Source of the DNA: a virus
Virus record (IMG/VR): IMGVR_UViG_3300036766_000876
Coordinates: 30,300-94,299 of that record
Strand: one strand, 5' to 3'
Length of the DNA: 64,000 nt
Positions 1-64,000 of the stretch are shown one piece after another (the stretch's first letter is position 1; each line of letters begins with the position of its first letter). The notes beneath the pieces were generated by a model. The model did not search any database. It was not told where the DNA came from and saw only the letters and a list, made by a program, of their open reading frames with translations. The position numbers were made by a program, and so were the translations under genes.

Positions 1-630
1 GTTGGAAGCGACGCCCATTGCCTTCTGGGCCGCCTCCAGCCGCGTGACGATGACGTCGTACTGTGGTGCCTCGAAGTACAGGACGATCTGCTTGATTTCC
101 GCCGCCAAGAACTTGGGGAGGAGCTCGTCGGGCGAGGCACCAACGACCGGAGCCGTCGCGGCTGCGACCTCCCTGTCAAGGGCGTCGAGGTCCGTCTGCT
201 GGAAGCCCGTGCCGAGGAGTGTGGATGTGTCCGAGAGGTCGCGCAGGATGTCGGCCAGCCCCGCCTCGTCCCACCCACCAATCTCCACCAGGCGGTTCGA
301 GGTCAGCAAGTACGCCTCTGCCTCCGCCACGTCCTTGAAGGCGACGCCCCGCACCACAGGGACCATCCAGTCCTGGCCCTTCATGGCGATGCGCGCTGGT
401 GGCGTCTTCCCTGCGGCCTTCCGTCGCTGGAGCGCCTCCAGCCGCCCGTGGCCGGCCACCAGCTTCCCGGACTTCTCATCCAGGATGAGAGGCTCTGTGA
501 AGCCGAAGCGTTCAAGGCTCGCGTCGATTCCAGGCTCGTCGTGCTTCTTGGGGTTGCGCGGCCAGCGCTGAACCTCCGCCAGTGGGACGTACTCGACGCG
601 GTAGCCCTTCTCTGCCTGCTTCTCGGTCAT
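1..630 (-). CDS. ParB-like nuclease-domain protein, C-terminus cut by window edge
   Basis: The visible 210 residues match the ParB/sulfiredoxin fold common in phages: a VEYVPLAEVQRWPRNPKKHD opening, then the AGHGR signature at about residues 59-63 followed by an LEALQRR helix, and later a TSNRL stretch. Members bind DNA or nucleotides and may act as nucleases or regulators; the role here is unknown. The ATG at 630 is chosen because GGAGG lies 5 nt upstream; an in-frame ATG at 642 is possible. A second ParB-like gene lies at 17220-17891. The reading frame stays open to position 1, so the C-terminus is missing. Confidence 0.8.
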   Translation of the reverse strand, partial: MTEKQAEKGYRVEYVPLAEVQRWPRNPKKHDEPGIDASLERFGFTEPLILDEKSGKLVAGHGRLEALQRRKAAGKTPPARIAMKGQDWMVPVVRGVAFKDVAEAEAYLLTSNRLVEIGGWDEAGLADILRDLSDTSTLLGTGFQQTDLDALDREVAAATAPVVGASPDELLPKFLAAEIKQIVLYFEAPQYDVIVTRLEAAQKAMGVASN

Positions 631-655
631 CACGGCCTCCATGTGTCAAACCACC

Positions 656-967
656 CTAGCCCCGCTTCGACCGCGCTCCAAGCATCCGCGCGGCCTGTGC
701 AGAACGAATCCGACGAGAGCGCTCCCGGTACACAGAAGCCCACTCGCTCCATGCCTCGACGGAGCGCACCGCGTACCACCAGCCGCCGCGGCGCCCAAGC
801 GGCTTCATGTCGAAGACACCGGCCCGCTTGGCGCTCATGAAGGCGCTGGGGCTGAGGATGCCGTACGGCCAACCAACCCAGTGGATGTAATCCCGGAACT
901 CCCCATCCACGAGCGGTGGCCGATCCGGAACGGAGTCTCCTGTTGCCCTCCGGTCAAGCTCAGCCAC
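656..967 (-). CDS. Small basic protein of unknown function
   Basis: This 103-residue frame starts at GTG, 9 nt after the stop of the gp46-like gene, and ends 13 nt before the first possible start of the ParB-like gene, so it fits the operon spacing. It has an aromatic centre (GGWWYAVRSVEAWSEW) and an Arg-rich C-terminus. The centre vaguely resembles the hairpin of small excisionase-like DNA-binding proteins, but no complete helix-turn-helix is visible and I do not assign a function. No other frame offers a better gene here. Confidence 0.55.
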   Translation of the reverse strand: MAELDRRATGDSVPDRPPLVDGEFRDYIHWVGWPYGILSPSAFMSAKRAGVFDMKPLGRRGGWWYAVRSVEAWSEWASVYRERSRRIRSAQAARMLGARSKRG

Positions 968-976
968 TGGGGAGCC

Positions 977-2593
977 TCACGAGACTCTCCCCGCCTCCAC
1001 CTTCCAGCGGAGCGCAGCGGGTGCCCTGGCAGCGAGGGACTCGTTGTGCGTGATGAGGACGACGGCCCTGTCCTTGGCGAGCTCCGCCAGGACATCCACA
1101 ACCGCCTCGATGCCATCGTCGTCGAGGGCGTCCATCACCTCGTCGAGGAAGAGCGTTCCCCGGCCGGCGAAGGCGAGGAGGAGGGCGAGGTCTATCCGCC
1201 GCCGCTCCCCACCGCTGCTTGCCTTGTAGCCCTCGCCACCGCCAGCCCCAAGGACGGTGATGCCGATGGCGTCAGAGAGGCCTCCGGCCTTCCTCTCGCT
1301 GTAGGGCTTGAGCTCAAGCCGCAGCCCCGGCCCGGCCAGCCGGGCCAACCACCCATTCGCGGCCGCCTCAAGCCCGGAGAGCAGCCGGGTGAGCATCCCT
1401 GCGCGCGCGCCACGCAGGCCAAGGGCAGCTTCAGCCGCAGTGAGTATCGTTGCCTCTCGGCGCAGCGAGGGCAGCTCCTGCTCAACCTCCTGCCGCAGTG
1501 CCTCCGCCTTTTGCTGCTCCGCAGCGGCCCTGGCGAGCGTGTCCTCCGCCGTCTTCCGGCTTCGCCCGGCCTGCTCCGCCGCCCCGGCCTCCCGGCTGGC
1601 CGCAGCTTCCCTCTCACGCAGACGGGAGAGCGTCTTCTCGTCGTCCGAGAGCTGCACCGCGAGGGCCTCCAATTCCCCGGCCTTCGCTTCCCTCGCGCCC
1701 TTGGCGGCCGCCTCTGCTGCCAAGGCGTCCTGCTCCAGCCGGGTGCGCGCAGCCACGTCTACCGGGAGGGTCTGTCCGCACTCGCCGCAGGTTGCCCCGG
1801 GCTTCGACAGCCGTCCAAGCCGGTGGCGGACGTTGACGGCCTCCTGTCGGTGGACAGACTCCGCTGAGGCGAGCTCCTGCTGCTCCTTGCGCAGGTCCTT
1901 GAGCGAGGCCTCGGTGGTGCGTACGGAATGTCTGAGGTTGGCCAGCACCGTCCCATGACCACCAAGCGGTGGCGCTGGTGGGAGTGCCGCCAGAGTGCGC
2001 TCAGCGTCCTCCCGCCGAGTACCGTGGAGCTCCGCCTCGCGCTGGAGCATTTGCGCGCGCCCGGTGGATGCGTCCAAGCGGGTCTGCACACCGCGAAGCT
2101 CCGCACGACAGCGTTCCAGCGCGGCGTCGAAGCGCCCGAGGCCCAGCCACGCCTCCAGGAAGAGCTTGCGCTCCTTGTCCGTCGCCATGGTGAAGTGCGC
2201 CGCGTCCGCGCTGCTGAAGACGTGGGTGCGCCGCCAGGACTCGAAGCCGCCAATGACGGCCTCCAGCGCGTCCTGGGCCTTCGTGGTTGTCGGGTACTCG
2301 GTGCCGCGCCCCTCTGGGTCCGTCCATGAGAGCTTGGCTGAGCCGCTCTTGCGGATCCGCTCCGCGGTGGCCGCATCCGTCTCCAGCCTCACGCAGCAGG
2401 GCTTCTTCCCATCCCCGCCTGGATGTGTCCCCCGGAGCGTCTCACCGAAGGCCCCCCAGGCAACCGCCTCTGGGATGCTGGACTTGCCGCCGCCGTTAGG
2501 CCCCGTGACGACAACAAGGCCGCGCTCCGGGAAGTCGAGCACCGTGTCCTCGTGCTTGGTGAAGCCATCCAGCTCGACGCGGCTCACGTTCAC
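977..2593 (-). CDS. SbcC/Rad50-like recombination ATPase (T4 gp46 type)
   Basis: The 538-residue protein has the layout of a phage Rad50/SbcC subunit: Walker A GPNGGGKSS at 31-39, a long coiled coil broken by a CGEC zinc hook at 269-272, the ABC signature SSGGE at about 459-463, Walker B LFLDE at 481-485 and an ITHN switch at 516-519. With the gp47-like nuclease (3619-4728) it would resect DNA ends for recombination-dependent replication. The start is taken as GTG at 2593, which overlaps the stop of the thymidylate kinase gene (GTGA) with GGAGG upstream. The longer in-frame extension would run into that gene. Length is close to T4 gp46. Confidence 0.93.
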   Translation of the reverse strand: MNVSRVELDGFTKHEDTVLDFPERGLVVVTGPNGGGKSSIPEAVAWGAFGETLRGTHPGGDGKKPCCVRLETDAATAERIRKSGSAKLSWTDPEGRGTEYPTTTKAQDALEAVIGGFESWRRTHVFSSADAAHFTMATDKERKLFLEAWLGLGRFDAALERCRAELRGVQTRLDASTGRAQMLQREAELHGTRREDAERTLAALPPAPPLGGHGTVLANLRHSVRTTEASLKDLRKEQQELASAESVHRQEAVNVRHRLGRLSKPGATCGECGQTLPVDVAARTRLEQDALAAEAAAKGAREAKAGELEALAVQLSDDEKTLSRLREREAAASREAGAAEQAGRSRKTAEDTLARAAAEQQKAEALRQEVEQELPSLRREATILTAAEAALGLRGARAGMLTRLLSGLEAAANGWLARLAGPGLRLELKPYSERKAGGLSDAIGITVLGAGGGEGYKASSGGERRRIDLALLLAFAGRGTLFLDEVMDALDDDGIEAVVDVLAELAKDRAVVLITHNESLAARAPAALRWKVEAGRVS

Positions 2594-3237
2594 GTCGTCC
2601 TCCGCTCCTTCCAGGCGGCCACGGCGGAGGCAATCTCGTGCGTCACTTCCTCCAAGCCCGTCTTGGACACGATGACCCACCTGTCCGGGGAGCCCTCGTG
2701 GGCCATCTGCTTCCAAAGCTCCCGGTAGTTGTTGGCCACCTGCCAAAGGTGTTCCGCGTTCCGCTCGTACCTGTCACGCGCCTCAGGCCGGCGCTTCGCC
2801 AGGAGCTCTGGAGTGCTGTCGAGGAGGATGAACAAGTCGGGCTGTGGCAGCCACCTGTGGAGCCCGATGAGGTACTCGCCGTCGAGCCCATCGGCCTTGC
2901 CATAGGCGTAGCCGGAGGGCCAGTAGCGGTCCATCACCACGTTGCCAGCGGCGGCATCCTCGAAGAGCTGGCTCGCCACCTCCATCCTGTTGGCCACCTG
3001 GAGCGCCTGGAAGACGAGGGCGTCGATGTGCTTCTCGCGCGCAACGTCGATGCCCTTCTGCACGTCGTCCTCGCTGTGCGTGGACCACGTCCCTGCCAGG
3101 TGCTCGTAGATGAGCTTCCCCGTCGGGCTGTCCTTGTTGGGGAACTTCCACAGCTTCGCCCGGAGCCGGCCCGCCAGGATCGCGCACTGCGTCGTCTTGC
3201 CGGACCCGTCCAGCCCCTCGATGCAAACGATTGCCAT
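2590..3237 (-). CDS. tmk: Thymidylate kinase
   Basis: The 215-residue protein opens with a P-loop, EGLDGSGKTT at residues 7-16, has a DRY motif at about 99-101 and a LID-like KRRPEARDRYER segment, all typical of dTMP kinases (usual length 200-215). It phosphorylates dTMP to dTDP for DNA synthesis. It sits between recombination genes, and its stop overlaps the GTG of the gp46-like gene, suggesting coupled translation. Start is the ATG at 3237. The identification is firm at family level; substrate range is not visible. Confidence 0.93.
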   Translation of the reverse strand: MAIVCIEGLDGSGKTTQCAILAGRLRAKLWKFPNKDSPTGKLIYEHLAGTWSTHSEDDVQKGIDVAREKHIDALVFQALQVANRMEVASQLFEDAAAGNVVMDRYWPSGYAYGKADGLDGEYLIGLHRWLPQPDLFILLDSTPELLAKRRPEARDRYERNAEHLWQVANNYRELWKQMAHEGSPDRWVIVSKTGLEEVTHEIASAVAAWKERRTT

Positions 3238-3253
3238 GAACCTCTCCTTGCCC

Positions 3254-3619
3254 TCAGCGGGGCGTTTTTTCCCAGACAGCGACCGGAGCCCCGTGCCGCG
3301 AGCCCCTCGTGGTGGCGACGAAGCGCCCCGTCTTCCGGATGGTCCGCTCCTTGGCTATGGCCTGCATCACACCGCCGAGTGCCCGCGGTTCCGGAGGCGG
3401 CGCCAGGCCGGTAGCCCAGACATCGTCTGCCGTGAAGCCGCCCGGCCGGTTGGCTGCGACACCGAGGATGGCCGCTCTTGCTGCGAGCTCCCAGCCAGTT
3501 GGGGCAGCCGCCAGGGCCCTCTGCGCGGCACGCCTACCGAGCACTCTGCTGTGCTCGCGCTCCTCGTTGGCGAGCTTGGCAGCCTCTTCGATGAGGGTGA
3601 GCGTTCCCTGGTTCCCCAT
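3254..3619 (-). CDS. Predicted winged-helix-like small phage protein
   Basis: The frame encodes about 121 residues with a helical N-terminus and a C-terminal part that looks like a winged-helix domain: a GGFTADDVWATGL helix region, a RALGGVMQ helix and a strand pair ending in GAPVAVWEKT. Similar short domains occur near phage replication genes, but this is pattern recognition, not a database result. The stop of the gp47-like gene overlaps the start as GTGATG. I use the ATG at 3619; a GTG at 3622 is the alternative and lies 6 nt after GGAGG. Confidence 0.75.
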   Translation of the reverse strand: MGNQGTLTLIEEAAKLANEEREHSRVLGRRAAQRALAAAPTGWELAARAAILGVAANRPGGFTADDVWATGLAPPPEPRALGGVMQAIAKERTIRKTGRFVATTRGSRHGAPVAVWEKTPR

Positions 3620-4728
3620 CACGGAGCGCCTCCAGCCATGAAGGAGCGCACCTTGGCGAGTACGTCCTGGCGGAGCTCCGGATCCTCCAGTGGCATCTGC
3701 CCGACATAGGCCGCCAGGGCGGCATCGACCGTCGTCGCCTCCCGGGCCGCGCCAGACGCCTGGCTCATAGCCACCTTGGCCTCCGTAGCATCAGGGATGA
3801 GCTCGACAACGACGTCCTCCTCGACCAGTGCGGCCCCCTCCGCCCTGGCCTCCACCTCCTCCGATGGCTCGAACGTCCTCCGCATGTACGGCTGGCAGCC
3901 CTTGGACAACGCCCGCCGGGCCTCCACGGCGTTGGAGACGAAGCGCGGCCCGGGAACGGGGATGACCTCCACGTCCCCGGCAGACCAGCCCTTCCGCGAG
4001 CCATCGTGGAGGAACGCCATGGTGCCGTACCCGAGGCCCGGATTGTTCCACCCAGTGGGAGCGAGGCACCCCACTTGGCAGACTGTCAGCCCGCCCTCCT
4101 CCCACAGCTTGGGCTCGTGCCAGTTGCCGGCGAAGGCGTGGGTGAAGCCGTGCGCGTGCATCAGCTCCCGGAGGGCGTCAACGTGGATGCTGTCATGGGC
4201 ACCCTGGAGCCACGGAGGCGTGCTCCCGTCCTGGATGCCGAGGTGGACCACCAGCACCCTGCGCTCGTACTTGAAGTCCTTGGCGGCTGCCGCAACGACG
4301 CGGGGGAGCCACTCGCTGGCGGGCCCCGGCTTGAACGGGATGGCGAGCAGGCTCAGCCCGTCGTCCTGGAAGAGCGCTGGCGAGTCAGACACATCCGCCA
4401 CGGGCAGCAGCGGAGCCAGGGAGTTGTCCCCCCGTACCTCGGAGGTCATCTCATGGTTGCCGAGGAGCGCCACCACGTCGATGTTGGACTTCGCGGCCGC
4501 CTCGAAGATGTGCTGCGCCTCCCGGATGAGCTGGGGCTCCGGCTTGGCGGAGTCGAACAGGTCCCCGCACGAGACGAGGGTGTCGCACTTCCGGTCCTGC
4601 GCCTCCATCACCGCCCTGGTGAGGGCGCCGAGCACGAGCCGCCCACGCCGGTTGACTCCGCGCTCCATGGCGCCGCCGTGCTGCTTGGGAGAGCCGAGGT
4701 GTACGTCGCTCACGAAGGCGATCGTCAC
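3619..4728 (-). CDS. SbcD/Mre11-like recombination nuclease (T4 gp47 type)
   Basis: The 369-residue protein carries the metallophosphoesterase motifs in order: DVHLG (8-12), GDLFD (55-59), GNHE (90-93), VHLG (161-164) and GNWH (201-204), which coordinate two metal ions in Mre11/SbcD. It is the nuclease partner of the gp46-like ATPase at 977-2593. The start is the GTG at 4728, overlapping the recA stop as GTGA; the longer frame upstream lies inside recA and is rejected. The C-terminal 130 residues are poorly conserved, as is usual for the capping region. Confidence 0.93.
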   Translation of the reverse strand: MTIAFVSDVHLGSPKQHGGAMERGVNRRGRLVLGALTRAVMEAQDRKCDTLVSCGDLFDSAKPEPQLIREAQHIFEAAAKSNIDVVALLGNHEMTSEVRGDNSLAPLLPVADVSDSPALFQDDGLSLLAIPFKPGPASEWLPRVVAAAAKDFKYERRVLVVHLGIQDGSTPPWLQGAHDSIHVDALRELMHAHGFTHAFAGNWHEPKLWEEGGLTVCQVGCLAPTGWNNPGLGYGTMAFLHDGSRKGWSAGDVEVIPVPGPRFVSNAVEARRALSKGCQPYMRRTFEPSEEVEARAEGAALVEEDVVVELIPDATEAKVAMSQASGAAREATTVDAALAAYVGQMPLEDPELRQDVLAKVRSFMAGGAP

Positions 4729-5705
4729 TTGGCGGCCTTCGCCTTCTTGGGCTTCTCGCCACCCAGGCGCTCTGCCGCCTCGCTCACCGTTGGCGAGGGC
4801 CAACCAAGCGCCAGGTACGCAGCCTCCGAGCTCCTGGTGGCGTCCGGGACGAGCTTGAGGTCCTTGGCGTGGTTGAGCGTCGTCCAGGAGTCGTCCCACC
4901 CATTCTGGAAGTGCAGGAAGGAGAGCATCTCCCGGCCCGGCTCACCCAGCTTGTTCTTGTGACACTTCACCTTCACCTCCAGGCCTCCGTCGCGCCGCTT
5001 GACGCCGGCTGTCCGCAGGCGCGCCGTGGCGTAGAACTTGAGCGCCTTCCCACCAGGCGTGTACTCGGGCGAGCCCCACATCACGCCCGGCTTCTCCCGA
5101 ATCTGGTTCACGAAGATGACATGCGCGTGCTTCCCCTTGAGGGCCTTCACCAGTCGCGGGATGAACTTCGACATCACCCGCGCCATTGGGCTCATGTGCG
5201 CGTCCTCCACATCGCTCTTGCCCTCCGCCTCCGTCACCATGGCCGGCACGGAGTCGTAGACGGCGAGGAGCGGGACGTCGTTCTTGTGGGCGTCCACCGT
5301 GTCGAGGAGGAGCTGGAACGCCTCCTCCGCGGAGTCGATGTCAGACGCCATCAGCAGCTCCTCCTTGTTGACGCCGAGGACGTCGCACCGCTCCTGGGTG
5401 CAGGCGTTCTCCACGTCGATGTAGAGCCCGATGCCGGCCCGCTGGACCTCCGCCAGGCAGCCCATGACGAGGGAGCTCTTCCCGGAGGACTCCGGCCCGA
5501 AAATCTCGCTCATCCGCTCGAAGGCGAAGCCACCCGGCCCGAGGACGTAGTGGTTGAGAGCAGAGAGCGGCGACGGCACAGCCCCAAGGACGTGGCCGAT
5601 GTTCCCCTTGGCCATCGTGGTGAGCGAGTCCCCGTGCTTCTTCCCAACACGCTCCAGGATGCGCTCCAGCGCCTTCAGCTTCGCGGACTGCTTGTCGTCG
5701 GCCAC
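4725..5705 (-). CDS. recA: RecA/UvsX-like recombinase
   Basis: The 326-residue protein has the RecA core: Walker A FGPESSGKSS at about 69-78, a Walker B-like LLAVYDS segment near 145, the VNQIREK strand of loop 2 and a YTPGGKALKF segment. It would coat ssDNA and drive strand exchange with the neighbouring SSB and gp46/47 proteins. Start is GTG at 5705 with GGAG upstream; an ATG further up is in a different frame. It is shorter than bacterial RecA (about 350) and has a Lys/Ala-rich tail. It is translationally coupled to the downstream nuclease by GTGA. Confidence 0.93.
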   Translation of the reverse strand: MADDKQSAKLKALERILERVGKKHGDSLTTMAKGNIGHVLGAVPSPLSALNHYVLGPGGFAFERMSEIFGPESSGKSSLVMGCLAEVQRAGIGLYIDVENACTQERCDVLGVNKEELLMASDIDSAEEAFQLLLDTVDAHKNDVPLLAVYDSVPAMVTEAEGKSDVEDAHMSPMARVMSKFIPRLVKALKGKHAHVIFVNQIREKPGVMWGSPEYTPGGKALKFYATARLRTAGVKRRDGGLEVKVKCHKNKLGEPGREMLSFLHFQNGWDDSWTTLNHAKDLKLVPDATRSSEAAYLALGWPSPTVSEAAERLGGEKPKKAKAAK

Positions 5706-5804
5706 GTTGGCTCCGTTTCATGTGTCAAAGATGGAAGTGGGCGTGCTCTCCGCCCTGTCACGCCTCGTCCGGCCCGCTGCCGGTCGGCGTTCACCGGCCG
5801 TGCT

Positions 5805-6587
5805 TCAGTACTCGATGTCTTCCTTGTCCTGAGCCTTGGGCGTCACATCCCGCTCCTGGCGGCCTCTGCCACCTGAGCCGGAGCGCTTGTTGTCGCCCCC
5901 ACCGCGGGCCTCGAACTCCCCTTCGAGAGCCTTGTCCTGCTCCTCGTCGGAGGGAAGCTGCTCGACCGTCTCCAGGTCTACCTGGCTGCCGATGAGCTCC
6001 TCCGCGTTGGGGAGGGCGCTGGCCTCGCGAGCGACCGTGTGGCCGGTGTACTTGGTGTTCATCTTCTCACCAGTACGCTTGAAGACGACGTTGTAGCCCT
6101 TCACCGGGTCCGCGAAGACACTCCCCACGTCGGCCATCTCGATGGCCGCCATGATGTCCTTGAACAGCCCCGGGCTCATCTTCCAGACCTGCACGCCCTT
6201 CTCGGGCTCCTGCATGTCCACCACGTTGACGTACATCGAAGAGCGCGGCTGGTACGCCTTGGCCGCCTCCGCGTCCGCCCGATTCCCACTGGCGCGGAGC
6301 TGCTGCCCCTTCTCGCACAGCGGGCACGGCTGGTTGGTCTGGAACTTGGCGCAGACGAGGGCCTTCGTGTCACCGCCCGCCGTGAAGAAGTGCTTGTGCC
6401 ACGCCTTCATCGGCTTCCGGCCCTTGAGCGGGGGGAGGAAGCGCACGACGTTCTTCCCCTGCTTCGGGGTGAAGCCCGAGGCGAAGCTTGTTGGGAGCGC
6501 CTCCGCCTCCTTCTGCATCTCCGACAGGTCGAAGCTGCCGTACTGCACCAACTGCGAGCCCTGCTTCTTCTCAATCTCGTTGCCCAT
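5805..6587 (-). CDS. Single-stranded DNA-binding protein (gp32-like, zinc-containing)
   Basis: The 260-residue protein has a central domain with a probable zinc site, HKHFF (about 64-68), C79 and CPLC at 88-91, as in gp32-type phage SSBs. The C-terminus is Gly/Arg-rich and then acidic (EDIEY), like the acidic tails used by SSBs to recruit partners. The start is the ATG at 6587 with GAGGTG upstream; the longer frame runs back into the next gene. Position between RecA and a possible UvsY supports a role in strand exchange and replication. Confidence 0.88.
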   Translation of the reverse strand: MGNEIEKKQGSQLVQYGSFDLSEMQKEAEALPTSFASGFTPKQGKNVVRFLPPLKGRKPMKAWHKHFFTAGGDTKALVCAKFQTNQPCPLCEKGQQLRASGNRADAEAAKAYQPRSSMYVNVVDMQEPEKGVQVWKMSPGLFKDIMAAIEMADVGSVFADPVKGYNVVFKRTGEKMNTKYTGHTVAREASALPNAEELIGSQVDLETVEQLPSDEEQDKALEGEFEARGGGDNKRSGSGGRGRQERDVTPKAQDKEDIEY

Positions 6588-6676
6588 CGTGTCACCTCTG
6601 GTTGCGGCTCCTTGCCATCGCGCCTTGCGGAAGTCCGCCGTGCGCCCCGGCTCGTCGCCTGGTTGTACGTCTGCTG

Positions 6677-7147
6677 CTACTCCCCAACTCCTCTGCCCTC
6701 CCTGTTGCGGAGCGCTGAGCGCTCCCGGAGCTGAACGTCGCCTTGCATCTCCTGGCGCTGAGTCGCGCCCTCGGAGACGAGCATCTCCCGCTTGGTCCGC
6801 AGCGACTCCAGGATGCCCCGGAGGTGCTCGCGCTCCGCCTGCGCCTCGATGAGCGCCAGGTGCGCCTCGTCGTAGGCCGGATCCATCGTCACCAGCGCGT
6901 CCACTGCTGCCTCCGTGGGGGGCTTCTTCCCCTCCGGGGCCTCCTTGTGCTTCAGGTAGAGGCCGGCGCGACACTTCTTCTCGTCGCGCTCCCGCATGAG
7001 CATCACCCTGTTGGCCGCGGAGTACTTCTCGTTCCAGTAGGCGTAGTCGCCCGACATGCGGGCGAACTCCTCGTGGAGCTGTGTTGGCTCGAAGTCAACG
7101 CACTGCTTGAGGAAGTCGCTCACCTCTACGTCACCGATGTTCGCCAT
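6677..7147 (-). CDS. Helical protein, possible UvsY-like recombination mediator
   Basis: This 156-residue, highly charged and mostly helical protein lies directly upstream of the SSB gene. The layout (LHEEFARMSGDYAYWNEKY, then a long Glu/Arg-rich helix ending near KREMLVS) resembles UvsY-type mediators, which load the recombinase onto SSB-coated DNA. The similarity is one of layout and context only; it could equally be an unrelated helical protein. Start is the ATG at 7147 with AAAGG upstream. Confidence 0.7.
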   Translation of the reverse strand: MANIGDVEVSDFLKQCVDFEPTQLHEEFARMSGDYAYWNEKYSAANRVMLMRERDEKKCRAGLYLKHKEAPEGKKPPTEAAVDALVTMDPAYDEAHLALIEAQAEREHLRGILESLRTKREMLVSEGATQRQEMQGDVQLRERSALRNREGRGVGE

Positions 7148-7201
7148 GCTCCCAACCTTTCTTGTCCACCCTCTACTTGCCCCATGGGACTGACATTTTC
7201 C

Positions 7202-9787
7202 CTACAGCTTCACCTTCTCCAGGCTCCCCCAGGACGCCCCCATCTCGACGTCCACCTCCAGGGGCACGAAGTCGGTGGCCCAAGGGAAGTTGAGCATCTC
7301 GTGGCGAGCGGCCAGCGCGGCGTCCTTCCACGTCTTCTTGGGAGCCACCAGCATGATGCTGTCGTGGATGGGGAGCACGAGCTCCGCGTCGATGGCCCCG
7401 GCCTCGATTCGGCTCACCACGCGGGCGATGGAGGCGACGCAGAAGTCGCTGGAGGTGCCCTGGATGGGGCTGTTGATGGCGCCGTTCTTGGCATTGGAGG
7501 CCGCGTACCGCCCCTCGTCGCTGTCGTCCCCGATCCGCCACAGCGGCCGCCACCGGGCCTTCTGGCCCTCCCAGATTGTCCAGCAGCCGCCCGCGGCCCG
7601 AGCGAAGGACACAGCCTCCCTCGTCCAGCGGCCGTACGCCTTGAACTCCCCGAAGATGGCCGCACGAATGGCCGCCGCCCTGTGCTCGTCGATGCCGAGC
7701 TCCGCGGCCAGGGAGCGGTCCGTCTTCCCGTAGGCGATGCCAAAGTTGTACGCCTTGGCGCCTGTGCGGTGGACCTTCGTCACCTGCTCCGGCTCGATGT
7801 TCCAGGCGAGCTTGCAGATGAGCTTCGCTGTGCCGAGGTGGAAATCCACGCCTGACTTGAACAGCGCGGCCATGGCCTCGTCCCGGCTGAGGAGCGCCGC
7901 AATCCGGAGCTCTAGCTGGCTGTAGTCGAGCTGGACGAGGACCTTCCCATGCGGCGCGCGGAAGCAGTCCCGGGCCCGCTTGCCGTCCGCGTCGTCCGCC
8001 CGTGGCAGGTTCTGGAGGTTGGGATTGCTGCACGACGTCCTTCCAGACCGCGCCCCGTCCAGGTGGATGCTGGGGCGGATCCTCCCGTCGTCGTCAACGT
8101 ACCGCGGCCAGTCGTCGGAGTAGCCCACGAGCTTCTGGTGGTGGCGGTACTCCAGGATGTACCCAGGGAGCGGGTGTTGCCCCTTGAGGAGGCTGAGCGC
8201 CTCCTCCCCAGTGCTCGGCGCCCCGCCCTCCGTCTTGAATGGCGGGTTGAGCCCGAGCTCGTCATACAGCACGCGCGCAAGCTGCTGCGGGCTGTCCACG
8301 TTGAGCGTCGTTCCACCAAGCGCGTACTGCTGCACCTTGTCGAAGGCCTCGTCGCGCGCCTGGCGAGCCATGTCCCCGAACAGGAGGCCCGCCTGCGCGT
8401 CGAAGGGCACACCCCACTCCTCCACGCGCTGGATGGCGACTGCCGCCGGCATCACGACGTTGTCGAGAATGGCCTGGCGCTCGGGGCTCCGCATCACCTC
8501 CAGGCTCAACCTCGACTCGATGCGCGCCGTGGAGAGCGCGTCCCGCGCGGCGTACCGCTGGCGGAGCTCCGGCTGGAGGAAGGCGAAGGCGATGGCCTTG
8601 GGGTTGGGGGCGTACTTGGCGATGTCGAAGCCCTGCCACTCCTCCAGGTCGATGTCGTTGAGGAAGCTGAACGAGCCTGTCCTCGCGGCGGCATCCTTTG
8701 CCTGCTGGGCGGCAGCCGTGGCGATGCGCAGACACACTGCGTCGAGCGCCTCGTCCGCCTCCCGCTTGTGGCCGCCCATCCCAACGAGCTCAGCCATGTC
8801 TGCCAGGTTGCCCGTCGCCTCCGGGTCCATCAGCTTCCGCTTCAGCCGCACATCGAAGGAGATGCCCCTCACGATGCAGCCGAGAGCCGACTTGAGCGCT
8901 GCCTGATCCACCTTGACGTTGGCCCCGCCCTTGGGCGCGCTGGCGTCCTCCAACAGGGAACGGAGAGGCGCGAACACGGCGGCATCGAGGAGCGCCTTCT
9001 CGCCCCAGACGAAGACTTCCTGTCCGCCAACAGGGGCCGCGGAGAGCTCCAGCAACTTGAAGTCGGGCCCCCACTTGCTCCCTGCGTACTCCAGGTCGAA
9101 CGCGAAGGAGTCCGCCGCCTTCAGGACACCAACAGCGGAGGCGCTGTCCTCCGGCGTCTCCACAACGGCTGCCTCCGCTGAGAGGTGCCACGGCTGCTGG
9201 ACGGCCGCCTTGAGCGCCCACCGGAGGTCCTCCTCGAAGTACTTCCACAGGAAGCGGTTGTGCCCACAGTCGCGTGGGTGGAGCACAAAGAAGACCGGCA
9301 CCGGCCTCCCGTCGTTCCACAGCCAGGTGTACGTCTTCCGCGCGTTGAGGGGCTGCACCCTGCGGCCCACAAAGGAGAGCGCCGCCTCCGCCCCGAGGAG
9401 GACGACGCGATCCGGCTGCGTCTCCCTCAGCGTCTCCGCCAGGTGGCTCCGGCACGCCAGGATGTCACGGTCCGTCGTCTCCACCTTGCCGAGGCACCGG
9501 ATGCCGCTGTCCAAGACGATGCCACCGTCCCACCAGCGGCGTACCAACGGGCGGAGCTTCGCGCTCGCGGCCCCAACGAACGGCCGCCCCTCCATGTCCT
9601 CCGCCCTACCCGGACGGTCCCCTACGACAAGGAGCTTTGGCCCCTCGGCAGGGAACACCTCCGGCATGAGCACCCGCTTGCGCCCGTCCGACTGAGCGCA
9701 GCGGTTGCAATCCTGGCCAACCTGGCGTGGCGTGGCGAGCTCGACCGCGAGGCGCGGTGGCGTCGGGTAGAGCTTGATGCGCCGCAC
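7202..9787 (-). CDS. DNA polymerase I with fused N-terminal uracil-DNA-glycosylase domain
   Basis: The 861-residue protein has three parts. Residues 1-195 form a family 4 UDG-like domain: four cysteines placed as an iron-sulfur site (C27, C30, C98, C112), motif GDRPGRAED (56-64), GRPFVG and an HP motif at 170-171. Residues about 225-430 form a 3'-5' exonuclease with DLE (D231, E233), NVKVD and YAARD motifs, so proofreading looks intact. The remainder is family A polymerase: DYSQLELR (motif A), RTGAKAYNFGIAYG (motif B) and HDS (motif C, usually HDE). Start is GTG at 9787, immediately after the upstream stop. Confidence 0.95.
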   Translation of the reverse strand: MRRIKLYPTPPRLAVELATPRQVGQDCNRCAQSDGRKRVLMPEVFPAEGPKLLVVGDRPGRAEDMEGRPFVGAASAKLRPLVRRWWDGGIVLDSGIRCLGKVETTDRDILACRSHLAETLRETQPDRVVLLGAEAALSFVGRRVQPLNARKTYTWLWNDGRPVPVFFVLHPRDCGHNRFLWKYFEEDLRWALKAAVQQPWHLSAEAAVVETPEDSASAVGVLKAADSFAFDLEYAGSKWGPDFKLLELSAAPVGGQEVFVWGEKALLDAAVFAPLRSLLEDASAPKGGANVKVDQAALKSALGCIVRGISFDVRLKRKLMDPEATGNLADMAELVGMGGHKREADEALDAVCLRIATAAAQQAKDAAARTGSFSFLNDIDLEEWQGFDIAKYAPNPKAIAFAFLQPELRQRYAARDALSTARIESRLSLEVMRSPERQAILDNVVMPAAVAIQRVEEWGVPFDAQAGLLFGDMARQARDEAFDKVQQYALGGTTLNVDSPQQLARVLYDELGLNPPFKTEGGAPSTGEEALSLLKGQHPLPGYILEYRHHQKLVGYSDDWPRYVDDDGRIRPSIHLDGARSGRTSCSNPNLQNLPRADDADGKRARDCFRAPHGKVLVQLDYSQLELRIAALLSRDEAMAALFKSGVDFHLGTAKLICKLAWNIEPEQVTKVHRTGAKAYNFGIAYGKTDRSLAAELGIDEHRAAAIRAAIFGEFKAYGRWTREAVSFARAAGGCWTIWEGQKARWRPLWRIGDDSDEGRYAASNAKNGAINSPIQGTSSDFCVASIARVVSRIEAGAIDAELVLPIHDSIMLVAPKKTWKDAALAARHEMLNFPWATDFVPLEVDVEMGASWGSLEKVKL

Positions 9788-10375
9788 TCAGCCCTCGCCG
9801 GCCTCTCCATAGGCGGCGAGGTTGGACACCACCTTGTCGCGGAGGTCGCGCACACGGGACACCACAGGCAGCGCGCGGAGCTTCTCGCACTCTGCGATGA
9901 TGGCCTCCACGTCGGAGGGCTTGAAGCCCTTGGACTTCATCACCCAGTCGAGGACCTCGATGAAACGCCCCGTCTTCGCCACCTTCTCCGGCACGCCCTC
10001 GATGGCGGGCGACGGCTGCGCCGCTGGAGCCGCCGACTCCGTCTCTGAAACCTTCTTGGCCCCCTGCCCCACCCACGGAGCGGCCTCCTGGACAGCCTCC
10101 TTGGGCGCAGAAGACAACGAAGGGCTCGTGGCCATGGCCTCTACCAGCGCACGTGGGCTCGCAGCAGCCCTTGGCACCTCGACCGTCGAGCCAGCAGCCG
10201 GCCCGCCCACGCGCACGGCCTGGATGGACTTCGAGGCGAGCTTCTCCAGCACCGCGTAGGCGTCCTCCAGGGAGAGCCCGCTGATGCTCAGCACTGGGGC
10301 GTCGTACCGGACCAGCCTCAGCCCGCCCATCACCTCAGCCTCGCCACCAAACTCCGTCACCTTCGTCAAAGCCAT
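9788..10375 (-). CDS. Protein of unknown function with disordered linker
   Basis: The 195-residue protein lies directly upstream of the polymerase and its TGA touches the polymerase GTG. It has a compact N-terminal part (to about residue 58), an Ala/Ser/Pro-rich linker (about 59-130) and a helical C-terminal part. I recognise no family. Tight coupling to the polymerase suggests a replication accessory role, but that is inference from position only. A GGGGAGG ribosome site precedes the ATG at 10375, and a 5-bp stem with a 6-nt loop (10391-10406) lies just before it. Confidence 0.75.
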   Translation of the reverse strand: MALTKVTEFGGEAEVMGGLRLVRYDAPVLSISGLSLEDAYAVLEKLASKSIQAVRVGGPAAGSTVEVPRAAASPRALVEAMATSPSLSSAPKEAVQEAAPWVGQGAKKVSETESAAPAAQPSPAIEGVPEKVAKTGRFIEVLDWVMKSKGFKPSDVEAIIAECEKLRALPVVSRVRDLRDKVVSNLAAYGEAGEG

Positions 10376-10441
10376 GTCGTCCAGCCTCCCCGGGGTTGAT
10401 TCCCCGCCTTCCCCCTTGCCCGGCTCGCTCCAGTTTTTCCC

Positions 10442-10831
10442 TCACGCCTTCCCGGTTGTGAACTGCGGGAACGTGAACGGCTCGTTGCCCCGCGGCTGCT
10501 CCTTCTGGCCCGTGTGGAAGACGTGCTCCTGCATCCACTCCTCGATGAGGCTCCTCACACCGTCCGGGGCCGCGTCGATGAGGTCCACCGCGTGCTGGCG
10601 GGAGCCGGCCTGGTGGAGCCCCTCCTCGATGTCGGAGAAGAGCTCCTCCAGGAGCTGGTCCACCAGCAGGTACACCGTCACGGTCGCGGAGAGCCGCGAG
10701 TCCTCCTTGGTGTTGCACGGGAGGTGGTACACCTCGCGGAGGGCTCGCTTGAGAGCATCAGCCACCTCCCCAACGTGGATGCCCCTTGGCTCCACCCGCT
10801 TCCTGCGCCGCTGCTCGGTCACGTCAGACAT
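10442..10831 (-). CDS. Small helical protein of unknown function
   Basis: The 129-residue protein overlaps the primase end by 13 nt. The ATG at 10831 is preferred because GGAGG lies 7 nt before it; a longer in-frame version would lie deeper inside the primase gene. The middle is helical and acidic (LVDQLLEELFSDIEEG). No family recognised. The position between primase and polymerase genes suggests replication or repair. Confidence 0.72.
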   Translation of the reverse strand: MSDVTEQRRRKRVEPRGIHVGEVADALKRALREVYHLPCNTKEDSRLSATVTVYLLVDQLLEELFSDIEEGLHQAGSRQHAVDLIDAAPDGVRSLIEEWMQEHVFHTGQKEQPRGNEPFTFPQFTTGKA

Positions 10832-11670
10832 CTTCGCACCTCCTCCGCCAACCACGCCTTGTCCACTTCATCTGGGTCCTTCTTTGGTGGGAGCCGCACG
10901 CTCCCAGCCCGCTGCCCCTCCAGCCCCAGGCGCATCGCCAGGGCATCCCCCTCCTCCCATGCGTCCCCATCCAGGACGATGGCCACGGGCCGGGGGCAGT
11001 CGGCCAGGGCGAGGACCTGCGGCTCGCTGGGCTTCCCCAACAGGGCCACGGCGTCCGGCCAGAGCGCCAGCGCGTCGAGCACGCCCTCCACCACCATCAC
11101 CGGGCGCTCCGTCTGCTCGTTCAGCGCGGTGTGATTGTAGAGCAAGTTGGCCCGGTCCATCCGTGGCGGGTACAGGTACGGTGAGACAGCGAGCCCCGTC
11201 CAGTCGCGCGTGACGTACCCCTGCCACACGTTGTCTGGGGAGAGCACCGGCACCACGATGCGGTCCTTGTACCTGCCGGCGACACACGCCCCGACCTTGG
11301 CCTGCCTCCAGACGCCCTCGTCAACGAGCCCCCTGCCCAGGAGGTACTTCCGTGCCGGAGCCAGCGAGAGCGCCCCGCGCCCCTCCGCGCTGGCGAGCTC
11401 GTAGAAGCCCTCCGGCGCGCCCATGTCCGCCGGCCCATCGAGCTCCGGGCGCAGCTCAAACTCCTTCGCGTCGTAGCCCTCCAGGCGCCCGACAAGCCCA
11501 CACTTGAAGCAGCGGTACCAACCAGTCGCCGGGCTGAACGAGAAGCAACCTCGCCTGTCGGCCTTCCCAGTGCGGACGATGCACGCCAGGCAGATGCCGC
11601 GGACGTGCTCCCCACCTCCGTGGCAGGCACGCGCGGACTTCTCCGCCAGCTCTCGAACGTTGGACTTCAG
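10819..11670 (-). CDS. DNA primase with zinc ribbon and Toprim domain, CTG start
   Basis: The 283-residue protein has an N-terminal CHC2-like zinc ribbon with C27-x2-C30 and C54-x2-C57 flanking FSFSPATGWYRC, and a Toprim domain with VVEGVLDAL and VLDGD motifs. It would synthesise RNA primers with the neighbouring DnaB-like helicase. The first ATG in frame comes at codon 83, after the zinc ribbon, and there is no ATG, GTG or TTG between the upstream in-frame stop and the first zinc cysteine. A CTG at 11670 sits 4 nt after GAGGAGG and overlaps the previous stop as CTGA. I therefore place the start there. It is short compared with DnaG. Confidence 0.85.
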   Translation of the reverse strand: MKSNVRELAEKSARACHGGGEHVRGICLACIVRTGKADRRGCFSFSPATGWYRCFKCGLVGRLEGYDAKEFELRPELDGPADMGAPEGFYELASAEGRGALSLAPARKYLLGRGLVDEGVWRQAKVGACVAGRYKDRIVVPVLSPDNVWQGYVTRDWTGLAVSPYLYPPRMDRANLLYNHTALNEQTERPVMVVEGVLDALALWPDAVALLGKPSEPQVLALADCPRPVAIVLDGDAWEEGDALAMRLGLEGQRAGSVRLPPKKDPDEVDKAWLAEEVRRCLT

Positions 11671-11942
11671 ATGTCCTCCTCGTAGAGGACATCACCGCTG
11701 CACTCGAACGTGGCCCCGTGGCCAGTGCTGTAGGACTTGGCGAAACTGATGAGCCGCAACCGCTGGAGCGTCATGGGCGAGCCCCGCGACTGCTTGCTCG
11801 TCGAGCGGATGACGATGAAGCCCTGGCCCAAGCCCTCTTCGTCCATCCGGTCCGCCAGCAGGCGCTGGAGGTCCGCCGTCGAGAGCCCGGCCAGCCTGGC
11901 GACGGCATCGGCGCGGAGCTCGCTGTCGCGGCGTGGACTCAA
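11667..11942 (-). CDS. Small protein of unknown function between helicase and primase
   Basis: The 91-residue frame starts at a TTG that overlaps the helicase stop (TTGA) and ends in a TGA that overlaps the primase CTG. GGAGAGG lies about 10 nt upstream of the TTG. The N-terminal half is helical (LRADAVARLAGLSTADLQRL) and the C-terminal half probably forms strands. No family recognised. Its location in the middle of a helicase-primase pair suggests a small replisome partner, which is inference. Confidence 0.7.
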   Translation of the reverse strand: MSPRRDSELRADAVARLAGLSTADLQRLLADRMDEEGLGQGFIVIRSTSKQSRGSPMTLQRLRLISFAKSYSTGHGATFECSGDVLYEEDI

Positions 11943-13498
11943 AACGGGGCTGCCTCTCCACCAGCGTCTCCGCCGCCCGGCTCGTCGTCCTCATCATCAC
12001 CAGGCACTCGCATGGCGTTCTTCAGCCCCTTGTAGGCGTCGCTGACGGTGGCTCCCAGGAGGAGCGCAGCGGAGGCGGCAGCGCTCGCGGTCTTGACGTC
12101 CAGCGCGCCCGAGAGCGGGGTGAAGCCCACCAGCGGCGTGTGAGACGCAGGGAGGTGATGCGTGATGAGCGGGAGCGGCCGCCGGTCGATTGGGGCCACC
12201 TGGCCGCAGGCGAAGTTGGTGGGCACGGGCCCGGCCTTCTTGCGGCCCTCCCCGTAGCGAATCTTCGCCAGCCAGAAGGTCATCTCCTTCGTCTCGTCAT
12301 CGAGGTTGAGGGTGATGAACTGGTCCACCACGCGCGCCTTGTGCATGGAGTCGGCGGTGTGCTCCAGGTCAATCATCTTCCCCTTCTTCTCATCCCGGCC
12401 GCGGCTCTGGCTCGCTGTCAGACCCAGCTTCCGCTCCGCTTGGACGTGGATGCGCATCTTCTCGTAGACGACGCGCATCTCCTGGTACATGCCCTTCTCG
12501 TCCACCTTCCCGGTGGAGGTCAGCTTGTCGGCGTAGTCCACCACGAGCACGTCCACCCGCCTCCCAAGCCGCCGCTCGATTTCGCGCTCCCACTCGATGA
12601 GCATTTCCACGGTGGTGACGTGCGGCGCGAAGTCCTGCACGACGACGGGCGTCGGCTTGTACGCCCGGAGGCGCATGTCCACGGCCTTGTCGTCCGTGCC
12701 ACCGTACACCTCGTCGATGGTGAAGCCCGTCTGGTTGGCGTAGATGCGAGAGAGGACCTGCTCCGTCGGGAGCTCCAGCGTCGCGTAGGCCACCTGGAGG
12801 TTCCTCATGCTGAGCTGGCTGGCGATGTGGCTCAAGGTCATCGACTTGGCTCCACCAGCCGCCGCCATGAAGCACGTCAGCGTCCCCCATGGGACGCCTC
12901 CATTGAGGGACTCATCCAGCCCGGCCACGCCGAACTCGCACTTGGGCATCCCTCGGACACGGGCGATGGCAGCCAGCCCGGCATCCGGCGTGGCAACGAT
13001 GCCGATGCCGGCCTCACCCTTCCCGAGGGACTCCTCGCGCTGCATGATGGAGCGAAGCTGCTCCCAGTCCTCGGCGCCGTGCTCGTCAACGGCCGCCTGC
13101 GCAGCGGCGAAGCGCAGCCGCTTCCGGAGTACTGCCACCAGCTCCGCCTCGACCTCCTCCGCGTCTGGTGGGCGATCCACGTCGTCGTAGGCGTCGAAGA
13201 GCCCGGCGACGGAGCGCACGTCCTCCTCGGTCAGCTTGCCAGCCTCCCGGCGAGAGGCGACGTGGGCAATGACGACGGCGGAGCTCGACGGGCCCGCGCC
13301 TCGCTCCCGGAGGATGGTCTGCGCGCTCTCCAGAGCCAGCCTGCACTCCGGCTGCTTCAGGAGCTCCGGCCGGCACTCGTGCGCGGTGCGCGCCAGGAAG
13401 CGCGGCACCGTGCAGGCGAGGAAGGCTACGGCCCGCTCGAACTCCTTGGGCAGGTTGTACGGCGCGTCCTGTCGTCCAGCCTTCTTCTGTGGTGCCAA
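11939..13498 (-). CDS. DnaB/gp41-like replicative helicase
   Basis: The 519-residue protein has a helical N-terminal domain and a RecA-type motor: LNGGVPWGTLTCFMAAAGGAKS (Walker A within 212-219), a VVDYADKL Walker B at about 319-326 and a later SQSRG segment as in hexameric helicases. The Walker A is unusual because Ala replaces the normal Gly just before the Lys. It would unwind DNA ahead of the polymerase and recruit the primase. Start is TTG at 13498, one base after the upstream stop, with AGGGAG before it. Confidence 0.9.
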   Translation of the reverse strand: MAPQKKAGRQDAPYNLPKEFERAVAFLACTVPRFLARTAHECRPELLKQPECRLALESAQTILRERGAGPSSSAVVIAHVASRREAGKLTEEDVRSVAGLFDAYDDVDRPPDAEEVEAELVAVLRKRLRFAAAQAAVDEHGAEDWEQLRSIMQREESLGKGEAGIGIVATPDAGLAAIARVRGMPKCEFGVAGLDESLNGGVPWGTLTCFMAAAGGAKSMTLSHIASQLSMRNLQVAYATLELPTEQVLSRIYANQTGFTIDEVYGGTDDKAVDMRLRAYKPTPVVVQDFAPHVTTVEMLIEWEREIERRLGRRVDVLVVDYADKLTSTGKVDEKGMYQEMRVVYEKMRIHVQAERKLGLTASQSRGRDEKKGKMIDLEHTADSMHKARVVDQFITLNLDDETKEMTFWLAKIRYGEGRKKAGPVPTNFACGQVAPIDRRPLPLITHHLPASHTPLVGFTPLSGALDVKTASAAASAALLLGATVSDAYKGLKNAMRVPGDDEDDEPGGGDAGGEAAPF

Positions 13499-13499
13499 G

Positions 13500-15311
13500 T
13501 CACTCCCTCAGGGCCTTTGGCAGTTGCCAGACCCAGCGGCCTTCGTTGATTCGCTCACGCACTACTTGCCCCACGCGCATCGAATTTTCCCGAGCAATCC
13601 GCCGCGCCTCGCTCGCCCCCTCCGGGAAGTGCGCAGCCACCAGGGGCTCGATGCTGGCCCGGTCCCGGAGCGGGAGCCCCAACACGTCGAGCATCAGCTT
13701 GCGGTAGCGGTCCCCGAACTCCTTGCCAGAGCGAGTCGGGATGAGCGCTGTCACCGAGTAGTCGCCGGCCGACTCCCGGAACATCCACCGGCCCTCTGTC
13801 AGCGTCTTGGGGGACAGGAGCATCTTCGTCTGCGGCACGAAGCGCTTCCTGGCGTTGGTGGGGAGCTTCGTCAGGATGCGGTCCAGCGCCCAAGCGACCC
13901 AGGCCCCAGGCCGGATGTCGTGCTCCAGGAAGACGTCCAGCGCGTCCTCGAAGTACTTCCGCGTCTCGCCGGCCATGCGGATGGGGCGGCACCTCCCGAC
14001 ACGGGACTCCACGGCTGAGCGGTACCACTTGGCGCAGAAGGCGAGCTGTGCGTCCCTCACCTTGTCCTCCGGGATGTCCTCGTACGTGGGCACCTTCGGG
14101 GGTGGTGGTAGCTGCGAGCACGTCTCGTCAGCGGTGGGGTGAGGAGGCAGCCCGTTGAGCCCCGGCAGGGTGACTCCGGGGAACGGGCCCGAGAAGGCCC
14201 CGAGGGCCTCTAGACGAGCGCGGGTGGCTGGGGTGCCGCCCTCCCCCACCTTGGGGGTTGAAAACAGCGAGGCGGGCCTCTCGCGGCCTTCCGGCAGGAC
14301 TTCGCGGAGGGAGGTAGCGGCCGGCTTCTTGAGCTTTGGAGCCTTCTTGGGTGCCACGTTGGGGGCCTCTTCCGTTGAACTTTGAAGGGTGCACGCGGCG
14401 GGCTGTTTCGCCGCGTGCGTTCCCGAGCGAAGCGAGGGAACAAGCTCCTTAGAGACTTGTAGAGGGTAACTACTTAGGGGCGCCTCTTGATCGTGCCCCA
14501 GTTCGGCGCCTCTATCGTGGCCTGTCGGATTCAAAACGGCCTCGAACTTTTGGTGCTTTTCTTCGGCGCCGACTTGGCGTGGGTCCACCCAGTTCTCCTT
14601 GGCTCCTTTCTGGATGTTCGCTCGCGCGGGGAGCCATTGGTGGTTCTCCGGGCGCATGGCCTCAAGGACGTGAGCCTGTTGTGTGAGGTCGAACCTGGCC
14701 AATGGCTTCACATGGTCGATGTGCCAAGCGGAGCGTTCCCCGGGGCACGGTCCGAGCGCCTCGCAGATCGCCTGGTAACTGAAGCCGTGAATGTCGTCGA
14801 AAGCAGGCCTAGCTTTGCCGCTGGTGGCCCAGCTCCGGAAGGCGTTCGCCAGGTTCGCTCTGAGGCGCCGCGCAACTTCCTCTGAGGCGGTAGACTGGAT
14901 TTTTTTGACGCCAGCACCCTCCCGTTTCCCACCGTGGTTCCGGCTGATTGGGAGCTTCATCACCGTTCCCCAGGTGTCTGTGGGGACGAGGACGTGCTCG
15001 CGGCCGGCCCACGCGCCTCGCACCTCCCGGACGTACACGCGGATGGGTGCGCCGGAGTCCTGCCTCTTCCAGACGAAGCCGAGGTCCCTCACCAGCCCCG
15101 CCTCCCGGAGGCGCATCAGGGCCCGCTGAGCGGTGCGCCGCTTGAGCTTGGAGAAGCCCTTGGCCCGGCAGATGCCTGGCACCGTGGCGGTGACGGTGCC
15201 GTAGTAGTCCCTCAGCCGGCAGAGGTAGCTCCACACCTGCACCGCCACGTCCCCCAAGCGGAGCTCGAAGCTCCTCCGCGGGATGCGCGCGTCCCCAACG
15301 AGGGAGCTCAA
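13500..15311 (-). CDS. Replication-initiator-like protein with internal HNH domain
   Basis: The 603-residue protein has three parts. Residues 1-105 look like a winged helix-turn-helix (RRTAQRALMRLREAGLV). Residues about 150-245 form an HNH nuclease-like domain with WHIDH at 196-200, NHQWL at 223-227 and N232/K235. After a long low-complexity linker (about 260-410), residues about 415-603 form a domain seen next to phage helicases. I infer origin recognition or helicase loading from context. Start is TTG at 15311, overlapping the UvsW-like stop as TTGA; the longer frame would be inside that gene. The HNH part may be an insertion. Confidence 0.82.
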   Translation of the reverse strand: MSSLVGDARIPRRSFELRLGDVAVQVWSYLCRLRDYYGTVTATVPGICRAKGFSKLKRRTAQRALMRLREAGLVRDLGFVWKRQDSGAPIRVYVREVRGAWAGREHVLVPTDTWGTVMKLPISRNHGGKREGAGVKKIQSTASEEVARRLRANLANAFRSWATSGKARPAFDDIHGFSYQAICEALGPCPGERSAWHIDHVKPLARFDLTQQAHVLEAMRPENHQWLPARANIQKGAKENWVDPRQVGAEEKHQKFEAVLNPTGHDRGAELGHDQEAPLSSYPLQVSKELVPSLRSGTHAAKQPAACTLQSSTEEAPNVAPKKAPKLKKPAATSLREVLPEGRERPASLFSTPKVGEGGTPATRARLEALGAFSGPFPGVTLPGLNGLPPHPTADETCSQLPPPPKVPTYEDIPEDKVRDAQLAFCAKWYRSAVESRVGRCRPIRMAGETRKYFEDALDVFLEHDIRPGAWVAWALDRILTKLPTNARKRFVPQTKMLLSPKTLTEGRWMFRESAGDYSVTALIPTRSGKEFGDRYRKLMLDVLGLPLRDRASIEPLVAAHFPEGASEARRIARENSMRVGQVVRERINEGRWVWQLPKALRE

Positions 15312-16762
15312 GGCGCCCCCAGTGGCAGCGCCCGCTGTTGGCTGTCCGTAGGAGCGGAGGGCACCAGGCTGACGACGGACACCTGGAACTTCTCCCGCTG
15401 GTAGGCGAGCCGGCGAGCCTTGGCGTGGCGCTCCAGCCAGGCCTCCCCCTCGTCCGCCACGTCCCACACCTCGAAGGTGTCCTTGCCGTCGGAGCGCCGC
15501 ATGCCGCGGCCGATCCGCTGGAGGGCCGCGATGACGCTCTTCCCGCCCGAGGCAACAACAACGGAGCGGAGCTCAGGGATGTCCACACCCTCCTGGAAGA
15601 TGACGCTGCTCACCAGCACCTCGGTGTCTCCGCGCAGCAGCCGGCGCACAGCGTCCTTCCGGGCCTGGAGGCTGGCGTCCCCCCAGATGAAGTCGCTGCG
15701 GAGGCTCCTGGCCTTGAGGGCCCTGTCGAACGCCTTGCCATGGAGAATCTCCTTCACGAAGACGAGGCATGGCTTCTCCGCCCGCGCCACGGCTGCCAGC
15801 AGCGCCCGGTTCCGCTGGAGGCTCCGCACCACGCCCTCGTCGTACACCTTGTTCCACTTCCAGCGCCGGATGAGCCCGTGTTGGTCCACCTGGCGGAACT
15901 CCTGCTTCACCTTCACCATCTTGATGAGGGGCTTCGCCAGGTAGCCTGCCTTGATGAGGCTGTCCGCGCGGTGCTCGTAGATGACGGGCCCAAGGCTCGC
16001 CACGGCGAACACCCCGCGCTTGTCCTCCCTGTCGAGCGGCGTGGCGCTGATGCCCAGGCGGAGGCGCGCGTTGGGCAGCGCCATCGACACCTCGTAGTAG
16101 CTAGCCGCCGGCAACGTGTGGGCCTCGTCCACGATGAGGCCCGTCCACGCCTTGAAGGACGCCAGGTGCTTCCCCTTCTTCAGTGCGGAGGAGAGGCTCT
16201 GGAAGGTGGCACAGGTGAAGTGCGCCTCCTCGTTCCAGGCCCCCTCCCCGATGCGCCCGGCCTTGTTGCCGGTGAGGGCCTCGTACCGCTCCGCCGCTTG
16301 CTCCATCAGGGTGGCCCTGTGGGCGAGGAAGAGCCAGCGCACCGTCGGGAAGCGCTGCGCGATGGCAACGGCCACGTTCGTCTTCCCGCCGCCAGTGGCA
16401 ATCTGGATGATGCCGCGCTCCAACCGCACGGCCACCGTCTCCGCGTCGAGCTGGTAGCCACGCGCCGTCGAGCCGTCGGCCGTCAGTGGCGACGGGATGG
16501 CCACTGGGCCAGGGCCCCGCCCGTCGATGACTTGCGCCTGGATGCCGCACGCCCTGGCGCTCTCCATCACGCCGGGGAGGAAGCCGGCCGGGAAGGTGCT
16601 CTCCAACAGGTCGTAGAAGCGGACCCGGTCCACCTCCCCCTTGGCGAAGAGGCCTCGCTTGTCGCTGAAGGTGAGCCCGCTGTCCTTGCTCCGCAGCCAC
16701 TCCACCTCCTCGTCGGAGGCGCGCGTCACCTTCACGTTCAGGTTGCCCTTGGTCAGCCACAT
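15308..16762 (-). CDS. Superfamily 2 DNA helicase (UvsW-like)
   Basis: The 484-residue protein has the helicase motifs in order: ATGGGKT (122-128), VDEAHTLP with DEAH at 212-215, GISATP, and motif VI LQRIGRGMRR near the C-terminus. The N-terminal 100 residues are small and phage-like. T4 UvsW unwinds R-loops and branched DNA, and this protein probably does the same during recombination-dependent replication. Start is the ATG at 16762. Its stop overlaps the TTG of the initiator-like gene. Confidence 0.9.
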   Translation of the reverse strand: MWLTKGNLNVKVTRASDEEVEWLRSKDSGLTFSDKRGLFAKGEVDRVRFYDLLESTFPAGFLPGVMESARACGIQAQVIDGRGPGPVAIPSPLTADGSTARGYQLDAETVAVRLERGIIQIATGGGKTNVAVAIAQRFPTVRWLFLAHRATLMEQAAERYEALTGNKAGRIGEGAWNEEAHFTCATFQSLSSALKKGKHLASFKAWTGLIVDEAHTLPAASYYEVSMALPNARLRLGISATPLDREDKRGVFAVASLGPVIYEHRADSLIKAGYLAKPLIKMVKVKQEFRQVDQHGLIRRWKWNKVYDEGVVRSLQRNRALLAAVARAEKPCLVFVKEILHGKAFDRALKARSLRSDFIWGDASLQARKDAVRRLLRGDTEVLVSSVIFQEGVDIPELRSVVVASGGKSVIAALQRIGRGMRRSDGKDTFEVWDVADEGEAWLERHAKARRLAYQREKFQVSVVSLVPSAPTDSQQRALPLGAP

Positions 16763-16795
16763 GACAGCACCCCTCTTGCCCCCAGCGTTGCCCCT

Positions 16796-16999
16796 TTACC
16801 GCTTCCATCCATCCGGCCGCCGCCCGTCGAGCCGTACCGGCTTGGCGATCGGCCTCTGCCACACCTCCCTCGCCAGCGCCTTCTTGAGGTACCAGATGGA
16901 GTCCTGGAGCTCGTCGCGCCCAGCCAGTCTCCTGGCAGCGTCCTCTGCGGCCTTCCGCTGGAGCACCTCCTTGCTGTACCCAAGGAGGGCCCGCTTCAC
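16796..16999 (-). CDS. Small basic protein of unknown function
   Basis: The 67-residue frame starts at a GTG overlapping the stop of the HTH gene (GTGA) and ends 33 nt before the UvsW-like start. It is Arg/Lys-rich with one predicted helix (LQRKAAEDAARRLAGRDEL). A longer in-frame version starting at 17068 would overlap most of the HTH gene and is less likely. No family recognised; DNA or RNA binding is possible from the charge alone. Confidence 0.6.
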   Translation of the reverse strand: MKRALLGYSKEVLQRKAAEDAARRLAGRDELQDSIWYLKKALAREVWQRPIAKPVRLDGRRPDGWKR

Positions 17000-17220
17000 G
17001 CCTGGCTGCCCATCATTCGGGCCGCCTCCGGGCTGGTCTGCTTCAGGTAGGCGACGACGCTCCGCCACTCAACCCAGTGGGCGGCACCGAGGCGCTCCCC
17101 ATGGACGGCACCAGCCTTAATCCAGTTGTAGATGGTCGGGAGGGTGAGCCCCAGGCGCGCGGCCACCTCCTTGGCGGGCACGTACCCCTTGGCGCGTAGC
17201 TTGTCCTTGATGTTGAGCAT
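16996..17220 (-). CDS. AlpA/MerR-like helix-turn-helix protein
   Basis: The 74-residue protein has a clear helix-turn-helix: AKEVAARLGLTLPTIYNWIKAG at about residues 16-37, followed by the two-stranded wing RLGAAHWVEWRSVVAYL typical of small excisionase or AlpA-type regulators. It probably binds a phage operator. Its ATG overlaps the ParB-like stop as TGATG and its own stop overlaps the next GTG, so it is in the same transcript as the sigma factor and ParB-like genes. Confidence 0.85.
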   Translation of the reverse strand: MLNIKDKLRAKGYVPAKEVAARLGLTLPTIYNWIKAGAVHGERLGAAHWVEWRSVVAYLKQTSPEAARMMGSQA

Positions 17221-17891
17221 CAGCTTGCCTCCTTGCGCTTCGTGTCTTCCCCGAGGAGCACCATCAGCCCCGCGGCCATGTCTCCGCCCTTGCCCGCCGC
17301 CCTGCGCAGGCCCTTCTTGGCGCGCAGGAAGTCCGCCCGCGCGGTGAACTCCAGCTCCAGGAGGAATGGCTTCGTTGGCGCGTCCTCCGCTTGGTAGTCC
17401 TCGGCGGAGGGCACGGCCATGTCCGGCGAGAGAGCGGCATCGACGTCCTGGCTGACCGCCCCCATCAGGTCCCTCACCTCGTCCTCGTTGAAGCCCGTCA
17501 CGGTGAGCTGCTCCGTGCTCCAGCCGGCCTCAGCGAGCTCCTTGAGGATGCTCCCCACCATCGTCAAGTCCGGCTCCCCGCGGAGGTTGTTCATCCCCAC
17601 GCGGAGGGCCCGCTCCTCGTCCTCCGTCCCACTGGCCACGACGCAGGGCACCTCCCCCATGCCCAGCTTCCGCGCGGCCAGGAGGCGGTGGTGCCCGTCC
17701 ACCACGGAGAACAGAGTCTCCCCGTGGCGCTCCGCGCCCTTCAGCGGGCGCACCAGCAACGGCTGGAGGAAGCCGAACCGCTGGATGGCCAGGACGAGCA
17801 GGTCGAACTTCTCCGTGCTCATCTGGTTGGGGTTGTCCTGCGCCGGCTGGAGGAGCTCCACCCGGATGTTCCTGCTGACGACGTTGCTCAT
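17220..17891 (-). CDS. ParB-like nuclease-domain protein
   Basis: The 223-residue protein has an N-terminal ParB domain: VELLQPAQDNPNQM, then DGHHRLLAARKLG at 65-77 (the DGHHR motif that binds nucleotide in ParB relatives) and a VPCVV strand. The C-terminal half is divergent and helical. No ParA partner is visible, so plasmid-style partition is unlikely; a regulatory or nuclease role is more likely. The ATG overlaps the sigma factor stop (ATGA). Confidence 0.85.
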   Translation of the reverse strand: MSNVVSRNIRVELLQPAQDNPNQMSTEKFDLLVLAIQRFGFLQPLLVRPLKGAERHGETLFSVVDGHHRLLAARKLGMGEVPCVVASGTEDEERALRVGMNNLRGEPDLTMVGSILKELAEAGWSTEQLTVTGFNEDEVRDLMGAVSQDVDAALSPDMAVPSAEDYQAEDAPTKPFLLELEFTARADFLRAKKGLRRAAGKGGDMAAGLMVLLGEDTKRKEAS

Positions 17892-18436
17892 CGTATCTCC
17901 TCGTACAGCGCTTGCGCCTCGCTGCTGCGCCGGGCTCGTCGGGTCATCTCCTTGCGGGCCCGGTACACCTCTGCCACGGGCACCGCCGCCTGGCGAGCGA
18001 GCTCGCTGGAGGTCACCAACCCCAGGGCCGCCGCCAGGCCCAGCTTCCCCTCTGTCGGGTCGAGCGGCCGCAGCACGTCGTAGACACGCTCCGCGAGCTG
18101 TCTGTCCTCCGCGAGGGAGGCCGGCGAGGGAGCGGTGGCGGCGAGTGTGTACAGCGGGTCTTCTCCGAGCGCTGTTGGGCAGGCGCGCTCCAACCCGTGC
18201 TGGGCCCTGTTGCAGACCCTGTCATCTCGGATTTCCCACCAGTGGCGCTGGACGCCCTTCAGGACGGCTCTGTAGCAGTAGGTCTTGAAGGGCCCCTTGT
18301 CCGGGTCGTACGTCTGACGTGCATCGAGGACGACGAGGACGGCCTGTTGGAGTAGGTCCTGCGCCACGTACCGAGCGATGGGCCTGCGCCGAAGGAAGTA
18401 CTGCGTCGCTGCCTGGGCAATCTCCATGTCTTCCAT
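17888..18436 (-). CDS. Phage RNA polymerase sigma factor
   Basis: The 182-residue protein matches a short sigma-70 family member. Residues about 20-68 resemble region 2, with DLLQQAVLVVLDARQTYDPDKG and FKTYCYRAVLKGV, the part that grips core polymerase and melts the -10 element. Residues about 140-172 (ELARQAAVPVAEVYRARKEM) resemble a region 4 helix-turn-helix. It could redirect host polymerase to late genes. Start is ATG at 18436 with GGGAAGGG before it, in an A-rich 50-nt leader unlike the neighbouring coupled genes. Confidence 0.78.
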   Translation of the reverse strand: MEDMEIAQAATQYFLRRRPIARYVAQDLLQQAVLVVLDARQTYDPDKGPFKTYCYRAVLKGVQRHWWEIRDDRVCNRAQHGLERACPTALGEDPLYTLAATAPSPASLAEDRQLAERVYDVLRPLDPTEGKLGLAAALGLVTSSELARQAAVPVAEVYRARKEMTRRARRSSEAQALYEEIR

Positions 18437-18486
18437 TTTTGTTTTCCCTTCCCCTTTGTTTTCTTACACGATTTTCGGAGCACAGG

Positions 18487-19047
18487 CTACGGCGTTCCAG
18501 GGCCTCGCTGGAGCAGGGGGGAGCCGGTGAGGCTTGCCCCGGCCAACAGCGCCTTCCGGCGCGTGAGGCTCTTAGACGCCTCGCGAATCCGAGCCACGAC
18601 GACACGGTCGTCCCGCCTGTCAGAAAGGAGCACGCTCTCGATGGCGAGCAACGCCCAGAGCGGCGTCCAGGCCTCGTTGGGTACGTGGCCCCAACGGATT
18701 GGCGGCCTCTGGAGCGGCGCCTTGGCCTCTGCGATGCGGGCGAGCTTCCACCCATCGCCTACCTGACCCCAACCGCGACGCTTCATCTTCAGGCGCCACC
18801 TGGCAGTCTGCGCCTCCGGCGAAGTCCGCCGCCCCTCCCGGGTGTCAGAGCCGATGTTGAGCTTGGGCTTGGCGATGTTGGGGTACTCCTTGTCCATCAG
18901 GGCGAGGAGGCGCCTGGCCTGGAGGCGCACCTCATGCCGGGCGTTCCCCCTGGCGATGCGCCCCTGCTCCTTGTCGAGCCTCCCCAGGTTCACCGCCATG
19001 GCGCGGACCAGCCCCCGGAACTGTGGGTCGTACGATGCCAACCTCAT
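18487..19047 (-). CDS. Basic protein of unknown function
   Basis: The 186-residue protein is rich in Arg and Lys, with an N-terminal helical section and a C-terminal LTRRKALLAGASL segment. No family recognised. The ATG at 19047 is preferred to the upstream in-frame start because GAGGAG lies just before it and a conserved tandem-hairpin leader (19062-19113) ends 15 nt upstream. This leader is shared with four other genes, so this gene probably has the same post-transcriptional control. Confidence 0.75.
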   Translation of the reverse strand: MRLASYDPQFRGLVRAMAVNLGRLDKEQGRIARGNARHEVRLQARRLLALMDKEYPNIAKPKLNIGSDTREGRRTSPEAQTARWRLKMKRRGWGQVGDGWKLARIAEAKAPLQRPPIRWGHVPNEAWTPLWALLAIESVLLSDRRDDRVVVARIREASKSLTRRKALLAGASLTGSPLLQRGPGTP

Positions 19048-19061
19048 GGTGCTTCTCCTCT

Positions 19062-19113
19062 CGTTGGGAGCTGAAGCGCTCCAGCAGGTGCCCCGGGAAC
19101 CGCCCGGGGCACC
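19062..19113 (-). promoter_or_regulatory. Tandem-hairpin 5' leader, copy A
   Basis: On the minus strand the leader reads an 11-bp perfect GC stem (19087-19113, loop CGGTT), spacer TGCT, a 5-bp stem GGAGC/GCTCC with 6-nt loop GCTTCA (19067-19082), then CAACG and the ribosome site of the 186-residue gene. The second stem has the same geometry as four other leaders. There is no U-run, so a terminator is unlikely. Confidence 0.75.
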
Positions 19114-19123
19114 CATGCAGGGC

Positions 19124-19540
19124 TCAGACCTTCCGCTTGTACTTGTCGCTCCACCGCTCCAGCTTCTCGATGGAGCCCTTCACCGCCTCCGAAAGCTGGG
19201 CGTCATCCCAGTCCTCGTAGTGCTTCCGCCCGCACGCCCCGCACGCGCTCTCCTTGACGTTGAGGTGCGGCACGAGCACCTTGAGCTCCGCCACTGCTCG
19301 ACCCAGGAGCTTCGTGATGACGTTCCTGCGGGCGACGGCAGCCTCCGAGTTGGACTGCGCCGGGAGGACCTCCATCACGTCCTCCTCATCGAGGTGCGTC
19401 AGGTCGCAGGCTCCGGTGGGCCAGGTTCCATCTGGCTCCGGGAGCTCCGCCCACCAGCAATTGCTGCCAGGAGGGGAGACGCGCCCCTTGAGGCGCGCGT
19501 GCTCGCCAGACTTCAGCCGGACGACGTCGCCGGCCTTCAC
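19124..19540 (-). CDS. Small protein with single CxxC pair, function unknown
   Basis: The 138-residue protein begins with a strand-rich segment (GDVVRLKSGEHARLKGRV) that resembles a small SH3 or KOW-like barrel, contains CGACGRKHY near residue 100, and ends with a charged helix. One CxxC and a nearby His could bind a metal, but a full site is not visible. Its GTG at 19540 overlaps the stop of the 300-residue gene (GTGA). It belongs to the MoxR/VWA gene group by position. Confidence 0.72.
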   Translation of the reverse strand: MKAGDVVRLKSGEHARLKGRVSPPGSNCWWAELPEPDGTWPTGACDLTHLDEEDVMEVLPAQSNSEAAVARRNVITKLLGRAVAELKVLVPHLNVKESACGACGRKHYEDWDDAQLSEAVKGSIEKLERWSDKYKRKV

Positions 19541-20439
19541 GGCGCCTCCTCTCGCGCCATGGCGATGAGGGCCGCCGCCGCCAAGTTCGCCTGGAGCTGC
19601 TCCAAGCGGGTACGCACCTCCTCCAGCTTCACCCCGAGGAGCCGCTCGTACACGCCCAGCTTCTCGGTGGCATCCTCGCAGCGGCCCACGCGCGTCTTGA
19701 TGGCGCGTGTGCCCATGCCGTCCGCCGTCTGCGCGGCAGCAGCCAGCTCAGCCTCCATGGAGCCGCTGAACTGGTCCGCCTCCCGGCGGAGCGAGTCGAG
19801 GATGGCGTCCACGGCCTCACTCGACTGGAGCGCTGGAATCTCCGCGATGAAGGTGGCGGAGGCAGCGCGCAGGGAGGCAACAACCTTCCGCCAGATGGGG
19901 AGCGTCTGGCGCGGGATGAAGTACACCCCGCCCGTGTCGCGGAGGGGCACCGCCTGGACGTGCTTCACCATCTGGCAGAGCCACTCAGCGGTGTCGTACG
20001 CCTCCAGCCGGCGCATGTTGGCCCGGAAGGCTGCGTGAATCTGGTCTGACACGAGCGACGTCGCCCCGGAGTGCGACATGTCGAGGTAGCAGCCATCGGG
20101 GTGGACGTCGGACTTCACCAGCCGGACCTGGAGGATGACTTGGTACTGGAGCGGCGCGCTGGCGTCGTCCTCCGCAGAGTGCTCGGAGACGAGCGCGTAC
20201 CCCTTGCCCGGGAGGGCGCGCATCAGGACCCGCTTGTCCACTTGGTCCTGCATCGCCCGCCGGAGGGCCACCTCGGGGGAGGGCAGGTCCGGGAGGAGCT
20301 TCTCGTCCATGCCCTGCGCCACGAAGGCTGCGCGGAGAGCATCGAAGTTGGTTTCCCCAGACAACCTCCAGAGGACGATTGCCCCGGCTGCGTCTCGGCT
20401 CACGTCGCTGATTGCCATCACGTCTGCGATTGCGTTCAT
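19537..20439 (-). CDS. Conserved phage protein linked to MoxR/VWA genes
   Basis: The 300-residue protein has an alpha/beta N-terminal half (IVLWRLSGETNFDALRAAF, LPSPEVALRRAM, YFIPRQTLPIWRKVV) and a long coiled-coil C-terminus from about residue 220. I recall uncharacterised phage proteins of this shape (DUF6744-like) beside MoxR ATPase genes; that link is from memory and not checked. Function unknown. It follows the metallopeptidase/VWA gene and has its own tandem-hairpin leader at 20456-20510. Start is ATG at 20439 after AAGGAG. Confidence 0.78.
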   Translation of the reverse strand: MNAIADVMAISDVSRDAAGAIVLWRLSGETNFDALRAAFVAQGMDEKLLPDLPSPEVALRRAMQDQVDKRVLMRALPGKGYALVSEHSAEDDASAPLQYQVILQVRLVKSDVHPDGCYLDMSHSGATSLVSDQIHAAFRANMRRLEAYDTAEWLCQMVKHVQAVPLRDTGGVYFIPRQTLPIWRKVVASLRAASATFIAEIPALQSSEAVDAILDSLRREADQFSGSMEAELAAAAQTADGMGTRAIKTRVGRCEDATEKLGVYERLLGVKLEEVRTRLEQLQANLAAAALIAMAREEAP

Positions 20440-20455
20440 TGTGTAGCTCCTTCCT

Positions 20456-20510
20456 CGTTGGGGACTTGAGCGTCCCAGCAGGGGTCCCGAGCAGGCTGCC
20501 TCGGTCCCCC
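20456..20510 (-). promoter_or_regulatory. Tandem-hairpin 5' leader, copy C
   Basis: On the minus strand the first stem (20481-20510) has GGGG/CCCC and CCGAG/CTCGG separated by a GA/GA internal loop. After spacer TGCT comes GGGAC/GTCCC with 6-nt loop GCTCAA (20461-20476), then CAACG and AAGGAG. Compared with copies A and B the second stem has changed from GGAGC/GCTCC on both sides, so pairing is kept. Confidence 0.75.
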
Positions 20511-20520
20511 CATGCGTCGC

Positions 20521-21897
20521 TCAACCTCCTGAAGCGCTCTTCAACACGACGACCTTCCCCCACTTCGCGGGGGCCTCGTTGGCGCCGGCACCACACACGA
20601 GCCAGATGGTGTTCATCCGCATTGGCTCCGGCCCAGGGTCCCCGATGTGCCCGTCCGTGCAGATGACGAGCACCTCCGGGCGCCGGGCCGCCTTGCAGGC
20701 AGCGTCGATGGCGGGCTTCATGTCCGTCCCGCCTCCGCCCTTCATGGCGGCCGCTGCCTCCTTCACATTGCGGATCCTCACCGCCGCGTGGACGTCAGCG
20801 TCGCAGGCGTAGAAGGCCACCTCCGCGCCAACGGCCGCCAGGATGCCCTTCACTTCCTGGAGCCCCTCCTTGATGGAGTCGTCCCCCATGGAGCCAGAGG
20901 TGTCCTGGATGACGGCCACGGCCGGGATGGGCATGCGCAGCGCCGGGAACACCGGCTTGCCGCTCCCGTACCCGATGGCTCCCTGCCGCCGCGACGGCCT
21001 GTCGTAGCGGTAGTCACCGGCACCAGGGCGGTAGGCGATGGCGTTGCGCACGACGCGCGCCAACTCCTGCTGCCAGGGTACCTGCGGTGGCCCCAGGACT
21101 TCCTCCGCCCAGCGCTGGAGGCCCGCTGGGACGGAGCCCCGGCCCTTGCTGGCAGTGTGCTTGCGGACGGCCTCAGCGACGGCGCGCTGAACCCGCTTCT
21201 GCTCCGCCGAGCTCTTCCCCAGCTCAGCCGGGACGCTGTCCTCCAGCTCCCCAGCCTTGTTGCCTGCCCCGGAACCACACCCTGCGCAGCCTCCGTGAGG
21301 CACTACAACGTCCCCCTCACCGGGGGCACCCTTCCCCTTGCCGCTCTGCGGCTTGCCGTCTCCGGGCTGCCTCTGCGCCATCCCGGCCTTGCCCTGGGGC
21401 GGAGCCTTCCGGCGCAGCGCCGCGTAGTACTCCTCTGCCAGGCGCCCCTCCGGTTGGCCGAAGTCCCCTGGGAGCACCTGGTAGTGAATCGACTGCCCAG
21501 CCAGGTCCTCGTGGATGAACTTCCCGTCCACCCTCGGGTACTTCGCGCCGGCCGCCACGAGGTCGTCGTCAATCTCGGCGTCAGCAGCGTAGTTCCAGAG
21601 CTTGGCGAGGTCCGGCTGCGCGGTGGCGCCGACCTGCTCTGCCCGCTGGAGGTGCGTCCGTACCCAGTGGCAGGCCTCGTGGAGGAGCGTCCAAGCAGCC
21701 TCCTCGACGCTCCACACCGCACTCAGCGCCGGGTCCCAGAGGAGCACCCCGCGCTTGGTGACGGCCATCGTCTTCAGCCCAGGCGTTTGGTGGGGCACGA
21801 GCCCCATCACCGCCGCGCTGAAGTACGGCATGAGCTGCGTGGCCTTGATGCGCGCCGCCGCGAACCAGCTCGCAGGGTCCTTCAGTGCATTTGCCAT
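20521..21897 (-). CDS. Metallopeptidase-like protein with C-terminal VWA domain
   Basis: The 458-residue protein combines an N-terminal zinc-peptidase-like domain with HEACH at 73-77 and a downstream NYAADAEIDD segment (DUF2201-type layout), a low-complexity Gly/Lys linker with a CAGCGSG cluster, and a C-terminal von Willebrand A domain. The VWA metal site is intact: DTSGS at 332-336, GGTD near 389-392 and CTDG at 413-416. Such proteins pair with MoxR ATPases, here the next gene upstream, and probably remodel or process a protein complex. Start is ATG at 21897; the longer frame overlaps the MoxR gene. Confidence 0.88.
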   Translation of the reverse strand: MANALKDPASWFAAARIKATQLMPYFSAAVMGLVPHQTPGLKTMAVTKRGVLLWDPALSAVWSVEEAAWTLLHEACHWVRTHLQRAEQVGATAQPDLAKLWNYAADAEIDDDLVAAGAKYPRVDGKFIHEDLAGQSIHYQVLPGDFGQPEGRLAEEYYAALRRKAPPQGKAGMAQRQPGDGKPQSGKGKGAPGEGDVVVPHGGCAGCGSGAGNKAGELEDSVPAELGKSSAEQKRVQRAVAEAVRKHTASKGRGSVPAGLQRWAEEVLGPPQVPWQQELARVVRNAIAYRPGAGDYRYDRPSRRQGAIGYGSGKPVFPALRMPIPAVAVIQDTSGSMGDDSIKEGLQEVKGILAAVGAEVAFYACDADVHAAVRIRNVKEAAAAMKGGGGTDMKPAIDAACKAARRPEVLVICTDGHIGDPGPEPMRMNTIWLVCGAGANEAPAKWGKVVVLKSASGG

Positions 21898-21929
21898 GGT
21901 TGGTTCTCCTTGTTGGGGGTTGGTTGGGG

Positions 21930-23084
21930 CTACTCGCTCCTGGCCACGAAGCCCGCCGCCGCCAGGATGGGCTGAATCTTGGCGAGGCTGGCGTACGCGC
22001 TCTTCCCGCTGGTGAAGCCCTTCTTGGCGAGCACCATGGCGGCATCCACGACGATGTCTGCGTTCTTGTCGATGACAGTGCCGATGATTTCCCACAGCTT
22101 CTCAGCCCGCTCCTTACGCTTGGGAGCCTTGTCCGGAGCGATGAGCGCCGCGCAGGAGGCGAGCACCGACACCGTGCGGTCCAGCCGGCGGACGTCGTGC
22201 TTGAACTCCGTGTTGCCGTCGAGCACGTCGGCCGGATCCGGCAGGTCAACCTCCTTGATGTAGGAGAGGAACTCCGCCGCCGCCCCGACGCCGATGAACG
22301 CCGTCAGGAGCTCCTCCTTGTCGGCCTGGTCGATGCGATGCAGCTCCGCGCCCGCCCACGCGCGGCACCCGAGCTCCCAGGTGCGGTGCGACGGCCACGC
22401 GCGCCCCGCCTCCGGGCTGCCGGACTTGGGCATCATGTGGAGCATCGACGGCTTGGCCGTGATGAAGCCCGAGACGAGCCCCTTGGCGCGGGCGAACGGC
22501 TCTGCCCACTCCTTCTCGACACGGGCCTCCAGGTCCGCCGCCTTCACCTTGATGGCGCCGGCCTCACCGCCGCCCAGCAGCCAGGCGCTCCACTGGCGCG
22601 CGTCCGGCTTCTCCCAGGCGAGGTGCCCGAAGCGGTTTGCCAGCGGGGGAGCGAGGTCCCAGCCGCCGGCCGCGTCACCCACCTTGTTCTGCGCCGCAAG
22701 GATGCGGACGGTGTGGGGCATCTTGTACTCCCCCACGGCGCCGTCGGTCGCCAGCCGGAGCATCGCGGCCTGCATGGCGGGAACGTTGGTGTTCAGCTCG
22801 TCGAGGAAGACCACCCCGCGGAGCGCCTTGGCCATGTCCAGCGCCCACGCCGGGGGCACCAGGCGGAAGCGGTCGTCCTCCAGGCGGGCCAGGCCGCCAA
22901 CGTCCGTGGGCTCCCGGATGCTTCCGAGGATGACCTCGACCTTGAGCCCGTAGTCGAGCTCCACCTGCTCGACGATGTTCGTCTTCGCCGTCCCGGGCTC
23001 CCCCTCGAAGATGACCGGGAGGCCCCAGCGGCCCTTGCTGCCGGGGGTGAAGAGGACCACCTTCATGATTGCCTTGATGTCCAC
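21930..23084 (-). CDS. MoxR-like AAA+ ATPase
   Basis: The 384-residue protein has Walker A GEPGTAKT at 28-35, Walker B VVFLDELN at 91-98 and a sensor-1 AAQN at 130-133, the pattern of MoxR/CobS-type AAA+ proteins. Family members act as chaperones that activate or assemble targets with VWA partners. The VWA/metallopeptidase gene follows 32 nt downstream. The start is the GTG at 23084, after a weak AAAGG site; a nearby ATG at residue 7 is possible. A tandem-hairpin leader lies upstream (23108-23159). Confidence 0.87.
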   Translation of the reverse strand: MDIKAIMKVVLFTPGSKGRWGLPVIFEGEPGTAKTNIVEQVELDYGLKVEVILGSIREPTDVGGLARLEDDRFRLVPPAWALDMAKALRGVVFLDELNTNVPAMQAAMLRLATDGAVGEYKMPHTVRILAAQNKVGDAAGGWDLAPPLANRFGHLAWEKPDARQWSAWLLGGGEAGAIKVKAADLEARVEKEWAEPFARAKGLVSGFITAKPSMLHMMPKSGSPEAGRAWPSHRTWELGCRAWAGAELHRIDQADKEELLTAFIGVGAAAEFLSYIKEVDLPDPADVLDGNTEFKHDVRRLDRTVSVLASCAALIAPDKAPKRKERAEKLWEIIGTVIDKNADIVVDAAMVLAKKGFTSGKSAYASLAKIQPILAAAGFVARSE

Positions 23085-23107
23085 GGTGTCCGACCTTTCG
23101 TGCTGCG

Positions 23108-23159
23108 CGTTGGGAGCATGAGCGCTCCAGCAGGACGCCCAGAGCCTTCCTGGGCGCCC
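23108..23159 (-). promoter_or_regulatory. Tandem-hairpin 5' leader, copy B
   Basis: On the minus strand a 10-bp stem with one G-U pair (23133-23159) is followed by TGCT, then GGAGC/GCTCC with loop GCTCAT (23113-23128), then CAACG. It precedes the MoxR gene. It shares the flanking words GAGCCCTGCATGGG and CTGCTGGAGCGCT with copy A, which points to common origin. Confidence 0.75.
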
Positions 23160-23169
23160 CATGCAGGGC

Positions 23170-23412
23170 TCACTCGAAGAACTGCGGGTTCTTGGTCTGG
23201 CGCTTCACCTCCGCCACCACGCCGTGGAGGAGGTCGTCGATGGCGGCCACCGTCACCGTCTCGGCCACCTGATGCCGCACGATGGCGAGGATGCGCGCCT
23301 CCACGATGGCGATGCGCATCGTGCTGGTGAGGTACTTGAACGCCCGCCCACGCTCGAAGTCCACTTCGAGGACTTCCTTGGCGAAGGTCCGCTTCTGGCT
23401 GGCGTTCCACAT
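23170..23412 (-). CDS. Small protein of unknown function
   Basis: The 80-residue protein is helical in its C-terminal half (VETVTVAAIDDLLHGVVAE). It starts at the ATG at 23412, with GGAGG 6 nt upstream, and that ATG overlaps the preceding stop (TGATG). A longer in-frame version is less likely because of the strong ribosome site. It is the last member of the coupled chain of small genes that begins near 26.1 kb. No family recognised. Confidence 0.72.
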   Translation of the reverse strand: MWNASQKRTFAKEVLEVDFERGRAFKYLTSTMRIAIVEARILAIVRHQVAETVTVAAIDDLLHGVVAEVKRQTKNPQFFE

Positions 23413-23903
23413 CAGAGCACCTCCTTTTCGTTCTGCACGGAGCTCTCCTCTTCGCCCATGCAGATTTCGCAGTGCTCCCGCTCTTCTTCTGGGTGCTCGC
23501 CGCAGCACTCAGCGACGTGGCAGCCATCGGCTTCTTCCCCCAACTCCACCAGCCGTGCCTCCGCTTCCTGCACTGAGAACATGCCGTTCTCAGTGCATCC
23601 TTCATCGTTGAAAATCCCAAATTCCGGCATGTGGTTCCTTTCCAGTTGTGGGGGTGTGGTGGCCTTGAGGCGCGCCCGGCTGAACGCAGCGAGCCACGTA
23701 GGGCCTGTCCCGAGGCAGCTCACGGAGGACAGCTCCGCGCGCCGCAGCCAGATGGTGCGCGTCCCACCACTGGCCTCCGCGAAGGCTTGCGGGCCGAACT
23801 CCCGGACCGCCAGGAGGGTGGCCTGCTTCGCCGTGAGGCGCTCTCGGCGGATTGGGCCGCCGAGCCGCGTGATGGCATCGGCCGCTTCCAGGGGCAGCTT
23901 CAT
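23412..23903 (-). CDS. Small acidic Cys-containing protein, possibly with N-terminal extension
   Basis: The open frame of 163 codons starts at an ATG that overlaps the previous stop (ATGA). Its last 72 residues, from an internal ATG at 23630 preceded by GGAAAGGAACC, look like a self-contained small phage protein (MPEFGIFNDEGC opening, then CHVAECC and HCEIC cysteine pairs, strongly acidic). The first 91 residues are basic and look like a different domain. It may be one fused protein or a gene with two starts; the sequence alone does not decide. Function unknown. Confidence 0.55.
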   Translation of the reverse strand: MKLPLEAADAITRLGGPIRRERLTAKQATLLAVREFGPQAFAEASGGTRTIWLRRAELSSVSCLGTGPTWLAAFSRARLKATTPPQLERNHMPEFGIFNDEGCTENGMFSVQEAEARLVELGEEADGCHVAECCGEHPEEEREHCEICMGEEESSVQNEKEVL

Positions 23904-24118
23904 GTGCACACCCGGATGCAGACGTAGCAGTTGGTGGCGGGGAAGCGCCGCTTGGCCTCCGCCCGGGCCGCCTTCTTGGCCTCGGTGTACGTGCAGGACG
24001 GAGTGACCCACCAGGGCTCCTTGTGGTCGTCGTCTGGGAAGGTGAACGCCCAGCTCCCGTAGCCGCGAGGATTGCCGTGGCTGAGGCGGTACTCGCTGGT
24101 GTCGAAGTCGATGGTCAT
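23900..24118 (-). CDS. Small protein of unknown function
   Basis: The 72-residue protein (MTIDFDTSEYRLSHG opening) has an aromatic centre, GSWAFTFPDDD, an AKKAARAEAKRR helix and a Cys-containing end (NCYVCIRVC). The ATG at 24118 overlaps the previous stop as ATGA, and its own stop overlaps the next ATG. The aromatic centre and basic helix could suggest a nucleic-acid contact, but no family is recognised. Confidence 0.7.
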   Translation of the reverse strand: MTIDFDTSEYRLSHGNPRGYGSWAFTFPDDDHKEPWWVTPSCTYTEAKKAARAEAKRRFPATNCYVCIRVCT

Positions 24119-24345
24119 GGCCGCCTCCCAACCAGACGCAGGACACGTTCGAGCTCGGCAACCAGCCGAGCCGCGTTGGTCTGCATGTCGCGGAGGTTTG
24201 CTACACAGTCCTCCGCCGTCTCGCAGGACTCGGCGTCGCTGCGATTCATCTCCAGCTCTTGCGTGCAGGCCTCCAGGTTGCTGTCGCCAAGCTCCTCCAA
24301 CATCTCCTCCAACGACGTGCTGAAGCGCTTCCCGAGCGTGCTCAT
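24115..24345 (-). CDS. Small acidic coiled-coil protein
   Basis: The 76-residue protein is Glu/Leu-rich and predicted to be almost wholly helical, with four Cys or Cys-adjacent positions in the middle. It sits in the ATGA-coupled chain of small genes. No family recognised; small acidic phage early proteins often bind host factors, but that is only a general expectation. Confidence 0.68.
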   Translation of the reverse strand: MSTLGKRFSTSLEEMLEELGDSNLEACTQELEMNRSDAESCETAEDCVANLRDMQTNAARLVAELERVLRLVGRRP

Positions 24346-24554
24346 CGCAGCACCAGGACAGACTTGCGGCCGGGGCCGTCGTCACCGACCACCAGCGCGC
24401 AGTGGTAGTCGGACTGCACCACCGTCTCCTTCTCGCCACTGGTGACCTCGCGGACGATGGTGCTCTTCCAGTAGTCCCCGGATGGGACGGCGAAGTGGAC
24501 CTTGGTGCCCGGGGGGAACGCCGACAGCAGCTCCATCAGCTCTTTGGCAGTCAT
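24342..24554 (-). CDS. Small protein of unknown function
   Basis: The 70-residue protein has an N-terminal helix (TAKELMELLSAFPPGTKVHF) and then strands ending in ALVVGDDG and SVLVLR, giving a compact alpha/beta pattern common among short phage proteins. It is coupled by ATGA overlaps on both sides. No function assigned. Confidence 0.7.
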   Translation of the reverse strand: MTAKELMELLSAFPPGTKVHFAVPSGDYWKSTIVREVTSGEKETVVQSDYHCALVVGDDGPGRKSVLVLR

Positions 24555-24808
24555 GAGCGCACCCCAAGCACTGGCAGCAGGGCTGCGATGATTTTGCGAG
24601 CCTCATCGACCATGCAGTCGCCTCCGGGGCACGGAGCCCCGGGAGCAAGCGGCTTGGACTTGCTGCTCCAACTGTGGTTGTGGTCCCCGGTCAGCTCGTA
24701 GGCGTGCAGGGCTTCGGGCAGTGTCCGAATTGCACGCAGCACATCTGCGAGTGCCTCTCGGGCAGCTCGCTTGCGCTCGTCTGCCAAAATGCTTCCCATG
24801 CTTGTCAT
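24551..24808 (-). CDS. Small protein of unknown function
   Basis: The 85-residue protein has an N-terminal helix rich in Arg and Ala, then a PGAPCPGGDC segment and a C-terminal hydrophobic helix (IIAALLPVLG). Two Cys, two His and neighbouring residues could bind metal, though the spacing is not a known motif. It overlaps its neighbours by 4 nt at both ends. Confidence 0.68.
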   Translation of the reverse strand: MTSMGSILADERKRAAREALADVLRAIRTLPEALHAYELTGDHNHSWSSKSKPLAPGAPCPGGDCMVDEARKIIAALLPVLGVRS

Positions 24809-25206
24809 GACTGGCTCCCTTTCAACGAGTTGGTGAGGCGGCGAATCTCCGCCTTGGTCACAGCAATCGACTCGAACACTGCCGTCAGCTCCTCATCGCG
24901 CTCCGCCCGCTCTGCGCGGGACGAAACCTTCCTGCCAAGGAGCGCCGCCCTGTCAGCCTCGAACTCGGCCAGCGCGCCCCGCTCGGTGTCCAAGAGGCTG
25001 TTGATGGCCGTGATGCGGAGGACCGCTGCCTGCGCAGCAGCCGCCCGCTGGGCATCGACCTTGGCGCGGTACTCCGGGCTGGCCCGGTAGGCGCGCTCCT
25101 CTGCTGCGAACCGTGCGTCAACGACGAGGAGGTCCAGGAGGGCCTTCGCCAGGCCCTCCGGCATGGCGTTGATGGCCACGTAGGCCTTCTTGTGGCTGGC
25201 GCTCAT
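24805..25206 (-). CDS. Helical protein of unknown function
   Basis: The 133-residue protein is predicted to be a helical bundle or coiled coil (RAAAAQAAVLRITAINSLLD, then SRAERAERDEELTAVFESI). The ATG at 25206 overlaps the previous stop as ATGA, so the longer in-frame version beginning at 25374 is not needed. No family recognised. Confidence 0.7.
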   Translation of the reverse strand: MSASHKKAYVAINAMPEGLAKALLDLLVVDARFAAEERAYRASPEYRAKVDAQRAAAAQAAVLRITAINSLLDTERGALAEFEADRAALLGRKVSSRAERAERDEELTAVFESIAVTKAEIRRLTNSLKGSQS

Positions 25207-25472
25207 CGCGCACGCTCCAGCGCATCGACCAAGCGGTAGTCGCCAGCGGCGCCCATACGTGCAGCTTGGTCGTGCTGCGCGTCCAAGGCCGAATCCACCG
25301 CGCACCCTGCGCAGGAGTCGATGTACCCATCGAGCCCTGGAACGCTCCAGGGCCGCGACCCGTAGGCGCCGCACCGGGGGCAGTCACCGTCAATCGGCCC
25401 CAGGCACTTGATCCTGGCCAATTCGTGCAAGGACAGCGTGCTCCACGGGGTTGCCGTGCTGTGTGCATCCAT
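25203..25472 (-). CDS. Small protein with two CxxC-like pairs
   Basis: The 89-residue protein contains CPRC near residue 30 and CAGC near residue 53, spaced so they could form one zinc site. The ATG at 25472 has AAGGAG upstream and is preceded by tandem-hairpin leader D (25489-25540). A longer in-frame start would remove that leader from the untranslated region. Function unknown; a zinc-ribbon regulator is one possibility. Confidence 0.72.
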   Translation of the reverse strand: MDAHSTATPWSTLSLHELARIKCLGPIDGDCPRCGAYGSRPWSVPGLDGYIDSCAGCAVDSALDAQHDQAARMGAAGDYRLVDALERAR

Positions 25473-25488
25473 TTTGTTGCTCCTTGTT

Positions 25489-25540
25489 CGTTGGGTGCTC
25501 TTTTGCACCGCTGAGCAGCGGAGGCTGACTGCGCCTCCGC
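25489..25540 (-). promoter_or_regulatory. Tandem-hairpin 5' leader, copy D
   Basis: On the minus strand an 8-bp perfect stem GCGGAGGC/GCCTCCGC with 7-nt loop (25518-25540) is followed by TGCTCAGC, then GGTGC/GCACC with loop AAAAGA (25494-25509), then CAACG and AAGGAG. The stem sequence differs from copies A-C but pairing and loop length are the same. Confidence 0.75.
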
Positions 25541-25561
25541 CGGCACGCGCTGCTGTTCGAG

Positions 25562-25627
25562 CTACTCGACTCGGCCACACGTCGCCGCGATGAGGGCGAC
25601 GCACACCAGCACCGCCAGGGCGACCAT
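25562..25627 (-). CDS. 21-residue hydrophobic microprotein
   Basis: This short frame begins at ATG 25627, one base after the stop of the next gene upstream, with GGAGAGG about 6 nt before it, and ends in TAG. The peptide is one hydrophobic stretch (VALAVLVCVALIAA) with a polar tail ending RVE, long enough to span a membrane once. It has no recognised relatives. It could be a small membrane regulator, or a chance frame with a good ribosome site. Confidence 0.4.
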   Translation of the reverse strand: MVALAVLVCVALIAATCGRVE

Positions 25628-25628
25628 T

Positions 25629-25865
25629 TCAGTCCTCTCCGCAGCAGGCCTTCGCGTCACGCAGCGTGTCGAAGTCCTGGAGGGTGGGCCGCCCGGCGAC
25701 GGGGTGCCGTGCCGTGTCCCAGAGCACCCACTCCCGCTTCCAACAGCCGTTGCGGCTGCTGGCCATCATCCGGCTGTGGATGACGTAGCGCCCATCCGCG
25801 CTGGTGTACTCGACCTCGTTCCAGCCGCCTCGTGTTGCTGTCCGCTTCCAGGGTCCAAGGCTCAT
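25629..25865 (-). CDS. Small Trp-rich protein of unknown function
   Basis: The 78-residue protein has a strand-rich pattern with several Trp residues (GPWKRTATRGGWNEVEYTS, CWKREWVLWD). The ATG at 25865 has GGAGG 5 nt upstream and a CAACGA word before it like the hairpin leaders, but no second stem. An upstream in-frame ATG at 25892 is possible. No family recognised. Confidence 0.7.
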   Translation of the reverse strand: MSLGPWKRTATRGGWNEVEYTSADGRYVIHSRMMASSRNGCWKREWVLWDTARHPVAGRPTLQDFDTLRDAKACCGED

Positions 25866-25894
25866 GGCGCCTCCTTCGTTGGTCGGCTTCATGT

Positions 25895-26113
25895 TCAGCC
25901 CTCCGCCAGGCTGCCATCGGGCTGGACGATTCCGTAGACGCGGCCAACAGCGACCTCACCGCGGTAGAAAATTGCGGCGACACCACCGTTGACCGTCACG
26001 TTCACCTGGACCCTGTCGTACTCCGGAGCCACCGGGGACCCGATGGTCGCCAGCCACAGCGCGGCCGCCTTCGCCGCCAGCCTCTGAGTCTCAAACAGCT
26101 TGTCGTTGCTCAT
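25895..26113 (-). CDS. Small protein, first gene of the leftward block
   Basis: The 72-residue protein has an N-terminal helix and then strands (VQVNVTVNGGVAAIFYRG, GRVYGIVQPDG). It is the first gene downstream of the large regulatory gap and is preceded by hairpin leader E and an AAAGGAAG ribosome site. Function unknown; its position suggests very early expression. Confidence 0.72.
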   Translation of the reverse strand: MSNDKLFETQRLAAKAAALWLATIGSPVAPEYDRVQVNVTVNGGVAAIFYRGEVAVGRVYGIVQPDGSLAEG

Positions 26114-26124
26114 GTGCTTCCTTT

Positions 26125-26168
26125 CGTTGGGTGCTGGATCGCACCACTCAGCCCGCGACCTCGTCGCG
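26125..26168 (-). promoter_or_regulatory. Tandem-hairpin 5' leader, copy E
   Basis: On the minus strand a 6-bp perfect stem CGCGAC/GTCGCG with loop GAG (26154-26168) is followed by GGCTGAGT, then GGTGC/GCACC with loop GATCCA (26130-26145), then CAACG and AAAGGAAG. It is the most upstream copy, next to the putative leftward promoter region. Confidence 0.7.
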
Positions 26169-26710
26169 CTGCTGGGTGGAACGGGCGAGCTCTCGCTCGC
26201 CGCTCCGCTCTCTCGCCGGTCTTCCCTCCGTGCCCATGCACGCCCGCTGCAACCAACCCGCCCTCTGGGAGCCCTCCCGATCGTCGCCTCTTCGGCGCCT
26301 CGCGGTTGTTGGGACTCTTCCCAGTTTTACCCGGCTTCTATGCGGAGACTTCGGTGCCGAGCTGGACGCGGGTAAAGCCCCCGTCCGGCTTGTCCGCCTC
26401 CCCGGATGCCTAGTGGGCCGGGAGATGCGGGCGCTCAGTGTTGTCGGCTCCGGGTCGCTTTGGGGGGAGGTCGCGTCCGGGGGGAGGTGGCCGTTTCCGG
26501 CCTGCCTCTACCGCCCTTCCGCTTCCCGCCGCCCGCCGCCGCCCGCCACCAACAACAAAGGAAGTATCCCTCCCAAAAAGAAAAAAAGCAAACAAACTCA
26601 AAAAATAAAATAGGGCCAAGAACGCAGGGTCTTAGGAGCCCATGTGGAGCCGTCGAGCTCACTGTCGTGTTGGGCGGGAAAAAGCCCACTGGCCGGGGCA
26701 AGGTACTGTC
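26169..26710. promoter_or_regulatory. Non-coding divergent control region with A-rich tract
   Basis: No convincing gene is visible in these 542 nt, which separate the leftward early block from the two rightward genes. It holds a 6-bp hairpin (26184-26201), an 8-bp inverted repeat TTTACCCG (26326-26333) and CGGGTAAA (26369-26376), GC-rich pyrimidine runs, and an A-rich tract (about 26549-26612) that is striking in this GC-rich genome. A TAAAAT at 26606-26611 could be a rightward -10 element. This is the best place in the window for promoters and possibly an origin; both are inference. Confidence 0.55.
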
Positions 26711-27172
26711 ATGCCTCTAAAACGCTCTCCGCAGCAGATAGGACGACTCTCCCGTCGTAAGGGTAAGGCCCATGAGCAAGCTGTCGCCCGGGCCCTCCGC
26801 GCTGTCTTCGGCGCAGGGGTGAAGCGCGGCTGGCAGGCGCGCGAGGGGGATGACGCTCCTGACATCGACGGCACCCCCTACTGGGTGGAGGCGAAGTGCG
26901 GCCGCCGGGTGAACTACCAGGCCGCCATGCAGCAGGTGGTGGACGCCAAGGAGAGCGCCCTCCGGAAGAAGGATCCGCGCGCCACACTCCCGCCGCTCGT
27001 CGTCGGGCGGGACGACAACGGGGAGGCCTTCGCGCTGCTCCGCTTCGAGGACTTCGTCAAGCTCCTGCGGACAAATGGCGAAGTGCCCGCAGCCGGCACA
27101 CCCGGAGTAGCTACTACCCCTGTGGCGCGGCCGGTCGAGGAGCTCACCCTGGCGCAGCCGCCAGGCCGGTGA
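26711..27172 (+). CDS. PDDEXK-family nuclease, Holliday-junction-resolvase-like
   Basis: The 153-residue protein has the catalytic pattern of PD-(D/E)XK nucleases: E22 in a KGKAHEQAVARALR helix, PDI with D51, then EAK with E60 and K62. The order matches small phage or archaeal resolvase-like nucleases that cut branched DNA before packaging. It is one of only three plus-strand genes. The ATG at 26711 follows AAGG and a GGTACTGT word; a longer in-frame start at 26642 is weaker. The last 40 residues are Pro/Ala-rich. Confidence 0.82.
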   Translation: MPLKRSPQQIGRLSRRKGKAHEQAVARALRAVFGAGVKRGWQAREGDDAPDIDGTPYWVEAKCGRRVNYQAAMQQVVDAKESALRKKDPRATLPPLVVGRDDNGEAFALLRFEDFVKLLRTNGEVPAAGTPGVATTPVARPVEELTLAQPPGR

Positions 27173-27507
27173 GCCCGCCCGTCGTCTCCCCTTCAGACGA
27201 CCCGCGCTGGGCGCTCTCCACGTCGCCCATCAGGAGCGACCGTTGGGAGCGCCGCCTGGCGGTGGGGGACCTCTCCTGCCACCTCCGCTGCGAGCGCGTC
27301 TTCAAGATGAAGGGGCGCTGGGGAGCGCGTGTCGGAAGGGGCAAGGACGTCTGGATGTGGGAGCTCATCCGCACCGCCTGGAGCATCTCCGCCGGCAGTG
27401 CGGTGTCCCTCGTCCAAGCGATGGAAGACGCCAACAGGGCCTTCGACGCAGCGGAGGCAGCCTTCCGGTTCAGTGGGCGGACGCCGGACTACCTCGACCA
27501 GGACTAG
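27169..27507 (+). CDS. Protein of unknown function
   Basis: The 112-residue frame begins at a GTG overlapping the nuclease stop (GTGA) and ends in TAG that overlaps the minus-strand o-spanin stop (CTAG). It has a basic N-terminal half with Trp residues and a helical C-terminal half (AMEDANRAFDAAEAAFRF). No family recognised. It is probably co-expressed with the nuclease. Confidence 0.7.
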   Translation: MSPPVVSPSDDPRWALSTSPIRSDRWERRLAVGDLSCHLRCERVFKMKGRWGARVGRGKDVWMWELIRTAWSISAGSAVSLVQAMEDANRAFDAAEAAFRFSGRTPDYLDQD

Positions 27508-27839
27508 CTCCCGGCGTCGAGGCTCCCAGCGTCCCGGGGGCCGCAGCGAATCCAGGCCTCGTCCTGCCAGCGCCGGGAGGCCTCCAGGGAGCCCGCGAGG
27601 CGCGCCCCAGGGCCAGGCAGCAGGCAGCCGGCGAAAACAGCAGGGCAGCCCGTCTCCGGCCCCTCAACGGGCACGGGGAGGATGGCCGGCGGGGGCTCCT
27701 TCAGGCACTCCCGGGCGACCTCGACCCGGACCGGCTCAGGGCACGGTCGGGCCGCCGAGCAGCCGGCGGAGGCGATCGCGCACAGCAGCAGGGTCCGCAC
27801 AGGCAGCGACGTCCTTCTCCAGAATCTCAATCTCGGCAT
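27504..27839 (-). CDS. Outer-membrane lipoprotein spanin subunit (Rz1-like)
   Basis: The 111-residue protein has a basic start, a hydrophobic stretch and a lipobox ending ASAGC at about residue 27, so it should be lipid-modified and anchored in the outer membrane. The mature part is Pro-rich, typical of o-spanins. It begins inside the i-spanin gene in another frame (about 100 nt overlap), a classic Rz/Rz1 arrangement. With the i-spanin it fuses inner and outer membranes at the end of lysis. Confidence 0.82.
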   Translation of the reverse strand: MPRLRFWRRTSLPVRTLLLCAIASAGCSAARPCPEPVRVEVARECLKEPPPAILPVPVEGPETGCPAVFAGCLLPGPGARLAGSLEASRRWQDEAWIRCGPRDAGSLDAGS

Positions 27840-28056
27840 GAAGCCTCCTCACGACGTCTTCCAGGCGAGCGCTGTCGTCCTTCCGGGCCGCCTCGGAGAG
27901 CTGAAGCCCTGTGGCATTGGCGTCCGCGTCGCGCCTGGCCTGGACCGTCTCGCCCTTGGATGTGGCGAGCTCCGCCTGGATGCCGCGGAGGCGCACCCAC
28001 ATGACGAGGGTCGCCACTGCGCCGGCCAAGCCGGTCGCGAGAAGGGCCCAGCTCAA
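27736..28056 (-). CDS. Inner-membrane spanin subunit (Rz-like)
   Basis: The 106-residue protein has one N-terminal transmembrane segment (LLATGLAGAVATLVMWVRL) followed by a long helical coiled-coil region, the usual i-spanin layout. The start is a TTG at 28056 overlapping the holin-like stop (TTGA). The o-spanin gene overlaps its 3' third. The longer frame upstream is inside the holin-like gene and is rejected. Confidence 0.8.
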   Translation of the reverse strand: MSWALLATGLAGAVATLVMWVRLRGIQAELATSKGETVQARRDADANATGLQLSEAARKDDSARLEDVVRRLHAEIEILEKDVAACADPAAVRDRLRRLLGGPTVP

Positions 28057-28652
28057 GGCGCCGCGGGGGCCGGAGCGCTTGGGGCCGCGGGCGGGGACTT
28101 CCGCGCCTGGAACCACTCCAGGATGTCCTTGCCCATCTCCCACAGGGCCGCGCCCGTCACCGCCACGGTCAGGATGGGCTTCACCAGCGTCCAGTTGACC
28201 GGCTCCCCGGCCATCAGGGCAGTACCGCAGCCGCCGGCCACGGCCGTCGCGATGTTGAGGAGCCAGCCGCCCGGCTTGGTGTCGAAGACGAACCAGAAGG
28301 GCTTGTCCCACAGGGAAGCGTCCGGGATGAGCTCGTGCAGCTTCTTCCCGTAGGTGCGGAGCAGGCTCACCACCAGGACGAGCAGGGCAGAGGCCGCCGC
28401 CCACCAGTTGCCGCTCTTGACGCTGGTGAAGACGAGCTTGACGAAGCTGACCGGGTTCTCCAGGGAGGGGGCTGCTGCGGCCGCGCCAGGGACGGCCAGC
28501 GGGTCCGCCGGCAGGACGACGACGGTGCCTGGCTCCGCCAGGGACAGGTCCCCAGGGCTGGCCGTCGGGGCGGGGGCCGGCATCGGCTGGGCGAACGCGA
28601 AGGGCGAGAGGCCCGCCACGAGGACTGCTGCGAGGATGAGGGCGGTCTTCAT
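28053..28652 (-). CDS. Probable holin, membrane protein
   Basis: The 199-residue protein has an N-terminal hydrophobic segment ending FAFAQ that looks like a signal peptide, a Pro/Ala linker, then three hydrophobic segments (about 85-105, 130-150 and 160-175) and a Pro/Ala-rich tail. Position between endolysin and spanins fits a holin, which forms the inner-membrane holes that release or activate the endolysin. Sequence alone does not prove this; another lysis membrane protein is possible. A 2-transmembrane candidate exists at 34979-35194. Confidence 0.68.
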   Translation of the reverse strand: MKTALILAAVLVAGLSPFAFAQPMPAPAPTASPGDLSLAEPGTVVVLPADPLAVPGAAAAAPSLENPVSFVKLVFTSVKSGNWWAAASALLVLVVSLLRTYGKKLHELIPDASLWDKPFWFVFDTKPGGWLLNIATAVAGGCGTALMAGEPVNWTLVKPILTVAVTGAALWEMGKDILEWFQARKSPPAAPSAPAPAAP

Positions 28653-28663
28653 GGGGCCGGAAG

Positions 28664-29416
28664 CTAGGGGCCCCCGAAGGCACCGTCAAGGATGGCAGGG
28701 AGGAGCTGGTCCAGCCAGCGCGAGCCTGGGTCCTCCTTGCGGCCCTGGTCGAACATGACGTGCCCGTACCTGCACACGTCGCGAATCAGGCCGTACTTGA
28801 GGTGGAGGGCCTGGACGAGGCGCCCCGCGGCCTGCTGCTGGTCAGCCGGGAAGTCGTCGAAGAAGGCATCCCCCACCTTGATGGCCCTGGAGGCGTCGAG
28901 CTCCAGGCGAGGGTCCGGCAGGCGCAGGGCCACGACAGCGGTGGGGTTGCTGTAGAACGGCCAGCAGTAGAACTTCCCTGCCACCTGGACGAGGCGCCCC
29001 GCGTTCTCCAGCTCCACGCCCACCGTCACCTTGTTGACGTTCGCCACCAGGCGGCCGCCTGCCCACGCGGTGGCGTCCCACTTCCCGTCCGGGCCGACTG
29101 TCGGGGGAGCCCCGATGCGGCCAGGTCGTCCGACGTGCCAGGAGCCCTTGGTGAAGGGGATGGACTGGAAGACGCGCCCGTCGCGGGCGATGAGGACGTG
29201 CCAGCTCGCTGCCCGGTCCTTCGCCTTGTCGTACTCCCGAATCTCATTCACCGTCGCCACGGCGAACTCCGGGGAGCGACAGCGACCACCCGTCCAGTGC
29301 CAGACGATGCCCGCCGGCCCCTGCCCGTCGAGCTGGGTGACGCGGGTGGAGGGGACCTTGATGACGGGCGGGAGGCCCTCCGCCGCTGCCTGTAGCCAGC
29401 CTGCGGAATCGACCAT
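28664..29416 (-). CDS. Endolysin, N-acetylmuramoyl-L-alanine amidase-like
   Basis: The 250-residue protein has an Amidase_2 pattern: VWHWTGG with H40, SWHVLIARDGRVFQ, GSWHVG, a GVELENAG strand and HVMFDQGRKEDPG near the end, which together supply zinc and catalytic residues. It would cleave the bond between muramic acid and the peptide stem. No export signal is seen, so a holin should be needed. The ATG at 29416 overlaps the previous stop; a GTG at 29419 is an equally possible start. Confidence 0.87.
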   Translation of the reverse strand: MVDSAGWLQAAAEGLPPVIKVPSTRVTQLDGQGPAGIVWHWTGGRCRSPEFAVATVNEIREYDKAKDRAASWHVLIARDGRVFQSIPFTKGSWHVGRPGRIGAPPTVGPDGKWDATAWAGGRLVANVNKVTVGVELENAGRLVQVAGKFYCWPFYSNPTAVVALRLPDPRLELDASRAIKVGDAFFDDFPADQQQAAGRLVQALHLKYGLIRDVCRYGHVMFDQGRKEDPGSRWLDQLLPAILDGAFGGP

Positions 29417-29799
29417 CACGGGAGGGTGGCCGCCGCCTCAAGCCGGAACGGGGAGAGGGGCACCACCGCGTTCCGCACCCCGCCCACTTCGTGCCAGACG
29501 TCGTAGACGTACTGGCCGGCCGCGAAGCGCTTGGTGTCCGCCGGAAGGACCGCAAAGGAAGCCGCCCCAGCGGCCAGCGTGGCCGTCTTGACGAACACCT
29601 TTTGGGCGTCCTCCGGCTTCTTCTTCAGCGTCCAGGTGAGGGTGCCGGCCGGGGCATTCTGCCCGCTGGGGAGCACCACCCTGAGCCGGAGCGTGACGTT
29701 GCTCCCAATGGGGAAGGAGAGCGCCAGGCGCGGGTTCTCCGGCACCCCGCTGGAGCGGGGACCACCGTCCTCCAGTACTCCAACGAGGTCGATGACCAT
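29416..29799 (-). CDS. Small beta-rich virion-associated protein
   Basis: The 127-residue protein is built of strands typical of an immunoglobulin-like domain (SNVTLRLRVVLPSG, TLTWTLKKK, GQYVYDVWHEVGGVRNAVVP). Domains of this sort are common near phage fibres and baseplates. It directly follows a beta-helix fibre gene, so a fibre accessory or attachment role is likely. Start is the ATG at 29799, 5 nt after the upstream stop. Confidence 0.7.
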   Translation of the reverse strand: MVIDLVGVLEDGGPRSSGVPENPRLALSFPIGSNVTLRLRVVLPSGQNAPAGTLTWTLKKKPEDAQKVFVKTATLAAGAASFAVLPADTKRFAAGQYVYDVWHEVGGVRNAVVPLSPFRLEAAATLP

Positions 29800-29803
29800 G
29801 GGG

Positions 29804-31261
29804 CTACTCGAAGAAGATGGAGCCGTAGGTGTTGGTGACGAGCTTGGGGCTGGCCGCCCGCATGGTGGCGTAGTCGGAGGCAGTGCCGTCGAGGCTGACT
29901 TCGGTTGTGCCTGTGAACGTGGTGCTCGTATCAACCCGCGCCTTAGCTCCAAACGAGAGCTTGAGGGCAGTCGTGTTGCCTGTCCCAATTACGGCTCGCA
30001 GCCAGAGCGCGCTCGTCCCTTCCAACTGGATACCAATCGCGTTGGCCGACACGTTGACGCCTGAGAACTGCGCGGAGGCGTATGGGAATCCCGGGCTGTT
30101 GATTGTCGATGTCCAGCCAACGGTGGTGCAGTTTCTAATGGTGTTCTGGAGGAACTGTAGATTGAAGCTGGAGCCGACAAGCCAGCCCGATGCTGCCCCA
30201 TCGACGATGACACCCTGCGCACTTCCAGCCTGAATCGCCGTGGCGTTGACACCCTGGTTTCCGCCCTTGAGGAGTGTCGAGGACACTGACATCCCTGCGC
30301 TGGCGTCGTTGAGAAGAACGTGGGTCCCGACACCGGTAGGCATGACGCTGGACAGGTTGCGGATGGAGATCAGACCATTGCGCTCTCGCGAGGTAGTGGT
30401 GATTCCATTGGAGCTACCAGCCGCCCCGATGACCTGAACACCCGTCACTTGGAGCCTGGCTAAGCCGCTTGCGAGCCCGATGGGCATTGCAGTGCTCGTC
30501 TCCAGACCGACCTTGAATACAGTGTAGAAGTTGCCCCTGTTGTTGATGAAGGCCAAGCCAGTCCCTGTTGGATAAGAGGTTGCGACGGATGAGAACGACG
30601 TGCCGGGGACCGGGCTGAACGCCTGGTTCACCCGCGTAACGGACTGCTGGATTTCGTAGCCCATGCCAGCGTCGAGGTTTGTCGCCGTTGCCCCCGCCGC
30701 CAAAGTTACCGTCGTCGCGGTGTTGTCGATGATCGGCCACATCGGGACCGTCACCTCGTTGTAGTTAGCCGGGACCTTTGAGACGACAGCAAAAAACTGA
30801 CCAATCAGCCCTCCGTCTGCCCAGTTCTGCGTTGTGTCAGTGATGACTGGCATGGCGGAAGAAGCCTGGGGGAGCACTGATGAAATGAGCCCACTGCCCG
30901 TCCCAGCATCCGGCGGAAACATACCCATCTTGCCCCGTAGTTCGAGGTTCGGAATGCTGGCGTCTGGGTTGACGCTGACAGCCGAGTTGAAGCCGTTGAT
31001 GTAGGCCCCGACAAATCTGGTGATGCCGCCGTCCTCCAGACCAAGGAGCTGGACGGTCTGGTGGTGGTAGAGATTCTTCGGCACCTTGTCGTAGGCGCCC
31101 TGAATCGTCTTGCACGGCCGGTTCGGCTGGAGGCAGTCGAAGCCGTCGCTGCCGCCGGGGCCAACCCAGTAGGTCTGGTCCTTGGTGGTGACAGAGTCGG
31201 GCGGCATCCCGACGAAGGGCTGTGACTGGCCGAGGGCCAGCGCGACGAGGAGGGCGATCAT
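29804..31261 (-). CDS. Beta-helix protein, probable tail fibre or spike
   Basis: The 485-residue protein opens with a hydrophobic stretch (MIALLVALALGQ) and then the WVGPGGSDGFDCLQPNRPC pattern that begins many right-handed parallel beta-helix proteins. The rest is rich in Gly, Thr, Val and Asn with repeating short strands. Such proteins bind or degrade host surface polysaccharide. The signal-peptide-like start is unusual for a virion part. The ATG at 31261 has GGAG upstream. Confidence 0.72.
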   Translation of the reverse strand: MIALLVALALGQSQPFVGMPPDSVTTKDQTYWVGPGGSDGFDCLQPNRPCKTIQGAYDKVPKNLYHHQTVQLLGLEDGGITRFVGAYINGFNSAVSVNPDASIPNLELRGKMGMFPPDAGTGSGLISSVLPQASSAMPVITDTTQNWADGGLIGQFFAVVSKVPANYNEVTVPMWPIIDNTATTVTLAAGATATNLDAGMGYEIQQSVTRVNQAFSPVPGTSFSSVATSYPTGTGLAFINNRGNFYTVFKVGLETSTAMPIGLASGLARLQVTGVQVIGAAGSSNGITTTSRERNGLISIRNLSSVMPTGVGTHVLLNDASAGMSVSSTLLKGGNQGVNATAIQAGSAQGVIVDGAASGWLVGSSFNLQFLQNTIRNCTTVGWTSTINSPGFPYASAQFSGVNVSANAIGIQLEGTSALWLRAVIGTGNTTALKLSFGAKARVDTSTTFTGTTEVSLDGTASDYATMRAASPKLVTNTYGSIFFE

Positions 31262-31277
31262 GGGTGCTCCGAGGGTA

Positions 31278-33632
31278 CTACGGGTTGGCGGGGTGGATGA
31301 CTTCAGCGAAGCACTGCTTGATGGTGGCCGTCTTCGCCGCGCCAGTGGTGAGCGTGACGTTGATGAACTGCTGGGCGGTGGTGCTGTTGAAGGTGGCCGC
31401 CGTGCCTGCGAGGACGTTGGTGGCGAGGTTGATGAAGCCCGCCGCAGCGGCGCTGTTGATGATGGTGCATTCACCAACGTTGGTGGCCGCCGCTCCGAGG
31501 GTGCGAATCGTCACCTCGATGGTGGCCCGCCACTCAGAGGCTGCGGCGGTGCCGATGGTCGAGGTGAACGTCTGGATGTTGGCGTCCGCCGTCGTACCAG
31601 CAGTGCCGACCTTGACGTTGAAGACGTTGGCCGCGACGCCGACAGCCGCCGCCGAGCCGCAGATGGTCCACTTCAGGGCCGTGCCAATCTGGAATCCCTG
31701 GGGAGGGACCGCGATGAGCGAGCCAGTGATGAGGGTCGCCGTGGCCGCCGCGATTGCCTGGTCCGCGATCGCAGCCGCCGATGTGACTGACGCGTCCATG
31801 CCTCCGTTGGTGGTCCAGTCGAAGTAGGCCCCTCCCTCGACGACAGGGACCGGAGCACCGTTCCCGAGCTGATACCTCAGCCAGTAGTGGGGCTGGCTCA
31901 TCGCCAGGAGCCTGGCTCCCGCATTGTTGACGCCCATGACGCTGACGCCACCAGCGCCCGCGTCGCCGTCGTTGAAGACGTTGTTGCGCGAGGCCAGCGT
32001 TGCCGAAACGATGCTGCCGTTCAGCCGCACGCCTGGCTTGCGGATGCGATTGATGGCCCCGTCGTTGGTGGCAATCCCACCGTTGATCATCATCTGGTTC
32101 GCGATGACGGAGTCGCTGTTGGCGTACTCGATTGCAGCAGGGCCCCAAGTTGTACCGTGCGAGAGCTGGAGCATCGTCATCGAGCCGCAGCAGGTGTTTG
32201 CCGCCGTGCCGCCGCCCAGCTCGATGCACTCCCCGTTGCCAGGCACAGCCTGGACGACGTTGCCGCCGTTGACTGTCGTTGGAGTCAAGACAACGTCTTC
32301 CAGCGCCACCACGCAGCCGGTCAGCGTCACAGAGCCGCCACCGCCCGTGTACCGGACGAGGGTGGGTGCTCCCACTGTCGTGGCCGTCCAGAGGTAGCCG
32401 CTGGTGGGAAGCGTGTTGGCTGCGACAGTCAGATTCTGCGGCGTCGTCGTCAGGACGACTGCGCTCGTCATCAGAATCGGCGTCGTCATAGCGACTGCCG
32501 GGTTGTCGAGCTGGCGCGAGCAGAACTGATTGATGCTGAAGCGGGTGGTGTCCTTCGCCTCTGTCGGCGTGGTGCCGATGTCTGTCCAGATTCCGCAAGC
32601 GAGTGCGTCGATGATGAACAGGTTGTGCAGGTTGAAACCGTGGCACGAGTAGAGCTTGAGCCCGTACAAGGCCTCGTTCTGGTCGCCGTTGCGGCAGTCG
32701 ATGGTGAGGTTCCGCACCGAGACGCCCTTGAGGGACTGGACGCCAGTCGGGTTGAACTCGAAGAAGCCGCCGAACCCTGTGGCTCCGTCCGAGTCAGTGC
32801 CCCACCAAGCGAGACGGGTGCCACCAGCCTTGGTGTAGTCGCCCGAGTCTGTCGTCCAACTGTTGGAGATTCCCTCGATGACGGCAGCCTTGTTGAAGAC
32901 GACGCGGCTGGTGAATCCGTAGGCGTTGGTCGCGCTCTGCCCGAAGAAGATGTGCGTGCCTGGGTACACCGCGTTGTTGACGGTGCTCACCATCAGCGTC
33001 GTCGCAGCCGCGTTGTCGGTGCCGAACGAGGTGCCCTTGTTGGAAACCGTGGTTCCTGCGTTGGCGTTGAGCGTGACGATGCTCGTCGATGTGAAGCTCA
33101 GGATGGTGGTGGTGAGCTGCACCCCGGCAGCTCCAGCCCCCGCCACGGTGATGCGCTTGCCAACGTCGCCAGCCACGAACGGTGCGCTGGTGGCGCAGGT
33201 GAGCGTGGCGAGCCCAGAAGTCATGGCCCCGTCGAACACCGTCGCCAAGTCTCCGACGAAGCCGAAGTCCGCGACGGCATCGTAGAACTGCCCCATCCGC
33301 TTCTTGTCCGTCGTGGACATCAGCCCCTTGAGGCTGGTGGTGGCCTCATCGAGCATCGCCGTCGTCTGTGTCGGCGTCAGGTTTTCTACAGAGCCCGTGC
33401 CTGCCGTTGTACGCCCGTGGATGACCGGGGCAGTGACGTTGACCAGCATCGCGTTGGTGACCGAGTTGGCTGGGGGCGTGCCGTTGAGCAGCGTCACCAC
33501 CGCCGAGCTGTCCTTCGTCGCCGGGTAGCCGCTGACGGAATCGACGAAGAGGACGTGCTCCCCAGCGGCAGGCGTCGCCACAGTCGCGATGACCTTGTCG
33601 GGGAAGGTGATGGTCTGGTTCAGGTCGGCCAT
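31278..33632 (-). CDS. Tail fibre or tail spike with beta-helix
   Basis: The 784-residue protein has a short N-terminal attachment region (MADLNQTITFPDKVIATV), a central part with repeated strand-turn motifs (GVSVRNLTIDCRNG, GFNLHNLFIIDALACG) typical of a pectate-lyase-like beta-helix, and a strand-rich C-terminal domain. It probably recognises the host surface. No catalytic residues could be assigned. It lies in a cluster of five or more fibre-type genes. Confidence 0.78.
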   Translation of the reverse strand: MADLNQTITFPDKVIATVATPAAGEHVLFVDSVSGYPATKDSSAVVTLLNGTPPANSVTNAMLVNVTAPVIHGRTTAGTGSVENLTPTQTTAMLDEATTSLKGLMSTTDKKRMGQFYDAVADFGFVGDLATVFDGAMTSGLATLTCATSAPFVAGDVGKRITVAGAGAAGVQLTTTILSFTSTSIVTLNANAGTTVSNKGTSFGTDNAAATTLMVSTVNNAVYPGTHIFFGQSATNAYGFTSRVVFNKAAVIEGISNSWTTDSGDYTKAGGTRLAWWGTDSDGATGFGGFFEFNPTGVQSLKGVSVRNLTIDCRNGDQNEALYGLKLYSCHGFNLHNLFIIDALACGIWTDIGTTPTEAKDTTRFSINQFCSRQLDNPAVAMTTPILMTSAVVLTTTPQNLTVAANTLPTSGYLWTATTVGAPTLVRYTGGGGSVTLTGCVVALEDVVLTPTTVNGGNVVQAVPGNGECIELGGGTAANTCCGSMTMLQLSHGTTWGPAAIEYANSDSVIANQMMINGGIATNDGAINRIRKPGVRLNGSIVSATLASRNNVFNDGDAGAGGVSVMGVNNAGARLLAMSQPHYWLRYQLGNGAPVPVVEGGAYFDWTTNGGMDASVTSAAAIADQAIAAATATLITGSLIAVPPQGFQIGTALKWTICGSAAAVGVAANVFNVKVGTAGTTADANIQTFTSTIGTAAASEWRATIEVTIRTLGAAATNVGECTIINSAAAAGFINLATNVLAGTAATFNSTTAQQFINVTLTTGAAKTATIKQCFAEVIHPANP

Positions 33633-33636
33633 GAGG

Positions 33637-33819
33637 TCACTTCACTCCCACAAGAGCACCCCGGAGGTCGAGGCCCCCCTCCAAGCGGATGCCGAGCTTG
33701 AAGAGGATTTGCTTGTCCACCGGAGTCGAGAACACCGTGGCTGCTGGAATCGTGGTCGGAGGAGTCGTGTCCACAGCCACGGTCCCGCCGGTCGATGGGA
33801 TGACGATGCTCGCGGCCAT
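33637..33819 (-). CDS. Small fibre-region protein
   Basis: The 60-residue protein is rich in Thr, Val and Pro with one hydrophobic patch. It starts at an ATG touching the previous stop (TAAATG) and ends 5 nt before the large fibre gene, so it is coupled with both. It may be a fibre trimerisation or attachment peptide; no family is recognised. Confidence 0.65.
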   Translation of the reverse strand: MAASIVIPSTGGTVAVDTTPPTTIPAATVFSTPVDKQILFKLGIRLEGGLDLRGALVGVK

Positions 33820-34674
33820 TTAGGTGATCTCCTGCGCCAGGACCGTACTCGACGATGCACCCTCGCGAATGGCGAAGATGTCTCCTGTCGGGACGTGCGG
33901 CTCGTTGAGGATGAGCACCGCTCCAGCGACGAGCTGGAGGCCGGTGGTAGCCGTGACAGCAGCAATCCCGACTCGCACTGTCTTGGTGCCTGTGTTCTGG
34001 ATGAAGGCCGTCTTGCGGCTGGCGTTGGAGGCCAGTACGAGGACTGCGGCAGCCCCAACGGCAGTCTCAGCCCCGTTGGCCAGCGTCCCCGTGGTCGCTG
34101 CCTGGTCGCTGGCGATGACGACGGGCGTGGAGGCCGCCATCGTCTTCTGCCCGAGGGTGTTGATGCGGCCCGTGAAGGTGGCTTCTGCCAACCGGGTCGC
34201 AAGCGTCGCCTCTGTCGCCGCGCCAGTCGGCAGAGGGAGGGCCGCCGCGCTGACCGGCTGCGTGGCCTGGAAGAAGGTGCCGCTGACAGGCTGAGTGACC
34301 GCGCTCCCATCCGTCTTCAGCGCCCCGGTGGCACTGATTGAAGCGACGTTGACACCGCCAGAGTCCACGAGCTTGAAGGGCCACGCATTCGCCACCACAG
34401 CGGGTGTGCCCTGGTCAACCGGCCCGGCGGTGCCCCCGGTGATGAACAGCGGGTTGGTGACGGTCCCGAGGGGGTCAACACCGTCGCTCAGCCGCACCCA
34501 CCAGGGAGCCGTGACGAGCCCGGCAGGCCCCTGCGTGACGGTGCCCCCGCCACCGCCAGAGCCAGAGACGCGGAGCCCGAAGATGCCCCCGCCAAGGTCC
34601 TCAACGGAGGCTGTGAAGCCCGAAACCGGGTCGAAGATGCTGACCGCGTTCGAGCCGCCGTCCATGCCTGGCAT
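33820..34674 (-). CDS. Fibre or decoration structural protein
   Basis: The 284-residue protein contains a TQPVSGTFFQATQPVSAAALPLPTG-like region and a LGQKTMAASTPVVIASDQ segment, both recurring in fibre and virion decoration proteins of many phages. Gly-rich linkers precede a C-terminal beta domain. No enzyme motifs. It is probably a trimeric fibre component; its exact position in the virion cannot be told. Confidence 0.7.
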   Translation of the reverse strand: MPGMDGGSNAVSIFDPVSGFTASVEDLGGGIFGLRVSGSGGGGGTVTQGPAGLVTAPWWVRLSDGVDPLGTVTNPLFITGGTAGPVDQGTPAVVANAWPFKLVDSGGVNVASISATGALKTDGSAVTQPVSGTFFQATQPVSAAALPLPTGAATEATLATRLAEATFTGRINTLGQKTMAASTPVVIASDQAATTGTLANGAETAVGAAAVLVLASNASRKTAFIQNTGTKTVRVGIAAVTATTGLQLVAGAVLILNEPHVPTGDIFAIREGASSSTVLAQEIT

Positions 34675-34688
34675 GGGCTACCTCCTTG

Positions 34689-34964
34689 TCAGGCGGACTG
34701 CGCTTCTGGCACGAGGCTCAGGGCCGCGCGCTTGATGTTCCCGGTCTGGAGCTCGATGGAGTCCGCCCCGCCGAGCTTGTAGCGCTCCGCCATCTCCTTG
34801 GAGAGCGCCTCCCGAGCGAAGGCGTGCTCCGCCTGGGCCTTCTGGATGCCCTGGAGCGCCATCGTCAGGTTGGTGGCCTCAGCAGCGAGGCGCTGTGCGC
34901 GCTCGCTGTCGTACTTGATGCGCAGAAGGTCAAGCTCGGAGAGTGCTGTGGGCAGGTCGCTCAT
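34689..34964 (-). CDS. Small coiled-coil protein
   Basis: The 91-residue protein is almost entirely helical (LRIKYDSERAQRLAAEATNL) with heptad-like spacing. It lies between fibre genes and a 2-transmembrane protein. No family recognised; coiled-coil proteins of this size may help fibre assembly. The ATG at 34964 is chosen over a longer in-frame start because that one overlaps the next gene. Confidence 0.68.
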   Translation of the reverse strand: MSDLPTALSELDLLRIKYDSERAQRLAAEATNLTMALQGIQKAQAEHAFAREALSKEMAERYKLGGADSIELQTGNIKRAALSLVPEAQSA

Positions 34965-34978
34965 GGTGCAGCTTCGTA

Positions 34979-35194
34979 TCACGGCTCCCGAGAGATGGCC
35001 CAGACGTACACGGCAGCCACCAGAGCCGCGGACAGGGCTCCGGCCGCCATCGGGATGGTCTGCTCGTGCGCTGCGCCCCACACGCAGACAGCGGTGGCGT
35101 TGGCGCAGGCCCAGCCAGAGATCCAGAAGCGGGTCGTCTGCCAGCCGGTGCGGAGCTTCTCCATTGATGGCTTTTGGTAGAAATGGATGGGCAT
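34979..35194 (-). CDS. Two-transmembrane small protein, possible second holin
   Basis: The 71-residue protein has two hydrophobic segments (about 20-38 and 48-66) joined by a short loop and ends in a charged tail, a class II holin-like layout. It lies among fibre genes, away from the lysis cassette, so another membrane role is equally likely. The ATG at 35194 follows the upstream stop by 4 nt; a start at the MEKLRTG Met is also possible. Confidence 0.62.
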   Translation of the reverse strand: MPIHFYQKPSMEKLRTGWQTTRFWISGWACANATAVCVWGAAHEQTIPMAAGALSAALVAAVYVWAISREP

Positions 35195-35198
35195 AGGG

Positions 35199-35486
35199 CT
35201 AGACCGTGGTGGCCATGACTTGAACGAACTTTGAGCCACCGCCAGAGCCCACCCGGCGCACCCACAGCTTGCGGCGCGCGTGCTCGCTCCAATGGATGAC
35301 GGCAGAAGGGCCGGTAGAGTTGAGCCGTGCATGCACGTTCACACCATCGAAGCTGACCTCCAACACCGCGTTCGACTCGTTGAACACGAGCTGCTCCCGT
35401 GACTCGAACTGAAACTCGACCAGCGATCCCGCAGTTGTGAACGCAGTCACCGCCCCCACATCGAATCGCTGGTAGAAGTCAGCCAA
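35199..35486 (-). CDS. Small beta-rich structural protein, paralogue of the next gene upstream
   Basis: The 95-residue protein shares the layout of the frameshifted gene at 35494-35755, with SFDGVN in the middle and a charged KLW or KIW segment near the C-terminus. It is beta-rich and lies in the fibre region. Start is TTG at 35486, 7 nt after the paralogue's shifted-frame stop. Tandem paralogues like this could form a heteromeric collar or adaptor; this is inference. Confidence 0.68.
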   Translation of the reverse strand: MADFYQRFDVGAVTAFTTAGSLVEFQFESREQLVFNESNAVLEVSFDGVNVHARLNSTGPSAVIHWSEHARRKLWVRRVGSGGGSKFVQVMATTV

Positions 35487-35493
35487 GCGGCGC

Positions 35494-35755
35494 TCACGCC
35501 AGCGTGAAGGCGGAGATGCGCGCAGTGGAGGCGCCCCCGCTCTGCTTGAACCAGATTTTGGTCCGCTTCGTTGCCAGGGCGAGATTCGGATTCCGCCGCG
35601 ATGACGCGCCCGTGGTCGTTCACCCCATCGAAGCTGAAGAAGAAGCTCCCCGCCTCCGAGCGGAGCAGGAGCGTGTCAGGCTCGAAGGGGAGCGTGACGT
35701 CCGGCGCCGTGGTGTAGGCCGCAGGGGCAACGACAGTCTGGGACTGAGCGGGCAT
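35494..35755 (-). CDS. Small beta-rich structural protein with apparent +1 frameshift
   Basis: The N-terminal frame (MPAQSQTVVAPAAY to AAESES) matches the paralogue at 35199-35486. After about residue 59 the paralogue-like C-terminus (RTKIWFKQSGG to AFTLA) is found one base ahead, in the +1 frame, and that frame stops at 35494, just before the next gene. The unshifted frame instead runs 40 nt into the next gene. The shift lies near 35578-35581. It may be a real mutation, a sequencing error or a recoding site; the encoded protein would be about 86 residues. Confidence 0.6.
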
Positions 35756-35767
35756 GAGGCTCTCCTA

Positions 35768-38038
35768 TCAGATTTCGGCTTCAGCAACCCAGTGGCCCTT
35801 ACCGTTGGGCGTGGCTGCTCCTGGGGTGTAGTTACCACCCGTGTTGTTGAGAACGGAGAAGCCTTCCTTGCTGATGGTGCCCGCGACGGAGGCCTTCACC
35901 GCGTCGAGGTCCCAGGAGTTCACACCGCCCGCGGAGGCATCGTAGACCGTGACCGTCGGCGTCGCCCACTTGGACACCTTGAAACGCGGCTGGGAGCCCA
36001 TAGGCCAGGTGGCCGCGTTGGCCGTCAGGAGCACGGAGATGAACGTCCTGTGAGCGCCGTTGTTGGTCGCGGCGGTGGGAGCGGTCTGGAGCTCGTAGCT
36101 CTTCTCGTAGTACCGGAGGCAGGCCTCGTAGTCGGACTGGAGGTCGCCGCCGAACCAGATGTACGGCTCGCCGGGAATCGGGTTGAACGGTGCCGCCGCG
36201 CCAGCGTCGAGCACTTCCACGCCGGCCACCCAGAAGGACTCGTCCGCGCCCGCTGCAACCGCCGTTGGCGTGTGGGTGAAGACGATGGACATGGTGTTGG
36301 CTGTGGTGGGCACGATGGCGGAGCTGATGAACGTGAACTGCGCCCACGTCCCCGTTCCCACAGCGATTCCGTCCGGGCCGGAGATGATGGAGGAGCCGGT
36401 GTACCCGGCGACGACGTTCTCCGTCTCAGCTCCAGTGCCGGTGAACAACGCCACGTCGAGGGTGCCATGGAAGGTGTTCGCCCCGCGCTTCACCCAGCAG
36501 ACGATGCGTGTCCGCCGGCCGCGGAGGTTCTGCACCACGTCCCGGTCGATTTCCTGGATGAGCTGCCGCTTGCTCGTGTCCACGTCGAGGAACGGGCGTT
36601 GCTGGCGAAGGGCGTACCGCGTGTGCCCGGGGAGGCCCGTCGTCTGTTGGTCGATGACGGTGTTGTCCGCCGTGGCGTCGCCGTAGCCGTACCAGTGGTC
36701 GGTCGTGAAGATGCGAGTGCCTGGTGGGGTGACGGTGAACGTCGTCCCGCGCTGCCAGAAGTCGAAGCGCCCGTTGATGACCGCGTTCCGCGCTCGGTAC
36801 TCGTTGTCGGAGTACGCCTTGGTCACCGCGTCCTGCGCCGTCACCGGGTCCAGCACGCTCTGGATGGCCCGCGGACCACCAACGGAGATGAGCTCCCCAG
36901 TGGAGAGGACCTGCCAGCGCTGAACGCCATTGGTGATGAACGTCATCGCGTCAGCGTTGCTCGTCCCGAGGATGCCTGGGATGGCGAAGCGGAGCGCTCC
37001 GAGCTGGTCAACGCTCACCATCAGCGCCGCTGCCGAGCTCATCCACTGCTGGAGGTCCGCGCCGGCCGCGAAGCCGACCACCTGGAGGCCAACCGTAGCC
37101 GCATCGCCCTGCTTGATGCGGAAGGGCGTCGTGATGCCGGTGGCGTTGGTGCCGTCCACCCGGATGGCGTTGGTGAGCGTCCCTGGAGCCCCCAGGATGA
37201 CGTACGCCCTGTCGATGGGGGTGATGTCCTCCCCGCCCATGCCCGCGTACCAGACGTCGAACGTGGCCCCCGCTGTCATGGCGGAGCCAACCTTCCGCTT
37301 CACCGTTCCGGCGGTGAGCGACATGGTGGCCGTGTCCGAGACGTACACGGAGTCCCCGACGACGGCCACGCCGGCCCCAGTGAGGGTGGCGTACCGGCCC
37401 AGGAAGCGGACCTTCATCAACCCGAGGCTGGCCACGGAGGCACTGCCGTCAACCCCGCCCTCGCAGACGACGAGGGGCTCGTCCACCTGGGCCAGCGTCG
37501 TAGCCAACGCCTTGCTGAAGCCTGGCAACGTCTCCTGGCCTGGCAGACCGGACTTGATGATCGAGCTCGCCGTTGCTCTGAGCACATCTCCGCGTGCGAG
37601 GGCACCACCGGAGGCGTTCACCCCGACGAAGATGCCGGGGTCGCCCAGCAGTGTGTCCACGCGTCGGAGGTACCCATTGTACGAGGTGGACCAACCATCG
37701 GCGCTGTCCACCTCCGTCGTCTCGCCGGCTGCCGGGATGCGCTCCAGCGTCTTGAGCTGCTTCACCGCGCAGATGACACGGTTCTCCTGCTCCGTCACCG
37801 CGCCCTGGTTGACGATGAGCCGGAGGAGATAGCTGCCCTCCTTCTTGGGCGTGAAGGTCGGGTTCTGGACCGACACCGAGGAGAGCGCGTCGAGCGCCCC
37901 TGGCGGCTGGTCGAGGATGCTCCAGGTGTACGTCGTCTCACCACCAGCGTTCTGGTTGTCGAGCTGGACGAGGACGTTCAGCGCCAGGGCAGCGTTGCTG
38001 CCAGGCACCGCGTTGACTGTGATGAGGGCCTGGGCCAC
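35768..38038 (-). CDS. Large tail fibre protein
   Basis: The 756-residue protein has an Ig-like N-terminal region (TYTWSILDQPPG, EGSYLLRLIV), a long repetitive beta-rich middle and a C-terminal region with NAVINGRFDFWQRG and TTDHWYGYG, a carbohydrate-binding-like domain common in phage fibres, then EACLRYYEKSYE. These indicate a receptor-binding fibre. It is the largest fibre gene with clear domain marks. Start is at 38038, 12 nt after the upstream stop. Confidence 0.83.
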   Translation of the reverse strand: MAQALITVNAVPGSNAALALNVLVQLDNQNAGGETTYTWSILDQPPGALDALSSVSVQNPTFTPKKEGSYLLRLIVNQGAVTEQENRVICAVKQLKTLERIPAAGETTEVDSADGWSTSYNGYLRRVDTLLGDPGIFVGVNASGGALARGDVLRATASSIIKSGLPGQETLPGFSKALATTLAQVDEPLVVCEGGVDGSASVASLGLMKVRFLGRYATLTGAGVAVVGDSVYVSDTATMSLTAGTVKRKVGSAMTAGATFDVWYAGMGGEDITPIDRAYVILGAPGTLTNAIRVDGTNATGITTPFRIKQGDAATVGLQVVGFAAGADLQQWMSSAAALMVSVDQLGALRFAIPGILGTSNADAMTFITNGVQRWQVLSTGELISVGGPRAIQSVLDPVTAQDAVTKAYSDNEYRARNAVINGRFDFWQRGTTFTVTPPGTRIFTTDHWYGYGDATADNTVIDQQTTGLPGHTRYALRQQRPFLDVDTSKRQLIQEIDRDVVQNLRGRRTRIVCWVKRGANTFHGTLDVALFTGTGAETENVVAGYTGSSIISGPDGIAVGTGTWAQFTFISSAIVPTTANTMSIVFTHTPTAVAAGADESFWVAGVEVLDAGAAAPFNPIPGEPYIWFGGDLQSDYEACLRYYEKSYELQTAPTAATNNGAHRTFISVLLTANAATWPMGSQPRFKVSKWATPTVTVYDASAGGVNSWDLDAVKASVAGTISKEGFSVLNNTGGNYTPGAATPNGKGHWVAEAEI

Positions 38039-38050
38039 GGGGGCTCCCTG

Positions 38051-39220
38051 CTACCGCTTGAGGTTGAGGTTGATGGAGAAGTTGAAGGTAGCGCCAAGGC
38101 CGTTGTCCACCACGCCAGCGTTCATGTGCTTGGCGTTGAACTGCACAGCGGCGTAGGGCTGCCCGATGGCAACCTTCGTCACCGGGTTGGCGCGGGCAGC
38201 GTTGGCCATGAGGCCTTGGATCGTCGCGTCCACGACCCCTGTCGAGAACACCGCGTTGACGACGTAGAAGACCGCTACCGCGGGCGGAATGTAGATGACC
38301 GGGAGCGGGTGGACTGCCCCGCCCAGCGAAGCGAAGGCCCCGCCGCCGATGACGTACAGCGTGGCCTCCGCGCCGGCTGTCGTGGCGGAGCAGACGACGA
38401 TCGCCTTGTACCCAGGAGGCGCATCGAGCGTGACGAGGGTCGGGGCCGCAGATCCGCCCGTTGCGACGACGGCAGCCTCCGCCGAGACGGTGGTGAGCCC
38501 GTAGGGGGAGAGAATGACGCGGAGGTCCTTGATGACGTCCGCGTCGAGCGTCACCACCGCGGAGCCGACAAGCACCTCACCAATCTTGATGTACCCGGCG
38601 GTGGTCGCTGGGGCGACGGGCACGACGCCAGGGACGCCGGTCTTGTACCCAATGGCCCCCGTGCTGTTGGTGGGTGATGCCACCACGCTCACGCTGCCGT
38701 CGGCCTTCCAAGAGAGCGTCTTGTTGACGCTGGAGGCGACGAACGCCTGCGAGCCAACATCGAACACGTCGCGGGAAGTGGAGTCCGTGAGCGTCCTGGA
38801 GTTGAGCTTCACCTCGATGATGTCGATGCGGCTGTTGGGCCCCGCGGGCGCCGCAGGCACCGTGATGCTCTGCTCAGCAGTGAGGAGCGCCGGCTTGTAG
38901 CGCGCGAGGTCGTTCAGGCCGACGACGCTGCCCACAGCGGCGGTCTGCGTGGATGTGTCCACCAGGAAGCCCAGACCGGGCTTGAGCACAACCGTCATGC
39001 CGAGAACGGAGGCCGGCGCCGGGAAGAAGCCCGCGCCGATGAAGCCGCTTGGCGGCACGGAGGCAGAGTTGGCGTCCACGTTGGACGCCCGCGGGAGCAT
39101 GAGGCGGTCAACGAGCTCGCGGAGCGTCTGGTCGAGGTACGACTCGGCCATGTTGATGTCAGAGGACAACGGCCTCTCAAGGAAGTTGATGACCTCGCGG
39201 TCGAACGGGCTGTTGGACAT
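38051..39220 (-). CDS. Baseplate or fibre-base structural protein
   Basis: The 389-residue protein opens with a helical segment (AESYLDQTLRELVDRLM) and continues with beta-rich Gly/Val-heavy repeats and a C-terminal FNAKHMNAGVVDNGLG region. The mix is typical of baseplate-to-fibre adaptors. The position between two baseplate-J-like genes and the fibres supports this. No family could be named with confidence. Confidence 0.72.
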   Translation of the reverse strand: MSNSPFDREVINFLERPLSSDINMAESYLDQTLRELVDRLMLPRASNVDANSASVPPSGFIGAGFFPAPASVLGMTVVLKPGLGFLVDTSTQTAAVGSVVGLNDLARYKPALLTAEQSITVPAAPAGPNSRIDIIEVKLNSRTLTDSTSRDVFDVGSQAFVASSVNKTLSWKADGSVSVVASPTNSTGAIGYKTGVPGVVPVAPATTAGYIKIGEVLVGSAVVTLDADVIKDLRVILSPYGLTTVSAEAAVVATGGSAAPTLVTLDAPPGYKAIVVCSATTAGAEATLYVIGGGAFASLGGAVHPLPVIYIPPAVAVFYVVNAVFSTGVVDATIQGLMANAARANPVTKVAIGQPYAAVQFNAKHMNAGVVDNGLGATFNFSINLNLKR

Positions 39221-39224
39221 GGTT

Positions 39225-40463
39225 CTATTCTCCCTGGAGCTCTAGGACTGCGACCACGCCAGCCGCCCGGATGCGCTGAAGGGTGGCGTACAGCCGGCTG
39301 TATACCGCGTTCTTGCCATCGTCGAACCCATCCCAGCAGCCGGGCCCGAGGAAGTCCGTGCCAAGGTCCGCTGGCGCCACATCGTAGCTACCCAGGGAGC
39401 GCTTGCCGACAGCGCTGAGGAGGTCGAAGGCATCCACGTCCACGGGGCTCGCCGGGGAGCTTTGCCACGGGAAGCCGCGATCCGTGACGGGCTGGAGGTT
39501 GGGCACCACGACGATGAAGGCCCCGCGGGCGATGGACTCGTCCAGCCAGCGATTGCGGTAGGGCGTCGGGTCCCGCGGGTCGTCGTAGACGAACAGGTTG
39601 GGGTCGTAGTTGCTCCCCGGCAGCGGCAGGTCGGCCGGCGCATCCCAGCAGGTCTGGAAGGCAACGTCCCACGTCTCGATGAAGGCGTATGAGAGCCCGA
39701 AGGGGAACAGAATCTGCTGGAGCGCCCGGTCAACCGCGTTGGGGCTGATGTTGTCCGGCAGCGCGCGGATGCGCCCACGGTACGAGTCGTCGAGCTCGCC
39801 AAGGGAGCGCGCAATCTGCCTGTCGGCCCCATGCTCGTCGAGCGCTGCGTCTCTCCCGCCGGTCGTCTCGATGGGGTGGCGCACCAGGATGGTGATGTCC
39901 CCGTAGTCCGGATCCTCGACCAGGGTGTCGATGGTGTCGATTTCCCCTGGGAGGCTGGTGCCGTCGAGGGTGAGGACGATGCCAGGCTCGTTGTACTGGT
40001 AGCCCGGGCGAGTCGCTTGGACACCCACCAGGAAGGGCCCAAGGTCCGCCGCCAAGAAGGTGATGTCCTCCGTCGTGGAGTACGTCCTGCCGCCGCGGCT
40101 GGAGCGGACGACCGTACCCTGCTTCACGATGACGGTGATGCCGTCCGAATGCACAGCGGGGCGGTAGAGCTCGACGGAGCCCGTTGCTCGCGCTGGCCCG
40201 CTGGAGGAGAGGATGTACCCACTGGAGCCAAGGTTCTCCACGGCCAGGGAGAGCCTGGCGCCGACCTGGGACATGGCTTGGACGAGCTCCCAGCCAGGCC
40301 CCGGGTCCTTCAGCGGAGCCGTGTAGTGGTTCGGCAGCACCCTCTCGATGAGCTCGATGATGTCGTCCTGCGTGAACGCAGTCACCGCCCCAGGGAGGGT
40401 GGGGGAGGCCGTCGTCCCGCCGGAGGCGGGTGGCCGGACGAGCTTGGAGAACGGGTCTGCCAC
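39225..40463 (-). CDS. Baseplate J-like protein
   Basis: The 412-residue protein has a pattern seen in baseplate J/gp6-type wedge proteins: a VEN-LGSSGY helix, then SVELYRP, an IVKQGTVVRSSRGG strand pair and TEDITFLAADLG, and a RIRALPDNISPNAVDRALQQ helix. It should form part of the wedge that connects hub and fibres. A second J-like protein lies at 41978-43186. Start at 40463. Confidence 0.75.
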   Translation of the reverse strand: MADPFSKLVRPPASGGTTASPTLPGAVTAFTQDDIIELIERVLPNHYTAPLKDPGPGWELVQAMSQVGARLSLAVENLGSSGYILSSSGPARATGSVELYRPAVHSDGITVIVKQGTVVRSSRGGRTYSTTEDITFLAADLGPFLVGVQATRPGYQYNEPGIVLTLDGTSLPGEIDTIDTLVEDPDYGDITILVRHPIETTGGRDAALDEHGADRQIARSLGELDDSYRGRIRALPDNISPNAVDRALQQILFPFGLSYAFIETWDVAFQTCWDAPADLPLPGSNYDPNLFVYDDPRDPTPYRNRWLDESIARGAFIVVVPNLQPVTDRGFPWQSSPASPVDVDAFDLLSAVGKRSLGSYDVAPADLGTDFLGPGCWDGFDDGKNAVYSRLYATLQRIRAAGVVAVLELQGE

Positions 40464-40466
40464 GGC

Positions 40467-40916
40467 TCAGACGAGCGTCCAGGCGTAGTTCACGCTGGAG
40501 ATGGGGTTGAGGTTGCCGGACGTGTCCACGCCCATGGGGACGAGCTTTGGGCTCGCGGGCCAGCCCTCCTGGCGGAGGACGGTGAAGCTGAAGCCATTGG
40601 CGATCGCCGTCTTCACGTTGCCAACGGAAGCCGGGTAGCGCTGGGAGAATGCGTCCCCGTCATGGACCACCTCGTACACCTTGATGTTGGGGAACTGGGC
40701 GAGAACGACGATGCGGCCGAACCCAGCGGCGTCCGTGATGGTGAAGGTGATGCCCTGCGTCTGGCTCACAGCTGTGCCAACGGCCGGCGAGAAGCCGCCA
40801 ACAACGGGGGCCGTTGTGTCGAACGCAAACGACAGCGGCGCATCAACGACGATGCGGATGACCGGGTAGAGGTCGGCCACGACACCTGCGATGGCGTCAA
40901 CGTTGATGTCGGCCAC
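40467..40916 (-). CDS. Small beta-rich baseplate-region protein
   Basis: The 149-residue protein is strand-rich (GITFTITDAAGFGRIVVLAQ) and looks like an Ig-like or carbohydrate-binding domain. It sits between two larger structural genes with 4-16 nt gaps. No family named. It may decorate the baseplate or fibre base. Confidence 0.7.
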   Translation of the reverse strand: MADINVDAIAGVVADLYPVIRIVVDAPLSFAFDTTAPVVGGFSPAVGTAVSQTQGITFTITDAAGFGRIVVLAQFPNIKVYEVVHDGDAFSQRYPASVGNVKTAIANGFSFTVLRQEGWPASPKLVPMGVDTSGNLNPISSVNYAWTLV

Positions 40917-40931
40917 GGGGCTCCTCCTCTC

Positions 40932-41966
40932 TTACAGGGTCGGCACGACCGAGAACGGCACCAGGGTGCTCCCGACGACGTGCTGCACAGGCGAGCCTGA
41001 GTTCGGATAGCTGGCTCCAACAGGAGGCGCCCCCATGCACCAGAGGTCCGGGATGCGCCCACGGTCACCATTGAAGCCGACGCCTTCAAAAGAATAAAGC
41101 CAGAGCGGGTAGGCGTTCCAGTTACCAGTGACGGCGTCAACGAGCGCCGCGTCGAAGAAGACAACGCCCCCGAAATTCCACTGGACGATCCCGCTGGTCC
41201 CACCTGCTGCCGTGTTGTTCGAGCGCCGCCCGGTGAAGCCGGTGTTTGCCGCCAGCCCCGAAGCGTACACCCCGGCCCCGCGCCCCGTTGAGGCGGTGGT
41301 GTTGAACCCAGTCCACGTCTTGGCGAGGTCCCCCGTGTGGGTTTCCACCGCGTTCATCATCGTAAAGAACGTGTGGAACACGCCGGTCGCGGTGCGGCTG
41401 GCGCAGAAGACCCACTCCCCGTTCGCGTTGACCGTGAAGTGTGTGTTCGCTGCCGCCACCGTCACGTCGTTGATGAACGTAATTTGCGTGGTGGCAATCG
41501 GAGCCGTACCAGGGAGCAACGGGTGCCATCCCTCAGTGGTCGTCGGGCGGGTCGTGATGGAGCCGCCCGTGAAGGCCGTCTTGGAGAAGGTGAAGCCAGC
41601 GAGTGTTGTCGTCGCGCTGTTGAGGTCGATGCAGAGGTAGATGGGGCCAGCCGCCGCAGGGCTCTTGAGGACAATCCACGAGTGATTCGCGCCGTTCGCA
41701 GCCTGGACGAGCTTGGTAGCATCGAAGGCAGTCAGCCAGCGGTTGGAGGCGTCAATGCCCGCCGTCACACCGTCACTGCTTCCTTCACAGGTCCAGAGCG
41801 AGCCAGCCGGGCGGGTGCCGCCAGTCGTACCAGTGGCGACGTTGCCCAGGAGGTGCGCCGCGAGCATCCACAGCCAGCTCTTGGCGACGTTCGCCGCCGT
41901 CGTCACATCAGGGAACGGTGCGTTGCAGCGCGAGTACCAAGTGGACAGGAGGACTGGAGCGGCCAT
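40932..41966 (-). CDS. Virion structural protein of fibre/baseplate region
   Basis: The 344-residue protein has an aromatic N-terminal helix (YSRCNAPFPDVTTAANVAKSWLWML), then strands and loops rich in Thr, Ala and Gly. Several Trp-containing segments (NHSWIVLKSP, EGWHPLLPG, VQWNFGG) suggest a carbohydrate-contacting or fold-stabilising surface. I do not recognise a named family. Genes on both sides are baseplate components. Confidence 0.7.
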   Translation of the reverse strand: MAAPVLLSTWYSRCNAPFPDVTTAANVAKSWLWMLAAHLLGNVATGTTGGTRPAGSLWTCEGSSDGVTAGIDASNRWLTAFDATKLVQAANGANHSWIVLKSPAAAGPIYLCIDLNSATTTLAGFTFSKTAFTGGSITTRPTTTEGWHPLLPGTAPIATTQITFINDVTVAAANTHFTVNANGEWVFCASRTATGVFHTFFTMMNAVETHTGDLAKTWTGFNTTASTGRGAGVYASGLAANTGFTGRRSNNTAAGGTSGIVQWNFGGVVFFDAALVDAVTGNWNAYPLWLYSFEGVGFNGDRGRIPDLWCMGAPPVGASYPNSGSPVQHVVGSTLVPFSVVPTL

Positions 41967-41977
41967 GGTTCGACTCC

Positions 41978-43186
41978 TTAGACTTCGATGTACGCATCCG
42001 GGTTGGACCCAGTGATGATCGGCTGGTCTGTCTGAGCCGAGAGCGCGCTGACGAGCCCCAGGCTTGTGCGGAGGACCTGGAGGGGCTTCACCACCACGTT
42101 CCCCGAGGGGCTCACGAACCCGTTGCCGGATGTGGCCAGCCCTGGTGTCGAGGCGAGCGCCGCCTGCGCGTCAACCAGAGCGAACGGAGCCCCTGGTGCC
42201 AGCGCGTTGACGTAGGCCACCACGGCAGCGCGCGCGAGGAGCGCTGCCTGAGCCACGTCCGCCCCGGCGACGAAGGTGAGCGCAAGCTGGAAGGCCTGAA
42301 GGATGACGGAGCCGACTGTCACCTGGACGAAGACGCCCGCAGGGCGTACGTCCGCGAGGGCGTTGAAGACGGTGGTGGCGAGGACCTGGCTCTGCGTCTC
42401 GTACCGGGGAGGAATCGTGCTGTACGTGGCGAACTGCTCCGTGAAGGAATCCGCCACAACAAGCTGAACCATCCGCGCCGGGCGCCCCAGCGCGTCGATG
42501 ACCTCGAACGCAGTGGCCGTCTGAACGCCTGGAACGCCGAGGGCTGCCTCCTCGATGGCGCCGAGCGTCCCGCGCCGCACAGTCGAGAAGAAGCGCCGGG
42601 CCCTGTCCTTTAGGCTGTCGTCCGTCTCGGCGTCGTCCGCGCCGGCTGTGGCGAACGGGTTGGTGACGGTGAGGTCGCTCGGCTGGCTGGTGATGGCCGT
42701 GGTGATGCTGGTGATGGTGCCGGACTTCACGTTCTGCGTGGCCCCAGCCAGCACGCTGCGCACGGCGCAGGTGACCGGGCCGGTGGTGGACACTGGGAAG
42801 ATGACCGACTCCGTGGTGACGAACTCGGTGCCGTCGGCCGTCTGGAGGCGGATGCCAGTGGGGATGGTGAATGTGACGAGCGTGGCCGTCGTGGTGCGGA
42901 ACTGGACGGACCCGAGGCTGGCCGCGGCTGGCTTCCTCACCAAGCCGTAGCGGTCAAACACGAGCCTGTCGAGGGCCGCCGCCTTGGCGCTGTTGAGGTA
43001 CAGGCCCGTCTCGACGCCAGCGAGCTGGCCGATGACTTGGTCGCCCACGGCTGCGATGGCTGCCACGAGGATGTTGGCGTCCGCGCCCTCGCGCTCGATG
43101 GCGTCGCGGCTCACCTTCGAGTTGCGAAGGAGCGCCTCGTCGCGAGCGACACGGAACAAGTCACTGAAGGTCGGGAAATCGGCCAT
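41978..43186 (-). CDS. Baseplate J-like protein (gpJ/gp47 type)
   Basis: The 402-residue protein is a good match to the Baseplate_J pattern: TGLYLNSAKAAALDRLVFDRYG, a PAAASLGSVQF strand, ADGTEFVTTESVIFPVST, a DDSLKDRARRFFSTVRRGTLGA helix and a late GVFVQVTVGSV strand. These proteins form the wedge core of contractile tails. It should pair with the gp25-like protein next door (43198-44334). Confidence 0.88.
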   Translation of the reverse strand: MADFPTFSDLFRVARDEALLRNSKVSRDAIEREGADANILVAAIAAVGDQVIGQLAGVETGLYLNSAKAAALDRLVFDRYGLVRKPAAASLGSVQFRTTTATLVTFTIPTGIRLQTADGTEFVTTESVIFPVSTTGPVTCAVRSVLAGATQNVKSGTITSITTAITSQPSDLTVTNPFATAGADDAETDDSLKDRARRFFSTVRRGTLGAIEEAALGVPGVQTATAFEVIDALGRPARMVQLVVADSFTEQFATYSTIPPRYETQSQVLATTVFNALADVRPAGVFVQVTVGSVILQAFQLALTFVAGADVAQAALLARAAVVAYVNALAPGAPFALVDAQAALASTPGLATSGNGFVSPSGNVVVKPLQVLRTSLGLVSALSAQTDQPIITGSNPDAYIEV

Positions 43187-43197
43187 TGCGCGCTACC

Positions 43198-44334
43198 TCA
43201 TACCACGAGGCCTGCGTTCCCCGTCGTGTACGCGATGTCCACCTGCTCTCCCGTCTTCCGCAGCCGTGCCGCCACAGCCACGTTCAGCACACCGCCCGTC
43301 GAGAGCGAGAGCGTGGCGGAAGCTGCCTCTACCTCAGGCTCCTTGGCGCACTGCGCCTCCACGGCAGCCTTGAGCTTCACGAGGTCCGCCACTGGCAACG
43401 GCTCCTTCACCCGGAAGCCGATGCCGTAGTTGGGCAGGTGGAAGAAGTCCCCTGGGGAGCTCATCAGCCGGCGGAGGATGAGCTTCCGCACCAGGGCGGG
43501 CCCGCTCTCCAACTTGTAGTCGCCGGAGGGGTCGAGCTGGAGCGTGCCAGCCAGGAACGTGGAGCCTGGGAGCTGCGGGTTGGCGAAGTCCTTGGTGCGC
43601 ACGCGGCTGTTGGCGAGCCTGTCAGCCACCGTGAGGGTGTTGGCGTCGAGGAGCCCCAGGAAGTCGGCGGACCGGGGTGAGACGATGGGGCTGCCGCCCA
43701 CGTCCAGGAGCGTCGTGCTGCTGACGCGGTGCGTAGCAGCCGCCGGCCCGAGCTCCTCCAGGAGCAGGAGCCGGTATGTGTAGGTGCCGACCTGGACAGC
43801 CTCCACGACGTGGAGGAAGGCGAAGGTGTCGAGGCGCTGGAGCATCCAGGTGTTGGGGTTGAGCGCGTCGCCCACCAGGAACGGGCTGTTGTCCTGCACG
43901 AGGTTGGAGGTGGTGACGTCCACCTCCCTCGTTGAGACGGCCCTGGCGCTCGCCAGGCCGACTCCGATGGAGCCGGCTGCGTCTCCGTAGGGGAGGATCC
44001 CAAAGTCGTCCAGGCCAAGCCCCGGTGGCCGCGCAGCCACCGTGCAGCGGGCGGTCGCGGCGGCAAGGGCACCGCTGCTCGCGCTGAGCGTACGGGCACC
44101 GTTCGTGCGCATACGCGCAACGAAGAGCTTGGTCCCTGCGTCAGCTCCAGCAAACGTGTACGGATTGGGAGACGGCAGCGTAGCGGCTGCGTCCGAGCTC
44201 GCCCAGGTGACGGTGCCAACGAAGCCAGGGTCTACGGTCCCGTCAGCGTTCCTGGCTGTGAGGCGGAATTGGTGCTGGAAGCCGGCGACGACGTTCCTGG
44301 GCCACTCCTGGATGTCGAGGTAGGTGGCAGCCAT
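43198..44334 (-). CDS. gp25-like baseplate wedge protein with Ig-like N-terminus
   Basis: The last 100 residues of this 378-residue protein match the gp25/GpW lysozyme-like wedge fold (SSPGDFFHLPNYGIGFRVKE, then a helix and ATLSLSTGGVLNVAVAAR). The first 100 residues look like an Ig-like domain (GTVTWASSDAAATLP). Ordinary gp25 is about 130 residues, so the long N-terminal addition is unusual. It ends next to the J-like gene, as in Mu and P2. Confidence 0.82.
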   Translation of the reverse strand: MAATYLDIQEWPRNVVAGFQHQFRLTARNADGTVDPGFVGTVTWASSDAAATLPSPNPYTFAGADAGTKLFVARMRTNGARTLSASSGALAAATARCTVAARPPGLGLDDFGILPYGDAAGSIGVGLASARAVSTREVDVTTSNLVQDNSPFLVGDALNPNTWMLQRLDTFAFLHVVEAVQVGTYTYRLLLLEELGPAAATHRVSSTTLLDVGGSPIVSPRSADFLGLLDANTLTVADRLANSRVRTKDFANPQLPGSTFLAGTLQLDPSGDYKLESGPALVRKLILRRLMSSPGDFFHLPNYGIGFRVKEPLPVADLVKLKAAVEAQCAKEPEVEAASATLSLSTGGVLNVAVAARLRKTGEQVDIAYTTGNAGLVV

Positions 44335-44696
44335 CAGGTCACCACGGCCCGGTCAGTAACCCTTCTCCATGCGGCGCCGTCCGAGAAGGCTGGCACCGCT
44401 CCACCCGACTCGTTGGAGACGTACACAAGGCGCCCCGCCCCGGCCGTTGCTGGCGCCGGGAGGCCCGCCACGGTGAAGCTGGGGAGCGCTGAGCCGTAGG
44501 TGGTGAGGAAGGCGCGAATCTCCGTCATCAGGACGACCTTGTAGAGGTCGATGACCTGCTGCGGAATCAAGGTGAGCGGGATGGGCGGAGCGATGGTGAC
44601 TCCGCCCGTGGTTCCATCCTTGAGGCTGTCTGCCAGCTCGGTGGCGAAGGCCGCGGCGATGGCGGCTTCCTGCGCAGTGACGTTGAGGGCGGCCAT
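44334..44696 (-). CDS. Small baseplate-region structural protein
   Basis: The 120-residue protein has a helical N-terminal half and a C-terminal VYVSNESGGAVPAFSDGAAW segment of the sort found in fibre and baseplate proteins. Its stop shares a base with the ATG of the gp25-like gene. No family named; a hub or adaptor role is likely from position. Confidence 0.7.
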   Translation of the reverse strand: MAALNVTAQEAAIAAAFATELADSLKDGTTGGVTIAPPIPLTLIPQQVIDLYKVVLMTEIRAFLTTYGSALPSFTVAGLPAPATAGAGRLVYVSNESGGAVPAFSDGAAWRRVTDRAVVT

Positions 44697-44706
44697 GGCG
44701 CTCCTT

Positions 44707-45528
44707 CTACGACGTTTTGCTCACGGTTGAGAGGTACGTCACGCCGGCCGCCTCGAAGGCAACGTTCGCAGCGATGAGTTGCGCTGTTGCGGAAATGAGG
44801 AGGGCGCTGGCGGAGGCGAGGATGGGCGCACCAATCATCGGGCCGACGATCGGGAGCAGGTGGAACACGGATGCCGTCAGGATGAGCCCGGAGGCCGTCG
44901 CAATCAGCGTGTAGGCTGCCTGGTTCTCGGTGTTCAGGACCGTCTCTTGGGTGCGGTACGTCGTGCCCTTGATGACCTGCTCCGTGGCCCCCTCGTCACC
45001 GAGGCGCACGTTCCCCGTCTTCAGGGTGACGGTGGCCGCCTCCAGGTATTGCTTGCCGGAGGTCTTCCAGCGCATCTCAGCGTCACCCTCGACCTGAATC
45101 TCCCCACCACCGGAGAGGAGCTGGCGGATGTTCTTCCCGCTCTCCAGCACGTCCACCATGTCGCCCGGGTTGTCCGAGACGAGGGCCGGCGGTGGGTCTG
45201 CGGCGCTCCACAGGCGCGCCTGGACGATGCCGCCAGTGGCCGGGTCCCCATCCGGGAAGGCGATGATGAGCTCGTCGTCCTTGTGGATGAGCCCCTTGTT
45301 CTGCCCGAAGCCGTTGCCCGCGTAGCCCTGGGGGACGCGCACAGTGACCTGCACGCCGGAGGGGAGGAGCTGCACGGCAGCCATGTGGCCGTGCTTCGCG
45401 TCTACCTTGGACTCCTCCATGGCGAAGGCCAGGGAGTACCAGATGCGCGGGTCGATGCCTGGCCGCGCCAAGCCCGCCGCCAAGCGGGTGAGGTCGATGG
45501 TCGAGCCAACACGGGAGCGGCGCATCAT
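44707..45528 (-). CDS. Baseplate spike protein (gpV-like)
   Basis: The 273-residue protein contains a typical gpV region: an OB-like barrel with LLPSGVQVTVRVPQGY and DELIIAFPDGDPATGG, then a Gly-rich ISL-type needle and a C-terminal hydrophobic part (LIATASGLILTASVFHLLPIVG). The central spike punctures the outer membrane. A hydrophobic C-terminal 90 residues is unusual for gpV. It is followed by the wedge genes as in P2-like phages. Confidence 0.8.
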   Translation of the reverse strand: MMRRSRVGSTIDLTRLAAGLARPGIDPRIWYSLAFAMEESKVDAKHGHMAAVQLLPSGVQVTVRVPQGYAGNGFGQNKGLIHKDDELIIAFPDGDPATGGIVQARLWSAADPPPALVSDNPGDMVDVLESGKNIRQLLSGGGEIQVEGDAEMRWKTSGKQYLEAATVTLKTGNVRLGDEGATEQVIKGTTYRTQETVLNTENQAAYTLIATASGLILTASVFHLLPIVGPMIGAPILASASALLISATAQLIAANVAFEAAGVTYLSTVSKTS

Positions 45529-45529
45529 C

Positions 45530-47308
45530 TCAGGCTCCTATCCGTTGCCGGCTGGCAGGCGTCGAGCCCACCTGGGTGACGGTGGCATCCTGCACGGACG
45601 GCCCCTCCACGTCGGAGCGGGCCGTGACGTAGTTGTGGAAGTCGAAGTCCACGCCGATGCCTGACTCCAGCGCCCAGGAGTACTTCACGTTGGCGACGCG
45701 AAACACGTTCTGGAGGCGCTGGAAGCGCCCGCGGGAGGTGCCCACGAGGACCTGCGCCAACCGGGCATCCATTCCGAGGCGCCTCTTGAGGTCCTCCACT
45801 GCGGCCATGTCCGACTGCGCAGCCTCCGCATTCAGCTCGCTCACGACGGGCGGCACTCCCTGGAGGCCGGCCGCGTCCACGAGGAACTCCACGGCATCGC
45901 CGGGGCGGAGCCGGATGAGGTCGGTGTCAGCGTTGTCCCCGCCGAGGGAGGCAAGGTCCTTGGTGGAGGCGCTCCCCCCTAGCTCGCCACGGCCAATCTC
46001 CTCGTAGATTTGCCGCGCCACTTCCCGCATGCGCGTCTTGTCGGAGAAGCCGGGGAGCGGAATGGTGACGACCTCCGAGGCCGCCTGCTTCCCGGAGGGG
46101 TCAACGCGCGTGGTTCGCGCCTTCGTCTCCTTGGCCTCCGGCCACTCTGCCTCCAGGAGGCGTGACTTGCCCTTGAACGACGAGGACGTGTCTACGGAGA
46201 CGACCTTCACGACGGACGTGGGTGTACCGCCGAACTTCCGCTCCATCTGGAAGTTGCTCAGGTTCCGCCCGTACACCATCTTGCGGTACTGGATGTCGAG
46301 GGAGCCCCCGGCCGCCGTCTTCACGGAGCGTGTTGCGCCTCCCTTGAACGGGGTGGTGCCGGAGCTGCCAGCGTTCGCCTGGTCAAAGAGGCTCCGCACG
46401 GGGCGGATCCAGAGCTGGTGGCCGATAAAGTACGGCACGGCCCCCACCACGAAGCACAGGTTGGTGATGACGTCCCAGACGGACGTCTGCCCAGGGTCGC
46501 CCTTCATCGGCATCTGAGCCTTGTCGCCCTGAAGCCCCTGGTTGCTCCTGGTGACGAGCTCCTTGGCAGAGGGAGATGGCACCCCGTTCGGCCAGTCCCG
46601 CGGCTCCTGGGCGGTTTCGTCCGGCGCTGCCACGACGGGAATCTTCCCGCCCTGTGGGATGGTGCGGAGGAGCTGGCGCACCACCTCGTCAAGCGGCTTG
46701 GAGAGGTCGAGCTGTTGGAGCTGCGCTGAGGACACCTTCTTGTCGAGCAGGAGGCCTTGGAGGCCGCGCCCGTCCATCATCACCTCGCTGCCCTTGTCCG
46801 TGTGGCGCATGGTGAAGTTGTCCACCAAGCCCACCAGCATCAGATTGGAAGTCTCTGTGGAAATCTGGCTGGCGAGTCGGCCGCGGTCCACCTCCCCACG
46901 GATGCCCCTGGCGAAGTCCTGCCCGGTGACGACGCCGAGGAACACCTCGACGCCCACAGCGCGGATGGCGCGCGGGTCCACCGGGAAGTCCCGGAAGGCG
47001 AACGTCATGGAGAACTTCGGGGCCTGGCGCACCGTCGGGAGCTCGAAGGAGGCCTGCGTCGGGACAATGGCCAGGACGTGGCTGAGCCCATCCGCGTTCA
47101 CGTCGAACATCGTGGCCCGCTGGCGTGTGCCGGCTGCGGCCACGAGCCTGGCGGCGCTGGCGTGAGACTTGGCCGCGGCCTCCTTCACCGACGCAGCCGC
47201 CCCCTGGTCTGGCGTCTGGGGTGCTGGGGTAGAGCTCCCTGTGAGGAGCGCCTCGTCGAAGCGGATGGTGAGTCGCGCAGCGACAGACGGGTAGTAGATG
47301 GTGCTCAC
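45530..47308 (-). CDS. Tail hub protein (gpD-like)
   Basis: The 592-residue protein is a large structural hub candidate with alternating strands and helices, including VGLVDNFTMRHTDKG, a FIGHQLWIRPVRSLFDQ segment and a long C-terminal part near the gpV-like spike. Its size and place between the LysM-like gene and gpV are as in P2/Mu-like gpD or T4 gp27. Start is GTG at 47308, overlapping the upstream stop (GTGA). Family assignment is by position and shape. Confidence 0.75.
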   Translation of the reverse strand: MSTIYYPSVAARLTIRFDEALLTGSSTPAPQTPDQGAAASVKEAAAKSHASAARLVAAAGTRQRATMFDVNADGLSHVLAIVPTQASFELPTVRQAPKFSMTFAFRDFPVDPRAIRAVGVEVFLGVVTGQDFARGIRGEVDRGRLASQISTETSNLMLVGLVDNFTMRHTDKGSEVMMDGRGLQGLLLDKKVSSAQLQQLDLSKPLDEVVRQLLRTIPQGGKIPVVAAPDETAQEPRDWPNGVPSPSAKELVTRSNQGLQGDKAQMPMKGDPGQTSVWDVITNLCFVVGAVPYFIGHQLWIRPVRSLFDQANAGSSGTTPFKGGATRSVKTAAGGSLDIQYRKMVYGRNLSNFQMERKFGGTPTSVVKVVSVDTSSSFKGKSRLLEAEWPEAKETKARTTRVDPSGKQAASEVVTIPLPGFSDKTRMREVARQIYEEIGRGELGGSASTKDLASLGGDNADTDLIRLRPGDAVEFLVDAAGLQGVPPVVSELNAEAAQSDMAAVEDLKRRLGMDARLAQVLVGTSRGRFQRLQNVFRVANVKYSWALESGIGVDFDFHNYVTARSDVEGPSVQDATVTQVGSTPASRQRIGA

Positions 47309-48429
47309 GCAGCGGACTCGGAGAACGTGATGCGCGGGACGAGCACCGTCTGGCCTGCCTCCAGGCGGGAGCTCTCCAGCGCGTTGTAGATGAGGATGCG
47401 CCTCCACTCCTCTTGGGTGCCGTAGTACTTCACGGAGACATCGCGCAGGTCGAGCGGCTGCTTGGCAACGAAGACGGCCAGCAGGCTCTCCTGGCGGGCG
47501 ATGGTCTTCAGCGAGTCGGCTTCAGCGGAAGCCGTAGCCTGGAGGGCGCGCGCTGCCTGCTTGATGGCGCGGCTCCACTGGTCCGCTACGAGGACGTCCC
47601 CGAGGGAGACTCCGGAGGCATCGTCGTCCGGAGGCCGCTTGATGAGCTGGAGCGGTGGGAACTGCTCCACGGCCGCCACGATGTTGCTGGCAGCCACGCG
47701 CATCGACTCTGCTGCGGCGAGGCCACGCTCCGCCACCTCGACGGGTGTGAGCGCAAGCGCGAGGCCGGCCCTCACGGCGTTCTCCACGGCCAGGGAGGCG
47801 TCGTCGATTTCCTCGAACGCGGACTCGATGGTGGAGGTGAACTCCTCCACCACGGAGAAGATTGGAGGCTCCATGGCCACGCGGAGGACCTCCACCTCGT
47901 CAGCAAACTGCGCCGAGAGGTTGAGCGTCTCCGGGCTGGCTGGAAGCGTGACAGGGGACTGCTTCTCGCCACGGCTCGTCCACTGGAACTCCATCTCCCA
48001 GTCGAGGTCCTCCCGGCGCTGCCACGACTGCCGGAAGCGCAGGAGGATGCCAATGCGAACGTGGCTGTCCCAGGTGACTTCGACCTCCTGCCCGGCGAGG
48101 CGAATCTCCTCCACAGCCTGCGACAGTTGGAAGACGTCCGCCACGGAGAGCCCGTTGAACAGGGCGAGCCCGGTGTTCGTGACGGGGACGCCAGCGTCCG
48201 TCGTGTGGCGGATGAAGCGATCCTTCCACCGCCCCTTGATGACGGTTGGCTTCTCCTGGGCGCCGAGCATCTGCGTGGTGGCGACCGCATTGCCGGGGTA
48301 CCAAGTGAACTCTGCCCGCATGGAACCCTCCAGCTCGAACGGCTGGTAGGGGAGGGCGCGCCCACGGAGTATGAGCTCTCGCGCTGGAGCTGAGGTGGTC
48401 TTGATTGTGAAGCTGGTTGGTTCGCCCAT
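47305..48429 (-). CDS. LysM-domain tail/hub protein
   Basis: The 374-residue protein ends in a LysM-like domain: DLRDVSVKYYGTQEEWRRIL, then LEAGQTVLVPR, as in gp53 or XkdP-type proteins next to the tape measure. The first 180 residues are beta-rich (FELEGSMRAEFTWYPGN) and the middle is helical. It probably joins the tail tube tip to the hub. The next gene overlaps its stop by 4 nt. Confidence 0.82.
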   Translation of the reverse strand: MGEPTSFTIKTTSAPARELILRGRALPYQPFELEGSMRAEFTWYPGNAVATTQMLGAQEKPTVIKGRWKDRFIRHTTDAGVPVTNTGLALFNGLSVADVFQLSQAVEEIRLAGQEVEVTWDSHVRIGILLRFRQSWQRREDLDWEMEFQWTSRGEKQSPVTLPASPETLNLSAQFADEVEVLRVAMEPPIFSVVEEFTSTIESAFEEIDDASLAVENAVRAGLALALTPVEVAERGLAAAESMRVAASNIVAAVEQFPPLQLIKRPPDDDASGVSLGDVLVADQWSRAIKQAARALQATASAEADSLKTIARQESLLAVFVAKQPLDLRDVSVKYYGTQEEWRRILIYNALESSRLEAGQTVLVPRITFSESAA

Positions 48430-48432
48430 CGG

Positions 48433-50307
48433 CTACCTCACCGCGCTGGTGATGGGGAGGTAGTTGGACTGGGAGCGCATCTCTCCCAGCGCCGAGAGGT
48501 CGCTGGCGAAGGCCACTGCAATGCGGTCTGGGTCGAAGCCCTCAGCGAACTTCTGGGTGATGTCGAAGCGACTCCCACGGAAGTCGTAGTTGGGCGCGGC
48601 CGGCTTGGTGTCCCCGGCCTTGTGGTGCGCTGCCTCTTCCGCCGCCGCCTTGTCCCTGTCGAACATGCGCATCTTCGCGTCCAGGAAGGCGTTCTGGTTC
48701 ACCTCTGCGAAGCGCCCCGAGATTCGCTTCGAGACATCGTCGAACCCAGGGAGGATTACGTTGGCCATTCCCCTGGCGAAACCGCTGGCGTCGAACCCAG
48801 CGCCTCCAGCAGCCCCGCCGATGTTGACGCCGAGGACTGACTTCGCCTTGGTGATGATCCAATCGAAAATTGCGTTTATCTCTGTTCCGAGCAGCACGAG
48901 GTACTTCACGACAGGGTCGATGAACACCTCCCGCAAGTAGCCAGTGATGGTCGAGAACACTGTGTAGAGCGCCTGCGACACCTCCGGGAGGAAGCTCGCG
49001 ATGACCTGGATGAGGGTGATGGTGTCTTCCAAAGCGCCGACGAGCTGCTCGAAGCCGGCACTCGCGAGGCGCGCGACCATCTGGCCGAAGGTCCCGTCCT
49101 GCCCGAAGAGGCGCATGAGCGGCTCCACAAGAGCCATCATGCTCGCGCCGATGTCCTCGACGCGGACCTGAATCTTCTCCCAGGTGAAGAGGAGGCGATC
49201 CTTGACGCCATCCACGTTGGCCTTGATGGCCTCCCAGCCCTTCGCCGCCACCCACACAGCCGCGGCGATGAGCGCCAGGTACGGAGCAGCAGCCATGAAG
49301 GAGGAGGCGATCCCGACGACCTGCGAAACCAGCGCGCCGATGCCCCCACCACCACCCCCAAGGCCTCCGAGGCCGCCGCTGGCCAGCTTCCCGATGAGGC
49401 CCTTCGGACTGGTGAGGTTCTCCAACACGCCGAGGACCTTCTTGGCGGTGAGCACGGCGACGATTGCCTTGGCCGCAAAGAGGACCTCGCCCATGTGGTC
49501 CGCCAGGATTTGTCCGAAGCGCTCCGCCACCGGGATGAGCGACTCCATCCTGCCGGCGAACTGCTCCGTGAGCTTGGAGAGCACCGGCATCAGCGTCTTC
49601 CCCAACATCACCTGGATGCGGTTCCACGCGTCGTGGATGCGGTGCTGCGCCTCCTCCATCCTGTCGAAGGCATCCACGTCGTCGTCGCTGACGAGGCCTG
49701 CCCCGCCCTTCTTGGCCGCGGCGAGCTTGCTCTTGTCGAGGTCCTTCAGGAATTTCTGGAAGTCGTTGACCTGCCCCTTGGGGATGCGGAACTGCGTCAT
49801 CAGCTCCCCGACGCCGAGCTTCCCGGACTTCACGGCGTCGCTCATCTGCATGAGCGACGACACAGGGCCCTTGGAGACGTCCACGCCAAGGCGCTCGAAC
49901 TTCTTGGCCAGCCCCGGAACGGTCTTCCCGTTGGAGAGGGCGAGCGACTGCTCCAGCATCGCGCCACGGCGCGAGAGCTGGAACATCGTGTCCTTCATCG
50001 AGTCGTACTCGACACCAGCCTTGCGGGCGCTGCTGAAGAGGAAATCCGTCTCCCCAGCGGTGGCGCCGGTCAGCTCCCTGACCTCCTTGATGTTCTTCAG
50101 GTACTTCTCGGTGGTGTCCACCGCGCCCTTGAGGGAGAGCGCGATGCCGAAGGCGCCCAGGGATGGGAGCAGGTGCCCGACGATGCCCTCGATGCCACCG
50201 AGGGCCCCTCCGAGGTGCTCCGCGGCCTTGGCAGCCTTCTCGATCGGAGCAGTGGCCCCGTCGGTGACCTTGAGGTGCGTGTCTACGACGTTCTGGACCG
50301 TGGACAC
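48433..50307 (-). CDS. Tape measure protein
   Basis: The 624-residue protein has long helical segments, a central hydrophobic region (IGALVSQVVGIASSFMAAAP, LALIAAAVWVAAKG) and Gly-rich breaks, the usual tape-measure composition. It follows the chaperone genes and precedes the hub, so it sets tail length and may form the channel during DNA entry. Its length suggests a tail of medium size. Start is GTG at 50307. Confidence 0.87.
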   Translation of the reverse strand: MSTVQNVVDTHLKVTDGATAPIEKAAKAAEHLGGALGGIEGIVGHLLPSLGAFGIALSLKGAVDTTEKYLKNIKEVRELTGATAGETDFLFSSARKAGVEYDSMKDTMFQLSRRGAMLEQSLALSNGKTVPGLAKKFERLGVDVSKGPVSSLMQMSDAVKSGKLGVGELMTQFRIPKGQVNDFQKFLKDLDKSKLAAAKKGGAGLVSDDDVDAFDRMEEAQHRIHDAWNRIQVMLGKTLMPVLSKLTEQFAGRMESLIPVAERFGQILADHMGEVLFAAKAIVAVLTAKKVLGVLENLTSPKGLIGKLASGGLGGLGGGGGGIGALVSQVVGIASSFMAAAPYLALIAAAVWVAAKGWEAIKANVDGVKDRLLFTWEKIQVRVEDIGASMMALVEPLMRLFGQDGTFGQMVARLASAGFEQLVGALEDTITLIQVIASFLPEVSQALYTVFSTITGYLREVFIDPVVKYLVLLGTEINAIFDWIITKAKSVLGVNIGGAAGGAGFDASGFARGMANVILPGFDDVSKRISGRFAEVNQNAFLDAKMRMFDRDKAAAEEAAHHKAGDTKPAAPNYDFRGSRFDITQKFAEGFDPDRIAVAFASDLSALGEMRSQSNYLPITSAVR

Positions 50308-50313
50308 CGCTCG

Positions 50314-50879
50314 TCACTCCCTTCGAGGCCCGTTCTCTGCCTTCAGGTGCTCGTCCAGCGCGTCAGCCAGGCGCTGGAGTTGGTCCACCGGGAGCCGCAG
50401 CATCGCGTCCGCCGGCTGATGTCCGTACCTCCCGAGGTACGCCAGGAGGTGCCAGATGCGCTTCTCGTGCGAGCCATGGGCGCTGGTGAGCCGCTCAAGA
50501 GCTCCTGCGAGGCCGGCGAGCGTTACGCTACGCGCACCGTCCTGCTCTTGAGAAAAGACTGCTGGTCCTCCTCCTTGGCCGCGTGGAGCTCGCCGTACGC
50601 CGTCATCACGAGCTGGCGGACGCGCGGGTCGAGGTTCTTCCAGAAGCTGTCCACGGAGCCGTCCGTGCCCGACAGCTTCTTCCCGTCAGCCTCCACCAGG
50701 GCGGCCATGGAGAGCTCCGTGGCCATCTTCGCGGAGTCGTTCCGCGCCCGCTTGAAGCAGGTCAGCTCCTCGTCGGCGGAGAGCGTGACGAGGCCCACCT
50801 GGGCGACGCCAGACTCCTGTGCGAGCTGTGGCGGAACCTCGTACAGGTACACCGGGCGCTTCGAGGAGGTGGCTTCCAT
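50314..50879 (-). CDS. Tail assembly chaperone, -1 frameshift product (G-T type)
   Basis: The upstream frame (118 codons, stop at 50523) is followed by an overlapping open frame in the -1 direction that ends at 50314, 7 nt before the tape measure start. The best slip site is in TCT TTT CTC at 50553-50556, where the Phe tRNA can re-pair on TTT one base back. The extension adds about 80 residues (SQEQDGARSVTLAGL to NGPRRE). The arrangement is that of lambda G/GT, upstream of the tape measure. Slippage is inferred from the layout, not measured. Confidence 0.7.
50523..50879 (-). CDS. Tail assembly chaperone, unshifted product (G type)
   Basis: The 118-residue protein is mostly helical and acidic at its start (SSKRPVYLYEVPPQ) with a VRQLVMTAYGELHAAKEEDQ segment. 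It lies between tube and tape measure genes, where lambda G-like chaperones sit. It should help fold the tape measure. The same gene makes a longer product by -1 frameshift (50314-50879). Start is ATG at 50879. Confidence 0.78.
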   Translation of the reverse strand: MEATSSKRPVYLYEVPPQLAQESGVAQVGLVTLSADEELTCFKRARNDSAKMATELSMAALVEADGKKLSGTDGSVDSFWKNLDPRVRQLVMTAYGELHAAKEEDQQSFLKSRTVRVA

Positions 50880-50934
50880 GGCTGCTCAGCTTTCTGCCGC
50901 CAGAAGAGGCCCCTTGGCGGCCCGGGGGAAGGCG

Positions 50935-51363
50935 TCAGATGACGCGGTAGTCGCTGCCCTTGAAGGGGACGGTGGTGGTGCCGTACTCGTCGCGGCCGCC
51001 AAAGCTGACGCCTGAGGCGTCGAAGAAGGCGTCGCTCATGACGATGCGCTTGCGCTCGCCGGAGGGGAACTGGAGCGTCATCTTCACGTTGATGGTGACG
51101 CCAGGGGTGCGCCGCTGGGCCCGATCCTTGACGATCTTCATGAAGTCGAGCGTGGCCGGGGACGAGTTGTGCATGGCGATGCTGCCCGTGTACCCCTTGT
51201 AAATCTCGTCGTAGCGGTTCGACTTCTCCCCGAGGTAGCCCTCCTCAGACGTCTCCGTCTCCGAGCTGAACTCGCTGCTCTGGATGTCCGTAAAGCTCTG
51301 GGCGCGACCATCAGCCAGGACGACAACCTCGACGTCTTGACCTCGGATTCTGGTGCTGGGCAT
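50935..51363 (-). CDS. Tail tube protein
   Basis: The 142-residue protein is beta-rich with a GYTGSIAMHNSSP loop and a VTINVKMTLQFPSG strand and ends in VPFKGSDYRVI, a pattern of XkdM-type tail tube proteins. It follows the tail sheath gene, as in Mu and related phages. It has the expected length (about 140-170). A terminator-like hairpin lies in its leader (51378-51428). Start ATG at 51363 with GGAGG upstream. Confidence 0.85.
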   Translation of the reverse strand: MPSTRIRGQDVEVVVLADGRAQSFTDIQSSEFSSETETSEEGYLGEKSNRYDEIYKGYTGSIAMHNSSPATLDFMKIVKDRAQRRTPGVTINVKMTLQFPSGERKRIVMSDAFFDASGVSFGGRDEYGTTTVPFKGSDYRVI

Positions 51364-51377
51364 GGCGAACGTCCTCC

Positions 51378-51428
51378 AAAGAGAAAAGGCACGGTCCGGG
51401 GCCCGCCATCGGGTCCAGGAGCCGTGCC
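51378..51428 (-). terminator. Hairpin with U-run between sheath and tube genes
   Basis: On the minus strand GGCACGG pairs with CCGTGCC (51422-51428 and 51388-51394) with further inner pairing, followed by TTTTCTCTTT. This fits a rho-independent terminator or attenuator. It lies in the 146-nt gap after the sheath stop and just upstream of the tube ribosome site, so some transcripts would end before the tube gene. Confidence 0.6.
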
Positions 51429-51509
51429 CTATTCCGAGCCCGAAGTGAGCTCAGCGAAGCCGGTTCAACGGTGATGACTGTACGACGCCCCACCGCCGCC
51501 CTGCAAGCG

Positions 51510-53528
51510 CTACACGTTGGTGGAGACGACGACGTTTTCCCCAACTTCGGCCTGGAGCACGATGTAGTCGCCAGTTGGCGTGGTGCGGACCTTGGCGATG
51601 ACGACGTAGATGCCCTGGGCCTCGCTGGTGGGCGTGTTGCCGGACTTGTCGTCCACGAGGTAGCCGTTGATGCGCTGGAGGGCCGGGTTGTTCTCCGACA
51701 GGAGGCCCGCCAGGAAGGCATCCACCTCGACGACGATGGAGTCCTTCCAGCTCTGCGTGGCCGGCTGCTTCGCCAGCGGCGCAAGGGCCGCTGCGATGCT
51801 GTCCTCGATGTAGTCCGCCATCCGCCGCCGGTTGATGTTGAGCTGGCCGGAGGTGAGCGACGTGGTGATGCCGGACTGGAACACTGGCCCCTCGGTGCGG
51901 TCGATGAGCAGGCCAGCGACGCCGGTCGCCTTGAGGGTGCGGTAGTCGGCCTGCGACAGAACGCTGATGCCGCGCTGGAGCGCCACGACGGGCGCCAGGA
52001 CGGTGGTGACAGGCTCCCCAGACTGGCCGGGGTTCCGCTCCGGCGCCAGGTTGCTCAGCACGGCGGCCATCCAGCCGTCGCCCGAGGAGTCGAGGATGCC
52101 GTCCGTGGTGGTGAGGCCGTCCGCGGTGGCGATGGTCGCCCCGCTTGCCTCGGGCACGAACGTCCGCGCGCCGGGCCAGGAGTAGATGAGGCGCTCCGTC
52201 CGGTTCGCGCCCACGCCAGGGTCCGCGTCCGCGGTGGCCGCCGATGTCGAGACGGTCGTGAGGCCGGGAGCCGAGCAGGCCATGCGACCCAACCCAACGC
52301 CCGAGGCGAGGAGGACGTGCGTCTTGAGGGCAGAGCGGATGGTGGACGTCCGCCGTGCCGAGAAGACGATGTTCACGTCGCGCTGTGGGTTGAGATCCTG
52401 GCGGAGCGCGTCGAGCGCCGTGGCGTACAGCGCGTTCATCGCAGCGAGCGAGTCACCGGACGACGTCGTGCTGACGTTGACAGTCTGCGTCGCCGCTGCG
52501 AACACGAAGCCAGCGCTGACGTGGCTGCGCAGCGTGAGGCCGGAGAGCGGATCCCAGCTCGTGGCCGTCCCGGCATCGGGCACAACCGTTGGGGTGAGGC
52601 TCACCCCGAGTGCGATGGTGGCGTCCAGCGGCCGGCACGGCAGCTTGTAGCCGCTGGTGTCAGCAAGGGCCGCGCTGATGCCGTTGAAGCCGCCGCTGTC
52701 TCCGTCGCTCTCGACGTGGACCCGGTACGGGAGCGCCGCCCCTGTGGTCCAGTCGAAGTTGGTGCCATCGAGCTTCTGCACGACGAGCGCCGTGGCGGAC
52801 ACCGCGTCCGCAGTCACGCGGAGGGTGAAGGCATTGGCACCCAGCGCACCCGCGCCGCTGATGACGCCGACGACAAGCAGCGAGCCCTTGGGCACCGGCC
52901 CACCGTTGTACGCCGTGAGGAAGCCGCCGCCTGCGCTGTTGAACGTCTGCGTCGCCGCAGCGCCAGCAGAGGTGACAGAGCCGTCGATGGCATTCTTGAA
53001 GTGTCCGACGGCGGTGAAGGCGACACGCTTGCCGAGGCGCACCCGGTTGACACCGGAGCGGAACTCTCGCCCGCCCTCCACGCGCCCGCCCGCGAGGGGG
53101 ACAACGGGGACTGCCTGCGTGGCGGAGAGGTTGGTGGGGAGGTCGCGCCACGCGCGTCCGGCTCCGGCAGAAGCCAGGTTGACGGGGCACACGATGAGGC
53201 GGGTGAACTTCTTGTTGCGGAGGGCGAAGAAGCCGTTGCCGTCCGTGCTGCCGAAATCTCCGAGCGTGGAGTCCCAACCGCCGACCTTGTCGAGCATGTC
53301 CTGGCCAGAGAAGATTTCCACTGGCTGGGCGGAGGTCGAGACGACGCCGGTCGAGCTGACCGCGGTTCCGTAGCTCATGTCGGCAAACTCACCGACCATA
53401 CCCACGGTTCCGCTGCTGGCCCCGTTGATGGAGCCCGGAGGCGGGAGGTCGAGGATGATGACGCCCTCGATCGCACGAATCTCCGCGTCGCCAGGGTTCG
53501 CGCCGTACCGCCTGATGAAGCCCGCCAT
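51510..53528 (-). CDS. Tail sheath protein
   Basis: The 672-residue protein has the layout of contractile sheath proteins: N-terminal GANPGDAEIRAIEGVIILD, a variable beta-rich middle, and a conserved C-terminal region with GVAGLLIDRTEGPVFQSG, INRRRMADYIEDSIA and a late SEAQGIYVVIAKVRT segment. This makes the phage a myovirus. Start ATG at 53528. It is longer than many sheaths (about 480-650), with extra surface domains. Confidence 0.9.
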   Translation of the reverse strand: MAGFIRRYGANPGDAEIRAIEGVIILDLPPPGSINGASSGTVGMVGEFADMSYGTAVSSTGVVSTSAQPVEIFSGQDMLDKVGGWDSTLGDFGSTDGNGFFALRNKKFTRLIVCPVNLASAGAGRAWRDLPTNLSATQAVPVVPLAGGRVEGGREFRSGVNRVRLGKRVAFTAVGHFKNAIDGSVTSAGAAATQTFNSAGGGFLTAYNGGPVPKGSLLVVGVISGAGALGANAFTLRVTADAVSATALVVQKLDGTNFDWTTGAALPYRVHVESDGDSGGFNGISAALADTSGYKLPCRPLDATIALGVSLTPTVVPDAGTATSWDPLSGLTLRSHVSAGFVFAAATQTVNVSTTSSGDSLAAMNALYATALDALRQDLNPQRDVNIVFSARRTSTIRSALKTHVLLASGVGLGRMACSAPGLTTVSTSAATADADPGVGANRTERLIYSWPGARTFVPEASGATIATADGLTTTDGILDSSGDGWMAAVLSNLAPERNPGQSGEPVTTVLAPVVALQRGISVLSQADYRTLKATGVAGLLIDRTEGPVFQSGITTSLTSGQLNINRRRMADYIEDSIAAALAPLAKQPATQSWKDSIVVEVDAFLAGLLSENNPALQRINGYLVDDKSGNTPTSEAQGIYVVIAKVRTTPTGDYIVLQAEVGENVVVSTNV

Positions 53529-53567
53529 GGTGTTTCTCCTTGGGAGCGCGCCGCTGGAGCGGTCGGC

Positions 53568-54287
53568 TCAGGTAACTTCGGTGCTTACTACCACGCTGAG
53601 GTCAACACTGTCGCCAAGCTCCGCCAGTACAAAGGTCGGCTTGCCATCCGGGAACGAGAAGAGCTGGACCACCGGCACCCTGGCCTTGAGAGTGAAGGTG
53701 ACGAGCCGGTAGCGCCGGAGGGCCTGGTCTGCGTCGTCGGAGACGCTCGTCTCCACCAGCGTGTAGGCCGCCCGCTGGTTGAAGTAGTACGGGAGCTGGA
53801 GCTCGAAGCCGTACTTCTCGAAATTGGGGTTGAGCGCCGACTCCATCATGGCCTCAAGGCCGGTGCGCTCCTCCGGATTGGTGGCCCAGATTTCCAAGGC
53901 AACGGTGGCGACGTAGTCGGCCGACCGAACCACGTACCTCCCGTCCGGGAGAGGGATCCGGCACCGTGGGTCAATGGCCGGGGACATCGAGGCGGCCTCG
54001 TACGCCCCAGGCCCCTGGGCGTAGATGACCGCGGCAGGGTAGCTGGCGTTCGTTTCCGGCTCAGCCCATTCGTCGGTGACGGTGCGCAGGCGCAGCGCTG
54101 CGCCACCTAGGGCTGCGTACCTGAGCTGTTCAACGTACTCGGCCAGGCCCCTCTGCACAGCCAACCTTGCGCCGCACTCTTGCGTGGCCGTAGGTGCCAG
54201 AGGAATGCCCCCGGCCCCGGGCATGAGCCGGGCCCGCCCGCGAGGCGGGACGATGGAGCCGGTGGCCGGTGGATTGGGGACCGTCAT
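53568..54287 (-). CDS. Neck/tail completion-like structural protein
   Basis: The 239-residue protein is alpha/beta with strands such as GRYVVRSADYVATVALEIWATN and a C-terminal VDLSVVVSTEV end. Its ATG at 54287 overlaps the stop of the gp10-like gene (ATGA). The position between the gp10-like neck protein and the sheath suggests a tail terminator or connector. No family could be named. Confidence 0.75.
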   Translation of the reverse strand: MTVPNPPATGSIVPPRGRARLMPGAGGIPLAPTATQECGARLAVQRGLAEYVEQLRYAALGGAALRLRTVTDEWAEPETNASYPAAVIYAQGPGAYEAASMSPAIDPRCRIPLPDGRYVVRSADYVATVALEIWATNPEERTGLEAMMESALNPNFEKYGFELQLPYYFNQRAAYTLVETSVSDDADQALRRYRLVTFTLKARVPVVQLFSFPDGKPTFVLAELGDSVDLSVVVSTEVT

Positions 54288-54796
54288 GGCTTGGCGAGCT
54301 CGCGGTCCAGCTCTTTGAGGAGCTCCTCGAAGAAGTCCTTCTCGATGCCTGGGAGCTGGTCCGTCATGGTGCGCCGCGGCTGGAGCCCGCGCTTGGCGAT
54401 GGCCCGGGCGATGGGGAAGGCCGCCCTCTTGGCCTCCTCCCGCGAGAGCCCGAGGCGCCGCTGCGCCCAATCGACGATGGCTGCGGTTGGCGGGAAACGC
54501 CCCGGCCTGCGGCCGTACTCGATGACAGACGCGTAGCCAGCGGCGTTGAACACCCTGGCTCCGTCCGGTAGGGCCTCGTACTTCCAGGCCCGTTTGTAGA
54601 AGCCTGTGTTGACAGCTCCCGTTGCCCCGTAGGGGCTGGCCGGGGGGACCAGGCCCGTGGCCCGCTGGAGCGTCTGAACGGCACGTAGCGCCCCGCGTAG
54701 GGCCCCTCTGCGCGCTGCGGCGGGCAGGCGCGTGCCGAGCTTCCGGTACTGGCCCGGGAGCTGCGCCAGGGAGATGTTGATGACCGTGGTGGTCAT
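54284..54796 (-). CDS. HK97 gp10-like neck/tail completion protein
   Basis: The 170-residue protein has a helical start (AARRGALRGALRAVQTLQRAT), then GFYKRAWKYEA, FNAAGYASVIEYGRRPGRFPP and a C-terminal helix, the common HK97 gp10-like pattern of head-tail joining proteins. Its neighbours are connector and sheath genes. Start ATG at 54796. Confidence 0.83.
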   Translation of the reverse strand: MTTTVINISLAQLPGQYRKLGTRLPAAARRGALRGALRAVQTLQRATGLVPPASPYGATGAVNTGFYKRAWKYEALPDGARVFNAAGYASVIEYGRRPGRFPPTAAIVDWAQRRLGLSREEAKRAAFPIARAIAKRGLQPRRTMTDQLPGIEKDFFEELLKELDRELAKP

Positions 54797-55342
54797 TCAG
54801 CCCTCTGGGTCCCCGTTGACGCGGTTGCGGTCCTCGTTCGCCTTCTCCAGGCGCACGCTCCACTGGAGGCGCCCCGGGAAGTACGTGGGGGCCCCTCGTG
54901 GGAAGAACCGGCGCTTCTTGGAGCCCCCTGAGTTGGCGGAGTCTGTTGGGAAGAACTCAATCTCGTAGAAGAACTCCTCGTCCGCCGGGATGCCATCCCC
55001 ATCGCGGAAGCCACGGAGCTGGTCCTCAGTGTACGTCCCGGAAATCTGCGAGAGGTCGATGGCACCGAGCTCGTCCACGCCGACAGACTGCGCGAGCTCC
55101 TGGAGCGCCTCCAGGGAGGAAATCTTCGGTGTGGGGAGGATGGGCTCTTCGGACACGACGCTCGCAGCCCCACGCCCGCGCCGGCCGCCGCTCCAGCGTA
55201 CGCGGACGATCGTCACCCGGTAGGTGCGGAGCCCGAACTGCGTGAGCATGTCCCGGAGGTCATCCGCCAGCCCCACGAAGTCCCTTGCGAGGGTGCCCTT
55301 CGCCTGGATGTCAGTGACAACGGTGAACGGGCCTCGCGCCAC
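54797..55342 (-). CDS. Head-tail connector or tail terminator-like protein
   Basis: The 181-residue protein has an N-terminal alpha/beta part (LADDLRDMLTQFGLRTYRVTIVRVRWSGG) and an acidic C-terminal region with SANSGGSKKRRFFPRG. It lies between another connector gene and the gp10-like gene with no spare bases. The gene starts at GTG 55342 and its stop touches the next gene. Exact role not known. Confidence 0.72.
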   Translation of the reverse strand: MARGPFTVVTDIQAKGTLARDFVGLADDLRDMLTQFGLRTYRVTIVRVRWSGGRRGRGAASVVSEEPILPTPKISSLEALQELAQSVGVDELGAIDLSQISGTYTEDQLRGFRDGDGIPADEEFFYEIEFFPTDSANSGGSKKRRFFPRGAPTYFPGRLQWSVRLEKANEDRNRVNGDPEG

Positions 55343-55345
55343 TGG

Positions 55346-55759
55346 CTACACCGCTCGGTGGATGGGCACGGACGTGACGCTCATCGAGCCGCTCCCGCGG
55401 TAGCGCATCGAGAACGGGTAGATTGGGGAGCCCACGATGTCCGAGAGGCGGTAGCCCCAGCGTCGGTACTCGCCCTCCAGGGAGTCGCACTCGTCCTTGC
55501 GGAGGGTGAGCTCCTCCAGCTTCTCAGCGCGGAGGCGACCCTGTGCGGAGACGAGCTGAAGCTCGATGCCGTCCATGATATTGGAGATGCTCCGCACCTG
55601 CTCCAGCATCGGCTCCTGGATGCGGTTGAGCGCGTTCTGTACGAGGAAGTTTGTCTGGCTGAAGGCCGGCACGCCAAACTGGAGGGACGCGGCGTCCGTC
55701 AGCGCCGGATACCCGAGGTGGTACGAGATGCGAGCCTTCTCTCCGAGCGTGAGCGGCAT
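55346..55759 (-). CDS. Head-tail connector protein
   Basis: The 137-residue protein is mostly helical (LVQNALNRIQEPMLEQVRSI, EKLEELTLRKDECDSLEGEYRRWG) and has the size of head completion connectors. It follows the head genes and precedes the neck genes on the same strand. No specific family is recognised. Start ATG at 55759. Confidence 0.72.
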   Translation of the reverse strand: MPLTLGEKARISYHLGYPALTDAASLQFGVPAFSQTNFLVQNALNRIQEPMLEQVRSISNIMDGIELQLVSAQGRLRAEKLEELTLRKDECDSLEGEYRRWGYRLSDIVGSPIYPFSMRYRGSGSMSVTSVPIHRAV

Positions 55760-55783
55760 CGTGCCACCTTCCTTCGCCCCAGC

Positions 55784-56095
55784 TTACGCCGAGAGCTCTT
55801 CGAGGGCGACGTTGCTCTCCATGATGCGCTGCATCCCGACCGGCCCGTAGCTGCCCTCAGAGACGACGTCGTCCTTGTTGAGCCTGGTGAGCTGGCCGCC
55901 GAGCGAGATGGTGGTCGTCTCCACAACGCGGTAGCGCTTGGGGCCGGCCGCGCGTGGCGCTGCCACGACGGCAGGGGCAACGGGAGGGGGTGGGGGCACC
56001 ACAACGGCCCTTGGAGCTGGTGCTGGTGGCGAGGGTGGAGCGTCAATCTTCGATGCTTCCAACGGGTCCGTGACGTTCGTCTTGTTCTTGGCCAT
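55784..56095 (-). CDS. Pro/Ala-rich small head-region protein
   Basis: The 103-residue protein has a Pro- and Ala-rich middle (PPSPPAPAPRAVVVPPPPP) and a C-terminal globular part (YRVVETTTISLGGQLTRLNKDDVV). It directly follows the major capsid gene on the transcript, after a terminator. A GGGAC/GTCCC hairpin (56108-56122) precedes AGGAGG. A head or head-neck accessory role is likely from position. Confidence 0.7.
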   Translation of the reverse strand: MAKNKTNVTDPLEASKIDAPPSPPAPAPRAVVVPPPPPVAPAVVAAPRAAGPKRYRVVETTTISLGGQLTRLNKDDVVSEGSYGPVGMQRIMESNVALEELSA

Positions 56096-56174
56096 CGTGA
56101 GCCTCCTGGGACGCTGTGTCCCGCTTTCGCAGCTTACAGCGAGCCTGCGGGTGCTTCTACCCTTGATGGGTGCC

Positions 56175-56212
56175 CAAAAAACAACCCCCGGGCAGCTTGC
56201 GCTGGCCGGGGG
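56175..56212 (-). terminator. Rho-independent terminator after major capsid gene
   Basis: On the minus strand the sequence has a stem of CCCCCGG paired with CCGGGGG plus CAGC/GCTG around a 4-nt loop (one mismatch), followed by TTGTTTTTT. This is the strongest terminator in the window and would limit read-through from the highly expressed capsid gene. Confidence 0.82.
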
Positions 56213-56243
56213 CGGCACATCTCGTTCTGTTGGAGCGGTGGGC

Positions 56244-57644
56244 TTACTGCCCGTGCTCAACGACCACGCAGCGCTTGTAGTACGCGCCGTCGCCAACAGC
56301 GCCGTCGGTGCGCACCGGCCACGCGCCGATGAACTTCCAGGTGGTGCTCACCATGTCCTGGAGCCGGTTCTGCGGCGCCCGGATGATGAGCTGGATGCGG
56401 TCGGTGAAGACGTCGATGCCGTTGTTGGAGATGCGGGGCTCGCCAACCTTGCCCTGCACGCCAGCCTCGGTGATGAGCGCCGCCAGGTCCATGTAGTACT
56501 CCATGACCAGGCCCTGACCCGTGAACAGCGGGCGGTGAATCGGGACGCCCGTGGTGAGCCCGGTGTTGAACAGCTCGCCCGCGAAGTTGTCGTCCTGGCT
56601 GAACGTCGCGGTGGAGCCGCCGATGACCGTCTCAGCGAGGGGGGCCTCGTTGTTCCGGATGAAGATGACGCCGAGCAGCACGCCGATCCCGAACTGCTTG
56701 TACATGTAGAAGTCGGGCAGCGACTGGAGCAGGCGCTGGAACTCGGCATCCCCGAAGATTTGCGCCTCGGAGGTGGGGTCCAGGTGGCAGTGGAAGTACC
56801 CGTCGATGTGCTCGGGCACGTTCTGCTGGCGGAGACGGGCCACGGCGGAGCGGCAGTCGGTCAGACGGAACAAGTCCGCGCTGCCCACGTCGTCCACCTT
56901 GTTGCCGCCACCGACGCGCACCAGCGACGTCTTCTTGTCGCTGATGACGTAGTCGCGGTCCACCACGGAGACGGCCGCGCCGTCGAGGGTGATGGTGCCA
57001 GGACCGACCTCGTCGCCGGCCGTGTCCGCCGCGAAGCCGGTCACGTTGCGCGAGACTTCAGCGCCCGCGAACAGCTTGATGGGCAGCGGGTTGCTGGCCG
57101 ACACGGGGTCGTACCGCACCGCCGAGCCCGCCACGAGGTCCGGCCGCCGCGCCCTGGTGAAGCCGTTGAGGCGCTTCACGCGGATGGTGTTGGTCGGACC
57201 CTGCGCGCCATCCGCCACGGTCCAGCCGGCGAGGCCCGCGTTGTACATGTTGTTGCGGACGAGCCCGTTCAGCGACTGTCCGGCCTGGAGCCCCACCTGC
57301 TGCGCGTTCCTGTAGAACAGGTTCGCGATGGCGGTGATGCTGGTCGGCATGTGGGTGTCGATGCTGTCCGCGAACTGCTGCGCGGTCGCCTCCCACTGCT
57401 CGCTGGGGAACGACTTGGGAGTCGGATCCGCCCCGGGCACCAGCGCGCGCTGGTTCTTCGGGATGAGGCCCGCTCCGGTGAACACCATCCGGTCACCGAC
57501 GTTGCCCGGCCACTGCACGGGCGAGGCCTCGCTGCGGAAGAGGAGCTTGGGAAAGAGCGCGTCGTGGAACGCGCGCTCCAGGGTTCCGTCCTGGACGAGA
57601 GCCCGGATGTCGGGCGACTGCGAGATGATGCTGAAATCTGCCAT
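56244..57644 (-). CDS. Major capsid protein (N4 gp56-like)
   Basis: The 466-residue protein has a RALVQDGTLERAFHDALFPKLLF opening, LANLFYRNAQQVG, a HLDPTSEAQIFGDAEFQRLLQ helix and a C-terminal FIGAWPVRTDGAVGDGAYYKRCVVVE region. These resemble N4 gp56-like major capsid proteins. The scaffolding-like gene lies just upstream and a strong terminator downstream. Start ATG at 57644. Confidence 0.83.
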   Translation of the reverse strand: MADFSIISQSPDIRALVQDGTLERAFHDALFPKLLFRSEASPVQWPGNVGDRMVFTGAGLIPKNQRALVPGADPTPKSFPSEQWEATAQQFADSIDTHMPTSITAIANLFYRNAQQVGLQAGQSLNGLVRNNMYNAGLAGWTVADGAQGPTNTIRVKRLNGFTRARRPDLVAGSAVRYDPVSASNPLPIKLFAGAEVSRNVTGFAADTAGDEVGPGTITLDGAAVSVVDRDYVISDKKTSLVRVGGGNKVDDVGSADLFRLTDCRSAVARLRQQNVPEHIDGYFHCHLDPTSEAQIFGDAEFQRLLQSLPDFYMYKQFGIGVLLGVIFIRNNEAPLAETVIGGSTATFSQDDNFAGELFNTGLTTGVPIHRPLFTGQGLVMEYYMDLAALITEAGVQGKVGEPRISNNGIDVFTDRIQLIIRAPQNRLQDMVSTTWKFIGAWPVRTDGAVGDGAYYKRCVVVEHGQ

Positions 57645-57695
57645 GGCGAGCGAGCCTCTGAGTTTGGACAGCGTTTGGGGAAAGGTGCTGCGTTC

Positions 57696-57725
57696 ACTAC
57701 AGCCTGCGCCGAACTACCACGTCAA
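57696..57725 (-). promoter_or_regulatory. Possible sigma-70-like promoter for major capsid gene
   Basis: On the minus strand TTGACG (57720-57725) and TGTAGT (57696-57701) are spaced 18 nt apart, close to host -35 and -10 consensus words. It lies in the 146-nt gap before the capsid gene, about 50 nt from the ATG. A stem (57736-57766) lies upstream. This is a match of short words only. Confidence 0.35.
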
Positions 57726-57735
57726 CACCCTTCAA

Positions 57736-57766
57736 TGCACGGGGGAGCTCATCGCCCCTCCGTGCA
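57736..57766 (-). other. Stem-loop between scaffold and capsid genes
   Basis: TGCACGG pairs with CCGTGCA, with further pairing of the inner G and C runs on the minus strand around a short loop. There is no U-run, so it is not a normal terminator. It may slow or process the transcript and help set the scaffold to capsid ratio. Confidence 0.5.
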
Positions 57767-57790
57767 AGTCCAACCGGGCCCTCGCGAGCT

Positions 57791-58654
57791 TCAGTGCGAG
57801 TGTGGGCTGATGCCCTTCTTCGCCAGGTGAGCCTGGTAATCCTGCGGGCTCATCTTGCGCACGTCCACAGCCCCGTTTGCGCCGTTCTGTGCTCGCACCG
57901 CGGCAGGGGCGGGAGGCTTCGGCGCGCCTCCAACTCCGGTCCCGGTGTTCGCCGGCACGACAGCCTCTCCGAAGAGCAGCGGCTTCGACTTCCGCAGCGT
58001 CTCGAAGTACGCCTTCTCGTCGAACTTCTCCGCCTCTTCCGGAGTCAGACGCTCGACCTCGCGGCTGAACAGGATGATGGCGTAGTCGATGTCCTGCACG
58101 CCCGTCTGCGCCGCGATGGTGCGGATGTGCATCTCCGCCCGCGCTGCGTCGGCGTCCGCCTGGAACTCGCGAGCCTTCCTCTGCCACTCACTGGCGGATG
58201 AGGCGTACCTGTTGCGCTCGTTGAGCACCTTCTCCAACTGCCGCTGGTACTTCCCTTCCTCGCGGCGCTGGTCCTTCGCATTCGCGAGGTCCCTGGCGGG
58301 GTCCTCGTTCGGCTCCTCGGCGGCCGGCTGCTGGGCCTGACGCTGAGGGACGACCTGCTGCTGTTGGGCCGCCGGAGTCTGCTTCAGCTTCGACAGCGCC
58401 TGCACCAGCTCCGTGTGCGAGCTGTAGCCGGCTGACTTGGCGAGCTCGTCCATGGCGCCTTGCTGGCCCCGGGCAAACTCCTCCTCCTTGATGCGCTTCA
58501 TCGCGGAGGTGGGAACGACGACGGTCTTCGGCTCAGACCTCTGCTGGACTGGATCCGCTGCCGCCTGCGCGGGTGGCGGGGTGCCCAGTGGGGCGCCACC
58601 GTCCGCGTGCTGCTCTGTTGGCATCGCTTCCTGCTGCTCAATTTGCTCAGGCAT
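57791..58654 (-). CDS. Scaffolding protein
   Basis: The 287-residue protein is acidic and helical, with Gln/Pro-rich disordered parts (AAQQQQVVPQRQAQQPAAEE), a central coiled coil (EEGKYQRQLEKVLNERNRYA) and a C-terminal helix with basic residues (MSPQDYQAHLAKKG). It sits directly before the capsid gene, as scaffolds usually do. It would guide procapsid assembly and then leave. Start ATG at 58654. Confidence 0.85.
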   Translation of the reverse strand: MPEQIEQQEAMPTEQHADGGAPLGTPPPAQAAADPVQQRSEPKTVVVPTSAMKRIKEEEFARGQQGAMDELAKSAGYSSHTELVQALSKLKQTPAAQQQQVVPQRQAQQPAAEEPNEDPARDLANAKDQRREEGKYQRQLEKVLNERNRYASSASEWQRKAREFQADADAARAEMHIRTIAAQTGVQDIDYAIILFSREVERLTPEEAEKFDEKAYFETLRKSKPLLFGEAVVPANTGTGVGGAPKPPAPAAVRAQNGANGAVDVRKMSPQDYQAHLAKKGISPHSH

Positions 58655-58860
58655 GTCTTCTTTCTCGGTACTGTCTCCGACTATTCACCGCCGTCGTCTG
58701 CGTGGTGAGGCCGAATCCAGCCTGGTGATTCCCGGTTGCCCGGTACTGTTGAACGGCGAGGGGCCAGTCGTGCGCCGCCCCAGTCGCGCTTCCCCACCTA
58801 CGGCAACGCCCCCTGACTGCGGGGGCGCGGTGAGGCCTTACTGTTGACCGCGGGAAGCGC
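58655..58860 (-). promoter_or_regulatory. Gap before scaffold with repeated TACTGT words and hairpin
   Basis: No gene is visible in these 206 nt. It holds two copies of CGGTACTGT (58666-58674, 58741-58749) and a related TACTGTTGACCG (58839-58850), and a 7-bp stem CGCCCCC/GGGGGCG (58807-58827). This may be a promoter or operator region for the scaffold and capsid genes. Confidence 0.4.
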
Positions 58861-59307
58861 TTACCCGGGGGCGAACTTGGTGGTGATGGCTTCAGCGGGC
58901 GCCGCGATGTAGCGGACGACCGCCCGAGTGACCGTGTTGGGGAAGGTGATGGTGGTGATGGTCCCCGTGCCGGTGAGGGCAGCGCCCGGAGCCGTGATGC
59001 CCTGAGCCGAGGCGATGCCGATTGCGGTGTTGGCGCCGCCGGGGGGGAGCAGCGGGGTCACAGAGCTGTCGCCAACCATGTACGTCCCGACCGACGCGGC
59101 GGTGCCGGAGGTCACGACGCGGGCTGACGCAACCATGAGCGCGCCGCCTGGGATGGTCACGGCCGCGGTCGCCGTGATGGTCCCGGTGTCGAACTCCTTC
59201 ACCTGGAGCATGTTGCCCAGGTCAACCTTCCGGAGCGCGTCCGGGAGCTGGTTCGGGTTGGCCTGCGTGAGGACAACCTTGGTGGTCTGCACGGCGGTGG
59301 TGGTCAT
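58861..59307 (-). CDS. Head structural or decoration protein
   Basis: The 148-residue protein is Thr/Ala/Gly-rich and strand-rich (GTITATAAVTIPGGALMVAS, GTGTITTITFPN). It ends before the scaffold gap and sits in the head block, which fits a decoration or head-fibre protein. No named family. Start ATG at 59307. Confidence 0.72.
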   Translation of the reverse strand: MTTTAVQTTKVVLTQANPNQLPDALRKVDLGNMLQVKEFDTGTITATAAVTIPGGALMVASARVVTSGTAASVGTYMVGDSSVTPLLPPGGANTAIGIASAQGITAPGAALTGTGTITTITFPNTVTRAVVRYIAAPAEAITTKFAPG

Positions 59308-59354
59308 GGCGGTTCAGCTCCTCTGGAAAGGCGGGACAGCGTGTGTGGGACTGC

Positions 59355-59732
59355 TCAGGCCTTCTCGGCCAGGAAAACGCGAACGGTTGTGACGGTTCCT
59401 GGAACGCGAGTCAAGGTGATGGCGGTGACTGGCACCGACTCGCTCATCAGGATCCAGTACGTGTCGAAGGGCACTGCCTGCGCTGCGCCGTCGGCGGAGG
59501 TGATGAGCGCCTTCACCTTGTTGTCCGCCTTGAGGATGACGATGTGCGCGTTGGTGACTCCGCCGAAGGCAACGGCCGCCGGGGCGTCCGCGTTCAGCGT
59601 CATCTCGGAAATCTGCTTGGCGTTGAGCGTCAGCGCCTCGTCGATGTTGGCCGTGACGGTGGGCGCGAAGCTGAGCGGCGCCGCCAGGGGCAAGGCCTGG
59701 TAGCTGCCGTTCAGCTTGAAGGAGTCGCTCAT
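59355..59732 (-). CDS. Small head-region structural protein
   Basis: The 125-residue protein is beta-rich (GVTNAHIVILKADNKVKALIT, VTAITLTRVPGTVTTVRVFLAE). It lies in the head block between two other small virion-like genes. A long GC stem (59756-59792) lies just upstream and may slow entry of ribosomes or protect the transcript. No family named. Confidence 0.72.
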   Translation of the reverse strand: MSDSFKLNGSYQALPLAAPLSFAPTVTANIDEALTLNAKQISEMTLNADAPAAVAFGGVTNAHIVILKADNKVKALITSADGAAQAVPFDTYWILMSESVPVTAITLTRVPGTVTTVRVFLAEKA

Positions 59733-59755
59733 GGCTCAGTTGGAAGAGGTGGCGC

Positions 59756-59792
59756 CGCCCCGCGGGGGAGGGGAAGGGGGGGCCGCGGGGCG
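59756..59792 (-). other. GC-rich stem upstream of small head gene
   Basis: On the minus strand CGCCCCGCGG pairs with CCGCGGGGCG (59783-59792 with 59756-59765), separated by a C-rich loop. There is no U-run. It may act as a stability or processing element between two head genes. Confidence 0.5.
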
Positions 59793-59803
59793 CGCCGAGA
59801 GGG

Positions 59804-59998
59804 CTACTTGGACCCGAGCGGGCCCAGCGTGAAGGGCGAAGGATCCACGCCCTGCGGCAGGGACGACTGGGGGAGCTTCGACATCGTGTTGGTGTCCGCG
59901 GTGACGGCGTCCTTGTACTGGCCCGCTGCCTTGTCCACCGCTGACATGATGTCTCCGCTTTCGACGGCTCCCTGCAAGGGGGCCAGTGGGTCGCTCAT
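59804..59998 (-). CDS. Small head-region protein
   Basis: The 64-residue protein has an N-terminal helix (AVESGDIMSAVDKAAGQYKD) and a Pro/Leu-rich end. It starts at ATG 59998 within the head block. No family recognised; like its neighbours it may be a minor internal or capsid protein. Confidence 0.62.
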   Translation of the reverse strand: MSDPLAPLQGAVESGDIMSAVDKAAGQYKDAVTADTNTMSKLPQSSLPQGVDPSPFTLGPLGSK

Positions 59999-60040
59999 GG
60001 TGCTTGTGCTCCAGGTGCTGCGTGTGAGGTTGGGTGCTGC

Positions 60041-60211
60041 TTACTTCCAGGCGATGGGGGTGGGGCTGTTCTTCACCGGGGCATCCTTCACCCCGCTCGG
60101 GCCCCACGACTCCTTGTAGCGGCCGTACCTGGCGTCGAAGATTTCATCCGAGGTCTTGGTGCCCTCGGACATGGGCTTGCCGAACTCCTCGCTGATTGGC
60201 TTGTCGGGCAT
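60041..60211 (-). CDS. Small head-region protein
   Basis: This frame encodes 56 residues from ATG 60211 to TAA at 60041. It is hydrophilic (MPDKPISEEFGKPMSEG, then RYGRYKESWGP). It fills the space between two other small genes, so it is likely real. No family recognised; it may be a small virion protein. Confidence 0.6.
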   Translation of the reverse strand: MPDKPISEEFGKPMSEGTKTSDEIFDARYGRYKESWGPSGVKDAPVKNSPTPIAWK

Positions 60212-60241
60212 GGCGTTCTCGCTTTGCTGGTGGTGGCGGAG

Positions 60242-60472
60242 CTACCCGCCGACGGTGAAGGGGGCCTTGTTGTCCGACACCGGAGCTCCGGCGGAGGGCG
60301 TCTTCATCTTGGCCGGCTCGTACTTCCCGGTCGGCATGCCGGCTCCCTTGGGGATGCCTGCGGTGGCGTCGTACGCCGGGCCCTCGACGAAGCCGGCGGG
60401 GTCCGTGCCAATCTTCTCTGCCTGGCTGCGCGGGGTGCGCCCGCTCTGCGGTCCAACGGGTCCCTTGAACAT
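60242..60472 (-). CDS. Small Pro/Gly-rich head-region protein
   Basis: The 76-residue protein (MFKGPVGPQSGRTPRSQAEK) is rich in Gly, Pro, Lys and Ala and probably disordered. The ATG at 60472 has GGAG before it and overlaps nothing. The longer in-frame start would overlap the next gene. It may be a small virion-associated or internal protein. Confidence 0.65.
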   Translation of the reverse strand: MFKGPVGPQSGRTPRSQAEKIGTDPAGFVEGPAYDATAGIPKGAGMPTGKYEPAKMKTPSAGAPVSDNKAPFTVGG

Positions 60473-60474
60473 GG

Positions 60475-60825
60475 TCACTCCTGGAGCTTGAACGGCGAGG
60501 AATCGGCGGGCCTGTCGGAGTCCCACTTGGACTCGTAGCCCTTGACCTTGTCCTGCATGTTGCCGTCGAGGTCAACCTTGTCCGCCGGCCGCGGGTCGCC
60601 CTGGCCGCCGATGCCGCACGGGCTGTTGCTCGGGTTCTGCGTCAGCGCCTTGAGGCCCGGGTCGAGCGAGTCAATCATCGGCTTCGGGGGCTCGGGGTAG
60701 CGCATGTCCATGGGCCACGGCTGGCCAGGGGAGATGTTGTTGACGCGCTCTGCGTAGCGCTCCTGCTCGCGCTTGTACGCTTCCTGTGCTCCCAGCTCGA
60801 TGATGCGGATCGTCACGCGCGCCAT
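60475..60825 (-). CDS. Small head-region protein
   Basis: The 116-residue protein starts with a helix (VTIRIIELGAQEAYKREQER) and has a MRYPEPPKPMID loop and a charged C-terminus. It is the first gene of its transcript to the left of the divergent response-regulator gene. The ATG at 60825 is used; the longer frame runs into the divergent promoter gap. No family named. Confidence 0.68.
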   Translation of the reverse strand: MARVTIRIIELGAQEAYKREQERYAERVNNISPGQPWPMDMRYPEPPKPMIDSLDPGLKALTQNPSNSPCGIGGQGDPRPADKVDLDGNMQDKVKGYESKWDSDRPADSSPFKLQE

Positions 60826-60865
60826 GGTAGAGCACACGGCCCCTGCGTGCAACAGTCTCCCCCCT

Positions 60866-61222
60866 GTGGCCCTCATCGTTTGCGTGGACGACGACCTCTC
60901 CGTTGCGCAGATGGTGGCGGACGTCGTTCGCTTCCTGAAACACCAGCCTGTCGTCGAGACGAGCTCGCTCACCGCCATCACGAAGTGGCTGCGCGAGCCG
61001 CGCGTTGGGGCGGTGCTCGCTGACTACCTCATGCCGCAGATGGACGGCCTGGAGATGCTGGAGGTGTTCCGCGAGGCGCGCCCGGACGTGCGGCGACTCC
61101 TCATCACAGCGGCTCCACAGGAGGAGCCAGTGCGGCAGGCAGAGCGGGACGGCTTGGTGGGGATGGTCATTGCGAAGCCACCCAGCATCGGGGACATACG
61201 CATGGCGCTCGCCTGGCTCTAG
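60866..61222 (+). CDS. Stand-alone CheY-like response regulator receiver
   Basis: The 118-residue protein is a receiver domain with all key residues: acidic DD at 8-10, the phosphorylated Asp at 53 in LADYLMPQMDG, a Thr at about 81 in LLITAAP and Lys at 104 in IAKPP. It has no output domain. It is a plus-strand gene within a minus-strand block. A phage receiver could intercept or redirect host two-component signalling, or hold a phosphate from a host kinase. Start is GTG at 60866. Confidence 0.88.
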   Translation: MALIVCVDDDLSVAQMVADVVRFLKHQPVVETSSLTAITKWLREPRVGAVLADYLMPQMDGLEMLEVFREARPDVRRLLITAAPQEEPVRQAERDGLVGMVIAKPPSIGDIRMALAWL

Positions 61223-61701
61223 GGGCGCTTCTTCCGAGCGGCGCTCATCGCCTGGACGTCACTCATCGCCCTAGTGATGTCCTGGCGGAACACGCGCTCC
61301 AGGCTGCCGAGCTTCTCGTCCAGCAAGCTCGACTGCTCCTTCAGGGAGGCGCGGTAGAACTCGCTCTGCTTCTCGAAGCGGTTGTCGAGGTTGGTGCGAA
61401 TCTCGATGACGGTCCCGCGGATGCCCTCCGCCAAGGTGTACGTCTGCTTCATCTCCGCCTGGAGGTTGATGATGGCCCTGTCGAGGTCCGCGATGGCGCG
61501 CTCCGACTTCTCGAAGCGCTCGTCGTGCTCCTTGAGCTCCGCGCGGACGTCCTCCTTGTCCTTGTCCTCGCGCTCGACGGTGCGACTCCCGAGCCAGCGA
61601 ACGATGCCAAAGCCGGCGGCCATGAGCTGGGCCACCACACCGGCCCCGACGAGCAGGTACAGCTTGGAGAGCCCATCTCCGCCGTCAGCGACGGGGTCCA
61701 C
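61219..61701 (-). CDS. Membrane-anchored coiled-coil protein
   Basis: The 160-residue protein has one hydrophobic segment near the start (LYLLVGAGVVAQLMAAGFGIV) and then a long Lys/Glu/Leu coiled coil. It resembles an inner-membrane anchored rod. Its stop overlaps the response-regulator stop (CTAG). It might be a membrane partner or sensor-like protein, but nothing links it to the receiver besides position. Start GTG at 61701. Confidence 0.7.
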   Translation of the reverse strand: MDPVADGGDGLSKLYLLVGAGVVAQLMAAGFGIVRWLGSRTVEREDKDKEDVRAELKEHDERFEKSERAIADLDRAIINLQAEMKQTYTLAEGIRGTVIEIRTNLDNRFEKQSEFYRASLKEQSSLLDEKLGSLERVFRQDITRAMSDVQAMSAARKKRP

Positions 61702-61704
61702 GGC

Positions 61705-61992
61705 TCAAGCTCCCTGCTTGCTGAGCTCCGCGGGGATGTGAAGGGCATCGACGATTCGCTCCACGGAGCGGGCCATCCGTCGCTGCTCGACCTGCATCTC
61801 CAACATCAGCTTCTCACCGCGCATGGTCCGCTCGTCCACATGGCGCACCGTCGCGCGCAGCTCACCGAGCTCCTCGCTGAGTTTGCTCATGCCGTGCCTC
61901 ATCTCCCTGAAGTCGTCCTCCAGCGTAGCTACACGCCGTTGGAGTTGGGTGATGGCGGATGGGCGAACGGGCGGAGTCTTCTTCTTGGCCAT
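61705..61992 (-). CDS. Small coiled-coil protein
   Basis: The 95-residue protein has a Lys-rich start and a long heptad-like helix (LQRRVATLEDDFREMRHG). It lies directly upstream of the membrane coiled-coil gene with a 3-nt gap. The two may form a complex. No family recognised. Start ATG at 61992. Confidence 0.68.
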   Translation of the reverse strand: MAKKKTPPVRPSAITQLQRRVATLEDDFREMRHGMSKLSEELGELRATVRHVDERTMRGEKLMLEMQVEQRRMARSVERIVDALHIPAELSKQGA

Positions 61993-62022
61993 CAGTGCCT
62001 CGAACGGTAGCAGAGCGAGCCG

Positions 62023-62904
62023 CTACTTGTTGACGTAGACCTTCTCGCCGGAGGCGCTGGTGTAGTACCGGCCGCCCTTGGGGCCGGTCTGGACGGACTT
62101 GGAGTCCGCGCTCTTGGAAGCACCATCCTTGTCCTTGTCGGCTTTTTCAGAAAGTCGATGCGCTTCCTTGCTCAGCACAGAAGCATCGCCATCCCCTCGC
62201 TGGTGCGCGGCAGCGGCGTTGGTATGCTTCTGTGCAGCGACAACATGGAGAGCACCTTTTTGTTCACGGTGCTCCGCCGCCTTGGCCATGTGAAAGTCTG
62301 CCTTCTCGCTGGAACCCTTGGGGCCGGTCTGGACGGACTTGTCGGAGCCCTTGTCCTTGGGGGCCTTCTCGCCAGTGGGGCCCTCCCGCTTCTCCTTGAG
62401 CGCGGCCAGATGCGCGTCCGCCTTTTTGAACGCGCTGTCGCTCTTGGCTTTCGCTTCCGCTGCATGCGCAGTGTGCTCCGCCGCAGTCTTCGCGTCGCCG
62501 TTTTTGGTGGAATCCGCCGCGAGGTCCTTGTGCACACGCGCTGCCTCGTCGTACTTCGCCGCGTTGTCGCTGTGGAAGCGGTACATGCCCTTCAGGTCCG
62601 ACTCGCTGTCGGAGGCCTTTGGGCTGTCCTTGTCACCAGAGCCACTGGACTCGTCTTTGATGGTGATGCGGTGGCTCTTCTCGCTCTTGCTCGCCGCAAC
62701 AGAGTCTTTCCTGTCCTGCTCAACGTGACTTCCCATCGCGGAGTCCATGGCCTTTGCGAGGGTGCTTTGGCCATCCGAGCCCTTGTCGCGCTTGGCTTGG
62801 GCGCGAGCACGGATTTCGTGAAACTCCTTTAGCTGTGCGATGAACGCAGGGTTTTTCTCCTTCAGAAGCGCCTTCGCCATCATGTCGTACTTATTTTTTG
62901 CCAT
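62023..62904 (-). CDS. Lys/Ala/Ser/Asp-rich repetitive protein
   Basis: The 293-residue protein is highly charged and helical, with two copies of the KSVQTGPKG word (about residues 188 and 268). The last part (GGRYYTSASGEKVYVNK) is a pattern that ends several phage virion proteins. A 26-bp exact direct repeat (62075-62100 and 62315-62340) underlies the repeated peptide. It may be an internal or ejected virion protein. Composition differs from most neighbours. Confidence 0.68.
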   Translation of the reverse strand: MAKNKYDMMAKALLKEKNPAFIAQLKEFHEIRARAQAKRDKGSDGQSTLAKAMDSAMGSHVEQDRKDSVAASKSEKSHRITIKDESSGSGDKDSPKASDSESDLKGMYRFHSDNAAKYDEAARVHKDLAADSTKNGDAKTAAEHTAHAAEAKAKSDSAFKKADAHLAALKEKREGPTGEKAPKDKGSDKSVQTGPKGSSEKADFHMAKAAEHREQKGALHVVAAQKHTNAAAAHQRGDGDASVLSKEAHRLSEKADKDKDGASKSADSKSVQTGPKGGRYYTSASGEKVYVNK

Positions 62905-62934
62905 GGTTTTCTCCTTGCCCGGTGACGGGCGTCT

Positions 62935-63870
62935 TTACCCCGTCGCCATCGGCGCTGGAGCCGGCGCTGCTGCTCCCGCCACCTCTCCGCCGAGCTTCTT
63001 GAAGACGTGCGCCACCACCACCCACGGGTCCGGGTAGCTCTCCCAGTGAGGCTTCACGGCCTCTTCGGCCTTCAGCCACATGTCCGGGTCCGAGGCCCAG
63101 CTCGGGGCCGCGCCCTCCTGCGGAGGCTCCGACTGGAGCGCCGCCTGGATGGCCGGGTCCGGCTGAGCGGCCGCCTCCTGCGCGGCCTCGTCCAGCATCG
63201 CCTTGAGCTCGTCCCCGCCCTCTGCCCCGGGAGCCGGAGCCGCGGCGGGAGGCGGAACGGAACCCTTGGCCATCGCAGGGACTGCCTTCGGAGCAGCCGA
63301 GATTGCACCGCCTGCTGCCGGGGGAGGCGCCTTGGCCGCTGCCCTGGCCTGGATCGCCTTCGCAGCAGCGCCGGGCTTCGACATGTCTGAGGGAGCCCCT
63401 TCGTCTGGCATCTCCGGAGGGGGCGCAATCTCCAGCCCCTTCACCGCGCCGCCAATCATCCGGTACAGGTACGCCGTCACCACGGCCGGCTCGTCGAACA
63501 TGTCTTCCCCAGCGCCTCCGAGGCCAACGGCCTCCGCGGCCTCAGCCCACTTCGCGGCGTCCTCCGCGTAGGCGGGCACGTCCTCCGGCCCGGTCGAGGC
63601 CACGCCAGCGATGACGTCCTCCAGCTCCTGGTCCTTCGCGTCCTCCGCGGCCTGAGCAGCCTCCTCGACGAGCTCGTGGAGGTGGACCTCGCTCTCCTCC
63701 TCGGGGCCCTGCTCCATGTCCGGGTGCGGCGGCTTGGCCATCGGCGCCCTCACTGGCGCGGCCGGCGCCTTCGCCTGCGCTCGCTTCTGCGCGAGCATCC
63801 CGGAGACGGCTGGTGGAGCTGCGGTCCTCTTGGCGAAGGCGAGGATGTTCTGCTTGGGCATCACGGGCAT
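62935..63870 (-). CDS. Ala/Pro/Glu-rich head-region protein
   Basis: The 311-residue protein is rich in Ala, Pro and Glu with long low-complexity stretches, plus two short more ordered regions (about residues 120-145 and 275-295). It is the rightmost complete gene in the window and belongs to the head block. Scaffold-like or internal virion roles are possible, but no family is recognised. Start ATG at 63870. Confidence 0.65.
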   Translation of the reverse strand: MPVMPKQNILAFAKRTAAPPAVSGMLAQKRAQAKAPAAPVRAPMAKPPHPDMEQGPEEESEVHLHELVEEAAQAAEDAKDQELEDVIAGVASTGPEDVPAYAEDAAKWAEAAEAVGLGGAGEDMFDEPAVVTAYLYRMIGGAVKGLEIAPPPEMPDEGAPSDMSKPGAAAKAIQARAAAKAPPPAAGGAISAAPKAVPAMAKGSVPPPAAAPAPGAEGGDELKAMLDEAAQEAAAQPDPAIQAALQSEPPQEGAAPSWASDPDMWLKAEEAVKPHWESYPDPWVVVAHVFKKLGGEVAGAAAPAPAPMATG

Positions 63871-63926
63871 CTGGTTCTCCGGAGGTAGCTGTCAAGCAAG
63901 GCGGTCGAGGAATACCACACTACGTT

Positions 63927-64000
63927 TCAAGGCACCCCAGCGTGCTTCTTGGCGAGGAGCTTCACGGTGGCGAGGCACGCCCTTCTGCGAGAGCTTCTGC
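63927..64000 (-). CDS. 3' end of a gene entering from the right edge
   Basis: A minus-strand frame from the edge reads about 24 codons and ends in a TGA at 63927 (last residues AKKHAGVP). It would lie 56 nt upstream of the next gene. Other frames are also open for similar lengths, so the choice is weak. Confidence 0.3.
   Translation of the reverse strand, partial: RSSRRRACLATVKLLAKKHAGVP

Follow-up and report, generated by a model that had tools for sequence, protein, structure and literature searches.

What might a phage do with a CheY-like receiver domain that stands alone among its head genes? We addressed this question for a locus in a window of 64,000 nucleotides, which comprises bases 30300-94299 of a 94,299-bp IMG/VR virus record (IMGVR_UViG_3300036766_000876).

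The receiver gene and its product

On the plus strand of the window an uninterrupted frame extends from a GTG at 60866 to a TAG at 61222 and, by translation, encodes a protein of 118 amino acids. This frame and the features around it are as follows:

60866..61222, plus strand: stand-alone CheY-like receiver (single-domain response regulator), identified by PF00072, codon score and structural model
60824..60865, plus strand: possible N-terminal extension of 14 residues (132 amino acids in total) if translation began at the in-frame ATG 60824; this stretch overlaps the divergent gene at its start
60475..60825, minus strand: divergent neighbour, a 116-amino-acid protein of unknown function (codon score +37.8)
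61219..61701, minus strand: convergent neighbour, 160 amino acids, with a hydrophobic N-terminus and a coiled-coil-like region (by eye)
57791..58654, minus strand: probable scaffold-like protein, its gene upstream of that for the capsid; weakly similar to what relatives encode at this position
56244..57644, minus strand: major capsid protein (phrog_1357), which anchors the head module

With a model of codon use trained on the contig, positions 60866-61219 scored +31, and all of the remaining frames there scored negatively. Among ORFs of at least 60 amino acids, this model scored 69 on the minus strand of the contig above 20 and two on the plus strand, the second of which (42555-42950) is nested in a minus-strand gene that is much stronger. 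The receiver is thus the sole credible plus-strand gene across the ~94 kb contig, and the ORF is therefore real. An earlier note on this DNA had remarked that the gene is inverted relative to the virion genes; the inversion in fact holds relative to essentially the whole contig.

The 14-residue extension had a negative codon score and reads as non-coding, and the first residues of the extended form were modelled by AlphaFold2 as disordered, with low pLDDT. The GTG at 60866 is therefore the better guess for the start and the ATG at 60824 the less likely one. Note that no good ribosome-binding-site-like sequence precedes either codon. The gene is packed tightly against both of its neighbours: its stop codon and that of the convergent gene overlap by 4 nt, and it lies at most 40 bp from the divergent gene. 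Given this spacing, and because a scan of positions 60400-61500 recognised neither a sigma-70-like promoter (a type that may not be that of the host) nor a terminator, the suggestion in the earlier note that the gene has its own promoter is unsupported as written.

The protein matches PF00072 with 54.1 bits, compared to a curated cut-off of 30.2 (E 2.1e-14), over profile positions 1-109 of 111, and PF00072 is the only profile that it matches. A full receiver active site comprises two acidic residues, the acceptor Asp, a Thr or Ser, and a Lys, and a protein lacking it is a pseudo-receiver (PMC12632262). All five residues are present (D8, D9, D53, T81 and K104), as the earlier note had claimed, and the protein is thus not a pseudo-receiver. 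In an alignment with cellular receivers D8, D9, D53, K104 and P105 are invariant; T81 was taken directly from the translation rather than from the alignment. Moreover, the residues at T+1 (A82), D+4 (P57) and D+8 (G61) fit catalytically competent receivers by published criteria (PMC12632262). The stop lies 14 residues past K104, so that nothing follows the receiver fold, consistent with the earlier description of a stand-alone protein devoid of an output domain.

The residue at K-3 is V101. In 86% of receivers this position holds Tyr or Phe, as part of the Tyr-Thr switch; the other 14% have neither, and a second allosteric route reaches the alpha1/alpha5 surface (PMC12632262). Because V101 is not aromatic, the case for Tyr-Thr switched output of the CheY type is weakened, and such output appears less likely for this protein than simple phosphotransfer.

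An AlphaFold2 model built with an alignment that included 32 viral receivers had a pLDDT of 90.6 and a (βα)5 fold in which strands and helices alternate as expected, whereas prediction without an alignment gave a poor model (pLDDT 52). The matches of the former in Foldseek were CheY, Spo0F, PorX and HD-GYP receivers, at E values of about 1e-7.

Position in the phage genome

The receiver gene sits within the head-gene (late) module. Tail sheath and tape-measure genes are also located downstream of it on the minus strand, and genes elsewhere on the contig encode a family A DNA polymerase, a DnaB-like helicase, RecA and thymidylate kinase. A portal-like gene is found at the left end of the contig, and relatives have this gene upstream of that for the capsid protein. 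The contig is thus probably a near-complete genome in circularly permuted form, the ends of which (G000:C1:1-6427 and window 56244-64000) are adjacent; with the ends joined according to the gene order of relatives, the receiver gene is located between the portal and scaffold genes. Profile searches of the contig found no integrase, no resolvase, no histidine kinase ATPase (HATPase_c) and no Hpt domain. The phage therefore looks like a lytic myovirus, from soil, with no detected kinase of its own. No tRNA was found on the contig.

Several other features of the contig are recorded here in their own right. The DNA polymerase (window 7202-9787, minus strand, 861-amino-acid ORF) carries an N-terminal uracil-DNA-glycosylase superfamily domain, an unusual combination. 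The phage encodes a peptide deformylase (L015:6438-6992, minus strand, 148.5 bits), and a TET/JBP-like 2-oxoglutarate oxygenase domain at G000:C1:29413-30249 (L016:9413-10249, minus strand) suggests modified DNA bases. A Hint (intein-type) domain occurs in a 902-amino-acid ORF at G000:C1:18894-21602 (minus strand), part of which was read as L016:1-1602. A 621-amino-acid head-region protein (L015:63-1928, minus strand) resembles an ADP-ribosyltransferase family very weakly, with a match below the cut-off (E 0.0055). Finally, window 26114-28052 comprises ~2 kb with no confident gene between two minus-strand blocks; the plus-strand ORFs that overlap it have no Pfam match.

Related capsid proteins (44-49% identity) are encoded by 16 IMG/VR contigs, several of which are partial; none of the 16 contains a PF00072 match, and the genes beside the receiver have no match within them. 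Because neither the divergent nor the convergent neighbour has detectable relatives in IMG/VR, an empty insertion site could not be demonstrated. Of three marks of a moron, the gene has one, in that it is an extra late-region gene missing from these 16 relatives (several partial), and lacks another, deviating composition: its GC content is 66.7%, compared to 67.1% for the phage, and its codon use is phage-like under the contig-trained model. As to the third, a promoter and terminator belonging to the gene itself, the scan recognised none, but it covered sigma-70-like promoters and the host may use others. The earlier note had named unexpressed host-derived debris as one finding that would refute it. 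Since the gene lies inside the head module and has phage-like composition, it is not host debris by position.

We found no close relatives of the receiver in the phage collection or by peptide patterns in IMG/VR. There were 13 weak cellular matches, and the nearest cellular receivers found are ~30-40% identical to the window protein. No donor lineage can be named, because the best matches had identities of only 40% and 35% (~200 genomes searched in each of two phyla).

Lone receivers in other phages

A DNA pattern for D-x-x-M-P-x-M-D-G-x-E/D, run on 2.9 million IMG/VR contigs, returned 103 stretches. Counting as stand-alone only complete ORFs of at most 180 amino acids with DD and KP, we identified with this one motif at least 46 such receivers, which group into 21 clusters at 45% identity. 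All 32 of those placed in an alignment match PF00072. For three of the five clusters with several members, the loci that were checked have phage hallmark genes nearby: a P2-type portal and a terminase (L061), a terminase and a tape measure, with the receiver on the opposite strand (L126), and tail fibre genes, again with the receiver on the other strand (L130). The genes tested from the other two clusters gave no phage hallmark match. BFVD contains further phage receivers. The earlier note had called intact receivers rare in phage genomes; this holds as a matter of proportion, and the 16 capsid relatives agree with it, but with at least 46 cases in IMG/VR the gene is not exceptional. Lone receivers are uncommon yet recurrent among phages, and the window gene is another case of a kind already known.

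Matches to CheY in short unannotated records of the phage collection, or in very large bacterial-looking ones, were left uncounted. Note that many records titled as phage (for example OR846792.1 and CAKLQH020000001.1) match CheY yet look bacterial; they are probably contamination and would inflate counts. Pseudomonas phage Komp_PAO1_1 was dropped as a case because its CheY match is antisense to an annotated gene on the opposite strand. A reading of the window receiver as part of a defence system was also set aside, there being no PADLOC match for it; other viral receivers do have PADLOC matches, but weak ones that reflect shared receiver domains only.

Tyr or Phe occupies K-3 in 12 of the 21 viral clusters and is absent in nine. 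This share falls short of the published 86% (binomial p = 0.001) but does not differ significantly from that among receivers in larger viral ORFs from the same scan (Fisher p = 0.41). In four of the five multi-member clusters the residue at K-3 is aliphatic. The apparently lower share of Tyr or Phe among lone viral receivers is a lead, not a result.

Possible roles and comparison with known systems

The explanation that we tentatively prefer is that this intact single-domain response regulator is carried in the late (head) region as a moron-like accessory gene, the product of which takes phosphoryl groups from host kinases and acts as a sink or decoy. In particular, D53 would accept phosphoryl groups from at least one host histidine kinase or from a small phosphodonor, for example acetyl phosphate, and the host's own regulators would as a result be less phosphorylated during infection. 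The phosphodonor would have to be host-derived, because neither HATPase_c nor Hpt was found on the contig. Expression of the receiver would probably occur outside the late phase, because late minus-strand transcription should run antisense through the gene. It is the combination of intact chemistry with the lack of an output domain, of a switch residue and of a contig-encoded kinase that favours a sink or decoy; the sequence is also consistent with the proposal in the earlier note that the protein drains phosphate or competes with a host regulator. Unrelated phages repeatedly carry lone receivers, and host kinases have been shown to be phage targets through an unrelated protein, PIT4 (PMC10714779). 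Set against a sink are the absence of a recognised promoter in the scanned interval or of a ribosome-binding site at either start, and the second alpha1/alpha5 route, through which a non-aromatic K-3 residue does not exclude output.

From what we infer, a sink or decoy ranks above three other explanations. The next, possible but less probable, is that the receiver, once phosphorylated, binds a protein of the host or of the phage and so switches it, for example one concerned with surface polysaccharide, motility or lysis timing. Protein contact is the usual mode of single-domain response regulators (CheY, DivK and Myxococcus EpsW), and the fold and catalytic residues of the window protein are complete. 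Many intact lone receivers bind a target instead of acting as sinks, as CheY does, and EpsW~P stimulates the phosphoglycosyl transferase EpsZ (PMC12802240). Against such contact, Val at K-3 means that the Tyr-Thr coupling pathway of most receivers is missing, and no conserved neighbour presents itself as a partner, since relatives were found for neither adjoining gene. That the receiver acts as a Spo0F-like shuttle, passing phosphoryl groups from a host kinase to a host Hpt or regulator so that the signal is rerouted rather than drained, appears quite improbable. Spo0F, which likewise has no output domain, is among the closest solved structures, but CheY and HD-GYP receivers match equally and likeness of fold is no guide to role; an Hpt domain, moreover, is not found on the contig. 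Just as improbable is a captured host gene that persists as a functionless passenger or as debris. The 16 capsid relatives without a receiver, the adjoining genes without known relatives, and the unrecognised promoter, terminator and ribosome-binding site would fit such a passenger. The five catalytic residues, however, are kept although the closest cellular receivers found are so distant, GC content and codon use match the phage, the gene ends tight against both neighbours, and other phages also have lone receivers; the codon use, the packing and the preserved residues together are why host debris was not our first choice.

A sink or decoy would matter in that phages could quiet host sensing simply, with one small protein, and the 46 lone-receiver genes include some in more tractable phages, for example those with a P2-type portal and terminase. 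We consider it unlikely, though less so than a shuttle or a passenger, that lone receivers, their chemistry intact but the Tyr-Thr switch often broken, form a recurrent undescribed anti-signalling class that drains host kinases during infection, of which the window gene would be one, expressed independently and counter to the late operon. According to the 2023 paper on PIT4, no phage protein that directly interacts with a two-component system had been reported before it (PMC10714779). In the literature we found little relevant on phage-encoded response regulators, and no phage-encoded receiver that had been biochemically tested; phage lone receivers are thus a known kind that is experimentally almost untouched.

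The window receiver shares with CheY, Spo0F, DivK and EpsW the receiver fold, the five catalytic residues and the lack of an output domain. Unlike these cellular proteins it is encoded by a phage, and unlike CheY-type receivers it has Val rather than Tyr or Phe at K-3. It shares ~23-28% identity with CheY and Spo0F in the structural alignment and, compared to CheY, has one extra residue before K104, which is present too in a cellular receiver (L045).

Among phages, gp48 of Alteromonas phage vB_AmeP_R8W (QPI17708.1; 153 amino acids) is likewise a lone receiver, with DD, D, S and K, and is encoded in the lysis/packaging region of an isolated phage. It has been described as a PhoB DNA-binding regulator (PMC8228385), but the gene (MW043865.1, 44435-44896; L040:3013-3474) encodes no recognisable DNA-binding domain and has no room for one. 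The two proteins are 18% identical; gp48, unlike the window receiver, has a C-terminal tail of ~35 residues and Tyr at K-3, and its gene is on the strand of its neighbours. The lone receivers from IMG/VR (for example L061, L126 and L130) are similarly encoded near packaging or tail genes and are about 118-170 amino acids long, and those of L126 and L130, like the window gene, are on the strand opposite to the virion genes checked. The best of them is ~30% identical to the window protein, and the phage families differ, as the portal and terminase of L061 illustrate. PIT4, a protein of Pseudomonas phage LSL4, targets two-component systems of the host (PMC10714779); it binds histidine kinase domains and, unlike the window receiver, contains no known conserved domain.
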